A DNA stretch of 64,000 nt from Phialocephala subalpina. Its lineage: Eukaryota > Ascomycota > Leotiomycetes > Helotiales > Mollisiaceae. The notes under the pieces are model-generated. The model was not told where the DNA came from. It searched no databases and saw only the letters and a list, made by a program, of their open reading frames with translations. The position numbers and the translations under genes were made by a program. The stretch spans positions 2,264,243-2,328,242 of the forward strand of contig FJOG01000002.1 of assembly GCA_900073065.1 (NCBI GenBank), in the 5' to 3' direction. Shown piece by piece: positions 1 through 64,000 of this stretch (the first letter of the stretch is position 1; each line of letters opens with the position of its first letter).

Positions 1-708
1 GAAGAATGCTTCGATACAGCGCTCTCGAAGATCCAGTCCGGATGGTAGTGGCTTCGATTCAAATGAGACGAGCTCTTGCCCGATGTCAAAAACCGGGAGA
101 TCGTCAGGGCGAGGCAGAGTCGTCAATCGATGGTCCGGAGGAGTGGCTAGACCGCTCGGAACGTTGACTCCAGGTCCTGTCCTCACAATTGGGGCACCGT
201 TCATCTGGACCATAGGACAACTCCTATCGATGGTCGACGTACCCACCACCGCTGAAGAGGGGGTCTTGCCTTGTACCCCATTCCCGTTGCGGCGCGGGCC
301 CTTGAAGCCTCGACGACTTCGCACATACACACAGTCAAAGCTGTTGGAAGAACACCTGGTGCAAGGATTCAGACCGTCGCATTTCAGATGCTTGGATCGA
401 CACTGGACGCAAGCGGATGGCACAGTGGCCCGCTCTCGGTTCTGATCCGGTCGCGTGGAGGAGGCTGCTGTTGAAGCTTGTCTTTCGGTCTGGGACTGGG
501 TCTGGGACTGGGACTGCTGCGAGTCGGAGGCCCCATCCGGGCTGGTCGAGCTGGTTGGAGATGCGGAGGGCACAGCAGCAGATGCAGCTGTGCCTGTCGC
601 TGTCTCAGCAGGACTGTGATTGAGATGGTCACTCCCTGGCTGCTCCATCTCCACGGTTACGGCAGTGACGGCTGGCGCAGGAGGTATATTGCTCGCCGAC
701 CAAGACAT
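1..708 (-). CDS. Zn(II)2Cys6 fungal transcription factor, N-terminal part (runs off the left edge)
   Basis: Partial gene read on the minus strand from an ATG at 708 to the window edge with no stop. Residues 100-126 hold a canonical Gal4-type cluster: C100-x2-C103-x6-C110-x5-C116-x2-C119-x6-C126, followed by a basic linker (RSRRGFKGPRR). This family binds CGG-containing sites as a nuclear DNA-binding regulator. The first 95 residues are low-complexity, rich in Ser, Thr, Ala and Gln, with an alternating SQ/TQ run. The frame stays open upstream to another ATG at 780, so the start could be 708, 768 or 780; I chose 708 (MSWSAS) as the ATG nearest the body. The segment ending at the edge (LRERCIEAFF) resembles the start of the fungal-specific regulatory domain. 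Target genes cannot be inferred. The neighbouring ABC transporter and SDR are candidates by position only. Confidence 0.85.
   Translation of the reverse strand, partial: MSWSASNIPPAPAVTAVTVEMEQPGSDHLNHSPAETATGTAASAAVPSASPTSSTSPDGASDSQQSQSQTQSQTERQASTAASSTRPDQNRERATVPSACVQCRSKHLKCDGLNPCTRCSSNSFDCVYVRSRRGFKGPRRNGNGVQGKTPSSAVVGTSTIDRSCPMVQMNGAPIVRTGPGVNVPSGLATPPDHRLTTLPRPDDLPVFDIGQELVSFESKPLPSGLDLRERCIEAFF
484..519 (-). repeat. Short in-frame CAG/TCC/ACC codon repeat (Ser-Gln-Thr-Gln) in the regulator
   Basis: On the plus strand the units ctggga and ctgggt alternate. They encode an SQ/TQ-rich tract in the transcription factor N-terminus, a likely length-variable microsatellite. Confidence 0.7.
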
Positions 709-1579
709 ATGAAGTGCCTGGTTATGCGAGGTTGGGTTTGGGAGGCATGCGGCGGCGAGCCGACCCATGCTAAATACCATCGAATGATTGAGCACGAGGT
801 GGTGAGATGCAGTGTGCAGGGGTCAGGTCGCCGAACACCAAAATCGAGAGAAATGGCGGGTTTGGGCCAGCCGTACAACTTTGTACGACGACCACTGAAA
901 CGATGGGAACCGAATCAACAGTCCAAACGGAGCCCATGGGACTCGTCGAGTAGATCAAGTGCTCTCCAAACATCCTGCAAGCCACTCACGATATCCATCG
1001 CCCTCGTACCAACCCACGTCACGTCCTATTGTGGTTCCACGTGATGGATGGCTACCAAATAGCTGGGAATGGCACAAGATAAGGTTCCTTGCGAGAATGA
1101 GACACAAGAGATGCCTGGGAACTATAGTGGACTCAAAACCGTGACACAAGGACACAAGGTAGCTAAGATCAGAGGAGACGATTTGATTTCGACAATATAC
1201 TTGGTTATATAGGAGATATCCGCAGAAGATGGGCTCAGATGTATATCACGTTCAACCGTCTTCACCGTACAGCAAGATTTCCTAGCTCATTTGCTCATGT
1301 TGTGACTGCTATTCTGACACTGTATTCTCATAACCCTGCTGGATATTTTGAAAAGGCCAGAGGTCAGTACTCCCAAGTTTGCTCATAACAAAGAACATTC
1401 TTTCCCAAAGTATCTCACCAAGACGCCCAGCTCCAAGAATATAGCAAAAGTAGAAGCAAACCCAACAACAAATCACTACCCATTACTGCGCTAACCATCC
1501 CGAAGTATATGCCTGAACCACAATTCAACCCATACTCCCCGTAACACCATACGCCAAACACCACAATGATTCTCCCCAT
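709..1579. other. Intergenic, upstream of the Zn2Cys6 gene and downstream of the ABC gene
   Basis: No supported gene. It holds the upstream region of the transcription factor (minus) and the 3' flank of the ABC transporter. Short open frames here lack coding character. Confidence 0.6.
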
Positions 1580-3837
1580 TTATTTTCGTGCCCACAACAC
1601 AAGCCAGCCAAGAAGGCGATAGCCTAGAACAATGCCCAACAGGATACCAACCCATTTGCCAGTATTTCCGGTGTGGTAACCGTACTGGTCCACTACAAGA
1701 AATTAGTAAGTGGTTTTAAAGGATGCTGAGGAGTCGAGGAGTCAAGGAGCCGAGCGCTTCCGGAGCTCGACTCCCTACAGAATGGTAGAATCAGGGCGGG
1801 ATTTATACATACAAACGGCTTGTCCAGGAATCAAGCACTGAGATGACAGGTCAGTCTGGAACATACATTCGCACCTATTGCCGCACGAATACTCTCTATA
1901 TGCAAACTCATTGACCATCATACCCTGGAAGACGTAGGTTTGATAGTCAATGTAGTGGAAGACGTATCGGTAAAAGACGTTGAGGAGTTTTGGAGATACC
2001 ATGAATCCATCGACTGACATCCACAAACCATTGGCAAATGCAGTGAGCGCAAGAGAGACCACAAATATGGGGAACAAGGAGCTCACGAGCACAACCAGAG
2101 ATTCGGCGGCAACCAGGTCTAGGAACAGCCACATGACCCAGGTAAAGAAGGCACCGGCTGTGGGGCGGAAGTTGGATAGCCAATATGCGACCACACTGAA
2201 GAGGAAGCTGATCAGGACTATTTATACGTTAGCAGTGGCCCACGGTGTCTAATCAGAATCAACACTTACAGAGATACGGTAGGCCAATGAGGAAGTTTGC
2301 GATCATGAAAGCAGTTGGGCCGTACAAGCCGTTGTGACGTTCCTTGATGAAGGTTGCTCGGTCTTCGAGGAACGAAGGAACGTAAGCGACTGCCATAAAT
2401 GACATGAAAGCGGAGCCGAAGAAGATTGCGTTTGTGACAGGTTGAATGTCGGCCTGATCAGCCTTGAGACGAAGCCAGACAGTTCCCATCATAATTGCAA
2501 GACCGAGATACATGGCGATGCGAATACCGTAGGCGACGATGTCCCGGTAACTCTTGATGAATGATCTGTGCACCAACGACATGACCACAACTGGCAGATT
2601 GCTCCGGGATGGCTTGGCATCGACCAAAGGCTCTGCAGGAATAGAACCCACAAGATTCGAGAGCTCGATAGCACTGCCAGAGCCAGCCCATGCCTTTTGC
2701 ATCTCTTGCAGGCGTTCAACGGCGGATTCTTGATGGGTGGCAAAGTCGATGTTCATCAACTCAAGAAGAAACTCGGCAGGGTTGGTATGATTTGGTATAG
2801 CGAAGCCCATGCTTTCAAAGTGTGGTGCAACTCCATCGACCGAGCCGAAGTAGTGTGGCTTGCCAGCGGAAAGGAGAAGGAGCTTGTCGAACATTTGGAA
2901 GGTGGAAGATGAGGGCTGGTGAATGCTGGCAATGACAATCAACTGCGAAGGGGTTAGTTGCCGGTGTTGGCAAATGGTAGCTTTGCGAATGCACTTACGT
3001 TATTTCGCCTAGCAACTTCCTTGATGAAAGAGATAACTTCAAAGCTTGCAGCAGAGTCTAGACCACTGGTAGGCTCATCCAAGAATAGCAGCTTAGGAGC
3101 GGTGATGAGTTGGCTGGCAACACTGACGCGACGCTTCTGACCACCGCTGATCCCCTTTCGAATAGGCGTTCCGATGATAGAATGGGCTTGGTTTCTCAAT
3201 CCAAAGGAGTCAAGCAGTCCATCGATTCTGCGAATGCGCTCGGTCTTGCTCAAGGCACTGCGGCGGTTAGAACGCTTTCGAGCTATAGAGTGAATGTCGA
3301 CTTACTTCTTGTGTGCAAGTCGAGCTGCAAAGTGCATAGTCTCGCGGACGGTGAGAGATCCAATGAGAGCATCTTCCTGTTCAACATAGCTGCTCATGCG
3401 TCGAAAAGCACCGGTGGATGGGCTAGTGCCATTGACCAAAGTGGTGCCTTCGACCTTAGCTCCGGTTGCGGCGTCTCGATGAGCAAGAACGTTCAGAAGA
3501 GTTGTCTTTCCGCAGCCACTTGGTCCCCTGTCATTGGGATCAGTTCTCAATGTATCTGTGAGGATCGCATGAGAGATTCTTACATCAGAGCCAGAATCTC
3601 GCCGGCCTCGACAATGCCATCGATGTCTTGAAGGATGGCCTTTGGTTGCTTTGTCTTGTGATCCTTGACAACGACAGAGATGCCAGACCAGGAGTAGTTA
3701 CGAACAGTGTCGTTCAGGAGATGGGCATTGTCGAGAGTTTTCTGCTCGATGTCGACCGTGAACGCATTTTGGGGAAGGACATTGTAGATTTGATCTGGCT
3801 CACGAGCAGTACGCGCACCGGACGTGGTGTCGCTCAT
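1580..3837 (-). CDS. Half-size ABCG (White-type) ABC transporter
   Basis: Six exons on the minus strand: 3584-3837, 3306-3527, 2999-3257, 2270-2942, 1813-2217 and 1580-1692, giving 641 aa. It has one nucleotide-binding domain followed by one membrane domain, the reverse order typical of ABCG half transporters, which dimerise. Walker A is GPSGCGKTT at residues 86-94, the signature ISGGQ at 195-199, Walker B LLFLDEP at 215-221 and the H-loop His at 253. Hydrophobic segments fill residues from about 370 to 600, and the last exon adds a final membrane segment (WVGILLGIVLGYRLLGWLVL). Introns 1-4 are 48-56 nt. Intron 5 (1693-1812) is 120 nt and nearly identical to an intron in the glucosyltransferase gene at 29959. 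The substrate is unknown; the family moves lipids, sterols, pigments or drugs. It lies next to a Zn2Cys6 regulator and diverges from an SDR. Confidence 0.93.
1693..1812 (-). mobile_element. Introner-like intron, copy A (in the ABC transporter gene)
   Basis: A 120-nt intron, donor GTATGT and acceptor TTGTAG, branch-like CTTACTAAT near the 3' end. It splits a codon after its first base (V-T|TG-D). Its first ~50 nt and last ~20 nt match the intron at 29959-30070 almost base for base, and it carries the same GGAG(T)CGAGC...GCTCGGCTCC hairpin. Copy A has extra GACTCCTC-like repeats after the hairpin. Transposition-like origin is inferred from two copies only. Confidence 0.7.
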
Positions 3838-4981
3838 CTTGACGCGCTGCTTGTTGCTTCGTTTGCAGACAAGGATGGTGGTGAATCGAGAGGGGGGGAG
3901 GTAAGACGAAGAAGTTTTAAAAAGTGAGGGGAACTTGTGTACAAGGTAGGACAGACTTTAGCTGAGACGAGTAACTTTAGCAAGGAAGGAATAGAATACT
4001 TTTAAGGAAGGAACGAGCCATAAGTGCTAGACGAGTGTCAACTTCTCGCCCAGGCGTCGACGGCCACTCCTACGAGACTTTTTAAATTTAAGCCCGGTTT
4101 GAGCCTGGGCTGGCTGGAGTATCTGCATTCAATTGAGGCTGAGATGCCACAAGTGCACGATGGAGCATCTAAGCTTCGTGCATTCCAAGATTCAAGGTCA
4201 CCGCAGCGAATCACACAGGCAGCAAAAGCACCAAACGCCAAACTTAAAGCCCGCTTACCCACAGACGTTGCAGCCCTACGGTACGACCGGCACGCTGTCA
4301 CTTGACAGTCCCCGACCTGTTCGGGAGTAAGGAGGTCTTGCTGCAGGCCAATGTTGGTGGGAGGCACAGCGAATAACGAATGTTGACGAGGTCGCCGAAC
4401 TGAGTGAGATATCTGGGGTAAATAGAGATATGGTTAAGTCTAAGGCGATTCCGGTGGCTCTTCTGAACCTCTGCGGCAGAATATAATGAGGTGAGCTGAA
4501 GGGAAAGCATCTTCAAATGGTGGTCCAGTCGTTTGTTTGCCGTGGTGGGTGTACAGAGATGGGAGTACAAGTGGAGAGCGTTGATTGTGTCCACGACGTT
4601 GGGGCTTCGAGAAGGCGTGCTGTGGCAAGCGAGAAAAGCGGGACTCTCTCGGGGACACCAGACAAGCGAGCAATATTCTTGTCTGCGGCTGCGCCTATCT
4701 TTGACATCAATCACCCAGAACCCAAGGAACTACCAATATGTATCTACGAGGCGTCCGCCGAGTCGTGGAAAAGGAAATGATGGCTGCAGCAAGCTATGCT
4801 GGAGGAAAGCTGTATCGAGGCAGTTGACAACAGACTTCTGTGTCGGGATCTCCCTTTCGAATCTGAACCGCATCCATTGGCTCAAGCAGAGCGTCTGGCC
4901 AACCCCCACTACTCCATACGAAGGCTTAATATTTCGAATCAGGACCACGGATACCCTCAATTGACCCCAGACTAACGTACA
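3838..4981. other. Divergent promoter region between the ABC transporter and SDR genes
   Basis: About 1.1 kb shared upstream region. No conserved coding frame found. Several AGGAAGGAA purine motifs occur at 3980-4020 upstream of the ABC start. Confidence 0.6.
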
Positions 4982-5854
4982 ATGGACCTCTCTCTCAGCC
5001 TCGACGGCAGCCATGTGCTGATAACTGGTGCCAGTGGTTTCATTGGCGCTGCCACAGTCGAAGCTCTGCTCGCCGCCGGCTCAAATGTTACTTGCCTTGA
5101 CCTCCGCCCTCCTCCGGATCGATCGTTTGCCATTAATTGGCAGTTCCTCCAGTGCGATATCTCCTCCGAGGATGACTTGACGAGATCGTTTTCCATTGCA
5201 GCCAGCAAATTCGGCCCAATAGCATGTTGCATTGCACTTGCTTCCCTCGATCTTTCCGTCCTACCCCACCATGAAAGCCTCGCAGATATGGAGGTAGAAC
5301 AATGGAGGAGAACACACAAGATAAACGTGGAAGGGACATTCTTGACAGCTCGGACATGGTTAAGACAATTGAGGGAGCATGCAAAGGTCGACAAGGACAA
5401 CGAGCTCAAGAACGTGAGTCTAATCATTGTTGGAAGTGAAAGTGGACATTTTGGAGAAAGAGGAAATGCAGACTATGCTTCTGGCAAATCGGCGGTCCAA
5501 GGTGGTCTTCTGCGAAGCTTGATGGGAGATGCAGCTCGAATATGGCCTGGCGCAAGAGTCAACGCAGTCGCGCCAGGCCCAGTCGACACCCCACAATTCA
5601 AGAAGGAATGCGCAGATAATCCAGACCAGCTCTACCTCGATGCTCAGGCTACGTAAGTTGGTTGCTGAAAGGTGAGGTTGTTCTGCTAATGGTACCACAG
5701 AGTTGCACTAAAATGTCCTGTGTCTCTGGAGAGCGTGGCAAAGAGCATATTGTTTCTCGCTAGCGAGAATTGGAGCGGTAGCATAACGGGTCAGGTTTTG
5801 AACGTTGATTCGGGGAAGCAAGGGAAAGTGATGTGGATGCAGAAGGAGTGCTGA
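4982..5854 (+). CDS. Short-chain dehydrogenase/reductase (SDR)
   Basis: Two exons, 4982-5652 and 5701-5854, giving 274 aa. A Rossmann-fold NAD(P)-binding motif TGASGFIG is at residues 15-22. The catalytic YxxxK is Y165-ASG-K169, with the active-site Ser region in GSESG (151-155). The C-terminal part, with the VAPGPVDTP substrate/cofactor loop and a closing GQVLNVDSG segment, is typical of classical SDRs. The 48-nt intron has donor GTAAGT and branch TGCTAAT. The reaction is NAD(P)H-dependent oxidation or reduction of an unknown alcohol/ketone. It is divergent from the ABCG transporter, so shared regulation is possible but not shown. The ATG at 4982 is the first in frame and gives a compact N-terminus starting just before the first beta strand. 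Confidence 0.9.
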
Positions 5855-7867
5855 AGCCAAGGATGCAAGAGAAAAGGTTTCCAGCGGTTCGAGGTTATGT
5901 TTCAATCTCCCATCCTTCACTGGACAATCGAGGGGGCTTGGCTAAGCTGAGGTACTGCATTTTTTGGAAAATGTCTAAGCGTGGTGGGCCGAGAATGTCC
6001 AGCTAGGTTGGGAGATAGAAAACATTGGCTGCAAGCATCTAGGTAGGTCTTTCAGCTGCGGCACACTCGTTGGCTTTCGAAGTCAAACTCTCGCCAACCT
6101 TTTGCGAGCTTGGCAGGGAATTAGAATTTCCAAGCTAGCGAGTATTCTAACTCCACATATTTGTATTAGCATAAAGTCAATTACATGTTGCGTTAGTCCA
6201 GAGTTTCTACTAATCTGTGTCACCCCCTATGTCTACACTGTCAGATCCAGTGATCTGAGGGTCGTGAAAGCATAACAACTTTCCAACGCGAACCCGCTTC
6301 GTAACCAGAGTGAACCGAACCTTCTCGTTTCAACCACTCTCCTCACTTCGCCTCTTTTGATCCCCCATTTGAGGCTTTCGTCCTGTACCTTGATACATCC
6401 CAGCTATATGCACCCATTCATTTACTATCATAAGCCCGTCCGTTGTCAACATATCTCATCTCATCACCACCTCTCTTTCAAAGCTCACCAAATCAACATT
6501 AACACCATCGTCAGTCTACAAGCGAGCGGAAATTAATAGCGCGTGTGGGTGCACTATCGCCATCGTATCGTCGTCACACTACACAACATGTCTCTCTCAT
6601 GATGTTCAATCCGAGTTCGTCGAAAGGAGAGTTACGAGTGAAGGAATGGTTTTATATCTACAGATCAGATCACGTGTCGTGGCTCTGAAAGATACTTCTA
6701 AGTTGCGTTTTCTTGAGTGAATGCAATTTCCTAACTCGATTTTATTTATACTATTTTGAAAAGGCGAGACAGAGGTGTGAGTCATGGTAGTATCCGGAAC
6801 CTCGCGGTCTGAATAAGTCTCCGCACAAGCGAGACAAACTTGAACTATAAATACCTCTCGTCGCACAGACGAGGCACGATAGTGAACGACAATGATCTAC
6901 TTGAGCCTAATCCAGCAGCAAGGACGTAAATATGTCTCGCTGTTCGTCCCAGACCCTTATTGTTGTTGCCAATACATCCAGCGGCGAGGCATTTCAGTCA
7001 ATGGGAGATTGCTGTCAAGGTTTTGTTTCTTGTCGTCTGGAGAATTGGGATGGCATAGGATGACAGACGTGGGGAGCGGAATGCATCTCTTTGTTGTCTG
7101 TATTGGCGTCGAGCTCTAGTTGGAGCTGATGGCTCACTCTCGTTTTGGGTAATGAATTCTAGACTGTGGGTTACCGTTGAGTGGATATCAGATCTAAGAG
7201 AGTAGGGAGGAAGCACAGTGAGAGAGTGAAGGGTTGACTTATCTGATACCTCTATAGTAGCCCGAGAATGGTTGTGGTGGCGGCGGTTGGAGTAACTGGT
7301 GTGCGGACCTAGCGGGTTAGCACGACCTTGATGAGCTTCTGTTCCTCTACAGGCTTCCTTTCCCGGTTTCGATTTCTTTGCTTGGGTGAACTTCCATGGC
7401 TTGATTGAAGTCGGCCACAATGTTCTAGAGAAGTGGGGTTAGATTTCTCTTCAGACGATACGAGTTCTAGAAGCTCGGTAGAGGAACCAAAAAAATTATA
7501 CATTAAGTACATGTTGCTTGAAAGTATCGGACCCAGCTCCAACGTCTACTTCATGCAGAACAGAGGATCCAGGTAAACCCCTCAATATATTGAATATGGT
7601 TTGAGTACAGCCAAGAACAATCTAAACAAAAACTCCCAACAAAACGAAGCATCAAAAATTAACAAGAAACAAAAGAGCTACCTTTGGGCCTCTCACAACC
7701 TCAAACGTAGTCCATACCTGAATGACCAATCCGCGATCGTGAAAAGCTCAAAGATCTTCCCATAGCAACTCTGCGCGAAATTATTCGAGCGGATGATCCT
7801 CCACAGTCGCCTTCTTAGCAGGTTTCGGCTTCCTATGGGCAATGCCCAAGAGTAATTGGGCGATGTC
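5855..7867. other. Two-kilobase stretch without a recognisable gene
   Basis: The 3' flank of the SDR is followed by a pyrimidine-rich, 5'-UTR-like stretch (about 6280-6600) that leads only to tiny frames, then to scattered short frames at 6606-7542. A TATAAATA element sits at about 6845. Nothing here has recognisable domains; the stretch near 7868 is the 3' flank of the coiled-coil gene. Confidence 0.5.
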
Positions 7868-9730
7868 TCAATCTTCCACCTCGATGGGCTTTCTCTCGTA
7901 ATCCTTGACGGCTTTTGCTGCTGCGGTTACAGCCTCCAACTTGGCGCGCACTACCTCCTCCTTCAACTCCGGAACCACGGTTTCGCAAACACAATTCATC
8001 TCCAATGAGTTGAGCCGTCTGCGGAAGTGTTCCTTCTCGTACCTAAGCTTGTTGATCTCGATTTGGCGTCCTTCTGCTTTCTCTTGCAATTCCTTGCGGG
8101 CTTCATCTCGTTGTTGTTTGAGGGTGGAGAGGTCATCCAGGAGGGCTTTGCCAGCAAATACGCGTTTGAGGTGTTCGGGAGCATCCAAAAATTTTTTGTC
8201 TGCTTGCTGAAGTTTGGTTTTCAGTTCGTCTCTTCCTTTGCGTGCTCCGTCGAGTTCCTTCTTGGTAGTCTCCAGCTCTTTGACAATTACTTTAAGTTTG
8301 TCCTTGGATGAATCTCTGTCTCTACAGGCTTCCCCGAGGCGCATTTGGAGTTGGCTCCTTTCCTTATCATTGGCTTCGTTCCTTGCCTTGAAAGCCTTGT
8401 TCATGCTTTTTACTTGTCGATGTATCGTCTTCCTGTCTATGGTGCTAAGATAATCATTGTCCCCGTCGAGACCGGACCTCCATGGTGCCGTTCCTGGAAA
8501 CCACGCTGGTGGCCCTTCAATCAAGGCCTCAAAACATAGCTTCTCATCGTATTCGTTGCTTTTGCTGGGTCTAGCTGCACTCGGTGCGGGAACTGGCAAG
8601 AGCTCTGAGGTAAAATCCGAGAGAGGCCGGTTCTCAGGTGAAGCGATCTTCGCGCTACCTGCTTTGCTGTCAATTCCCTGTTGCGTCCTACTCGGCCCAG
8701 CGACATCGCGTTGCCTGGATATTATAGACAAACGTCTTTCAAGCTTCCTGATCTCTTCCGAGAGTGCCCTATTCTCGTTTTTAATGTTTCTGAGCTTAGA
8801 TTCCTTCTGCTTAAGAATTCCGGTCACTTGTTGAAGATCACACTTCGCCTGATTCAGAGCGATCTCTCTGTCGTGCTTCTCAACAGCGACTTTCTGCAAA
8901 TCTTCTTCAAGTCCGTCGACCAGGACCTTGGAGCTTTCGCCCGTGACGGAAACCACGTCATCCATTAAGGAAACCAGGTTGTGATAGATGTTAACCCAGA
9001 TGTTATTTTGTTCGGCGAGTTTGGATTGAAGCTTATTGGACTTTGCTTTGGCTTCAGTTTTGATCTGTTCATTCTCTGCGGTCTTCGTCCGTTCCAGTAA
9101 ATCCAATTCTCCTTCGGCTTGGCGTAAACTTTCGACGTGCTTTTCGTGACCCGCGTCTAACTTGTCCTTCTCGACATCTAGTAAAGCTTTCAAGCTATTG
9201 ATGTCTTGCTTGGTATTCCGTCGCTCGATTCCGTTGGTTTCCTTGAGAGTCTTGTTTTCGTGCTTCAGACACTGGTTTTGGGCTCTAGAAGCTCGCTGTA
9301 CAGCTTCGAGGTTCTCGGCTTTTCGGCGGAGGGTGAAGTTTTCTTCAGCTAATGTTTTAATTTCGTCTCCAAATAGCGCGGGGTTGCGTTTCACAAGCTC
9401 GTGAATGCCCGTCTTGATCTCGCTCTGGACCTTTTTGTCGCTGGAAATCGTCTTCCTTAACGCTCTGAACGACATGTCAAGTTTACTGAGGCAGGCGACA
9501 ATGTCCATGAGGTAGTGCTTTGGTTTGTCGGCTTCAGGACTTGCGTTCGCATTCGACGGGACTTGATTCGCCGGTGTGGCATCGTTGGCTTTGTCCGGAG
9601 CATCCTGCTCAGAACCGTCGCTGTTGAGAGACCTGACATCGTCTTCTTCGGAGCTATCACATGAAAATTCTTCGAATGAGTCATAGTTCTTCTCCTCGGA
9701 TGTGGATGCGGGTGTAGGCATTTTGAGCAT
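7868..9730 (-). CDS. Coiled-coil hypothetical protein, 620 aa
   Basis: Single exon on the minus strand, ATG at 9730. I do not recognise the family. The N-terminal ~75 residues are acidic and Ser-rich, then a short helical patch (DIVACLSKLDMSFRALRKTI) precedes long Lys/Glu/Gln-rich heptad-like segments at about residues 105-340 and 430-600. These predict extended coiled coils separated by a disordered Ser/Pro linker. One short non-coil island (LCFEALIEGPPAWFPGTAPW) lies in the middle and may be a conserved peptide. No signal peptide, membrane segment or catalytic motif is seen. A structural or scaffold role is only a guess from composition. Confidence 0.75.
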   Translation of the reverse strand: MLKMPTPASTSEEKNYDSFEEFSCDSSEEDDVRSLNSDGSEQDAPDKANDATPANQVPSNANASPEADKPKHYLMDIVACLSKLDMSFRALRKTISSDKKVQSEIKTGIHELVKRNPALFGDEIKTLAEENFTLRRKAENLEAVQRASRAQNQCLKHENKTLKETNGIERRNTKQDINSLKALLDVEKDKLDAGHEKHVESLRQAEGELDLLERTKTAENEQIKTEAKAKSNKLQSKLAEQNNIWVNIYHNLVSLMDDVVSVTGESSKVLVDGLEEDLQKVAVEKHDREIALNQAKCDLQQVTGILKQKESKLRNIKNENRALSEEIRKLERRLSIISRQRDVAGPSRTQQGIDSKAGSAKIASPENRPLSDFTSELLPVPAPSAARPSKSNEYDEKLCFEALIEGPPAWFPGTAPWRSGLDGDNDYLSTIDRKTIHRQVKSMNKAFKARNEANDKERSQLQMRLGEACRDRDSSKDKLKVIVKELETTKKELDGARKGRDELKTKLQQADKKFLDAPEHLKRVFAGKALLDDLSTLKQQRDEARKELQEKAEGRQIEINKLRYEKEHFRRRLNSLEMNCVCETVVPELKEEVVRAKLEAVTAAAKAVKDYERKPIEVED

Positions 9731-10863
9731 GGGGGGATTGTGACTTGATGATGCTGCCGAATGGAGCTACCGAGGGTGTTGATGTGGATTTTCGAAAGTG
9801 AAACCTCGAGACTGCTGAACTAACCTGATTATTTATTTCTGTGCGGAAAAGAAAGTACAATAGAAGAAATGAAAATTGAGACAGAGGACGCGATGACATG
9901 TGTATACTTTGTAGTGCATTCGACGGACACAGACTAGAGCCCGTCATCTCTAGGCATCGTCACAGTGTCCGCACCTTATTCATTTCAAAACAGTAGTGGA
10001 GTTCTGCTAGATGGAATACGTTGACAACAGACAGCAGGATGAATTATGGTACGCTACTGCAAGGTAAGAACCATATTCTAGTGGCAGATAGCGAATAATT
10101 GAAGCATATGTAACGAGATCGAATCTACTTCGTGTACGGTTTGAGAGTTTCCAATCCCAAGACTTCAGGAAGGAATTCAAAGAAGCCATAGACAGAGACT
10201 CTTAAGGATAAATTACGAGCATCTGTCAGACGTAGATTGAAGTATAGCTCCTGCAGCAAACATCTAGCTCAATACGGGAGTATGGGAATGTCTGACCGTT
10301 GATGGGCTTGGAGTTGAACTTGGGACCGAAGAAATATAAGCTAAGATGAGAGCAGACTAGCCCCAAATGATGTAATCATCTAGACCTCTTCAACATCTTG
10401 CGGAAATATCTGCAGCAGAATACTCATAGGTTACCATACATCAATAGGAAGAAGTCATTCACCATCGGCTTGATCTGATAAATTCGTAAGCAACAGATTG
10501 CGAACTCTCCCTGAGGCCACTAGCATAAAAGTGGGATGATCAAGATTGATCGCTCTGACTTGACGGCAGCTAATGCGCTTCAAAACGACGATCAAATATA
10601 CGGAATATCATTGGCTCTTCCAACGACTTACTGCATATCCCACGGCAGGACCTTCCCAAAGAGAAAGAGGTACATATATATATTCACGTGACCGGCGTTT
10701 GTGCACCCCTTTCGAGCTCGCTTTTCGCTCCTAGAGGTTGTCAAGTGACTCACAGCCCCAGGAGCAATCTTATAAAGAGAGGTAAAGATCTCGAAGAAGC
10801 CTTCAATTTCATCTATCTTCCAAGAAACAACAGCACTGTTCACTTACTTTCAAATCATTCATC
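9731..10863. other. Divergent intergenic region (coiled-coil gene / flavin-protein gene)
   Basis: About 1.1 kb, AT-rich in the middle, with no supported gene. It contains the upstream regions of both flanking genes, including a TATA-like element near its right end. Confidence 0.6.
10771..10776 (+). promoter_or_regulatory. TATA-like element upstream of the flavin-binding protein
   Basis: TATAAA about 90 bp upstream of the ATG at 10864, a plausible core-promoter position; inferred from spacing only. Confidence 0.35.
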
Positions 10864-11793
10864 ATGTCTGACTCTGAAGCTCCCACCTACCCAAAGCTGC
10901 CTCGAAACACAGTCAACCGCTATGGAAAGCCACGCGGTAACAACACATAGCCCACCTCCAAGTAAATATCCATTGAATAACTTGAATTTAGGAAAATACG
11001 ACTACGAATCAATCCACAAAATCGTTAACACGGTCCAAGTCCTTCACGTCTCCTTCCCAGCACCCAACTCCGATCCGTTCCCAGCCATGATCCCTATGCT
11101 CGGTTTCATGGCTTCCTACAGCGACCAGAATGCACCATTGACTGAGCCATTGGACCTCTATCTCCACGGCTACATCTCCTCCCGCCTCATGAAGCTCGGC
11201 TCCACCTCTCCTTCCGACGAAGAAGAAGGCCTCCCCCTCACCATAGCAGCAACCCACCTCGACGGTCTCGTCCTCGCCCTTACCCCCAACCACCACAGCT
11301 ACAACTACCGCTCCGCTATCCTCCACGGCTACGCAACCCCCGTAACAGACGCCGACGAAAAAATGTGGGCCATGGAGAAAATCACCAACGGCGTGCTCGA
11401 CCACCGCTGGGAAAACACCCGTATCCCACCTACGAAGACAGAAATGACCAGTACCCAAATCCTAAAAGTGAATGTTGTGGATGCTAGTGCGAAAGTGAGG
11501 ACGGGGTATCCGGGAGATGATAGGGCGGATTTGAAGAATGAGGAGTTGAGGGCGAAGACGTGGATTGGTGTTGTGCCTACGTTTTTGAAGTATGGGGAGC
11601 CGGTTGCTAGTCCGGAGAATAGGGTTGCGAAGGTTTGTGCTCACCAAAGCGTAGCTTGATGGCTGATGTGAAGGAGAGATGTACACAATATGCTGATAGG
11701 TTGACTTAGGTCCCAGAACACATCACTAGCTATGTGAAGAAGGAGAACGAGGTGGGCGAGAAAAATGCTTTGATTGCTGTGAAGGGAGAGTGA
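10864..11793 (+). CDS. Flavin-nucleotide-binding split-barrel protein (pyridoxamine 5'-phosphate oxidase-like)
   Basis: Three exons, 10864-10936, 10992-11632 and 11710-11793, giving 265 aa. The opening RNTVNRYGKPRGKYDYESIH, followed by a VQVLHVSF strand, is the layout of the Pyridox_ox_2 family, where Arg and the strand bind the FMN phosphate. Further beta-rich segments (LDLYLHGYISS, HLDGLVLALT, YNYRSAILHGYA) fit a split barrel, and the conserved acidic C-terminal part includes WIGVVPTFLKYGEPVASP. Members are small soluble cytosolic FMN proteins of mostly unknown substrate. Introns are 55 and 77 nt. I chose the ATG at 10864 because it sits after a TATA-like box and makes a compact protein; the frame upstream of the first intron is different. 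A specific reaction cannot be assigned. Confidence 0.85.
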
Positions 11794-11997
11794 GAGGAGG
11801 GAGCCGAGAAGAAATAGGAAGGGCAGACATCGACTAGATGTGTCTTGGAATGAATAGGATGAGAGATTTAATGCTTTCAGCGCCTTCAGCAGATATGCAA
11901 TTGAGGCACATCTATTGCAACCATCGCAGTCATTGATAGTCCATCAGCTAGCGTGATGTCGCGAGCTGAGGGACAATGCAGCTGACTTGTAAAGCAT

Positions 11998-13702
11998 TCA
12001 TCTCATTCTCCAAGTCTGCGAGGCTTCCTTCTCCTCACCAAACTTCCATGTCAGTCCCACATTCAGAGCCCTGGAGTTGTCTTCAGGAACTGCATACTCA
12101 AGCTCACCACTCAACTCCTCTCCTTCCTTACGACTCGTGGCTTGGGCTTTGGTGTTGTCGATAAGCATAACACCCTGCTTCCAGTGAGTCACTTTTCCAT
12201 CAGGGCCAGTCGTAAACGCAATTCCTTTCTTCTCCGCCTTTGCCCATTCTTCAGCTCTTACATCCTTTGGTACAGTGTCTTCTCGAGATGGCATGAAGAA
12301 CGAATCAAACCAGATGATGAAGCCATCTAACGCGTCGATATCTTGCTTCAACTTCGCTTGCCACTTGCGCTTGAAGACCAAGTCTTTGACGGTGGTTGTG
12401 TGCAAGCTCAGTTGTAGAAATGGGAAGGGCTCAGCGCAGAGTGTGCTAGCAGGCATGTCGAGAACTTGAGCATCTTCGTGGATCCCAGCTTGCATGGCCT
12501 TCATGTCAAACCCATAGACGTCTCTCCAAAACGCGATGTGGTCGGCAATGTAATCTGGATCCGTAACAGGAGCTACCCACATGTTCATATGACTCGGAAC
12601 CATGAGACCGTCTGGTTTGAGGTACTTATCCCGAGCCCAGATAACGCTGTCGAGCATGGCCTCGTACAGCAAGCAATATCCCATCCACTCGCTGACGATG
12701 ATATCTACCTTGTCGACTGGAAGAGTAACTTCTTCAACCTTACCCCTGAGACAGGTGATTTTGTCAGCAAAGCCGTTGTTGAAGATGTTCTCCCGTGCTT
12801 TGTCAATGATTGCCGAGTTGTCAACCGCAATGACTCTCTCAGCACCAGCCTTAGCACAGAACATGCTTAGGATTCCAGTTCCGCAGCCGACATCAAGGAC
12901 AGTCTTGCCGGCGAACAGAGACTTGTGGTTGTAGATAAAGTCTCGGTAGGCGTCAGTCCGGATAGTATCCTTCAACATGGTTTCGTGAATATCTAGGTTT
13001 GTCAGTATGATTCGACAGTGGGAGAAGGTGTTACATACCATTATAGGAATAGGAAGTGAAATAATGGCTATCATCATCCCGCTTCTCCTCCTTGTCCTCG
13101 CCATCTTGCTTCGACGGTCCGCTCTGACTCCGCTCGTTCCATCGTTCGTCCAATGTTTGCGAGACAGTAGCTCTGTAGTTGTCGAATTGAAGTTGCATCT
13201 TCCGCAATTCCTCCTCGAGCTCAGAAACCCGTGCTACCAAAGCTCCTGGTTCGGCGACCCCTTTGCCCTTCTCCGCGCTCTGGCCATCCTCCAAGACCTC
13301 GGGTAGTTCGTCGAGACTGAAGAGAAGCGCATCGTCTTCCAGAACAGGCTTAAGATACTTTTCGTCCTCGAAGTCCTCCTTGGAAATACTTGCGGAAACC
13401 TTTTGGCCGCTATGAACCTGGAAGCGAATGTAGTTGACCAATTTGATGTTGCCATAAAAGTCTAGACCTAGCCTCTGTCTGACCTCGAGGAAATCGAAGC
13501 CATGGTTTTCTTTGCAATGTTTCAACATAGCATTGATATCCGTGAAGACTTCATCGTCCATCAATGAAATGTATTGGGTATCCTCTTGATCTGGCTCTGC
13601 ATCTTCCCAACCCTCGTCGTCCTTCAAGTCGAGGATATCAGAGTTTTCTGAACTACCAGAAGACGCGGCATACTTCTCGACCTCTGGAGCTGTGTCCGAC
13701 AT
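11998..13702 (-). CDS. Protein arginine N-methyltransferase, PRMT3 type
   Basis: Two exons, 13039-13702 and 11998-12992, giving 552 aa. The catalytic half has the SAM-binding motif VLDVGCGTG (253-261), the double-E loop with E323 (SEWMGY) and E332 (LLYEAML), and the THW loop (KVTHWKQGV), all diagnostic of type I PRMTs that make asymmetric dimethylarginine. The N-terminal half has the PRMT3 layout: acidic leader, degenerate C2H2 finger and a coiled coil. PRMT3 orthologues methylate ribosomal protein S2 in the cytosol. In the finger only the second half remains (H62, C63, H67, then GFDF); the first Cys pair is replaced by a YISLMDD stretch, so zinc binding is doubtful. The 46-nt intron has donor GTATGT. 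The gene is convergent with the flavin-protein gene. Confidence 0.94.
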
Positions 13703-14039
13703 GACGAAAGATGTCTCAGCTGTCAAGTAAACAAACCGTGCGGACAAGGCTCGACTGTTTATGCAAAGGGTTTTTTTGACTTTGTGTGAGTTGTCTGGCC
13801 TAGGAGGACCCTTGCGAAGCGACGGCTGCACGTGGTGATACAGACTTCGATAAGGAGAAGGTCCCAAGAAACTTTGTATTAGGCTCCTGCTTCAGGACGA
13901 AGATCAGTGTCAAAGAGAGTGTAAAATTAGATAGAACACAAGTAGAAACAAGTCAGAGCCATATGTGTTCTCCAATGGCGGATGAGTGCTCGGGGAGGAT
14001 GTTTCGTGTTGAGGTTGCTGTGGTCGAGCAAACATTGTT

Positions 14040-14234
14040 CTAGAGGAGGATGAAGTCCGACCCCGGGAACGTTTGGCGGAGCGGGTTCCCTGCAACGAAC
14101 TCTCGCGCCTGAACAAAACATTGATGCATACGATAAAAGACCACCCATGTCTCCACGCCCAACGAGAAACCTAATTGCTGGATGAAGCGTGTCATGGTAT
14201 TACGCAACCTTTGCTTTTGCTCTGTGCTCGACAT
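14040..14234 (-). CDS. Possible small protein, 64 aa
   Basis: Single open frame from an ATG at 14234, starting 103 bp from the divergent Mo25 start. It encodes a basic, partly hydrophobic peptide (MSSTEQKQRLRNTMTRF...FSLGVETWVVFYRMHQ). A 42-nt in-frame intron is possible inside it (GTATGC...TTGCAG). I recognise no family. It is listed because the position and the amphipathic start look gene-like, but it may be chance. Confidence 0.28.
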   Translation of the reverse strand: MSSTEQKQRLRNTMTRFIQQLGFSLGVETWVVFYRMHQCFVQAREFVAGNPLRQTFPGSDFILL

Positions 14235-14336
14235 TGTTTGTTTTCTACAAGAAGCCACCAGATGAAAGCTTCTCAGATCGAGTCGCGACCGTAAACAACT
14301 GAGCCAGGGGTCAAAACAAACAATCGCAACTCCAAG

Positions 14337-15629
14337 ATGTCGTTCCTCTTTGGCCGTCGTCCGCGAGCGAGTACAGTAGATCTGCCAAAGCAGGCGAAGG
14401 AGCTGATTGTGAAGCTTGATGGACCTGCTGGACCTGCAAAGGTACGTAGGCCCCGGGGCGGTCGAGGACTTTGGAGCTGACCTGAAAGTAGGCCGAGGAG
14501 CTGGCAAAGACCTTATCGCAGATGAAGTTTGTTCTGCAAGGCACTCAAGGTATTCTGGTTGTCCTCTGTGTGTCGATTGCGCAGCGCTAACTCTGTCGTA
14601 CAGAAACCGAAAGCAGCCCAGAGCAAGTCTACTCCTTGGTGACGGGATTGATCCAAGAAGACCTCCTATACCTCCTCGCTGTAAACCTCCCACGGCTACC
14701 CTTCGAATCCAGAAAGGATGCCCAAGTCATATTCTCCTACGTCCTAAGATTTCGACCTCACACCGCCTCACCGAAAAGCGAGCCCCTTGCCCTGAGCTAT
14801 GTCATCAATAACCGCCCAGAAGTCCTCGTGGAATTGTGCAATGGGTACGACCACAAGGAGAGTTCTACAGCAGCAGGAACTGTTCTCAGAGAAGTATTGA
14901 AGAGCGATACAGCTGCTGCTATAATACTATATGACGATCCATCAGAAAATGGCCCAGGACCAAAAGGAATCAGCGGAATCAATCCAGAGTTAAAGCAAAG
15001 TGGGAATGGAGTCTTCTGGAAGTTCTTCAAATGGGTAGATTCAGAGCCCTTTGAAGTTGGTGCGGATGCATTCACGACTTTCCGGGTAAGGGCTTCCTTC
15101 TTAGACACAGAATTATCTTCTAACGGGTATATAGGAGCTGTTGACGAGGCACAAACAGCTTGTGGCACAGTACTTATCGACAAACTTCGACCTGTTTTTC
15201 GACAAGTACAATAACGTCCTGATCAAGTCTGACAGCTATGTAACAAAGCGTCAGTCTATAAAGTTACTTGGAGAAATCCTCCTAGACCGGGCAAACTATA
15301 CGGTGATGACAGCCTATGTGGATCGTGGGGAGCATTTGAAGATCTGCATGAATCTTCTTAGAGACGAGCGGAAGATGGTACAATACGAAGGTTTCCACGT
15401 ATTCAAGGTCTTCGTGGCCAATCCTCACAAGTCGATTGCAGTACAGAAGATACTGCTTATCAACCGAGAACGACTCTTAATATTCCTAAAGCATTTCTTG
15501 GAAGATAGGACTGAGGATGAGCAGTTTATGGACGAGAGAGAATTTCTGATCAAGCAGATCAAGAATATGCCTCCTACACCAGTCGAGCCGGCACAGAAGC
15601 CAGCACTCCTAGCTTCTCAATCGAGATAG
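14337..15629 (+). CDS. hymA: Mo25/Hym1 (CAB39-like) scaffold protein
   Basis: Four exons, 14337-14441, 14492-14549, 14604-15085 and 15135-15629, giving 379 aa. The start MSFLFGRR and the body of alpha-helical armadillo-like repeats match the Mo25 family, including FFDKYNNVLIKSDSYVTKRQ, SIKLLGEILLDRANY and the EGFHVFKVFVANPHK segment near the C-terminus. Mo25 binds STE20/GCK kinases and, in fungi (Hym1/HymA), acts in the NDR-kinase (RAM/MOR) morphogenesis network controlling polarity, septation and conidiophore development. Introns are 49-54 nt. Length is close to the ~340 aa norm with a short variable C-terminal tail. Confidence in the family is high; the gene symbol follows the Aspergillus name. 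Confidence 0.93.
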
Positions 15630-16062
15630 GCAGGAGCTTGAGATATTGGGAGGAGTGATAGAAGGAGACATATGGGCATGCTGGATATGAGCACTTGGAG
15701 TTCTGGGCATTGGGTCTCGAGAATCGAAAGCGGTCATTGTAGTCAGGAATGGCGTTGTTTGCATATTGTCTGTCAATGAAAATGTTGAATGTCTATAATA
15801 TCTGTATGAATGTGTGACTGGAAGTTCGTGTCTGCAAGTGTTCCTCAGCCTCGAGTGCCTGATAAGGCTGAAAAGGGGAGCGGAGCCGCTAGTCTGCTTA
15901 CGGTTCGCGCAACATCTGTCGAATTGTCGCGAAACGGGGATTGAGTTCAACGCGACGTGAATTTATTCAGAGCAATATCACGACTCACCGCACGACCGAA
16001 ATTGTCGCTTTGGGAAATAATTCTGACCTGGCACCATTATCTTCCCAATCGAGGTTGTCAAG
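15630..16062. other. Intergenic between the Mo25 and Swp73 genes
   Basis: Tandem plus-strand spacer holding the Mo25 3' flank and Swp73 5' flank; nothing else recognised. Confidence 0.6.
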
Positions 16063-17775
16063 ATGCAGCCAACATACCGCCCATTCCCGCAGGGCCCGCC
16101 TCAGAGGTCACCCGCTGCTGCAGCTGGATCTCGTCGAGGAATTGGTACGTGCCTTCCTGATGCGCCAGACAGCTCAGTCAACTTTAATCTCGTCGCGCGT
16201 TCCCACTCTTGGCGACCATGACTTTTGCTGATACCTCATCTCATATTTAGGCCCAATGATCGGGGGAGCGCATCCCCAGGCTCAGTTAACTGCTGCTCAA
16301 ATTGTGCAACGAAACGAGAGCGCGAAAGCAGCCATGAAGGATATGAAGGACAAGAGTCTGAAGCCCCAGGATAAGAATCTTCCGGAAGGGGTGGAGGAGT
16401 GTGTCATTGGGGATGGCGTCCAGAGATACAGGGAGCTGAGGGAGATTGAGCGCAGATTGGATTCTACGATGATGAGGAAGAGGCTGGATGTTCAGGATGC
16501 TGTGAACAGAAATGTTAAGGTACGGACAGGCGATTCTAAGGGATTGAGCCCTGCTAATATTGTCCAGCGATACCGCACATTACGAGTCTGGATCAGCAAT
16601 ACAGTAGAGGAACAACCTTGGCAAGCAGATACACTCGATGTTGACGCCTTTGACTTCAGCACCAACATGGACTCATCATACCGAGTAAAGATTGAAGGAA
16701 GGCTACTGGACGAAGAGGAAGATGGTCTGGACAGTGAAGACGACAGCGATGATGAGGACGAAGTTGCGAATGGGGATGCGATGGACGAAGATGGAAAGGA
16801 GAAGAATGGCAAGGGGAAGCCACCAGCAAAGCAGTACAAGTTCTCCCATTTCTTCAAGTCGATGACCGTGGATTTCGACAAGTCAAAACCGAAGGATGTT
16901 ATGGATCAAAGCGTGGAGTGGAAGAAGCCTGTCGTTACGCCAAATGCCACCAACCTTCCAAATGCTGCAGACTTTGATCAGTTGGAGTTCAAGCGGGGAG
17001 GGGATGAGAATACGAACATCACGATCAATCTTGTTCGTGATGAGACACCAGAGCGATTCAAGTTGAGCCCGGCTTTGGCTGAGATACTTGATACAGATAT
17101 TGCGACACGCGCGGAGGCAGTGATGGGTATCTGGGAGTACATCAAGGCCATGGGTCTTCAAGAGGATGATGAAAAGCGATCATTTGATTGTGACGATCGG
17201 CTGAAGGCAGTAAGTATATCACAAATCTGACAATTACATGGATGTCCTAACCTTTACAGCTTCTTGGTCGCGAAAAAGGCTACATCCCTTATTTGCCAGA
17301 CATTATCATCCAGCATCTGTCTGCATTGCCTCCCATCAAACTCCCATACACAATCAGAGTCGACAAAGAATTCCATGAGAACCCTCAACCAACCATTTAC
17401 GACATCCAGGTCCAAGTTGATGATCCATTAAAGGCTGCTTTGACCACCTACCTTACCAACCCCACATACGCCCACAACTTGCGAGAAATCACCAACCTGA
17501 ACTCCCACTTGGCACTTCTTTGCCAGAAAGTGGGGAATTCCAAGTCAAAGCACACTTTCTTTGACCAGCTGTCAAAGAATCCTACGGACTTCATTGCCAA
17601 ATGGCTCAGCTCACAGAAGAGAGATCTGGAAGTCATTGCTGGTGAAGCTGTCAGAGGAGGCGCTGAAGATGTGAGTGGAGATGACTGGAGAAGGGGTGGT
17701 TGTGCCAGTATTTGGGGAAGTGACAATGTCAGGGAGAGCGTCAACTTGCTTGTGGGGCAACGAGCAAAGGTTTGA
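16063..17775 (+). CDS. SWI/SNF-RSC complex 60-kDa subunit (Swp73/Rsc6/BAF60), SWIB domain
   Basis: Three exons, 16063-16144, 16251-17209 and 17260-17775, giving 518 aa. A Pro/Arg/Gln-rich N-terminus precedes helices with the family segment RRLDSTMMRKRLDVQDAV. An acidic Asp/Glu insert lies at about residues 180-205. The SWIB/MDM2-like fold occupies about 293-370 (RFKLSPALAEIL...GIWEYIKAMGLQ...LLGREKGYIPYLPDII). BAF60-type subunits connect the remodelling ATPase to transcription factors in the nucleus. The first intron is 106 nt, longer than the 45-56 nt norm here; the second is 50 nt. The start at 16063 (MQPTYRPFPQGPP) makes an N-terminus typical of fungal orthologues, and the exon joins by G|GC in frame. 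Confidence 0.92.
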
Positions 17776-18157
17776 GAACATTTCAATGTGTGATTATGGA
17801 TGGCGAAATGGGGAGTTCAGGTGTGGGATAGACTCTATGTGAGTTGTAAGATTACCCTCAAATAGGCGTGTAGGAAAATGACAATGTGTTGGTCTTCTAT
17901 CCTTTCTGCAATATCTTTGCATCTTCCGTTCTCCGAAGAAACAGAGCTCTGCTGCGTGACATGTCATTTCCGTGCGTCTCCTCACTGCTTGCTTTCGTTG
18001 TTGCACTTCGTTCTGCATTTGGTTACTGGTTCCCAACTCAACTTACTCGAGTATCAGCAAGGCACTTTCTTGGCGGGGATTCAAGGGTGGGCATATTCAT
18101 AATCGAGTTCTTCTTTTCCATTTACGAGTCATACAGCCAGATCATCTTGATCACCCT
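17776..18157. other. Convergent 3' flanks (Swp73 gene / SDR gene)
   Basis: Both neighbouring genes end here; no further gene seen. Confidence 0.6.
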
Positions 18158-19190
18158 TCAAATCTTAGTCTTCTCAATCCACTCCACATGTTCCTCCTTA
18201 AACTCCTCCCTCCACCTGCTCAACGGCGGCCGTCCCTTCACCAAGTCCTCCCTATCCCACAACATCCTCTTCCTATCCAACTCCTCCGTCACATCATTAT
18301 CCGGACAAATAACATAGAACTTCCCCTCTCCCATCTTCTTCTCCAAATAACCCACAACTTGTTCCGGACTCCAAGCTCCTGCCGGTTTCTCTTTTTTGTT
18401 TTCTCCAGTAGCGAAGGGCTGGTTTCCGGAGAGACCGGTAAATGTCCAGCCGGGGACGAGGAGGTGGACGGATGTTGAAGGGGAGGTTTTGGAGAGGTCG
18501 TAGGAGAGGTGCTCGGTTAGGGTTTTTATGGCGGCTTTGGAGGCGTTGTAGGCGGGGTTTCCGGGCGGGTTGGTGATTCCTTGTTTGGAGCCGGTGATAA
18601 TAATGCTGGAGGGGCTGGAGTCTGAGGAGTTCTTGGTTACGAGGGGGAGCAAGGTGTTTAGGCCGTGAATTACGCCGAAGAGGTTGACATCCATGATTTT
18701 GTGGAAGTAGGAGCTGTCGTCCCAGCTGCCTTTGAGGCCGATTCCTGCATTGAGAACGAGGAGGTCAATCTTTCCTCCAAAGTCTTTCTCAACTTTTGAC
18801 TAGAAGATGTCAGTATTGCTGTTGTACTTTCGAAACGAAGATAGAAATTGAGGTCGAGCTAATGTCCTGAGAAAGAATTTCAAGATATGAAAGTGTACAA
18901 GTTCCAATCCAAGTCAAACATCGAAGACCCATTTCCCATCGACCTGACCAGTCTCACAAACGTACCTTCAATCTCTCGAAGTCCCCCACCTTACTAACAT
19001 CCATCTCCACCATCTCAACCTTCCCCTTTACAGACTTCTTCGCCTCAGCCAAATTCGAGCTATTATTATCCACAATCACAACATTCATCCCATAGCTAGC
19101 CAATTTCGTAGCAAGTGCAAGACCGATTCCGGAAGCGCCACCTGTAATGACAGCAGTGTTTCCTTGCTTGAAAACGGGGTTTGAAGACAT
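18158..19190 (-). CDS. Short-chain dehydrogenase/reductase (classical SDR)
   Basis: Two exons, 18966-19190 and 18158-18799, giving 288 aa. Cofactor motif TGGASGIG is at 16-23, the structural NAG motif at 92-94, catalytic Ser at 146 (ITGSKQG) and YxxxK at Y159-NAS-K163. These are all the residues of an active classical SDR using NAD(P)(H). The 165-nt intron is long for this window and joins ERLK to SKVEKDFGGK in frame. The segment around NPPGNPAYNASKAA is common in uncharacterised fungal and bacterial SDRs of general alcohol/ketone specificity. Substrate unknown. Start at 19190 is the only ATG giving the complete first strand. Convergent with the Swp73 gene. Confidence 0.9.
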
Positions 19191-20055
19191 GATTGGGGTG
19201 TTTAGGGTTGAGAATCTCTTGGATTTGGGTGGAAAGGGGGGTGGGGGGGTAGCTTTGGATTTGAGGATGGTGGGAGACTTGGGAGATGGTGGGAGACTTG
19301 AGAGATGGTGGAGATTGTGATTCTGCCTTTGGTTTGAGGAATTTTGAGAAGAGAACGAGATATGAGAGGTCGAGTCATGGAATTTCAATTGAATGAAGTG
19401 AAGAGTGAAGGGAAGTTTGAGAAGTGAGAAAGCTTATGTGACGTATGGGAAGGTTCGGAAATAACTCGAGTTCCAATCTTAACGCCGATCACCTGCAGGT
19501 ACCGGCATTGAGGAAGAGGAAGGCTCTCCTCAAGTCAAATGCAATGCTGGAAGTGACAAATGGCTATCTCATCTCTTTTCATGAATATGCCGAGTCTCCT
19601 CCTCAAACCTAGCTCTCTAATGTACATCAGAGCTCCCCATGAGCCATCTCGAATCTTCTTTACACGTACACGCAATGTTGAAGAATGGAAAAGCAATTAA
19701 ATGCGTAACGCAGATACAGTAGACTACCCTCCACCCGAACCACAATGTCCACCTATAGATCTAGCCAAAAACGCTTCAGCAATGCAGCCAAGATCCATCA
19801 TGATATACGCAAATTGTAATTGTGCAATGCAATGCCTCCTGCGTCACCCCATTTTAGGTAAACCCGCAGAGGTCAAGAAGAAGAGTCTTAAAGTCGTTAT
19901 GCCCTGTCATGAGGGGATGAAAGGGATGCAAGAAGTGAACCAAGACCAGCGCCGCGCTATCAAATGCTCGACATACGAAACGAATATGTTGCCTCCGTCC
20001 CCAAGTCCCCCAATTTTTGAACTATTATGTGTCATATCCACCACGTAATGGTGCT
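19191..20055. other. Intergenic: SDR upstream region and PDK1-like 3' flank
   Basis: Contains poly-C/T and GGTGGGAGACTTG repeats at about 19240-19310 next to the SDR start. The frame at 19701-20048 shows no domain and lies in the likely kinase 3' UTR. Confidence 0.55.
19262..19311. repeat. Short tandem GATGGTGGGAGACTT(g) repeats in the SDR 5' leader
   Basis: Three diverged copies of a ~20-nt unit (gatggtgggagacttggga) in a row just upstream of the SDR ATG; a small minisatellite. Confidence 0.55.
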
Positions 20056-22797
20056 TTAGAAAGGTGTAGAAAGTCCGTTCTTGGACTGTCTTTTGCTGAA
20101 TCGGTGAGACTTCTTCTTGCTGTTCTCAAGCTGCTCTTCACCTAGGCTAGCCTGGCTCTTTGTCAAGTGATTTCGACCACTGCGATCAGAAACATTGAAT
20201 CCCTCAGGATAGATGCTGCTCCCATGTAAGGTGCTGCTCGGACTCGAGACAGACGAGCTCATATCGAATCCTCCGTCACTGGTGTAGGATCCGACCATGC
20301 TCTGTGAAAGGGCCATATCTTTGGCACGCTCTATTGACTCGAGCCATTCCTGCGCTGAGGACTTCGATGGATCGCCGGTTGTGACAGATGCTTTGGTGTC
20401 TTCGAAGGTGTAGTGTGTGCCACGCTATCCACTGTTAGATATGATCATGTGCATTCGTTTATAAGTACTTACTGTATCGACACACCACACCTCCTGGCCC
20501 TTGGCATCGATCTGTGTACGCCACGAGCATTCAGAAGCCAGGAGCGAGATCTCAGATTTCGTCTTCTTCTCGTCTCCTCCCGCGGCAGCTAGGATTATTC
20601 GCGCACTCGAGGTCACCATGACCAGACGTTGTCTCTTCTTGGTGGTACTGCCGCCGAAGAACCTCGAGAGACCCTTCTTTTCATGGCCCTCGCCATGATC
20701 ACCATTGCGTGAGTTCGGGCTGTGCGGTAATGGAGTCGATAGAACCTGGAGATTTCCAAGCTTGAGTATCCTTTCGTTGTTCCGTGTGAGGACTGGCGAC
20801 CACTCGATGTCCAATTGTGTGGGAGGTGGAAGCTCGGTGATCACCCTCGGTTGAGGTCTAGAAGTGCCATTCGAGGAGTTCGCGGCTTGTGGTGCCCGAG
20901 CTGTAGCAATCGGTTGAGGAGCAGTTCCATAACCATTGAGCTTGATGAGACTGGGCTCATGTGTTGGGGGAATATAAGGTTTTAGTCTCGGCGCCTTCTG
21001 CCTCCACAGACCTCGTCCCCATACAATCCCGTCAAAAAATTCGTGGTTTTTGATGTGCTCAATTGTCAACCGTCTTGATGGGTCAAGTACTAACAGACGT
21101 TCGACCAAATCCCTTGCCGCTGGGGGAAATCCTAGCGGGAATTCATACTCCAAGCCCACGATTTTTTGGAATGTCTGATACTCGTTTCCAGCTTTGAATG
21201 GTGGCCTTCCCGTCAACAGTTGATAGATTATACAACCAAATGCCCATAAATCGCTAGCTTTGCAAGCATTCTTGTCGGTCAACAATTCGGGACTGACATA
21301 CTCGGCTGTACCAACGAACGACTTGGCTCGAGTAGATTCCTGTTCCTCGCCAGTAACATCGTAAGGTTTCGTAGGGTCCCTCGGGGCTCTCGGATCCGGT
21401 AACAATTTGGCTGTCCCAAAGTCGGTGATTTTGATATGCATCTGATCGTCTAGAAGTACGTTCTCCGGCTTCAGATCGCGATGAATGACCCCTCTATTGT
21501 GCATGTGCTCTATGGCATCCAGGATTTGCGCCCCGTAAAACCTTGTGCATTCCTCATCGAAAGATCCAATCTTCTTCAACACTCCTAACAGCTCCCCTCC
21601 ACTTGCAACATCCAGAACGTAGTATAGCGAAGAGCTGTCTTGGAAAGTGTAGTATAGTCGAACGATACCCGGGTGTTCTATCAATCGATTGAGTGTATCC
21701 TTCTCGATGTTCACGTACTTGATCTTCTTCTCCTTGATTATGTGCTTCTTGTCCAGGATCTTGACAGCATATTCCTTCAAGGTCTGCCTATCCGTGGCCA
21801 GAAGCACAGTACTGTATGATCCCTCACCCAGCGTCCGGCCGAAAACGAAATCTCTTACGCCCTTCTTGACCTGTCTCAACACCAGCTTTCCACTCGCATC
21901 GTATTCTTCTTTCATGCCAACAGCGGCGCCTCTGTCCTTCCATTCCTCGCTGCTAGGGACTACGTTACCCTCGATGTCGTATCTTGGGGAACTGCCATTT
22001 GGAGGCGCTGGTATAGCATCTGTATGACCTCCGCCCATGCCTCTCGAGCTCCGTCTGGGTGGTAAAGGTCCGTTGCCAATAGGCATTGGGGTATTCTGGC
22101 TGTATGATCTATCTCGGTGACTCGCCTCTCTCGATGGCACACCGGCCTGCATAGCTGTACCGGCTCTTGAATGGCTTCTCGTTGGTATGTCGACTATAGA
22201 TGATCTCGACGATTCGCTCCGTAATCTGTATGAACCAGGCTCTCGGGTCGGTATGGCTCCGGGAGGCGGTTGCGCTGCGTATACTCCTGAGACAGGCCGT
22301 GACGCTCCCGCAGGAGGATATGATCTGCCGTTCTGCATGGCATTCGTTTGGTAGGGAGGAAAAAGTGCTTGCTGCTGTTCTTGGTGATTCAGGGGAATGG
22401 ACTGTCGATATGATGCTCTAGCGGCTGCTCGTGCTAGTGGATCGCTCTGGACCTGGTTGGAATCACTAATGTTCGAGTTCGATGGCGGATTCGGAGGCGG
22501 CTGAGGAGGAGTTCGTGATGGAGGTGAAGAATCGTCTCCACGGCGGAGGAGATTGAAGATGGAGTGTCGTCGAGATTGTGATTGCGGATCGGTGATCGAC
22601 CGGGCTTCTCTGGAGACAGGAGACGGCTCAGGTTGGGTAGCATTCGTAGCATCGGCCGTTCGTGAGGGAGCGAGAGCCGCAGACTCTATCCGCGAGTTTA
22701 CAGGTACGGGTTGAGCGGTGCCTGGTGATGATGCATCATCAGGATTCGCAATGCGCAAGCCACCGAAGCTTTGGGAGAGGCTCAGGTCGTTCTCCAT
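20056..22797 (-). CDS. PDK1/Pkh-type serine/threonine protein kinase
   Basis: Two exons, 20473-22797 and 20056-20424, giving 897 aa. The first ~310 residues are disordered and rich in Ser, Pro, Gln and Arg. The kinase domain runs from about 317 to 600: glycine loop LGEGSYSTVLLA, AVKILDKKH lysine, HRDLKPENVLL catalytic loop, DFGTAKLLPDPR and the FVGTAEYVSPELL activation segment, the last diagnostic of PDK1/Pkh. A PH-like domain follows (WSPVLTRNNERILKLGNL...RLVMVTSSARIILAA...SLLASECSWRTQI). These kinases phosphorylate the activation loops of AGC kinases (Ypk, Sch9, Pkc1), linking sphingolipid and eisosome signals to growth. The intron is 48 nt. I chose ATG 22797 (MENDLSLSQ); the upstream in-frame codon at 22818 is GTG. 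Confidence 0.94.
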
Positions 22798-24169
22798 CGC
22801 GTCGCCCTTCACTAACACTGTGGCTGTGGGACTTTGAATGTTGTAATCCTTGCTATATCATAGCAGGCCTTCTAGTGCCCGCAGATAGCAAGAATGAGAT
22901 CCCTTGGGGGACCTGGGAGGCCGTCTGGTTGCAGCCAAGTTGATTTGCTGGCAGTGGAGCGGAGCGGTACTGCGGTGGTAGAGCCGGCAGGCGGGGATCT
23001 GGAAATGTAAACTCTCCTATACCCAAAGTAATTTGGGGAAGGCGGGAGTTGATTGGGCGGAGGGATGCTCGTTTAAGGTTGGAGGAAAGGATCTAAAATT
23101 GGGGAGGCGAGGCGAGTCAGGAAATATAAATCTGCATGACGCCCATCAGAAGTACTGTAATCTTAGAAGATGATTAGGATGACTTCAACCGCATGGCAGC
23201 ATTAGATCTCACATTGGTAATACAACAAACAAACTTTGCAAACTATATTACAGCCGCATTATTCTCGGAATGTGCTGTTGAGCTGGTCTTCCAGGAACGA
23301 TCGAATCCTCAATTTCACGATGAACACTGCATGGGACTATGCAGTCTCCCTTGGCACTCGGGACAAATCCTACGCACAAGCATATTGGAGATGCAGCATG
23401 CTCGGTACTGTACCACTATTAACGACATCGGAAATTATATGGAAGATCCAAATGGCATGGTACGGTCATCATCAGAGTATTCTCACTATCACATTTCGAT
23501 ACAGTAACGCGCAGATGGACTGGTGGCATGGCATATCTTGGGCTATTGATGAAGTCATAGAGTATGTGAATCAGAGCAGATTCTTTCTACCGCAAATCGA
23601 TACCTGTACGGCTTGATACACAGATAACCCAGATTCATGTCCGGCTTGCCCTCGATCATTCACGAACTCGGAGCTCACAACCACAATACGGTAGATATTC
23701 ACCTTCATTTCCCTAAACCTAAATGGCTTGGAAGTAGCGTTGCATGACATACTCAGTGCAAATACTGCCTGTAATCATGAAGAGACACTCCTGGGTATCA
23801 CAAGTGGTCACATGAGAGAGAGGGCCATCCCTTTTCACTTCGACTTTACGCGAGCTTTTGACGGTGGTTGTTGTTTGGGTACTCAGCAGGCGAGCCTTAT
23901 TCTGTTCTTGCGATTATTTCACCTCTCTAGATTTTTGAATCGATATGACCATTGGGTTCAGAATCGTTCTGAAGCCATGGGTTCATGTGATTTGGGAAAG
24001 TGCAGTCCTTGTAGTCTGCGAGCAGGATGTTCTTTCCTTCTTGTCCATTGTCCACCTGATTTGTTGTTTCCTTTCTGGAAGTCTCATCAATTCCTGTTTG
24101 CTCTTCTGTTTAACTTGTCAACTCCAACACCACATTTGAACTTGCTCTTTGTCCAAGTTCAGCAGCGAA
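22798..24169. other. Divergent region between the PDK1-like kinase and the disordered-protein gene
   Basis: About 1.4 kb with several short open frames (23193-23616, 23728-24213) that have no recognisable domains; I read them as leader/promoter sequence. Confidence 0.5.
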
Positions 24170-26149
24170 ATGCTTCGGTGTCCACCTACGACCATTGTCC
24201 TGGGCCGAAGTGACATACTGGATTTCGAGAAACGCCAACAACGTCGCAAAGAGCACGAGACAGACAAAGTGAACCGCGAATCCGCACGCATCGCTGCAGG
24301 TGGACAAGATGGACCTCGCTTTGGTCAAGGTCAGTACAATCGTTCTCACATTGAACAGCTCTAACGGCGCAACGCAGAAGAATTTATGCTTCCGTTCCAT
24401 CCAGCGCAAGCAAAGGCTGAGGAACAGCACTTCCCAAAGTCAACATCTCCCTTAACCGATGACGAAACTCAATCGCGCTCGCCTACAGCTGAGGAAAGGT
24501 TCCCTGATTTGCAAGTACATGGCACGGTCCTTGATTCTGTTGAGCTGGACCACTCCGACGAGAATCCCACCCGAACATCAGAAGTCAGGTCTTCATCGCC
24601 TGTCAAGCATGACTTCGACTATGGAGGCTTTGTTGAGAGTCCACTCCCAGAAGGTGAAGACAACACTCCACAAGGGTCATCACCCTTCCGTAAGCGTTCC
24701 GCTTTGTACCAATTGCGGCGCTCACGATTTACACTAGTTCCAGATGGATTCTCAACACCTCAAACCGGCCGACATCCAGATGTACGAAGGCTTCGCAGAG
24801 CTCCACTGCCTCGTTCACCGCTATTCTTGTCTCAAAACGCCACAACATCACCCAATGGTCGGCCTACTACTCGGCTCACCCCGCGCGTCACTTCGCGAGT
24901 AGCAACACATAATACTCCGGGGATCATCTTCGCTCAGCCACCTCGAAGGCCACCACGATCGTCACCTCGTACTCTCAGACATCAGACGAACAGCTTCTCA
25001 TTCGACTCCTCGGAAAGAGCAAGTGCTGCCTATGAACAAGAACGTGTCATTTCGAACTCCACCGATGATAGCAGGCCTCGTCCATCTGAAGATGTCAGTC
25101 TCCATGACGAACTTCGAGGAAGCTCATTGCAGAGCTCTCGGGTCAGCTCTGGTATCCCAGTGTTCTATGGTCCACAATCCGACAATGCGTTAGACACAGA
25201 AGAAGAAGCGTACATCACTAACCCAGACTTTATGTTCTCATCTCCGGCTTTGCCATTGCCGCCACCATTCTCATCAGTCTCACGTCGCGCTTCCAATGCA
25301 GATTCTTTACCATCGATAAGTAGCGGTTATCAACCATGCGAATATCAACCACAGAATCCCGCGACTAGTCCAATCAAGAGTCCTCACAAAACGCCGAATA
25401 GAGGTAGAGGCGAAGTGGTCCACGAAAGTCTGAAGACCAGTCCAGTTATTCCAACGATTGAGACAAACGAAAGCCCTCCGGTGAGTTGATATCTCATGAA
25501 AGTTCATAGCTCAGTCACTGACTGTCCGTTTGAGTCTGGAGGAAGAATTGCTGGCTTCCTAAATCGCATTGCATCTTACCGTGTTAGGTCGCCTCTCTAT
25601 CGTGGTGCACCATCTGGTTCATCTTCTCCTGCTTCGACGTCTGTTCAAACTCCAGATCGTAAGAATTCAGCAACCCTTCATTCTCAAACGCCTTCTCGAA
25701 GTTATCGTGTGTACAACGATGCGTTGTCTCCAGATACGCAACCACAGACACCAGCGAATTTACCCGAGGCACGACATCGTTCCAGATATCATGCTTCATA
25801 CACCGCCCCCGTTACTAGGAATGCTGCACGCCGTGATACAAGCTCTAACAATATTACAAGCCGCACAGGCAGTAGAGGTTCAGTCCGCCGGCAGGCACCT
25901 TTCTATACACCCGTGAGAGTCGGTCGACAAGGTCGCCGCACTGATTCACCCACCGGAATGAGAGACGAGGGCTTTGAAGGTCTCTACGGTGGACGAGAAA
26001 ATGGAGACGAAGAACAGAATTGGGTTGAAGGTGTGAGATTTAACAATGCTGAAACCAGGCTTTGGGGCGCTAGAGACGCCAGAAACGACGCAGAAGCGCT
26101 GAGAGAAACTCCAGAACCAGAAGATTGGAGAGTTGGACGAAGAAATTGA
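24170..26149 (+). CDS. Intrinsically disordered fungal protein of unknown function, 625 aa
   Basis: Three exons, 24170-24329, 24378-25480 and 25535-26149, joined in frame (G|AA; Pro|Ser-Gly). I do not recognise the family. The N-terminus has a compact, ordered-looking block (PPTTIVLGRSDILDFEKR, then KEHETDKVNRESARIAAGG). The rest is Ser/Pro/Arg-rich with many SP/TP sites, typical of phospho-regulated disordered proteins. A second ordered patch opens exon 3 (SGGRIAGFLNRIASYRVRSPLYRG). The C-terminus contains NWVEGVRFNNAETRLWGARDARNDAEALRE. No signal peptide or membrane segment is seen. Introns are 48 and 54 nt with good branch sites. The true start could lie further upstream if a 5' exon was missed. 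Confidence 0.72.
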
Positions 26150-27052
26150 ATTATGTGAGGACTGTATGGGTGGTATCGAGAGTTCAGAGCAGGAGGACAT
26201 GCCAGGAAGTATTGTTATTTGCTCTTGGTGTGAGCAACTTGGCACCTTGGCCACTTCGTGTATCGACTACTATCTTGTTATGTTTTAGAACTTTGCATTT
26301 GATAAGCACTACTAGAAGAGAGGCGTGGCAGACGTGGCATAGATAGATAGCAACAGTACATCAAAGGTAGACAATTAAATCGTAGGTACATACTACATTC
26401 CCACACCATGAACTTCTGGCCTACCCTTTCTTAGCAAGCCCCCTTAACTCCTTCATCGGGACTTGCGGCTCCATTCGTGATCGACGATCGAGAGAACACC
26501 TTCGATGCGATGACGGAAGCGGCGAAAATAATCCGCAAGTCCAGAGAGTCTGGAAGCAGCATATCACAACTCTTTCGAGAGTTCTGGAGGGGATGACTGA
26601 AAGATTTGCAATACTGCGTGGCGCTTAACTTTACCACTCTCTTGATTATTCGTGCCCAAAATTTGAATGTTCCTGGAATTCATCTATCCATGGAGGATAT
26701 CTCCTTTTTATACGTTTCACGAACTGCTACGTCTCGCATTTCCTTGATTTCCCCTGGCGAATATTTACTTTGTGCCTGTGAGATGCCTGCAGGTGCTGTG
26801 AGATCCCTGTGAGATGCAGCGGGTTCCAAGGCGATGCCGCTACAGTAAATTTAAAGTGGTGGGGTGCCAGTTGTGACGACATCACTGTTATTCTGAAATT
26901 CGATGTTGATATCGTAGTGCTAGAAATTTAGGTACGTGACTGAAGGTTTGCTCCGGTAGTTTATTCACTCGTCTGCCGTGACTGTTTTCTTCTTGAATCT
27001 TTTCTTCTTATGCGTGTTTTGTCTTGCGGAATTGCAGCAGAACGAGGTCTTC
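26150..27052. other. Intergenic, upstream of the glucosyltransferase-like gene
   Basis: Holds three close copies of TGTGAGATSC at 26779-26817 and, in the presumed leader, a short upstream reading frame at 27010-27066 that overlaps the main start. Confidence 0.5.
26779..26817 (+). repeat. Three short direct repeats (CTGTGAGATSC)
   Basis: CTGTGAGATGC, CTGTGAGATCC and CTGTGAGATGC occur within 40 bp in the region upstream of the glucosyltransferase-like gene; they could be clustered factor-binding sites or a slippage product. Confidence 0.45.
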
Positions 27053-30000
27053 ATGATGGCCACTGACTTTCCAGCCAGCAGTCCCAGCGCCACCACCCCT
27101 TCGAAGCATGCGACCTTTGAAGATGTGCTGGACTCCGACTCGACGCTTGGGAAAGTTGTAAATGGGAACAGCAGCGAGCCAAGGCCAATTTCTGTAGATG
27201 GTGTACGACCCGTTGTCTCGAGACAATGGCAGACGGAGAGACCGCAACCTACGACTAAGACATCATGGCTGGGAAACCCGCGATTGACGAGAAACGCTAC
27301 GAATGTATCGGCGCTGAACGAAGCTATTTGGAATAGCCCAAGCAATGATCACGATTCTGCGACTACGAGTTCCTCGGATGAAGATGAGGATGATACGGAA
27401 CATATTAAGAGGCGGAGAGAGAGAGGGAGGAAACATAGTGGTGGCTATTCGAGGTTTAATGTTGGGAATGAGAATTTCAATACTAGGGGGAGGGTGAGGA
27501 AGGATGGCAGACTCACGATCAGTGTCAATGAGACCGCGAATAGAGGATATCTGGCGAAGGCGTTGGGTGCTACGTTTGGCCATTTTGCTCCGTCTGCGGC
27601 GGATGACATGAATGCCACTGCCCCACAGCATGGTCGAGAAAGCATCTCGAGAGCGTCGTCCGAGGCTACGATTACCTCGGATATTCCTCGACCTTCGTTG
27701 AATATTGTGGTTATGGTAATTGGGAGTCGTGGAGATATTCAGCCGTTTCTGAAGCTGGGGAAGAATCTAAAGGAATACGGACATAGGGTACGAATCGCTA
27801 CGCATCCTGCTTTCAAGGACTTCGTGCAGAAGGATTCGGGACTCGAGTTCTTCTCTGTTGGTGGTGATCCTTCTGAACTAATGGCATTCATGGTTAAGAA
27901 CCCAGGAATGATTCCAACCATGGACACCTTGAAGAAAGGGGAAGTTGGCCGCCGACGAGATCAGATGGCAGAGATGTTCGAAGGTTTCTGGAGAGCTTGT
28001 ATCAATGCTACGGACGACGAGAAGGATGAGGCGAATCTCAAGATGATGGGCCAGAAGGCTCCGTTCATTGCGGATGCTATCATTGCCAACCCGCCTTCTT
28101 TTGCACATATTCATTGTGCAGAGCGACTGGGTATTCCGCTGCATTTGATGTTTACGTTTCCGTATACACCAACGCAGGCCTTCCCTCATCCTTTGGCGAA
28201 CGTTAAGAAGTCAAATGTTGATCCGGGATATGCGAACTTCATGTCATATCCTCTTGTCGAGATGATGACATGGCAGGGGTAAGTTCTATCACCTACCTTA
28301 TTGCCAATCACTAACAAAAGTAGACTTGGTGACTTGATCAACAACTTTCGAGTCAAGACCTTAGGTCTAGAACCTGTATCGACATTATGGGCACCAGGTC
28401 AGCTCTATCGCCTCAAAGTCCCGTACACTTACCTATGGTCACCTGGTCTTATCCCCAAGCCGAAAGACTGGGGACCAGAAATCGACATTGCTGGCTTCGT
28501 GTTCCTCGACCTCGCCTCTTCGTTCGAGCCACCACAGGACCTGGTGAAATTCCTGGATGCTGGAGAGCTACCCGTCTACATCGGATTCGGTTCGATTGTT
28601 GTCGACGACCCGGATAAGTTTACAAAGATGATTTTCGAAGCTGTCGAGAAAGCCGGTGTACGAGCACTTGTGTCAAAAGGCTGGGGCGGCCTCGGAGGCG
28701 ACAGCACCCCTGACAACATCTTCATGCTGGAGAACACTCCTCACGATTGGCTATTTCCAAAAGTTTCCGCAGTCGTTCATCACGGTGGTGCTGGAACAAC
28801 GGCAATTGGATTGAAGTGCGGGAAGCCTACCATGATTGTTCCATTCTTCGGAGATCAACAATTCTGGGGAGCTATGATTGGAGAGTCGGGAGCTGGTACT
28901 AAGCCTGTTCCCTACAAGAACCTGACAGCAGATAAGCTGGCTGAGGGTATCAAGCAATGCTTGACAGACGAAGCACGAAAGGGCGCCGAGAAGATCGCAA
29001 AAGATATCGAAGCTGAAGGAGATGGCGCAAAGAACGCAGTCATTTCCTTCCATCGGAGCCTTGTGCTTCGAGGTCAGAATTCTATGCGTTGCTCTATCTT
29101 GGAAGATCGAGTGGCAGTATGGACCCTCAAAAATACCAGTCTACGATTAAGTGCCCTAGCTGCTGAGTTTCTTGTTGAGAGGGAAAAGCTTACATGGAAG
29201 CAATTACGACTGATACGACATAATGAGTGGAACGACTTTGAAGGTCCGGGCGAGCCAATCTCCGGCGGAGGACTTGCAATCATGGGAACCGTCACTGGAA
29301 TCGCGACTGGCATTGGAAGCGTGCCTTTTAGGATCGCAAAGAGTTCGAAGAGACGTGCTAGACATGAAGAGAAGAAACGGAAGTCCCAAGAAGCCAGCCG
29401 GAGAAAGTTTAGTGAGAAGTGGAGCGGAAAAAAGTCCCATGGAAACATACCCACTGGAAAACCTGTCACTGGAAGCAACCAGAAGCATAGTACTGAATCT
29501 CAGGGCAAAATTCGCGGTACGCCGAACGAGACAATGGGACAGTATGCAGAGGATAAATTAGCCAATATCGCGCACACACGTTCACGAGGCGAAGGCAGCG
29601 CTGCCGGCCATCCTGGCATGGGTAAGCACTCTGTGCAAGGAGAGCCTTTACAGCAGAAGCACGACGCAAACGATGAACAGGATCACCAAAACCGTGGCGA
29701 CGACGAAGAATCGGAATTATCTGATGATCCTGAGGACAATGCGGCGGAGGAAGTGGCACATGATATTGGATCAGGAGTTGGCAAAACAGCCGAGTCGATA
29801 GCTCGAGCTCCTATGGACCTTTCCCTAGCTATCGCTCAAGGCTTTCACAATGCTCCTCGACTTTATGGCGACACTACCGTACGACGCCCAACTCGAATCA
29901 CCGGTATCAAATCTGGACTGAAAGCTGCTGGCGAGGAGTTTACATTCGGTATTTACGAGTATGTATAAATCCCGCCCTGATTCTACCACTTCGTAGGGAG

Positions 30001-30854
30001 TCGAGCTCCCGAAGAGCTCGGCTCCTCGATTCCTTAATATCATTTGAAGCCACTTACTAACTTCTTGTAGTGGCTTCACTGGCCTAGTTGTTCAACCATA
30101 TACCGGTGCTCGTGAAAACGGCGTATTCGGCTTTGTCAAAGGTGTAGGCATGGGTCTCACGGGCTTCGTTCTCAAGGATCTAGCGGCTATCTTTGGTCCA
30201 TTTGGATACACTTTCAAGGTATGACTTCCCCGAGCACAATTTCCCCATTGGGCACTTTTCATGAGTTCTACTTGCTGCAAACTCAGAAGCAGGCATTTGA
30301 CTCCCGAATAACTCCCGATATGTTTTAAAGAAGTATGCTGACTTGGGGATGTCACCCTCAAGGGTGTTCACAAGGAACTGCTGAAGCACAAGCAACCAAC
30401 GAACTTCATCAGAAAAGCACGAATTTTGGAAGGCCAGCGCGATCTTCGAGGGCTTGATGAAAAAGAGCAAGAGCAGGCAATCGATGCCGTTAACCACGGC
30501 TGGTCGGTAGTACAACAAATCTGGGCCATCATGGAAGAGAAGCAAGATCAGAGTTTAAGGGGGAAACTCCACGTGATGAGAGAACGAAAGACATGGAGAG
30601 CAAACGGTGCCTTCAAGAACGTTGCGATGGCGGAGAAAGCATTAGAAGCTAGACGTAAAGGCGAGAGTCTAGATGGCGTCTTTTCTCAACAGCGAGGCGA
30701 ACTGGCCACGGCTCAGAGACCAAGGAAGAATGTGGTGAAGGATTTGCAGCATGGGAATGGAGATGATGTGGAGGCTGACAAGCAAGTGGTGCAGAAGAAT
30801 GGGAAGGCAAGGCCGCCAAGGCCGCCAACTAAGGAGACGCCATCCATTGCGTGA
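27053..30854 (+). CDS. GT28/UGT80-type sterol glucosyltransferase-like protein
   Basis: Four exons, 27053-28278, 28324-29958, 30071-30218 and 30363-30854, giving 1,166 aa. A disordered acidic leader (~200 aa) precedes the GT28 N-terminal Rossmann domain (VVMVIGSRGDIQPFLKLGK, from about residue 216). The C-terminal donor-binding domain has the UDP-sugar motif HHGGAGTTAIGLKCGKPT at about 561, followed by PFFGDQQFWG. This matches UDP-glucose:sterol glucosyltransferases. Unlike Atg26, no GRAM or PH domain precedes the catalytic part. The ~500-residue C-terminal extension carries Lys/Arg-rich linkers, a glycine-rich part (YTGARENGVFGFVKGVGMG) and a helix-rich tail. Intron 2 (29959-30070) is an introner-like copy; intron 3 is 144 nt. 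Glucosylation of ergosterol is inferred from family, not shown. Confidence 0.88.
29959..30070 (+). mobile_element. Introner-like intron, copy B (in the glucosyltransferase-like gene)
   Basis: A 112-nt intron, donor GTATGT, acceptor TTGTAG, branch-like CTTACTAAC near the 3' end. It splits an Asp codon (GA|T). Nearly all of the first 50 and last 20 bases match the ABC-gene intron at 1693-1812 (opposite genomic strand, same transcriptional sense). It contains an 11-bp stem, GAGTCGAGCTC with GAGCTCGGCTC, around a CCGAA loop. The two host genes are unrelated, so common descent of the genes cannot explain the match. Confidence 0.72.
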
Positions 30855-31399
30855 TGATTCTGGCTCCTGCTACGAAGGTGGTGATTGAGGGAGAAGTTCC
30901 TTCATAGATCTTCGAGTGGTTTCGATTTGAGCGATGGAGTTTGGAGTGGGCATTGCACTTTCCACATAGCACTTCAAGCGGCATAGCAGATGTAGATCTT
31001 TGTGCAGAACTCTAATGTAAGACTAATCTGAAATGACTGCACTTTCTGGCCTTGGAGGGAGGTTTCGAAACATCACTAAGCCCGCTTCTGAGTCGAAACA
31101 GTTCTACCATTCAAACATCTTGCTCAAAAGAGCTCATCAAACCTTCTGGCAGCATGTAATTCATATGTTAATGCCTTAGATAAATCTTGATGCCTTGCGA
31201 TTTAGTGATGATGTCGTGCTTCTCGGCCGTGGCGCAGAGACAATAATTGGTCAGCCGCCATCTCCACTCACTCACTCTACATTTTGACGGCTTCATGCCT
31301 CTTCATCATGGCTGGCGATTGCTCAAGGCAAGTTCTCTGTCTTTCTCACCAAGACTTATGAAGCAGTATTTCCAAGCTTTGAGTCAACCTTAAGCAACC
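30855..31399. other. Intergenic between the glucosyltransferase-like and OPT transporter genes
   Basis: 3' flank of one gene and promoter of the next. A short upstream frame (ATG at 31308, stop by 31361) lies in the presumed OPT leader. No other gene seen. Confidence 0.55.
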
Positions 31400-33639
31400 A
31401 TGGCGCCAGACAGGGGGTCATCAAGTAGCCCCGACTACCATTCCATCTCTCCCCCACCCTCGAATCCTCAGCATGTAGATACCGACAACATGTCAGAACG
31501 CCGCCGCAGAAGCGAAGCACGGAGATTCATCGCCAGCCATGCGAGCGAGGGGCAGAATTTCACTGTCCGCGGCATACTGGTCGGTCTTGGAGTCGGGCTG
31601 GTGATATGTTTCTCCAACATGTACTTCGGACTCCAGACCGGCTGGGTCTCTAGCATGAGCATGCCCTCCTCCCTCATCGGCTTCGCATTCTTCAAGACCC
31701 TCTCCAAGCACCTGGATCTGCCATTCACGCCAGTGGAAAATGTGCTGGTACAAACGGTGGCAGGCTCTATGGGAACGATGCCACTAGGCTGTGGGTTCGT
31801 GGGCGTAATGCCTGCGTTGAACTATATGCTGAAGCCCGAGGAGCAAGGTCCTTTGTTCTTGAGTCTCTGGAAACTGATACTCTGGGCTTTGGGACTTTGC
31901 TTCTTTGGCGTGGTATTTGCGGTTCCGTTACGAAAGCAAGTCATTATTCGAGAGAAGCTGAAGTTTCCTTCCGGGACCGCGACTGCGTTGATGATTGGAG
32001 TCCTACATGGGAAGGAGACTATGGCGGATGATCCTATCAGTCGAACAACATCGAGAAATCAGAGTACCGATGAGGAACCCGCTCAGGCGTACACTGCGAT
32101 TGAACCAGCGGATGTAGAGGAAGTTAATAAGAAGTTAACGAGCAACTGGAAAGCTAATGTCAAGTTGTTGACTGTTTCATTTGCTATATCTGGGCTATAT
32201 ACTCTTGCTACATATTTCTTTCCTATACTTCGGAATCTGCCGGTATTTGGATGGACGCTAGCTGAGTCTTGGTTGTGGACTCTGAATCCTTCGTTGGCTT
32301 ATGTTGGACAGGGCATTATCATGGGGCCAGCTACTACGACACACATGTTGATTGGGGCTATCGTGGGTTGGGGTATTCTTTCTCCATTGGCGAAGAATCG
32401 AGGATGGGCTCCAGGACCCGTGGATGATTGGGAAAAAGGCAGCAAGGGCTGGATTGTTTGGATATCTCTGGCTATCATGCTAGCTGATTCAGTGATCAGC
32501 CTTGGGTACATCGCTCTCGCTCCCATAGTGTCCCATGGCGGAGAATACATTGGGGATGCTCACCGGAAGATCAAGAGGGACGATTGGAAAGGTCTTTTAC
32601 AGTTCAAACCACGTCAGAACAGGACGGGATATACCCAAATAGGAGGACGAGAGGAGGTTTTGACACCCCTTGAGGAGACCGGACCCACTTCTGGAGCCTC
32701 AGATGAAGAGATCAAAGATCTTCCCGAGCCTGATGCACCAAGTGAACACTTGGTCAACAACAGCACTGTTTGGATCGGCATGATTCTCTCAATAGTCTTC
32801 TGCGTTGGAACAATACGAATCGTCTTCGGTGCTCTGGTTCCTCTCTACGCCACCATCACAGCCGTTTTCATGGCGTTGATCCTCTCCATCATGGGTGTGC
32901 GTGCTCTTGGCGAAACAGATCTCAACCCCGTCTCCGGCATCTCCAAACTGGCTCAACTCTTCTTCGCTCTCATAATCCCGCAGTCGAACAAGAACTCCGT
33001 TCTCATAAATCTTATCGCAGGCGCTGTCTCAGAAGCCGGTGCTCTACAAGCCGGTGATCTGATGCAAGATCTCAAGACAGGACATCTTCTCGGCGCAGCT
33101 CCAAATGCTCAATTCTGGGGTCAGATTATTGGAAGTGCGGTGGGAGCAGTTGTCAGTGCATTGATTTATCGTCTTTATACAAGCGTCTATGGAGTTCCTG
33201 GAGATTTGTTCCAGGTTCCTACGGGATATGTATGGATCTTCACTGCGAGATTGGTCACTGGGCAAGGGTTGCCGCATATGGCATGGCAATGGGCACTCGG
33301 CTCTGCTATCATCTTTATAATCACGACTTGTATTCGGATTGTGGGAAATGAGAAGAAATGGCATCCATATATTCCTGGTGGAATTGCTGTTGCTGTTGGT
33401 AAGTGTCCTTCCTTCACTGGGTGCTTTTGGCAAGGCTAATATTCAAAAAAGGCATGTACAACGTCCCGTCCTTCACCCTTGCAAGAGCAATCGGTGGATT
33501 CGTAAACTGGTACTGGAAAAGCTACCGCAGAAGAGAAGAGACCCCCATCGTCGTGTTAGCCAGCGGTCTCATCCTCGGCGAAGGCGTAGTCAGCATTGTG
33601 AACTTGCTTCTAGCTAGTGCCTCTGTACCACATCTTTAG
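31400..33639 (+). CDS. Oligopeptide transporter (OPT superfamily, YSL-like clade)
   Basis: Two exons, 31400-33398 and 33452-33639, giving 728 aa. A hydrophilic N-terminus of ~55 residues is followed by many membrane segments, beginning with FTVRGILVGLGVGLVICFSN. Family signatures include NMYFGLQTGW, PVENVLVQTVAGSMGTMPLG, KLKFPSGTATA and the C-terminal GAVSEAGALQAGDLMQDLKTGHLLGA, all typical of the YSL/metal-complex branch rather than the peptide (PT) branch. Function is proton-coupled uptake of small peptides or metal chelates at the plasma or vacuolar membrane; the substrate is not determinable. A cytosolic loop at about 215-240 and another at about 400-450 are charged and variable. The 53-nt intron lies late in the gene. 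Family confidence is high. Confidence 0.93.
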
Positions 33640-33741
33640 ATAGCTATATACAATACCAATTCATCTTCAATTCCATCCCACTTCTCACCGCTGGAATTCT
33701 TTCAAAGTCAGTGGGACCCACGAGTCAGCGGTATGAAAAAA

Positions 33742-33755
33742 ATATATATATATAT
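33742..33755. repeat. AT dinucleotide microsatellite
   Basis: About seven ta/at units flanked by A and T runs. Confidence 0.75.
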
Positions 33756-33812
33756 TTATAAATTGACTTTCGTTGCATCCCGCGATTTTAAGACCGTTCC
33801 GCCATCCTTCTT

Positions 33813-33828
33813 AGTACAGTACAGTACA
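33813..33828. repeat. AGTAC pentanucleotide repeat
   Basis: Three tandem agtac units. Confidence 0.7.
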
Positions 33829-34342
33829 ATGCACCGACCATATCTGAAGCTGAAGTAAGTCTCAAGCTACGGATCCGGAGAGAACGTTACTCTGACTCGA
33901 CTCCGACAGGAAAGTGTTGCGCGTCGCAGTTTTTTAGTGGGGTGGGTTAAAATTAGTATTGCGGTGGTGCTGGAAGTGTTGGAGGCGAGTCAACTTGGTG
34001 CATAGGCGGTCGTGTTTGGTAGTGAGGATATTACAAAGCATAGCACGAACTCACAAGGTTGGGTTGCCCTAGACTTGGACGGTGGATGGAAAGAAGTTTG
34101 GGACGGGAAGGAGTTCAGTTTAGATGGTGAAATAGACCGAATGATTATGTTTCAGATGAAATACAGCCATGCCATCGAATACAATGAACTGAACTGTTTT
34201 ACACGCGGATTCAATAGCTACCATGACCTGCCCTGTCTGTAACCGCTTCAAAACTGATGCTAGACCAAGGGTATTTCTCAGATCAAATTCCCAGAACGCC
34301 TTGCTATTGCAAACAATAACCGTACAACCCCACCTGCTTGGC

Positions 34343-37300
34343 TTAAAATCCAAAGTTATCCAACAGCGAATTAGCCTCTGGTTCCTCAAAGACACTAGGA
34401 GGCGGTTTGTGACCACCAGACTTCATATCGAAAGATGGTAATTTCGGCATAGGAAGATCTGCTACTACAAGAGAGGAACGACGACGCATCATTGCCCGTG
34501 GATCGGGTGCGTCGAGGTTTTGGAATGTTGGGGGTGCTGGGAGGAGAAATTCCCAATTTCGTACTTCTAGTTGTCAGGCATGTGTGAAGATATGAAGGGA
34601 AGGGGACGTACCCAAGTCCAGGGCGAGGAGATCACAGCCCATCCGATCGTAGAGACGAGCGTTGTGAAGGACGAATGCCCATTCAATCTTTGGCGTAACC
34701 TTTGATGCTCCACGGAGAGTCTGGAGAGTCTTCTGCCGGAGCTGGGAGTAGAGCACAACGAGTGCTGGGTCATCTGTCAAGAACAACTTTGCTTGCAGGT
34801 CCGGTGATTGAGGTGTCTCGAGGAGGGTGTAGACAGGCGATATAAGAGCTCGCACTGCCATGTCTCTTCGGTGTAACATCCAGAACGCCCACGATGCAAG
34901 CCATCGATTTCCCTCTTGAGCCGCTAAAGGCAGGACTTTCTCTTCCAGAAGTTCTTTCAAGACGGGCCCTCTTTCGCCTTCGTAGACTCGGGTAACGGCA
35001 ATAGCAAGTTGAAGATCCTTGACTTGATTCAAAATGACATTAACTGCATCTTTCAAGCAATCTGCCAGAAGGAAGAACGCGGCTGCATATTCTACAAATG
35101 TTAGCTAAGTCAAGATGGCGAGTAGAAAAATGGCTTACCATATCGATGCTTCCCAAGTAGCGCATAGGCATTCTTCATTGCTGCAGTCTTCCATTTTTTG
35201 TCGTGAAAGTTGTTGGCGAGAAGTTTCAAAGTTGCGTTCTGCTCCCGGTTCCAAGCCGCCATTCGCCACAATCCCTGAAGAACAGTCTTCTTCTTGAGCG
35301 CCAGGTAGAACAAACTGCAGTCGACAGGGTTCTTCATATCGCTCTTGGTGTATTCATTTCGAGCGATGACTTCGAATTGAGCTTTCTGCAATAATCATTA
35401 GCAGCGTCTCGAATACCGTTAGCTAAAACTTACCAATGCATTCAGGTCCGTCATCCACATGAGCATTCCACTTTCTCGGGCATGTTGCCAAAGCAGCTTG
35501 CCGTGGAACTGATGAGATACCATGTCAACTAAGATATCTTGGCTGTTACTGTGATATGCCCAATTGATTTCCCTCCAAGAAAGAAGCACCTCATTTGATC
35601 TGCCACGGTGGAGAAGATGCTGGCGGAAGAACAGCATATATCTAGCAGCATTATCGTCCATGGAGCGACGTTGTTTTTCGACAATAGCAACGCATTCAAC
35701 AATGTCGGCAAGATTCATCTGTTCCTGCCTTGAAAGCTGCGGCAAAGCAATTCTGGTTAGTTTCTCGTTGATGGCAGCTGCGACACTCTCGGTGACAGTC
35801 TCAATATCTTCCTCATCATCTTCAAGACCGAAGGACTTGGTGGCTTTGCTTGTGGCTGCTAAAGACATTGCCTGACCGAATTTAGTTCTATCTGGGAAGT
35901 ATAGTTGCAAATCTTACCTCATTTGGAACGTAGAACTCTTCCAGGTCCATGCCAAGATGGTTGTCTATTGTGTCGCCCTCCACATAGTACTTCAAGATTT
36001 TGTGCAAGGCAAGAAGTACATGCTGAACAGCAAGGCTTTTGCCCGCTAGTGTGCATTGGCCTAGAAATTGTGGATGGTATACTGGAAGAGGGCCGTTGAG
36101 TCTGCTCACGACTTCGAAGAGGTCCCAAGGAGTCTTCCGATGCGGAAGTCCAAGGCCAGCAACCACTGGCGCAGACTGATCAACTTCTTTGTCATACACA
36201 AATAGCTGATTGCCAGCCCCGATAATGAGATTTCCGCCTCCAAGCCATGTCGAGTCCCCAATGGGATGAGGTGTTAAATCACGAATGTTGAATTCTCGAA
36301 TTGAAGCCCATGCTGGACCTTTATTGAGGTAGTCATAGCGCATCTGAGCGAGAAGCAGGACTCGAAATCGGAAGCCCACTGCAAGAATAGACTGGTCATC
36401 CGGAGTCGATGTCCAATCAAGATCCTGAATAGTGTCTTGAGATTCATAGCTCTGAGTGTATTCAAGCTGCGCTCCTCGGACGTCCCAGATCGTTAATTCT
36501 GATCTGTCCGAGCTCACCAGAGCAGCCTTGCGAATGGAACTACCGCTAGCCAATGCCGGCTCTGAGATACCAGTGTCGACAGAGCAAGTTTCCAACCATT
36601 CTACTTTCTTTGCATCCAGATTCACCCTAGCAGTCCAGGACCGTAGCACACCTGAATGTGTGTATGAAATAGCAATATCTCTTGCAAAGGTGTCCAGGAA
36701 TCCCGAAATCACAGGAGGCGACCCAGCTGGATCGACAGGGAGAACATAAGATAGGTCATCAGCATCACCTAGGTCGAATCTACAGAATTCCCGGATGACT
36801 GGCCCTTGGTAGCCTTTGGTCTCAATGACACTCTCTCGCCTTCGTGGCAATCCGATTTCCCAGACGATGCCTTTCATCTTCGACGTGATTGTAGCGACAT
36901 GAGCTACCGGCCCTCCTTTTTGAATTTCTGGAAGCATAAGAATACAGAGCGGCTTGCCCGCTACGGTATAATCGCAGCTGGCAAGTAAGGTCCCGCGCAA
37001 CGATCTAGTGTCCCATAGCGAGATCCTTGCATGATGCAGGAATATGACAAAATTTCCTTTTCTCAAAACACAGATTCTGTGAATATGTTCTTGCTCGGCA
37101 ATCAGACTTTGGCGGTAGACAGATGTGCCACCTTCAAGATCCATGTGCTTCCATACTATGCTTTCATTGCCGTCTGTTCGAGAGACAACTGCTCGTCCAC
37201 TCACATTACGGACAATTTTCTTGATACTGGCAGAATGGCCAGTCCAGAGAGCATGAGACCTGAAACGGTCAGGCCTTGGAGAGGGATCAAAAAGATCCGC

Positions 37301-38576
37301 AACATTGCTTTCTAGAAACTGGATTTTGCCATCAAAGTGATGAACCAGAAGTTTAAGACCGCCGTTAGACTTATCGCAATAGTTGTAAAATTGGACATAG
37401 CTTGAGGCGTCTCCTAGCTCTTTTGGGAGATCAAGAGCCAAACCATCCACGTGTGCCACATTGAAGATATTTGTCGTCTGCCATGATTTGCATCCTACAT
37501 TCTCTAGTCCCCATGCGGACATGTGGCCATTTTCATCTAGCACGATACATATCTCAGGACTTCGGTTGGCAACCTCTATTAAATGCGAAAGAGCGTGATC
37601 CTCCTTATCATTGGCGGTATTCTTGGCCTGGACGGCATCTTCGGTAGCTAGCATGAAATCTCGACCGTCAATTATGAAAGCGAATCGAAGTTTGGATGAC
37701 CCTGCAAGAGAAAGTTCCCGTGGCTGTATAGATTCCTTCAAATCGATTTGTGCCCAAAGCTGTAATAGCTGCAATCCATGTGGATCTGTTGCAGCCCATA
37801 TCCTCAATACATTATCAGCACAAATTGTGTATAAAGCATTGTCCATTGTCTGGTCAACATGGTATGGGCGCTTCCAGTGTATATTCGTGACGGTGGCCGG
37901 GTGAGGCAGGTAGCTGAAGTCGAATCGTGTGTCCTCCGAACCAAACGATAACCTCCTCCATATCTTGACTAGACAGTCGTATTGTCCAGTCGATGCGATA
38001 TATGCCGAGTCGTACGAAAAGTTGGCAAATTTGACCGGATTCGCTAGCTCTTTCTTCCAGATTGTTGACGGCGTGCTAGTAGTTGAGTGCAACGATAGCC
38101 ATGCATTGCCCACCAAGAGCTCCTCTGCTAGACCCCATGATAAAGTGGATGTCGAATGTGCCGCAGCTTTGTCGACAGTGAAGCTGTGCTGTAGTGACCA
38201 CTAAAGCTAGTCAGCCCATAGCTAATTTGAGGTACAACTTCCTCGCCGAACCTGCAGAGCATCTTCCCCCTGGCCATAAGGCTTATACACGCGTATGTTG
38301 GACCCGGCGCATGTTGCTATCTTTCCAGAAGCTTCATCAATCGCTATAGCCTCAAGCTGCTCTTCCGCATCGTCGTAGATGGTCTGTAGAATGGAGTGCG
38401 ACCCGTTCAGGACGACAAAGGCATTTCCAGAAATGTACGCCTGGAGATGATCATCAGCATGCCTCAAATTTCTACAGGCTGCTTGAATCCCTTACAATAA
38501 GTCTCCTAGAGTCCCACGTCCCTATGGCACAAGCTTGGAGGCTGCTCCTTGGCCTTCCAGGCAAAACCGCTCTCAT
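34343..38576 (-). CDS. RAV1: RAVE complex subunit Rav1 (V-ATPase assembly regulator)
   Basis: Seven exons: 38496-38576, 38252-38440, 35918-38200, 35434-35871, 35139-35385, 34612-35091 and 34343-34566, giving 1,313 aa. The N-terminal half is a WD40-like beta-propeller array (AYISGNAFVVL, ICADNVLRIWAAT, LWTGHSASIKKI, SELTIWDVRG). The C-terminal half is the Rav1 domain, an alpha-helical repeat with the segments LLWQHARESGMLMWMTD, MKNPVDCSLFYLALKKK and KNAYALLGKHRYEYAAAF. Rav1 with Skp1 and Rav2 reassembles V1 onto Vo of the vacuolar proton pump after glucose return. The short first exon (27 codons, MRAVLPGRPR start) matches the expected fungal Rav1 N-terminus. Introns are 45-55 nt. Length agrees with the ~1,350-aa family norm. 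Confidence 0.95.
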
Positions 38577-39077
38577 GCTAGCATGGCAAATAATAATCCG
38601 TGTTATAGCTGTAGAAGTGAGCTTCGAGGATTTAAAAAGCAAAAATTTCTGGTTGAAGCTCGTAAGTGGTGGAAGACACGTTTGGTGATCAGCAGTTTTG
38701 TGTCTCGGTGGAATGACGCGCAGCTTGAGCTCGAGGCTGTGATGAGGCTACGCAAGGCCGCAGATTTTCGTTACAGTCACGGGATGCCAAGACACGACCA
38801 GATCGAGTCAAAAAGAGGCTTTTGGAAGGAGAGGGAAAGTATATTTAGATCGAAGACCGACTTTACCGTCATGAGGAAGTGTCTGATTATCTTGGCTTCT
38901 TTGCACATAACTATGATAAGCTGTTCTTATCTCCACAAAGATGACTTTCGACACACTATTCGCTAAGAACAGAACGCCGCCTCCTGTCATGCTGCGATGC
39001 ATGCTAGTATACCCAATCAATATCTTCTAATAACGCCTTGCATCCAAACGCCAGGCCAAACCCCACGAACTCCAACG
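38577..39077. other. Intergenic: RAV1 upstream region and SFI1 3' flank
   Basis: The plus-strand frame at 38535-38966 has no domain and overlaps the RAV1 start region; treated as non-coding. Confidence 0.55.
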
Positions 39078-42000
39078 CTATGCTCCATGTGATGATCCTT
39101 GGTCATTATTCGTACTACTCTCGGGTATATCTGCAAAACCTCCTCCAATTCCTAATGTGCTTCTGCCGAGTGGCTTCCGATGGGAGGGTAGAAGTCCCCC
39201 CGAGTATTGTGCCCGCAGCTGTCTTTCGAATGGAGTTGAGAGCGGGGCCTTGGGTGTGGTGGAGAATCTTGCCGCTGCTGCCATCACTCTTTCCGACCGC
39301 TTTGAAGGAGTGCTCAGGTAGCCAGGAAGAGGTGTTGATAGTACAACTACTTCGTCTAGACCTTTCGCCCACTCCTCAACCTCGAGTCCTTCTTCAGCCT
39401 CAGACCAAGCTTCTGCATTTGACGTCCCGAAGTGGACCGATTTCAACATCTCTACACGCTTCGTAGGCCTCGTTGCGGCTGCCTTTTGATGCCAGTACAA
39501 AAGCATCTTCCTGAAATTCCGCTTCGCGTTCTTCTCCCGAATATCTAGAGCATAATTTGCCTGGGAACGCAGTTGGAGGGCTGACAAATTCCACTTCTTC
39601 AAGGCTCTGCTCTGCCGATGTTCTTGATAAGCTATGGTAGCTTCCGTGCTCAAGGCCTGTAGAGCCTCCCAGCGTCTCTTCCAAGTCGTGAATTGTTTCT
39701 TCAGAGCGTTCTCCCGTGCCAGTGACTCTAACTCGGACAGCTCCTCGGTATGTGCTCGCCAGCGATCGAAATTGTACATTGCAATGATGACATTCTTATT
39801 TTGATCGATGTCCAATGCTTGGGCTCGGAGATCTAATAAGTGTTGCGCCTTGCTCTGCCATGTTTTAAGAGCCCTCCTCGCTATATTCATTTTGACGCTC
39901 CGGCGGACTTGAGCGTAAGCGGCCTTTCGTTTGTCACGCTTTGTGGATTCCGTATAGGCCTTCCAAAGCTTCAAGCTTTTCGAGGCCACGAAATAGAATT
40001 TGGCATCCTGCGACCAACGTTCCAGTTGCTGTACGTGCTTTACTTTGCCTGACCATTGAGTCATGATGCCTCGAGCAAGACGGGGAGCATAAAAGTCGAT
40101 CGCGGTTGTTTCGTTTCGCTGTAGAGTTTCCATACGTAAGTACCATTGACGCAGAACGAGGTTCTCCGACCTTCGAGCCCTGAATGACAGAGCTATATCT
40201 TCTTGTTCTAATCTCTGTTCTGTGGAGACTTGCTGTCTGTACTTCCAAACGCGCAAGCATTCTCTAAGCCGCCTCTCCCGCAACATTCGTTGGACATACT
40301 TCTCCCTCGATGCAAGAAGCCAGCTATAGCTAGTTTGTGCAAGAACGCGGTGGTTAATTTGAGTAATGAGCACCTGAGATCTCGCCTTGTGACGCCAAAG
40401 CGTTAGAGCCTCCTTAAGCATTTTTGTCCGGTCAACTGTCGCTGCTTGTTTTTCCTGTCGAGTTCGTTTGAGCCACGTCCCAAAAGTTCCTCGTAGTAAT
40501 CGCACCGAAACGTCAGTTTGCAACGTTTCTCTCACAGGAATGACTCGGGTCTCGTGGCGCCATCTTCGTATGATACCGCGACATAATTGGTTTTTGTAAT
40601 AATCGCTTGCCTCTTGGCTCATTCGAAGGTGCTTTTCGGCCTTGGCTCTCCAGGTTCGCCAGGCGTTCCACGAAAGTTCTAGGTGTCTTGTTTCTTCAGC
40701 CGTGCGGTTGTTTTCCCAATGGTTGTGGGTTGCAACAATCCACTGAAAAAGAGTCCGCCGCGCCAATCTCCCCGCCCACCAATTCGTAGCCTGAATATCC
40801 CACAGTCTATGCACCCACTGTTTGTAAATCTTCTCGACGAGGTTGCTTTCGTAGACCTGGACAGCAGCTGCGCTTGCCTCAGAAGTTGCTGAATACTGGC
40901 GCTTCCATGCCGCAAAAAACCTCTTGAGCACTTGTCTGCGAACCTTGAGCTCATTCACAGCGGTGATTTCCTTCCAGGCATTGAAGATCCGTGCTCTAAT
41001 AAGATGCCTTCGTGCAAGAGCGGTACGCTGCACTTGTTCATAGGTACGAGCTAACCAGTGCGTAAAAGCGAGGTGCAGTAGGAATATGTCCCTCGCTCTC
41101 TTCGCACGTTGCTCCAGATGTTCGAAGAACAACCTCGTCTCCTTGATTTGACGCTCCTCTACATAACATTGCCGCCAGGCATCGAAAGCGGAGTGAAGCA
41201 GGGCCTTTCTGTCATGAATCAATGCTACCAATTCTAGGCTGGCGTTATGCTCTCGGGTTTTCGAAGCTTTATCTCTCCATTTGCGGAGTTGACGCTTAGC
41301 CAAGAGTGCAGTATAATGTTGCTGTATAACAGATGCCCTAATTTGCATGAGGGCACCAGCTTCGTGACGCGACGCGGGTTGCAGTGATTTGGGTAGTTTC
41401 GCGGGGGCCTCTTCACCAAAATCTGTTGTGGCAGCTGTGAACTCACTTGCAGCTTGATACTCGTCCGAAGAGGCATATGCTGGATTGGGAGGAACTACTG
41501 CAGAAGAACGGGATCTTCGTCGAATTCGCATGCTACCATGTGTTGAAACAGATCTGCCTCGACCTCTGCGAGGCTTCTCGGTCCGTGGACTCAACCGGGC
41601 TCTGACATTGTCGTTGCCCTGATTATCCTTGCTTCCTCCAACACCATTGGCCTTGGGTTGCTGGGCCGCAGGTCCACGTTCTTGAAGTACGGACTTCTCG
41701 CTTTCACCGGAGGCCCTGTTCGGACCAAGAGAGGCGAATGAATTGCGCCGTAGCTTGGACTTTGGTTGAATCCCGTTGCCCAGGTCCCAGAAAGAGCTCT
41801 CTGAATTGCGCCTGGGGCGGCTCTGGGTGTACTTATTCTCATCTTGTGGGGATGTTTCTCCAGTCGTGAGGAGGTCCTGTTCCGTTTGCGAATCCTCGAT
41901 TTGGCTGTTGTGCTCCTCAACGTCTTCATTGTCGAATTCAATCTCGATTCCCATTCGCGACAGTATTTCCTCAAACTTCTCGTACAACGTCCCCTGGCTT

Positions 42001-42314
42001 CGCAAACCGCCAATCTTGAACAGCACTCGAGCATAGCGACTGTCATGATCGGCGTTGATCCCGACCCGAGGCAATATATCGTAGTATGCGCTGAACAATG
42101 CATTCGTAGGCAATCGTTCACGTTCGGGGAGGGTTGGAAGAAGCTCCTGCGCCAGGACGACGATGTCGTGGAGAATCGCGACATCTGTTGACACATTAGC
42201 AGGAATGCAATCGTAACAATTCAAGCTAGATTTACCATCATTGCTGTAGTAGAGGTCTGCGTGTTCAGCTGATTGTCCAACATTGGATAGTTGATGGCTT
42301 CCTGGTGGAGGCAT
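39078..42314 (-). CDS. SFI1: Sfi1-family centrin-binding repeat protein (spindle pole body)
   Basis: Two exons, 42236-42314 and 39078-42184, giving 1,061 aa. The conserved head (DVAILHDIVVLAQELLP...YYDILPRVGINADHDSRYARVLFKIGGLR) is followed by a disordered Ser/Arg-rich stretch. From about residue 310 to 960 there are more than 20 helical repeats with a Trp-centred motif (LxxWRxxx, e.g. AWRQCYVE, TWLKRTRQ, RWRHETRV), the centrin-binding repeats of Sfi1. Sfi1 forms the spindle pole body half-bridge and controls its duplication. The C-terminus is disordered. The 51-nt intron (42185-42235) is free of stops and a multiple of three, so an unspliced reading would add 17 codons; splicing restores the head sequence expected for the family. 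Confidence 0.9.
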   Translation of the reverse strand: MPPPGSHQLSNVGQSAEHADLYYSNDGKSSLNCYDCIPANVSTDVAILHDIVVLAQELLPTLPERERLPTNALFSAYYDILPRVGINADHDSRYARVLFKIGGLRSQGTLYEKFEEILSRMGIEIEFDNEDVEEHNSQIEDSQTEQDLLTTGETSPQDENKYTQSRPRRNSESSFWDLGNGIQPKSKLRRNSFASLGPNRASGESEKSVLQERGPAAQQPKANGVGGSKDNQGNDNVRARLSPRTEKPRRGRGRSVSTHGSMRIRRRSRSSAVVPPNPAYASSDEYQAASEFTAATTDFGEEAPAKLPKSLQPASRHEAGALMQIRASVIQQHYTALLAKRQLRKWRDKASKTREHNASLELVALIHDRKALLHSAFDAWRQCYVEERQIKETRLFFEHLEQRAKRARDIFLLHLAFTHWLARTYEQVQRTALARRHLIRARIFNAWKEITAVNELKVRRQVLKRFFAAWKRQYSATSEASAAAVQVYESNLVEKIYKQWVHRLWDIQATNWWAGRLARRTLFQWIVATHNHWENNRTAEETRHLELSWNAWRTWRAKAEKHLRMSQEASDYYKNQLCRGIIRRWRHETRVIPVRETLQTDVSVRLLRGTFGTWLKRTRQEKQAATVDRTKMLKEALTLWRHKARSQVLITQINHRVLAQTSYSWLLASREKYVQRMLRERRLRECLRVWKYRQQVSTEQRLEQEDIALSFRARRSENLVLRQWYLRMETLQRNETTAIDFYAPRLARGIMTQWSGKVKHVQQLERWSQDAKFYFVASKSLKLWKAYTESTKRDKRKAAYAQVRRSVKMNIARRALKTWQSKAQHLLDLRAQALDIDQNKNVIIAMYNFDRWRAHTEELSELESLARENALKKQFTTWKRRWEALQALSTEATIAYQEHRQSRALKKWNLSALQLRSQANYALDIREKNAKRNFRKMLLYWHQKAAATRPTKRVEMLKSVHFGTSNAEAWSEAEEGLEVEEWAKGLDEVVVLSTPLPGYLSTPSKRSERVMAAAARFSTTPKAPLSTPFERQLRAQYSGGLLPSHRKPLGRSTLGIGGGFADIPESSTNNDQGSSHGA

Positions 42315-42615
42315 CTAGAGGAAGGCATTCGGCGTGACCTTTGAAATGTGTTTCTCCATCAGGCGTCGCATAGTTGTGGTGATTCAGCAAAGCTCATCAG
42401 CAGGAGAATTTCGGTGTCGCGTCGGGAGGAAAACGTCCATGTTGACATGTTTCGATCGTGAGTACGCGTTATTCGCGACCCTTCGAATTCACAACCTGAA
42501 CTAGCGCGCATACCCAGCTGTCTTTGCTCTAACCTTATTGGGCCTAGACCGCCTCAGCCTCTCATCAAATCTCACATCGACAACACCGAGTCTTGAAGTC
42601 AGCAAGAAATCCAAA
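42315..42615. other. Short divergent promoter (SFI1 / NDUFAF8-like gene)
   Basis: About 300 bp shared by two divergent genes; no further features recognised. Confidence 0.6.
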
Positions 42616-42892
42616 ATGCCTCCTCGGACAAGACCTATTGAGAAGTTTGCGCAAGCTGTTGCCAAATGCTCAACTGAGGTAAATCAAATCGTGTGTCTTT
42701 CTAAAGTGGCTGCTGAATATTACAGGCTTCAGTTTATGGCAAATGCATTGTGGCGGACTACAATTCAGTCCATAAGGACCAATGTTTTACAGAATTTCTC
42801 AGGTTGAAGAATTGTTACCTTGTACGGCGATTTCCCCCTTCAGATAGAATTCTGACTCACTTTTTTCACAGGCTGCAGCGAAGAAATCATGA
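42616..42892 (+). CDS. NDUFAF8-like twin-CX9C protein, complex I assembly factor
   Basis: Three tiny exons, 42616-42678, 42726-42821 and 42872-42892, giving 59 aa. After splicing, cysteines fall at 18, 28, 41 and 51: two exact C-x9-C pairs. This is the fold of small intermembrane-space proteins oxidised by the Mia40 relay. The order (RPIEKFAQAVAKC, YGKC, KDQC, LKNC) and the closing AAAKKS match NDUFAF8, whose C-terminus ends in a very similar run. NDUFAF8 works with NDUFAF5 in early assembly of respiratory complex I. Introns are 47 and 50 nt. The exons are too short to be seen as an ordinary open frame. The gene is divergent from SFI1 and convergent with the IleRS gene 129 bp away. Confidence 0.82.
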
Positions 42893-43021
42893 GACGGCTT
42901 TCGATGAGCATTGGATTTTGCCAGGCAAAGGCAAGGATCTCTATCTATGGTCTTCAGAAATACATGAAACGCTCAGAATCACAAGGTCTTCCTTGATAGA
43001 TGCGTTGAATCATAGCCACAG

Positions 43022-46000
43022 CTAGAGCTTCAGCAACCTCAGCAAAAACACCGCTTTTTGAATCTCCTGCTCCTCCTCCAGGATGATCCCCTCCTCCGTC
43101 TTATCTGGAATCTTCCCCTCGACACGAGTGACCTCATGGTGATCAATAGGTCGGCGCAATGCCTTCTCGATAGTCTGAGCTTGTCCGGTGAACGCATTTT
43201 CGAGCCCAATGTTATCAGGATCGGTCAAAACCTTGTACTCCATCTTGACATCATCTGTGGGCTGAAGTCCCGCCTTCTTTCGCAACCGCTGGACACGGTT
43301 GATGATTTCTCGTGCCAGACCTTCGCCTGCAAGCTCCGGGTAGATCTCAGCATCCAAAATGGTGAGAACATCATCATCTGTGTTAGTTTCGAGGTTCTTC
43401 GACGATTCGTCATCTTTGAGGCCTCTTTTCACGACAAGATCTCCATCCTCAAGTGGAATGCCATCCACGACTATCTTTTTCTGCAGAACGAAATCATGAA
43501 CTTGTTCGCTCGACAGACCTGGCAATGCCTTCTTGACCTTTTGTACGTCCTTCTTCAGCTTCTTGCCTAGAACTGGCCAGTCCGCAGAGACACTGTACTG
43601 AACATTGTACTTTGCCTCGTCAGAAGAGAGTAGTAGATCTCTCACGTTGAGCTCTTCCGTAATGTAACCCTCCAAAGATCGGATGTCTTCCAAATACACT
43701 GGGTCAGGATGAATAACAACAAGAGACTTCAGAGGAGTTTTGAGACCGACAGTTCGGCGTTCTCGCGAAACTCTTGCTAGCTCAATCACTCGCTGCATAC
43801 GACCTACACGGCGTTCGATTTCGGCGTCGAAAAGCTCCTCTCGGACATCTGGAAACGCTAAGAAGTGAACACTCCGGGAATCGTCTCCTTGGAGGTTTTG
43901 TGGGATGTGTGGTAATAGGCGCTGGTAGATGGTGTCTGTGATGAACGGTGTAAAAGGTGCTAAGCCCTTCACAAGAGTGAAGAGAACCTCGAAGAGCGTG
44001 TTCAAAGCATGCTTGGTATCGTCAAGACCAAGTTCACCCTTGAGTCGTTTCCGGTTGAATCGAATGTACCAGTTTGTGGTGTTGTCGATAAGATCTAGGA
44101 GCCGAGGAACAACAGTGTACAAGCGATAGGCTACCATATGTCAGTAATGAAGCATACAACAGGATATGATCTCTCTTACCAGCCATCTCTTCGTTCACAA
44201 ATTTGAGCAAGCTTTGACAGCTTGCCAGGATCCATCGGTCCATGACATTGGTGTTCGTGGCTTCGGCAGCAGGATCAAAGCAATAGTCTACATTCTCAAT
44301 CTTCTTGAGCAAAGCGACTTGGCCCTCGAAGAACTTGTAGCTGTTCCATAGCGGCAATAAGACCTTAGCGACAACTTCTTTCACTCCCGACTCCTTAAAA
44401 CGTAAGGGTTCAGCTCTAACGACTGGAGAGTTGATCAAGTACAGACGTAGCGCATCCGAGCCATACTTGTCCATGACAATCGACGGATCCGGATAATTCT
44501 TCAATCGTTTCGACATCTTCTTGCCGTCCTCTGCAAGCACAATACCATTGACAACACAGTTCTTGAATGGAGAGACGCCGAACAAATGTGTGCCAAGAAC
44601 AAGAAGGGTGTAGAACCAACCTCTCGTCTGATCTAAGCCTTCTGCGATGAAATCACCTGGGAATGACTTCTCGAACTTCTCCTCGTTCTCGAATGGATAA
44701 TGTTGACTTGCATATGGCATGCTTCCAGACTCAAACCAACAGTCGAATACCTCCTCCACGCGCTTCAATTGGCCCTTGCCCATCTTGCTGGGAATGGTGA
44801 TGTGGTCGATTTTGTCGCGATGAAGATCTGTGAGTTCGCCCGTGTAACCACTCAGCTGCTTGAGCTCGGCCACGCTGCCAATGCAGACCTTCTCTTCTAG
44901 ATCATCGCTGACCCAAAGCGGAATAGGAGTGCCCCAGTAACGATTTCTTGACACGTTCCAGTCGCGTGCATTGGCGATCCAGCTGGCGAAGCGCTTCTCC
45001 TTTACGAATGAAGGTACCCAATGCGACCCCTCGATGTTTTTCAACATTTGGGGGACAATCTCAGGGATTCTGATAAACCAAGATGGGACGGCTCGGTAGA
45101 TCAATGGAGTATCTGATCGTGGACACATAGGATAACTGTGCCTGATTTGAGAGTCCACGACAAGTCTTCCTGTGCCCTTCAAATACTTGATGATAGCCTT
45201 GTCGGCAGCTTTGACGTGCTGACCCGCGAAATCTCGAACTTTCGAAGTGAAGTGTCCTCGTTCATCGACTGGATTTGGAGGTGGTCGTTGTTCGCTAATG
45301 GTTCCGGCCTCCATTGCCACGTTGTAATCCTCCTCACCGAAAGCAGGTGCTTGGTGAACGATACCAACACCACTGTCATCGGTAACGTAGGTGGCATTGA
45401 GAACTTTGAATCCATAGTCTTTGAATTCCTCGTAAAAGTAATCAAATAACGGTTCGTACTTCCATCCCTTCATTTCACTGCCCTTGATCTTCTGGAGAAT
45501 CTTGAATTTGGCTTTTTTGGGATCCTTGTACAGTGTTCCGAGCAGCTTCTCAAGAAGGATGTAGTTCTTGCCGGATGCCTCGTCATATATTTTGATGTAC
45601 TCGAGATTCGGGTGCGCAGCGAGTCCTGTATGGGAAGGAAGAGTCCAAGGAGTCGTAGTCCAAGCTAGGAGAGACGTTGATGGATCTTCTAACAACGGAA
45701 ATGACACCACAACCGCGGGGTCAGTGATGTCTTGGTAGTTCTGGTTTGCCTCGAAGTTGCTGAGCGCGGTCGTAAGGACCGTTGAATATGGCATGACTCG
45801 ATAGCCCTGGTAGACAGCACCTTTATCGAAGATCTGCTTGAACACCCACCACTCCGACTCCATGAACTTGGGGTCCATAGTCTACGCGTGCCTGTCAATA
45901 TGAAATCCTACTTGTGTTCCCGTGAACAACCGTACCTTATAGTCATTGTCAAAATCAATCCACCTCCCTAATCTGTCAATAGTCGTTCTCCATTCCGCAG

Positions 46001-46437
46001 AATATCTCATGACGATAGCTCGGCACTCCTCGTTATATTTTGCCAACCCAAGCTTCATTACAGCATCTTTGCCAGAGATTCCGAGTTTCTTGTCGATTTC
46101 GTGCTCAATCGGCAGTCCATGCGTATCCCAGCCAAATCTCCTCTCAACATAGTATCCTTTCATAGACCAGTATCTCGGGATGATGTCCTTGATCGTGGAG
46201 GCCAGAAGATGGCCATAATGCGGCAAACCACTAAGGAAAGTCAGCACAAGCAATTCTCAGAGAGGCATGCGACTCCAAAAATAAAATGACGAGATTAACA
46301 TACGTAGCAAATGGCGGACCGTCGTAGAAGGTGTAATGAGGCCTCGAGGCGGAAAGTTCAACCTGTCTCTCGAAGGCCTTGATCTCTTTCCACCGCCGAA
46401 GGACGTTCTCTTCCTCCTTTGGAAAATCGATACTCAT
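43022..46437 (-). CDS. ILS1: Isoleucyl-tRNA synthetase, cytosolic
   Basis: Four exons, 46304-46437, 45936-46230, 44180-45881 and 43022-44130, giving 1,079 aa. A class I synthetase: the HIGH box is HYGH (49-52, within [10 protein letters not shown]) and the KMSKS box is KMSKR (about 598-602). Between them are the editing (CP1) domain with [17 protein letters not shown] and [16 protein letters not shown], and the zinc-region/Ile-specific [11 protein letters not shown] block. The C-terminal anticodon-binding domain follows ([20 protein letters not shown]...). There is no targeting sequence ([10 protein letters not shown] start), so it is the cytosolic enzyme. Length matches the eukaryotic cytosolic family (~1,070-1,100 aa). 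Introns are 49-73 nt. It ligates isoleucine to tRNA-Ile. Confidence 0.96.
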
Positions 46438-46838
46438 GATGGCGGTGGAGATGCCAGAGCTCTGGCGGACTCGTTATGATATCTGGAGGTCGATTTCAAT
46501 GCTTGGTAAGTTTTAAGAACTGTGAGTAATTGTCAATGGTGTTTCAAAGACGAGAAGCAACCCCGCGGTGAGTCAAAAATCCTCAGCCCAAACACAAGCG
46601 AGCAGCCAATCAGGGAGCTTGTCAGCCTTGCGAGGGGTCTAATCAGGCTGAAGACGTCGACTCGTCGAATCAACAACTAAAGGCCAATGTCCAATGTACC
46701 TGTCATCACTGACCATTTGGTGCTTTGAGACTTCTTTGCTCGGAATTTCAATGTCGACTCTCGTCGAATATGTCCCGGATATCTATTTTGTACGCCACTG
46801 CTGTACTATATGACAATATGTTACGATTGGGAATCTTG
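46438..46838. other. Intergenic: IleRS upstream region and USO1 3' flank
   Basis: About 400 bp between two minus-strand genes; no additional gene recognised. Confidence 0.6.
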
Positions 46839-49723
46839 TCAGTCAACCCCTTCATCCTCCTCTCCCTCAACTTCATCATCTTCTTCACCATCGGACACAC
46901 TTTCTCCGAGCGCCTGCAGCCTCTCCTTATACTCCTTGACTTTGTCTTCTAGATCTCCAAAAACCATTAGAAGGTCATCAAGCTCGCCCTGTACACTTTG
47001 TTTTTCTTGTTCCTTTTCAGCTAGCGAAACCTCGACTTTCGTAACCTTGAAATCCGCAGCAGCAATACTAGCTTCGAGGTCTTTCGCCTTCTCTTCAGCT
47101 CGTTGTAATCGTGCTGCCTGTTCCGCCTTATTCGCTGTGTATTCATCATGTGCGGTCTGCAGGTCTTGTACATGATTTTTGTTTGCCTATAGGTTGTGAG
47201 AAATCAACGGAACACGGGCGAGGGATCAGAATTACCTTCTCGAGATCTGCCTCCAACTTGCGGACAGTAGTTTGCAAATCTGCAATCTCGGCATCTGTAC
47301 GTTTCCGCGTGCGTTCCGCGTTCGCCGCTGCCGTTTTCTGGATATCCTCGAGCTGCTGTTGGTGGTCTTGAGCCTCCCGGTTCTGATCTGCGTGGAGTTT
47401 CCTGAGATCTTAGCTTGGTCCACAAGGCAGGCTCTAACAACTTACTTCAAGTCTTCCTCGTGGTGCTTCTGCAGAGCTTCGTTCACATGCCTGATTCTCG
47501 CAAGCTCAACAGTAGCCGTTTCTTTGGCTTTTCGGTGGGCTGCTTGTTCCTGCTCCAATTGCCGACCAACAGATACCAAGTCCTCTTCCACTTTTTGAAG
47601 TACGTTGCTCTTTTCTGCCAATTGCGATCGCAATGAATCTACCATCTCTCGAGAAATACCCTTTTGTATACCATTCGTAATGACAGGGATTTCGAAACCA
47701 GGCTCGCGATCAATGGCACGACGCAAGCGGCTGCTGTTGTCTTTGGCAAAATCGACGAAGGTCTGGTCAAAGTAGACTTCTGGGAGACCACCTGCAACAG
47801 CAGAGCTGAGCTTTTGCGGAAGAACCTCATAATTTCGAATTAAATCATGGCTTCGAAATTGTTTGATCTTGTCGATATACTTTTCCCGACCCATTTGTCC
47901 TGTAATGATGGGCTGTATGGTCGTCCTCGGAACCGGTGAGTCTTTGGTCGAGAACTCATAGATGATGCCCACCAGCAGGGCACAGAGCCCTGGCACAATT
48001 ACACCATCGCCTACACTTCCCATAGCAGCCTGAACTAAGCTCTGAAGGTTGCTGCCCTCGCCGAGAAAGTCGTTGACTCCATCTGGGTCTTCAAACAGCC
48101 ATCCGCACAATAACATGAGGTATGCAACGAGGACTCGTTCGTCAACGCTTTTCTGTATGCCAATGATGAGGTTTCCCGTCAATGTTTGTATGCAAGTGAC
48201 CACTTCTTCTCCTTCCGATGCATCTCCTTCGGTGACCTTCATAGCAAGAGCTTTCGCGTTTGCATCTTCAAATATTAGATGGAAAAGAATTACAGCAGCA
48301 AACCAATAGCGGTAGGGGTCGTTAGAGAGCTGAACATCAAGCGGCTGGAGCAAAGTCGTCAAGACATTGGCCGTCTCATCGGCACCAGCAGTGTGCCCAT
48401 CGATAGCACGGCGCAGGAAGTGTTTCCGGATAACTGGGTGCTCGTAGAAATATGCTTTGATGCATTCACACGCAGCAAGTCTACAATCGAAAGCTGCCGT
48501 CAACGGAATGCTTAGGGTAAGATCAAGGAGGCCATCAATGACATAGACTTCCGGTATTTCGTTCTGGTTGCCAGGCTTTTGGCCTTCTTCCAGAGGTTCA
48601 TCGAGTACAGACGTAACTCTGAACTGCGAGAAGCCTTCTTGAAGGGTAGGATTGCCTCGTATCAGGTCTGCACATGTGATCAAAGCCTATGAACATATCA
48701 TTAATGAAATGCACCTATCTAAAGGAAGACTGTTTGAAATACCTCGGCCTTGATATGCATTTCTGTTGCTCGACTGAATGCTAAGAGAAGAACTTGGTAT
48801 AGAACGCCATGCTGGAAGAAAGACTGTTGGTTGGCTTGAGTACCGGCGCCACCTGTGACAAGGAATAATCTCAGAACTCGCAACAGAGCGTATATGTTCC
48901 TGTTTCTCTGAACCTTTGCCCACTCAGCAACCTCGACCTCGGTGTTTTGTTCTTTGACGACATCCCCAATCAATTTCGCGACTTTAGACACGCATCCTGC
49001 CTCTCTGAAGAATGATTGGTTGGAAACATTCTTTCCAAGAAGATTTACCAGAAGTATGAGACAGTCCTCCACTATTCGGTCGCCATGCAAAAGAGAGCCT
49101 TCGGAATGTATGATGTTAAAAATTCGATCGAATGCGTCTTCGAATGCGACTCTTTTCTGGAGTTCTGTCGAGTTCGGTGTCAAGTAAGTAAGCAAAGACA
49201 ATGCTTCATTTCGGATGGCATCCCTCTTGTCGTCAAGGACAGCCACAAGTCTGGATATCCCTAAGGGCGCCGTGAATATGCATTCCTCCGTGCGGTCGGT
49301 CCGAGAAGACAGAATTGCTATGAGAAGTTGCAGCGAATAGAGACGGGAGTAGAAATCCTGGGTGTCCAGAAAGTCCAACAGGAGGGTGATATTATCCTGC
49401 CGTTGTGTGAACTCGTCCGCAAGCCAAAGAGATATCTCTTCTGAAGCTTCGGGGCTATTTTCGTTTGGGTTGAACAGCATAAGAAGTGTTTCCAAAGTAA
49501 CCTTGACTGTATCGACATCCTCGCTATCTTTGCTGAGACTTCCTATCAATCCCCTCAACGCATCAGAAGCCACAGAGGCCGGATATTCTTTTGCAAAACT
49601 CCGCAATCCTAGTATAGCAGCGCGTCGATCTTCGAGGAGGGTGGCAGAGGCCAATCGGGCAGAGAGCGTTGTTATCGTTTCGGAAACGGACTGCTTCGCA
49701 GGGGCCGAGGCGATTGCGAACAT
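46839..49723 (-). CDS. USO1: Vesicle tethering factor Uso1/p115
   Basis: Four exons, 48743-49723, 47446-48686, 47236-47401 and 46839-47186, giving 911 aa. Residues 1-~640 form the p115 armadillo-like globular head, with the family segments SARLASATLLEDRRAAILGL, LITCADLIRGNPTLQEGFSQ and IIGIQKSVDERVLVAYLMLLCGWLFED. A coiled-coil tail follows (about 680-880; LRSQLAEKSNVLQKVEEDLV onward). The last ~30 residues are acidic (DGEEDDEVEGEEDEG), as in p115 where the tail binds GM130. It tethers COPII vesicles to the Golgi with Rab1/Ypt1. Introns are 44-56 nt. The length is nearer to animal p115 (~960) than to the longer yeast Uso1. Confidence very high. Confidence 0.95.
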
Positions 49724-50430
49724 CGTATTATGCGAAGCTCAGTGGGATCTGGTGTCCTACTTCTGCTCATAAGTTTCATGGTGTTCAGCACAAAAGTGTG
49801 CGCTTCATTTCTCCAGCAAAAGGACAAGGCGTGGTTGGAGATCTGTTCGTTGAAGCTTTGTACCTGGGCGCGCCAAGAGAAGGCGATACCAGCCGAAATT
49901 CGACCAACGCCAATGCGACTTGATGCTTCTCCCCCGACAGGACGCGACATCCCACACCAAATGATTTACAAACTGTAATGAATATTCCATTCAAATTACT
50001 TGAGTATCTCACCAAGTTTAGGACAATTGCAATCTATCAAGTTTGATCAAAACTCAATCAAAACTCTCTTCGGGGCAAGCCAGGCACCTGAAGCTCGAGG
50101 CTGAGGAGCGCGCGGCCGCTAGCGCAATTATGCTAGTTCTAAAATCCCGTTGCGATCTTTGTTTGATACTGGCGTCGACCTCCTTCTTTCAACCATCCTC
50201 CCTCCACCTTCTTGACACAATACAATCGGCTCCAAGCAGTCACGTCCGAAGTGACTTGCCAGGTGGTATATTGCCACCACCGTGCTTCTTCACTTCTACT
50301 GTGCGCATAGGGTATTCGATAATATTATCCAGCTAGGCAGCACGCCTCCCTCTTTCTTGACTACGACCTTGACTACGACTCTTCACTCATCTCCTCGGAC
50401 TGCTACGCTTCACACGTACATAAGCTAAAG
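49724..50430. other. Divergent promoter region (USO1 / RAT1)
   Basis: About 700 bp upstream of both genes. Short frames here have no domains. A CT-rich stretch at 50330-50400 precedes the RAT1 start. Confidence 0.55.
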
Positions 50431-53400
50431 ATGGGTGTTCCAGGTGCGCGAGACTTCCAACGATTGTATTGTCAATGCTAATACTGCTGATTCTAGCTCT
50501 CTTCCGCTGGCTGAGCCAGAAATATGTAAGTTACGACCAGAGTTTCATCACTTTGGCAGGGCTAATAATTCTTTAGCCCAAAATTGTAAGCCCTGTCATC
50601 GAAGAGTTGCCACGAGAGATCGACGGCGTGGAAATTCCAATCGACGCGAGAACTGCGAACCCCAATGGCGAAGAGTTCGATAATTTATACCTCGACATGA
50701 ACGGGATCGTTCATCCCTGTTCCCATCCCGAGGATAGGCCAGCTCCCGAAACCGTGGAAGAGATGATGATGGCCATCTTCGCATACACTGATCGGGTTTT
50801 CAATATGGTTCGTCCTAGAAAGCTGATGATGATCGCCATCGACGGTGTTGCTCCTCGTGCCAAGATGAATCAGCAGCGCTCACGACGATTTCGCTCAGCT
50901 CAAGAGGCCAAAGAAAAGGCTGACGACAAGGCCGAATTTCTCAAGTTGCTCAAGTCGCAAGGCGGCCACATCGAAGAACCCGAAGTCAAAAAGGCATGGG
51001 ATTCCAATGAAATCACACCTGGCACGCCATTCATGGATGTTTTGGCAGCTAGTTTGAGATACTGGATCGCCTACAAACTCAACACTGACCCTGCATGGAG
51101 GTTGACAAAGGTCATCATCTCTGACTCTACTGTGCCTGGCGAAGGCGAACACAAAATCATGGAGTTCATTAGATCTCAACGATCATCACCCGACCACGAT
51201 CCTAACACAAAACATGTTATGTATGGATTAGATGCAGATTTGATCATGTTAGGATTGGGCACTCATGAGCCTCATTTCCGTATCCTCCGAGAAGACGTGT
51301 TCGCCGCCGACTCCAAGCCTCGGACCTGTCGCATGTGCGGCCAGGCTGGACATGAGGCTAGAGAATGTACAGGCAAAGCAAAGGTAAAGGATGGAGAGCA
51401 CGATGAGAAGGACAGTGCCCCACCGCTGAAACCTTTCATTTGGCTCCACGTCTCAGTTCTTCGAGAATACCTAGCAGCTGAACTTTACGTTCCAGACCAA
51501 CCTTTCAGATTTGACCTAGAAAGAGCCATAGATGATTGGGTCTTCATGTGCTTTTTCGTTGGCAATGATTTCTTACCTCATCTTCCCAGTCTCGAGATTC
51601 GCGAAAATGGAATTGATACTCTCATTGCAATTTGGCGTGATAACATACCATTCATGGGAGGTTACCTTACCAAAGACGGCCACGTTGATCTTGAAAGAGC
51701 TCAATTCATTCTTGATGGCTTGGCCAAGCAGGAAGACGCCATTTTCCGCAGGAGAAAGCAGACGGAAGACAGAAAAGAAGCCAATGCAAAGCGTCGAAAG
51801 CTTGAAGATGCCCGTGGCGGTCGAGGAGGCCGAGGAGGTCGCGGCGGATTCCAGGACTCGCTATCCAACGGAAGACAGAACAACAGACCCTCTAACAATG
51901 CGCCCGAGGGTTTGCCACTATTTGCTCCTGGAAGCATCGACAAAGAAGCAACCGCGATGACTCATGATATGGTTGTCAACAGAGGTGCAATTTACAAGGC
52001 AAATCTTGCAAACAAATCTGCAGCCGCCGCACTGAAGAGTCAACTCAGTGGCAAATCATCAACAGAAGACCCTGAAGGCGCTAGTAACGCTGAAGACCTC
52101 ATTGAATCGCCTGCGTCTGCACTCGGAAAACGCAAGGCAGAATTATTGGAAGACGATGATAGTAGTACCCCTGGTCGCAACACACCACAGCCAGGAACAC
52201 CCAAGACCCCGAATGATGATGCACCCCCAGTCGACACAGTACAACTCTGGAATGAAGGTTATGCCGATCGATATTATGAACAGAAGTTCAAAGTCGACGC
52301 CAAGGACATCGAATTCCGCCACAAAGTTGCAAGAGCTTACGTTGAGGGTCTTGCCTGGGTTCTGCTTTACTATTTCCAAGGCTGTGCATCCTGGGACTGG
52401 TATTACCCGTACCATTACGCCCCGTTCGCTGCAGACTTCGTTGGTATCGCAGACATGAAGATCTCCTTTGAAAAGGGTAGAATCTTCAGGCCATTCGAGC
52501 AGCTAATGGGTGTCCTGCCAGCAGCTTCTAGACAAGCCATACCTGAGATCTTCCATGATCTTATGACCGACCCGGACAGTGAAATCATCGATTTTTACCC
52601 TGAGGATTTTGTCGTTGATTTGAATGGTAAGAAGTGGGCATGGCAAGGTGTTGCACTTCTTCCATTTATCGATTCGCAACGCTTACTTGATGCAATGGCT
52701 AAGAAGTATCCTCTTCTGCCGCCGGATGTTGCAGCTCGCAATGGTGTCGGTAAAGATGTTCTCCTTGTCGCTGAAGCTCACGAAGCCCTCTACACAGAAC
52801 TTGCAACGAATTTCTACTCCAAGAAACAAGGTCCACCAAATTTCAAGTTGGACCCCCGAGCTAGCGAAGGCCTCACAGGCACGGTCATCAAGGAAGAATC
52901 TTATCTGCCACACGGCTCTTTGGACTTCCCTCTCTCAACTGGTGGCATGCCCAGTTTAGACAACGATCGCTCGATTATGTATGTATTCTTTTGCCTTTGG
53001 TTTTGTTAGAATTACTGCTAACGCTTTTACTCAGCGTGAATTATGAGATGCCGAAATCAAGCCACGTCCATAAGTCTATGTTGCTACGAGGTGTCAAGTT
53101 CCCAACCCCGGCACTGAATGCTAGCGATATTGAAGTAACGAAGAGCAAGGCGGCAAGATCTGGCCGAGCCCATGGAGGCGTTCCATTGCAAGGGGATGGC
53201 AGAGCCCGCAACTCCTTCAATTACGGGGCATCAAATCAATCACAAAATGGTCATCAGCAGCGAGGCTCGCGAAATGGAAATGGCTACAATCAACATCAAC
53301 ATCAGCAAAACCCATTCCCTGTCCCACCTCCTGGCTGGCAGCCACCACCACCAGGTATGGCTGGATTTGCACGTGGTCCCCCTCCTCCTCCGCCAGGAAC

Positions 53401-53602
53401 TTATGGATCGTGGCCTCCTCCGCCGGCGAACTACTATCAACCCCCTCCTCCTGCCTATGGCGGCCAGCCTAGACAAGCCCCACCAGGAGGCTATGGTGAT
53501 CCCAACGATCGTCGTAGAAGCGGCGACTATCGAGGAGATTCGTATAGAGGACAGCGTGACGACGGTCATCGAGGATATCGAGGGCATTATGGAGGACGTT
53601 AA
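50431..53602 (+). CDS. RAT1: 5'-3' exoribonuclease 2, Rat1/Xrn2
   Basis: Four exons, 50431-50443, 50497-50525, 50577-52978 and 53035-53602, giving 1,003 aa. The first two coding exons are only 13 and 29 nt; joined they make MGVPALFRWLSQKY, the invariant XRN N-terminus. Catalytic acidic motifs are visible (LYLDMNGIVHPCSHP, ISDSTVPGEGEHKIMEFI, YGLDADLIMLGL, FFVGNDFLPHLP). A CCHC zinc knuckle, CRMCGQAGHEAREC, lies at about residue 265, typical of Rat1/Xrn2. Two RGG-rich patches occur, one at 51815-51850 and one at the C-terminus. Rat1 degrades RNA 5'-3' in the nucleus, processes rRNA and snoRNA and terminates RNA polymerase II (torpedo). Introns are 51-56 nt. It is divergent from USO1. Confidence 0.95.
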
Positions 53603-54252
53603 TTAATGATGACGAGATCAAAAACGTTGCTGGATGGTTGGGGGAAATTACACATGCTAGAGCACCCTGGCATTCTTGTACTCTATTGTAGATTTCTGTA
53701 GTTCCAAACCTTTGACTATATTTCTCCGTTACCATTTATCGCTCATGCCTGAAACACTACTTTCGAGGTGACATCTGACATCCGACTGAGACGGTTGCAG
53801 GGGTCATTCTCTTATTTCCGCTAGGATACCCCTCCATGCGAGTCATCCTGAAAGAGTTTCGGCAGCGCTGTAAGGCCACTCTATGGGTACACTCGAGTAC
53901 AGCCAAAGCCAGCCCACACAGACTGACAAAACGGCCAGGAACGAGCTGCAGACCCTGACCTCACACGATTGGGCACGCACAGAATCCCAGTCGCAGCCAC
54001 GAACCTCACTTCACTTCACATCGAAGACCGCTCTCTCGCGACCACGAGCCCTCCCACCTCCTCAACGCGACTACCCCCGCAGGGCCTCATTCGAACCCCC
54101 TTCTACCGCGGAGTATGTCCGAGACGCTGCCGTACGATCTCGAAGTCAGCAAAGCCCGTCCTCGACCAGCCGAGACTGCATGTTTGGAAACACTGCCGCA
54201 TGTCTAAAGACCGTAGCTCGGGTTGGCAGAAAGGCCAGAACTGTGGGCAGTC
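53603..54252. other. Intergenic: RAT1 3' flank and RasGAP 5' leader
   Basis: An open frame at 53883-54293 has low-complexity composition, overlaps the RasGAP start in another frame, and I take it for leader sequence. Confidence 0.5.
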
Positions 54253-57200
54253 ATGAATGGAGACTCTGGCTTGGTCAACACGCTGGTGGATAGACTGACG
54301 ACCAGAGTAGGCAATCGGCATTCCTGCTTCCATATCTGGCATGTGCTGACCTACTTCTTCTCTTCAGTTACCGCATCGCACCGGAGATCCCTCGAATGGC
54401 TTTATTCGCGACGATGTAATTATACTTTCCCGATCTACGCTCATTGGTGTCAGCGCGTCTTGCATTGAAATCGTTGTGTCGACACTAGTCGACTTGCTGG
54501 AGGAGCTGTCTAAACCGTACAAGGGAATACAGACTCATCCTATTCACGTTCTCAATTCGGAATTGTACGTGTTAGAGCTGTTAGCGAAATGCTGTTCGAC
54601 GCATTGGGATAGTATCAATGCTTTTGGAGACAGAGGAGAGGATGGAAACAAGTCTGGAAGTGAAAGCTCCGGTTCGAGGCCAAATTCTAAACACACGTCT
54701 CCCGCTGGAGAGTCTGGGCAGAAAAGGAGGGCATCCCGGAATCGATTGTTGCAGCGGGACAATGCTCCGGAGCCGTTACCAGACGACCTGGTCAAAAGGT
54801 TGATCGATGCCGTGAAACTGTTCTCGAGGCCCGTCTCTGAGAGTTACGTGCTTCCTGCTGCCAATATACTCGATGATGTTTTCAAAGGGATTCCAATGGG
54901 TGGTTTCCGTGGACCTGACGATACAGCTGCAAACGGACATCTCAACGGCACAGAAGTCTCAAAATTACTCCTCGACATGGCCGATGCAATCGAATCATTT
55001 ACTAGAGGAATTCTAGAATTTGTCTCCTTTGCCAATTGGTCTCGAGTTCTCGCATACCTGAGAGACGCACTTCAACAAGCTGCCCATCAACCGCCAGGAA
55101 ATGCTGCTCAAACTGGTCCCGTAGCCGACGATGATAGAAACGCTCTAGTCACAGTTCGGCTCATTTCGTCCTTCTGGGTAGACAGTCGAAAACTAAGTGT
55201 TGTCATCCAAGAGCTGTGTGGCAGTTTCTTACACCTCCGTAAAGCTTTTCAGACGACTGTTGCGATAGTACTACCTCTACTGATCACTAGGTGGCTTGAA
55301 CGAAATCCCCAGGAATTCAGAGAGCTACACACTAGTCAAGAAAGACTTGATGGCGGAGCGGAGACACTCTTTGATATGACGAATACGATGGCTGATGGGG
55401 GCAGAAGGAGAGCTCTTCTCTTCCCCTTTCAAACCTCTCTTCTTTTCCTCTTGCCCGACGTCTTCGAAGTCGCAAGTCACATGAGGGAGAACAAGAGTAG
55501 CAGCATATCCAAGAAAGTCTCTTTCCTAGAAATGCTAAGGAAAGCCCTGAGAAACAGAAATGAAACAGCCATCTACTGCTTAACTTCTGTTTTAAGGGTT
55601 GCCAGACATTTTCCTCCAGAAAGCGAAGCCGCTCTCCTGAGTTATGCTCTCGATATTCAAGAAGAGGTCAAGGAAGCAGTGTTCAGACGGTATACTCCTG
55701 GAATGGACGCGGCAAACATTGATAGCTCTCTCATGACTGCTGCGTTCGTCAGTCTGGCACACCTTAACTTCGAAAACTGTGTAGAGAGTCTCGCCCCTCT
55801 GTGCCTGGCGCCGAATACACCCCAAGACTTCAAGATTTCCGTTGTCTCGGCATGCTCCCATTTCGCAAGGCAAACCAATGCCGAGGAGTATCAACCATTG
55901 TTCGCTAAAGTGGCAGAGTTCGTGCGAGCCCAGTTGAAGGTATGATCCTCTTAGAAGTGCTTCGAGTCCGTGCTAACAGGTACTAGGCCACTGCTTCAAG
56001 ACCGCGAGATTCGTATCCCGAACAACAATACACGCTTTTAAAACCACTGGAGGTCGCTACGTCGAGTGACATAATCTACAGCATTCTTGTTTTCTTGGAC
56101 GCTTCACCACTCACTCTTTTCATGGGAGCCCCAAACAACGGCCCGGACTGGACTCTTTTCTTTGAGGATATTTTTGCATCTTTTTCAGCATACCTTGTGA
56201 TGGATGATGAGCGTATCAGATACATGACCAATGCCGTGGCTCGCACCATCATGACCAACAGCTCTGTAACTTTATGGCACAAAAGCAAAAGTCTTGGCAC
56301 TCGGACATTCAAATATAATTTCTGGAAATCAACGTAAGTGAAAAATAGCTATCTCCCATATCGAGTCAAACCACTCTCGTGTATAGGTTTAGCAGACTCA
56401 GCCTTCCCCGGGTTTGATTGTGTGCACAAGAAGCCTTCATAGCCGTTCCCACGGATCGTGGTAATGGTTACGGTTACTTGCAGCAACAAGACTTGAGATG
56501 AAGCCAGTCGACGCTGACGTTTTCTCAACAGATCCATCGTGCTCATGACAGTGGCGGATAAACTAGTTACCATGGATAATGACCAGAAGGGAACACTTAC
56601 CTTCATCCACGATTATATGGAGTCCCGATTGACGCTGTTGAAGGACATTGAGGTTAGTCTAGCGTTCATCTATTAAACTTTGAGCATCCAAACCTCGTCT
56701 ATCTCAAGGTCATAGAGAATGTGTTAACTCAGAAACTAGGAGCTCATGGAAGTTGCTGAGGACATGCCCGAGCGTGCAGCTGCATGTACCAAACTCGAGA
56801 CCGCTTTTTTGGTCTCCATCTGCTCCACTGATATCTCAGTGTGTCAATTAGTCACCAAGTGCATCGCCCTCTTCTGTCAAGAGGCCCATCTAGTCGACGA
56901 TTCATCTGGAGTTAACAAATCACTATCTCCAACACTACGCAACCTTGATGTTTACCTGGAAATTTCCACAAGAGATTTTAGGTTCACAGGTCTAGTTGCA
57001 TTTCAGAAGCGGGTCCGAAGTCTTTTGAGGCAAATTCAGCACCCAACAGCTGGTATCCTGACCGCATGGGAGACAGTTTTTGATGCATGGTTTAGGATTT
57101 CGAAGCAGATCTTCTCTCGGTCAACTGAAATGCTGGAGGAGAGGTCTCTCGTGGAGTGGCGCAACTATTCTGGCTTTCTTGCTTCCCTTGGTGGCGCCTG

Positions 57201-60200
57201 CATCTCTGATCAAGCCCTGATGCCCGAGGAGTCGGGTCTAGCAGGACTCAGATGGATAGATAGGCTTTCTCCTGAAAGTTATGATGATACTCTGTTGAGT
57301 AGATATATGAAACAGAGCATCCAGTTGTTAGCAAGCAACAATGTCAGGATACGAGAGGCGACGAGAGAGACTCTTTCAACCGAGCTTTCCCCATCGCTAT
57401 ACTTCCCCCTGTTCGAGACTCTCGAAGCTGAGCTTGGAGTCCTCTTCGACAGTCCTCGTACCAACACTTCACTCTCGATAGAGTCACGCGTCATTTTTGC
57501 TGAACAAGCCGCGGCTTTGTTAAAGAGCATCGTTGAGCGTCTGGGGGGACCAGCAGAAGTTGGCGCAGCGTTGACCATCGATATTGGCGGACTTACGCTC
57601 AATTTTGCAAAGTTTTTGGATGACGTTACCGAAGGAGCGAGCATATTACGAGTCAAGATCAAGATCTGCCAGCTGTGTGAGACTGTCACACAGAAGAAGG
57701 AACTTCTCAACCTCAGGCATGATGTTAGGATTAGGAACCAACTTCTCGAGGTGATATTCAGCTGGATCGCGCGCCCTGGCTCTCCTAAGGACGCTCTGCC
57801 CCCAGCTGGAGCTCGAGTAGAAGAGATGTTACGACTTCAGCGAGATTTGGATCGGGCTTGCCTGAAAGCTCTTGCAGATCTAACATATCGACTTCCTCTT
57901 CAGCCCGCGGAGGGTCAGACTGATGCCGACACAAGCGACCTCAAGTCTCAGATGTTTCATACCTACTTCAACAGATTTCTGTCTTTGCTGAACTTCGAAG
58001 CGACTGAAATCGGAAGAAACGAAATTCGGCTGACTAGCGCGGTCAGCGAGGAGGCTATGACCACACCGGAACTTGCTATCAGTGCGCTGTCTAACCTCCT
58101 AAGTGCTAATATTGACGTTGGGCTCAAGCATTCATTGGGTATTGGGTACCATGAGGATCTTGAGATTAGGACCGCCTTTGTCAAGGTGCTCTGCAACATC
58201 TTGATTCAAGGCGCCGAGTTCAACAATCTCTCTGATGCAGCTGTCAATCAGAAATACGACGAGCTGCTAGAGGCGAGTTCCTTCACAAGTCATCTCGTAT
58301 AGCCCGCTAAAACAATTACAGCTACTTATAAACGACATGGGCGTTACCATTGCGCTCTGCGATGCTTGTCCGAGCACAGAAGTTGATGAGATGACGATCT
58401 CCCTACTCAACATCTTCGATTCTAGAGGACTTGGGTTTGTCCTGTTGGAGGCACTCATCGAGCATGAAGTAGACGAAACAGGCAAGATTCTTCCGAAGCT
58501 TACGGATGAGCCGTACTCTAACTCATCCCCAGAAAATGAAGCGGAACTGCTTCGGAGAAATTGTGTTGCAACGAAGATGCTGTCGGTCTACGCGAAATGG
58601 AAAGGGGCCGCATATTTGAAGGCCACACTCCAAAAGGTCCTGGAACGCCTCGTACTTACATCCAAGGATCTGGATCTCGAACTCGATCCAGCCCGTACTA
58701 CCTCTGCCGAAGAACTTCAGAAGAACGCTCTTCAGCTTCGAGTTGTCACGAAAGTCTTCATAGATGACATCTGTAACTCTGCTGCGCATATCCCAGTATC
58801 TTTCAGAAAGATTTGCAGCATCGTGAGTTTCCCTTTTTGTGTTCGAGATTTGCAGGGACTTACGGAACGAACAGATCTCTGCCGCTGTCATGAAGCGTTT
58901 TCCAGAAGCCAAATTCACGGCTGTCGGTGCATTCATCTTCCTCCGATTTTTCTGCCCTGCCATCGTAGCTCCCGATGCAGAGGGTTTGATAACATCGGCA
59001 CCCTCAAAAGAGATGCGCCGCGGCCTCCTCCTCATTGCCAAGGTTGTCCAAAATCTGGCCAACAATGTGCTCTTTGGGGCCAAGGAACCATACATGTTCC
59101 CTCTCAACGACTTTCTAACGCAGAATATCTACCGAGTAACCACGTTCTTGCGCGAAATATCGGTTAGTCAACATTAATCGATGTTGAGAACAAGCCTAGC
59201 TGACTCTAATAGGTTCCGCCCAACGCGCTTGAGCCAAATATCGAATCAGAATCGTTTGATTTCGGCTCTTGCGTTGCATTGCATCGTTTCCTGTACGACC
59301 ACTGGGATCATGTTCGACAGAAGATCGTCCTCCGCGAGAGAAAAGGGGCCGTTCGCTCTCTTGTAGAGATAAGCAAAGGCCAGATACCGATATTAGAGTC
59401 TCTTCGTAAGTTGATCACCAATCTCGGACCTCCTCCAATGGACGTTTCCTGGAACCGGCCTGCAATCTCATCAAACAGCCCTCCGTCATACTCTCGATTT
59501 CAGCACTTCATGCTACGCAATGCCGGTAGAAACACGGAATCTCTTGTCTCGACACGGGCAGTCTATGATGGTGGTGAAAGCAAGGACGGACTTCCGATGA
59601 TCTGCATCATACTTCGCAACATTGATACCGAGACAACGGACTACGAACTTCTTCTTTTCGGGTATCTGAAAATTGCGAGTCGCATGTGGCATCGCCCGTT
59701 CGGCATTTTGATCGATGCTACTTGCTACAATGGGCAAAATGAACCACAAGATGCCCTCTTCCGCAAGCTAGACCTTTTGACACCAACCGAGCTATCAAAA
59801 CAGCTTTCCCGGGTGTACGTCTACAACATGAACAGTGCCTTCAGGAAATGCTTTCGACGCATCCTACGTCTAGCTGCGAAAAGTGAGAACAGTGCCTTCC
59901 ATCCGAAGAACGTGGACTATCACCTCATCGGCAGTCTCCAAGACCTACAAGCACACTTCCACCTCAGCCAGCTGCATCTTCCCAAAGAGACAATCAGTGT
60001 CGTTACTGACACAAGATATGTGTTTCAGCCCATTACCAGACTTTCCAAAACGAAAGGGAAGATCGAGGTAGTGATCAAAGTTGGCAGTCAATTCGTCCAG
60101 GTCACTACAACAAAGAAGCAAGAGGTCGTTCCTGGCCTGAGGTTGCACGCAACGGTCAATGACATCTTCCGCCTTTCAGAGGTAGATGAAGCCCCGACCT

Positions 60201-62779
60201 CGATACAAACCGAGGACGATTCTGCATTTGGTCTCCGCACAGAGAATGGCAAGATCGTCATGTATTTCACAAGCCCTAGGAAACCCGACGTCCTCCAGGC
60301 CGTTCGAGGGGCCAAAGCCAAGTATGGGAAGGAGTTAAGAACCTTGAAGTCTTTCGAGAGACTTGTTCGACCTCAAGACGTTCCTGGCACTCTATTAAAC
60401 ATCGCCCTTACCAACATGGCAAGCGCTGACCAGGTACTTCGATTAGCAGCTTACAATCTTCTTTGTGCACTTTGTCGAGCCTTCAGATTTGCTGCGGACT
60501 CCAAGTTCATGAGCGCAAAAGGTCATAAACACCCCGTCCATAGTTTTGATTTATCATACTGATATCTATAGAACTCTGCGTACCACTCAACCCATCACAC
60601 TTCATTATCGATATCAGCCAGCAGCTTGCACGATCAGAGCCTCAACTTACTGCAGACTTCCTCAACGAGTTTTTCGTCGGATGGGAAAGCTTTCCATATT
60701 CGCAGAGGCCTCTGAGCCTTGCCTACATGGCACCTTGGCTACCAGGTCTAAGGACAAATCTCATGCCCACGGATGTTGACAGTGATAAAGCACGAGAAAA
60801 GATCGCTACCATATTCAGAAGGCTCATCGAAGTCGCAATTTCCGACGTTGCTCTAAGTACTACATTAGAACAAACCATCTGGCCAGCAATAAGTAGCGAC
60901 GAGATTTATACCGACATTTTCTTGGACGAGCTTATCAAGGCTTCCCTTGGCTTCGGTATAGACGATGAGCGTACGGAGATCCTGGGTTCCATCATTGCTT
61001 CCTTGGGAACAATTACTATCCGAGGGAAACTCCTTTCACGACTTCGAAAAGCACTCAATCGAACATCACTTCGTCCCACAAGGCAGCTACCAGAGAATAC
61101 CGTCTGGTCAGAGATTTGCGTTCTTCTTCGCCTCTGCCTTTCAACATCATTCGATAGTGGCGTCCAGTCCCAGCTTTATCTTCCTGAGCTTTTCCACCTG
61201 GTGACTATGCTTGCGAATACCGGATCCACTGATATCAAGCTAATGGTTCATCGACTGCTTGTAAACACGATTCACGCGATCTGCACAACCTTCGGACTAG
61301 AGGAGAGTAAGCTTTGCCGACTGAAGGTCCTGCTGCTTTCACTATCGGAGCCAAGGAATGACCCGCTCTTCAACATATCCTCTAGAGATGGTGTTTCGAT
61401 ATCATCACTGCAAGATACTGGTATCCCCGCATTGATCGCCACAGAGTCGCTCGCTGTCCTGCTCGCAGAAATCAGCACGATAGCAGCCCCATCTACAGAC
61501 ATGTCCAACGCTTGGCGATCGAGGTGGATGAGCTTGGTTGCCAGCACCGCATTTCAGAGTAACCCCGCCATTCAACCTCGTGCATTTACTGTCATGGGAT
61601 GTCTGGCTCGCGAGGATGTGGACGACGACCTCTTGTACCAAGTTCTTGTCGCACTGAGAAGCAGCATTGGACGATTCACAGAAGAAAACGACAGCGAAAT
61701 GCTAATTGCAATCGTCACATCTCTGACCAAGATGATGGACAAGCTGCCATCAGCATCTCGATATGGAATGCAAATGTTCTGGCTAGCACTATCTCTTGTC
61801 AGGCTCGTTCCTATTGCTCTCTTCAACTGCTCGGCGCTTTTCCTCGATGCTGTCCTCAGCAATATCGCAACATCTGGAGAGTTCAAAGGCGGCCGTATGG
61901 TGCCGACTCTACTGCAAGGGAGAGTGCCTCTTGAAGATGCAGCTTTGCAGTTGGACGAAATCTACGGGATTCACTTCAATATCGAGAACTTCCATTTCGC
62001 GCTCTGCGCAACATTGGTCAAGGGGCTCACAGACAGCGTTACCAAAGGAACGGCGATCCGTGTCCTATCAACATTCCTCGAGACCACCAGCGCAAGCGTG
62101 CCTCCTGAACATCGATTCCCCAAGGATCTCAGTTGCCTGCCCTACCTAGGCATTCTCATGTCCAGGGCAATGACCCCCGAAGAAGCCAAGGAGAACCTCT
62201 GGCTAGCGGGCTGGGCGTCATCAAGCGACGATGTGACGTCTGAGGATGTTTTGGAGATGGTTGATCTTCATATTGTCAAGGATAAAGAGCTGCTGCTCAA
62301 TGCAGCTATTGGTATTGTCGACTTTCACTACCTGGAAGACACTGTTCAAAACCGAGCCCTTCTATGGCTCAACAGGATCGCTATGAAACGCCCTACCGTG
62401 ATACTCCACCTGTAAGCTTCAATTTTCCGAGATGAAATCTCTTGCTGACCCAATTGACAGATGTGGACCTGTCATTCGTGTACTGGACGACATTCTGCTT
62501 TCGTGTCAGAATGCAGTTACACTTGAGTCTGCACACCGGCTTCTAAGAACTCTGACATCGAACCCCAAGTTCGCTGGTGGTGTAGACACGTCTGAAATGT
62601 TAGAAGATGTGCTCGATGGCATTGGATTTGGTGGTTTGTGGAGATCGTCAACCTTCCACGCCATCAACGAGCATGAGAGGCAGTGTACGGTTTTGACCGA
62701 CAGACTTATTGAGGTGCGTCTTTTAACAATTATAATTAACGAATTATAGGCTAACGTGACATAGCTGATTATTGCATGA
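54253..62779 (+). CDS. Ira/neurofibromin-type Ras GTPase-activating protein
   Basis: Eleven exons: 54253-54306, 54368-55939, 55987-56333, 56532-56652, 56740-58272, 58322-58822, 58875-59162, 59213-60521, 60572-62411, 62461-62713 and 62765-62779, giving 2,610 aa. A long helical N-terminal region is followed by the RasGAP domain at about 1230-1490, with the arginine finger in LLRRNCVATK (R1287/R1288) and the FLR motif in FIFLRFFCPAIVAP (about 1398-1400). Then come the Sec14-like (about 1600-1720, LLLFGYLKIASRMWHRPFGILIDAT) and PH-like parts of neurofibromin and a HEAT-like C-terminal half. It switches Ras off by stimulating GTP hydrolysis and so restrains cAMP-PKA growth signalling. Intron 5 is GC-AG. 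The last coding exon is 15 nt. The start at 54253 is the least certain point. Confidence 0.92.
58273..58321 (+). other. GC-AG intron in the RasGAP gene
   Basis: A 49-nt intron with donor GCGAGT after GAG and acceptor TTACAG, branch CGCTAAAAC. Removing it joins ELLE to LLINDMGV in frame; no GT donor nearby gives an open product. Confidence 0.75.
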
Positions 62780-62949
62780 TCGCGTACGTTGAACGAGGTA
62801 TACGTAGGTGATCTAGAGGATGATTTACGTGAGATATAAAGGAAGATTTATACGAAATGATGAGGTATGAATTATGAGAAAAGCGAGGTGGTAGCGTTTG
62901 ATTAGATCCTGGAGTATGATACCCGAGTTCATAGCAGTCCAAGTATTAC

Positions 62950-63301
62950 ATGCATGCAGCATCTGTCCTCTTCGATGTCGGTTCTGCCGGTGAGTTTTGT
63001 GACCCGTTGACCTCAAAATCACCAAGGATCCAAGCTATTGAAAGCTACTACGGCTCTTGGAATGCCAGATTTCATGACAATGGCTGGAGGTCACAAGACA
63101 TCTACATTACTAACAGAACCCCGTCTTCTTCATCTCCATTCCAAGTTCGGATCACGCTTGCGTCGAAGCTCACTTTGTACCCGCCCTCGTCACACCGTCT
63201 ACCATATATTCTCAGCTGTTCATCCATGGCCGGAGGATGCGACGCTCCAGTCTCTAGAAGCTTGTGTCAGTGAATTGTCTCTTGTGTATAAAAGTTGGTA
63301 G
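62950..63301 (+). CDS. Possible small two-exon gene or gene fragment, 104 aa
   Basis: If the strong donor GTGAGT at 62990 is used with an acceptor ending at 63026, exons 62950-62989 and 63027-63301 join in frame to a 104-aa product with a protein-like composition (ALGMPDFMTMAGGHKTST, TRPRHTVYHIFSAVHPWPED). I do not recognise a family. It lies against the end of a decayed permease on the other strand, so it may itself be a relic. Listed with low confidence. Confidence 0.28.
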
Positions 63302-63952
63302 GACCTTTTCCGACATCGACATTTGCATTCACCTAGAAGTTGCGGATCAGCCAACACCCACTAAGCACAGCAACCTTCTCTGGCAGGATGACTCACGGAT
63401 TTTGCGAAGCTTGGAAGCAAAAGTGCAAATCCAACAACGAAGGCTACGACCGCTCTCCAATTGGTCCCGTATTTATTGTAAGCATAGATTCCGTCCGGCC
63501 GATACATGTCTGGCACGGAGACGATTCGTTTATGAACGATCCAGTGATCTGCTATGAGAGTTCCAGAAATTGGAGCGAGCCAAATTGTGTAGCCCGACAT
63601 GAATTTGATGAGCGACTCCGCGGAGACCAGAATATTCCAAGGTGTCATAGCCCAGGCGCCGAGTTCAGCGCATACATACTGACCTCTGTGGATGTTGATA
63701 TACTGTCGATGAGTTGGCCACAAAAGTAGCGATGAATGGGAGCGGCTAACCTTTGGAAATAATGCAGTCAGATCTTGTCAGTTGAGGACTCGTAATCTGT
63801 GACAATGGTCTCAATGCGGTGGGGAAATTATAGCATGTTGGCATAAAGCCGCATTATCAGTTATGCATAGTTTCACTAGGCAGTTTGGCCTAATGCCGAT
63901 GTTCCAGCGAGAGCACTATATCAAGCAGACATTTCCACTTAGCTAGACAGAC
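63267..63952 (-). pseudogene. NCS1-type nucleobase/cation permease relic
   Basis: The intact core is one exon, 63397-63702 (102 codons), with the NCS1 membrane pattern YINIHRGQYVCAELGAW, SAESLIKFMSGYTIWLAPIS, DHWIVHKRIVSVPDMYRPDG and NKYGTNWRAVVAFVVGFAL. These proteins carry purines, pyrimidines, allantoin or related compounds across the plasma membrane. An upstream intron (63703-63750) correctly joins DLTALFPK to YINI, and a downstream one (63333-63396) leads to NANVDVGKG before a stop near 63269, so the C-terminal third is missing. Upstream of DLTALFPK the expected membrane segment is present but shifted by one base and carries several G-to-A changes; adjacent TAG and TGA codons lie at 63873-63878. 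The 5' part is lost in the assembly gap. Family is clear; inactivity is inferred from these breaks. Confidence 0.65.
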
Positions 63953-64000
63953 NNNNNNNNNNNNNNNNNNNNNNNNNNNNNNNNNNNNNNNNNNNNNNNN
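63953..64000. other. Assembly gap (N)
   Basis: Unresolved bases to the window end, directly beside the permease relic; a repeat may have broken the assembly. Confidence 1.

Follow-up and report, generated by a model that had tools for sequence, protein, structure and literature searches.

The window, by which we mean the whole 64,000-nt stretch of DNA that was analysed from Phialocephala subalpina, a fungus of conifer roots, carries a sterol glucosyltransferase gene in which two neighbouring introns belong to repeated families (F1 and F2 in the following), and a putative ABCG transporter gene on the opposite strand that holds a second F1 copy. The features are:

27056-30854 (+): sterol glucosyltransferase gene; exons 27056-28278, 28324-29958, 30071-30218 and 30363-30854, the stop codon being the last three bases
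29959-30070 (+): copy of the introner-like family F1, 112 nt, in the sterol glucosyltransferase gene, phase 2, at GA/TGGC (genome search, alignment, deposited protein)
29959-29964 (+): 5' splice site GTATGT of the 112-nt F1 copy, invariant or almost so across 62 aligned copies
29996-30026 (+): modelled hairpin core with a 13-bp stem in the 112-nt F1 copy (RNAfold)
30020-30035 (+): 8-nt tandem repeat of two units (GGCTCCTC, GATTCCTT) in the 112-nt F1 copy (alignment of copies)
30055-30061 (+): TACTAAC in the 112-nt F1 copy, which we take to be a branch-site-like motif (sequence)
30071-30073 (+): TGG opening the downstream exon, the preferred F1 target (site counts)
30219-30362 (+): copy of the introner-like family F2, 144 nt, the next intron of the sterol glucosyltransferase gene, phase 0, at AAG/GGT (genome search, homologues)
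1693-1812 (-): copy of F1, 120 nt, in the putative ABCG transporter gene, phase 1, at T/TGG (alignment)

The spliced sterol glucosyltransferase was compared with P. subalpina protein P0121 over 551 residues (560-1110), a part that contains both junctions, and the two are identical there; the deposited protein model removes the F1 and the F2 intron as spliced. Since the deposited protein is one residue longer than our reading, the gene may start one codon earlier than 27056. Elsewhere in the window, all 1061 residues of the long Sfi1 exon match a deposited P. subalpina protein, barring a 17-residue stretch that stems from unspliced reading.

The original prediction singled out the introns at 29959-30070 and 1693-1812 as near-identical introns in unrelated genes, and both sit where it had placed them. 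Pairwise alignment bears out the identities claimed for their ends (48 of the first 51 bases and 19 of the last 20), and the flanking exons, compared by eye over 40 bases per side, have no evident likeness. For the middle of the introns, the term "near-identical" is slightly overstated: 99 of 112 aligned bases are identical, and most of the 13 mismatches fall there, together with the one 8-base gap that reflects the difference of an 8-nt unit. The two introns were also said to be about twice the usual length, which is true against the class of short introns (43-88 nt as predicted here) but not against the mean of 80.2 nt given in the available part of the P. subalpina genome paper (PMC5148876). 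That the F1 intron of the sterol glucosyltransferase gene has an intron of another repeated family, F2, as its neighbour had gone unremarked, as had the preference for certain insertion sites.

F1 is a large family of similar introns

The 68-Mb P. subalpina genome contains at least 94 copies of F1, a lower bound that is the union of similarity and pattern searches, with each copy read individually. When the 112-nt intron served as query, the best 40 of 91 candidates were scored, and 39 of these align from base 1 to base 112 and one from base 8. The first 19 bases occur 83 times in the genome at up to two mismatches and the first 30 bases 69 times at up to three, and the count is 67 for the last 33 bases, 16 for a variant ending and 90 for a looser pattern of the 3' end; the reversed controls of all these patterns gave no occurrence. 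With 69 occurrences against none for the reversed pattern, the likeness of the two window introns is not due to chance. Many genomic matches spanning exact splice-to-splice intervals had been proposed as a mark of an introner family, and this is what the 94 or more copies provide: far more than two genome-wide, ending at splice sites, they support the introner-like reading.

All 94 copies start with GT, and 93 end with AG, the remaining one (L096) ending with AA; three copies (L079, L086 and L098) were re-anchored at the 5' end by eye before counting. Pairwise identity averages 0.85, with a nearest-neighbour median of 0.94 and a best pair at 0.99, and 4 of the 94 copies have a neighbour at 0.98 or above. 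This spread suggests a rather young family that may no longer be on the move. Copy length is divisible by 8 in 69 of 94 cases, falling into classes of 104, 112, 120, 128 and 136 nt, most of which exist because the number of 8-nt units varies in one arm of the hairpin. A genome-wide search for a long-hairpin variant led to three places, all already among the known copies, and a search of positions 29000-31000 (one F1 and one F2 copy) against Rfam at E<=1 gave no match, whether to a group II RNA fold or to any other family. Two F1-related loci, L085 and L098, have GT in place of TG after the intron, and L098 is shortened to 56 nt.

F1 copies are predicted to be spliced

Removal of the F1 introns from RNA by splicing is predicted from reading frames, protein domains and the deposited protein model. 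Measured over 200 nt on either side, the mean open frame is 338 nt upon exact excision, 238 nt when unspliced and 266-275 nt when the 3' end of the excised stretch is moved by one or two bases either way, so that reading frames are best restored when the excision is exact. An internal stop interrupts the chosen frame in all 94 copies. For 80 of the 94 copies, the spliced frame in sense orientation alone was scanned with Pfam; a match was obtained in 45 and none in 35, and the match spans the junction in 41 of the 45. Among these 41, L029, L040, L073 and L085 cross the junction solely via matches below the curated cut-off, and in L079 no single stretch passes on its own. Matches stop short of the junction in L015, L063, L050 and L055. 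The host families include transporters, P450, tannase, Hsp70, chaperonin, alpha-N-acetylglucosaminidase (NAGLU) and the molybdopterin domain of xanthine dehydrogenase. F1 reads in sense in all 45 copies whose gene was recognised by Pfam among the 80 sense frames. Codon usage, a weak test, backs the sense strand in 77 of 94 copies versus 1716 of 2539 random positions, and the antisense frame is longer than the sense frame in 13 of 94.

The folding of F1, computed for F1 copies alone, has a mean z of -2.17 (n=94), with z below -2 in 54 of 94 copies. The 112-nt window copy (29959-30070) folds at -29.2 kcal/mol with a z of -3.28 in RNAfold, and the other window copy folds no better than its shuffles (z -1.09). 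RNAalifold returned no consensus base pairs from a MAFFT alignment of F1. Given this result and the z of -1.09, a role of the F1 hairpin is unproven.

Insertion looks seamless and may reflect intron gain

Where it can be checked cleanly, F1 insertion looks seamless, in that exon bases appear to be neither added nor removed. The alignment of 14 homologues is free of gaps at either window junction, and all 14 have the same flanking residues (D/G at F1 and K/G at F2). In the gene for CCT-beta, F1 splits an ATG codon (A/TG), and the two best solved chains, 4v81_B and 3iyg_B, retain its methionine; the contexts in Hsp70 and xanthine dehydrogenase are unbroken, neither of these two sites being TG. 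The NAGLU site is mixed, with tryptophan kept in 4xwh_A, phenylalanine in 2vc9_A and a one-residue gap just upstream in both alignments. The conserved residues and codons at the clean sites indicate that the surrounding bases are older than the intron at several sites. No target duplication around F1 survived multiple testing in 147 offset tests (best p 0.004), and a terminal inverted repeat is absent from F1, with 8 of 25 end positions matching.

An indication of gain comes from paralogues of one gene within the P. subalpina genome, the permease gene at L068. Of its 24 genome matches, 19 run through the F1 insertion point undivided, leaving no room for a 112-nt intron; among these 19, four carry a stop codon, one is longer by about 45 bases and one reaches past the point by just four residues. 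The other five comprise the gene itself (two matches) and three matches that end before the insertion point. With the point crossed in 19 of 24 matches, it is unlikely that F1 introns are ancient shared introns, and a family of just two copies, one of the outcomes that the original prediction had named as speaking against its reading, is not what the genome holds. Another F1 copy, L070 (C63:902120-902254), is located some 0.7 kb upstream of a match to the permease, and its own spliced frame has no Pfam match; a second permease gene may therefore carry F1 at another position.

F1 prefers a short exonic word

TG follows F1 directly in 81 of 94 copies versus 17 of 110 predicted ordinary introns (Fisher p 1e-25), TGG in 56 of 94 versus 9 of 110 (p 1e-15), and A directly precedes F1 in 56 of 94 versus 18 of 110 (p 1e-10). 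T is the next base in 88 of 94 copies, and the full word A/TGG surrounds 30 of 94. The control set consists of 110 ordinary introns predicted in the same DNA by a simple rule, purely rule-based, that allowed 42-90 nt and found 43-88 nt. A weaker word lies upstream: 10 of 94 copies have an ATGC that starts at -6, where chance would give 0.4 at any one position. The phase leans towards 1: of the 80 copies whose frame is open for 60 nt or more to either side, 46 are in phase 1, 22 in phase 0 and 12 in phase 2, and phase 1 occurs in 32 of the 110 controls.

Pairing between intron and exon was considered as a guide for F1, since the most frequent bases from -8 to -2 read GGATGCT, which is complementary to an AGCATCC within the intron. 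However, shuffled introns score equally well in 14.5% of cases (p 0.145), so that this candidate is unproven. For direct repeats the share is 5%. Guidance by pairing is thus unsupported, and an earlier pairing scan of the whole flanks was swamped by TG itself.

The genome holds further repeated intron families

Comparing the masked flanks of F1 copies among themselves turned up further repeated introns, and P. subalpina holds at least four repeated intron families besides F1. Genome searches yielded 33 matches for F2 (counting the query, and many of them partial), 32 for F3 and 41 for F7 from 48 candidates, and for F5 the best 40 of 64 candidates were scored. About 20 copies each of F2, F3, F5 and F7 were examined; the ends of one F3 and three F7 copies were re-anchored, an F3 copy that is partly N was omitted, and F2 was left out of the site counts because its ends vary. 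GT starts and AG ends 158 of the 159 aligned copies of F1, F3, F5 and F7.

The F5 site is CA/TNG, with A before the intron in 21 of 23 copies, C at -2 in 19, T at +1 in 16 and G at +3 in 19, and the F7 site is (A/T)G/G, with G before in 20 of 21 copies and G after in 17. F3 falls into two subfamilies, told apart by one missing intron base: TGG follows F3a in 10 of 11 copies and F3b in 0 of 10, the latter sitting at C/A in 7 of 10. The Fisher p of 3e-5 for F3a against F3b is flattering, because the split was chosen after the pattern had been seen. Site words thus differ by family in F1, F3, F5 and F7, and insertion sites tend toward short words that are family-specific.

By their sequences, the intron families of P. 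subalpina are not all unrelated. F5 carries the same kind of 8-nt unit as F1, its lengths being 131, 139 or 147 nt in 18 of 23 copies; the hairpin cores of F1 and F5 have up to 15 bases in common, and some stretches weakly match both F7 and F2. Within the examined sample there are two more repeated intron-like stretches, F4 (L015, L065 and L071) and F6 (L019 and L024), of which F4 is about 65-77% alike to F7 in short matches. A 3-kb region at L065 holds four repeated-family introns (two F7-like, one F4-like and one F1) at 356-486, 707-857, 1094-1186 and 1501 (oriented), and L140 has two F7 copies in tandem with 49 bases between them. Other repeats were met in the same material. A 172-bp repeat, 79% identical between L041 (103-274) and L067 (1878-2048, both oriented), has the inverted ends ACTACAGGG / CCCTGTAGT, lacks clear intron signals and looks like a miniature transposon. 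At L024 (1913-2414, oriented) a 250-bp unit is duplicated in tandem, with 252 bases at 100% identity.

Discussion

Mobile group II introns, too, insert seamlessly and favour certain bases to either side of the site. F1 shares this with them, but F1 is about 112 nt long and bears spliceosomal signals, and its 112-nt window copy has no Rfam match. Similar in kind are the introner-like elements (ILEs) known from Dothideomycetes, among them Fulvia fulva, Dothistroma and Zymoseptoria, which, as described in the available part of PMC4457414, are near-identical spliceosomal introns in unrelated genes, longer than ordinary ones and present in up to eight families per fungus; the ILE descriptions found there hold no counterpart to the 8-nt length steps of F1. 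The families described here differ from these ILEs in that their host belongs to the Leotiomycetes (Helotiales, Mollisiaceae). Of the families with counted sites, F7 resembles the AG/GY preference of ILEs cited in the accessible text of PMC8469720, whereas F1, F3 and F5 do not. Fungal introners are also reported, in the portions of PMC8469720 and PMC9860276 at hand, to lack target duplications, as F1 does, and a predicted stable structure is described for them as well. The sister stwintrons and cropped introns of Hypoxylaceae and Xylariaceae resemble F1 in being seamlessly inserted, repeated families of an ascomycete that work on the coding strand, but many of them have terminal inverted repeats of 45-55 nt and they occupy seemingly random sites without exon bias (available parts of PMC8469720 and PMC12403724), whereas F1 has no such repeats and a strong exon bias; F3 and F5 do not fit random siting either. 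The DNA-transposon introners of algae and other eukaryotes likewise form repeated intron-creating families with some bias for an insertion motif, theirs being GC-rich, yet in many of them the element is flanked by target duplications or bears terminal inverted repeats, and F1 has neither. The consulted part of PMC9860276, in which families per genome range from one to 43, sets ascomycete introner families apart as outliers without target duplication or terminal inverted repeat, and F1 fits this description.

We consider it probable, if by no means certain, that the F1 introns are introner-like elements, that is, short spliceosomal introns copied to new places, and that this occurs through reinsertion of RNA. 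In such a scenario the intron RNA, once spliced out and perhaps shielded by its hairpin, would serve as the mobile copy. It would re-enter the transcribed strand or a messenger RNA by reversed splicing, and the reinserted intron would then be copied into DNA and fixed, with the sites narrowed by some property of the family itself or of the gene from which it came. Reversed splicing has been proposed for fungal introners by earlier authors, as related in the available parts of PMC8469720 and PMC9860276, and the seamless insertion, exact splice ends and sense orientation of F1 fit this model. However, the spliceosome has no obvious reason to prefer TGG, which counts against the RNA route, and reversed splicing alone leaves the differences between the words of the families unexplained. 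The word could be set by the intron RNA reading the exon, by an enzyme, or by the source gene of each family.

If an enzyme sets the word, the F1-type introns may instead be non-autonomous DNA elements with splice sites at their ends, moved without target duplication by a site-setting enzyme, for example in a rolling-circle, Helitron-like manner, a scenario that we regard as possible but doubtful. Family-specific short targets are usual for transposition enzymes, and here the short targets differ by family and hairpins are present. Helitrons insert between A and T without target duplication and have the ends 5' TC and 3' CTRR. The preference of F1 and F5 for A/T agrees with such insertion, but F7 sits at G/G and F3b at C/A, and F1 begins with GTATG and finishes with GTAG rather than with Helitron ends. 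By its ends, F1 itself does not qualify as a Helitron, although A stands before 56 and T after 88 of the 94 copies, nor does it qualify as a DNA-transposon introner, target duplication and terminal inverted repeat both being absent from F1, the family to which this test was applied. In support of DNA elements, Helitrons do occur among the transposable elements listed in the available text of the genome paper (PMC5148876), and a bias to GC-rich motifs is reported for introner families in general in the accessible part of PMC9860276. Against DNA elements stand the GT start and AG end of 158 of 159 aligned copies, the missing terminal inverted repeat of F1 and the sense orientation of all 45 gene-recognised copies, the last from a scan of sense frames alone.

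An origin in DNA repair, by which an intron would be copied from a source gene into a break together with a bit of flanking exon, so that new sites share the flanking bases, strikes us as improbable. It would account for a motif that lies on both sides of the site and is specific to subfamilies (TGG after F3a in 10 of 11, after F3b in 0 of 10, in a split made post hoc), but repair would have no need to stop at splice sites, where the copies do end, and the conserved codons at the sites point to bases that predate the intron. We give hardly any credence to the idea that these are ancient introns held alike by gene conversion between genes: the mean pairwise identity of 0.85 among F1 copies would agree with it, but the host genes are unrelated and the insertion point in the permease gene is spanned undivided by 19 of its 24 matches.

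Returning to the reinsertion of RNA, it is tempting, although we hold this more specific idea to be rather unlikely, to propose that the intron sequence itself, as RNA and with the spliceosome, picks the exon word for each family or subfamily. Such elements would be guided, programmable-like mobile introns rather than random insertions.

In the open literature searched, we found no report of introners in Phialocephala, Leotiomycetes or Helotiales, although an earlier automatic listing in the supplement of PMC9860276 is possible; the P. subalpina genome paper, in its available part (PMC5148876), gives a size of 69.7 Mb, 2.7 introns per gene and 5.7% transposons and does not mention introners. 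The families of P. subalpina extend introners to the Leotiomycetes. The origin of new spliceosomal introns is an old open question. Since a word common to many insertions limits what kind of enzyme or RNA can have placed them, a genome with at least five families and differing words makes the mechanism testable.
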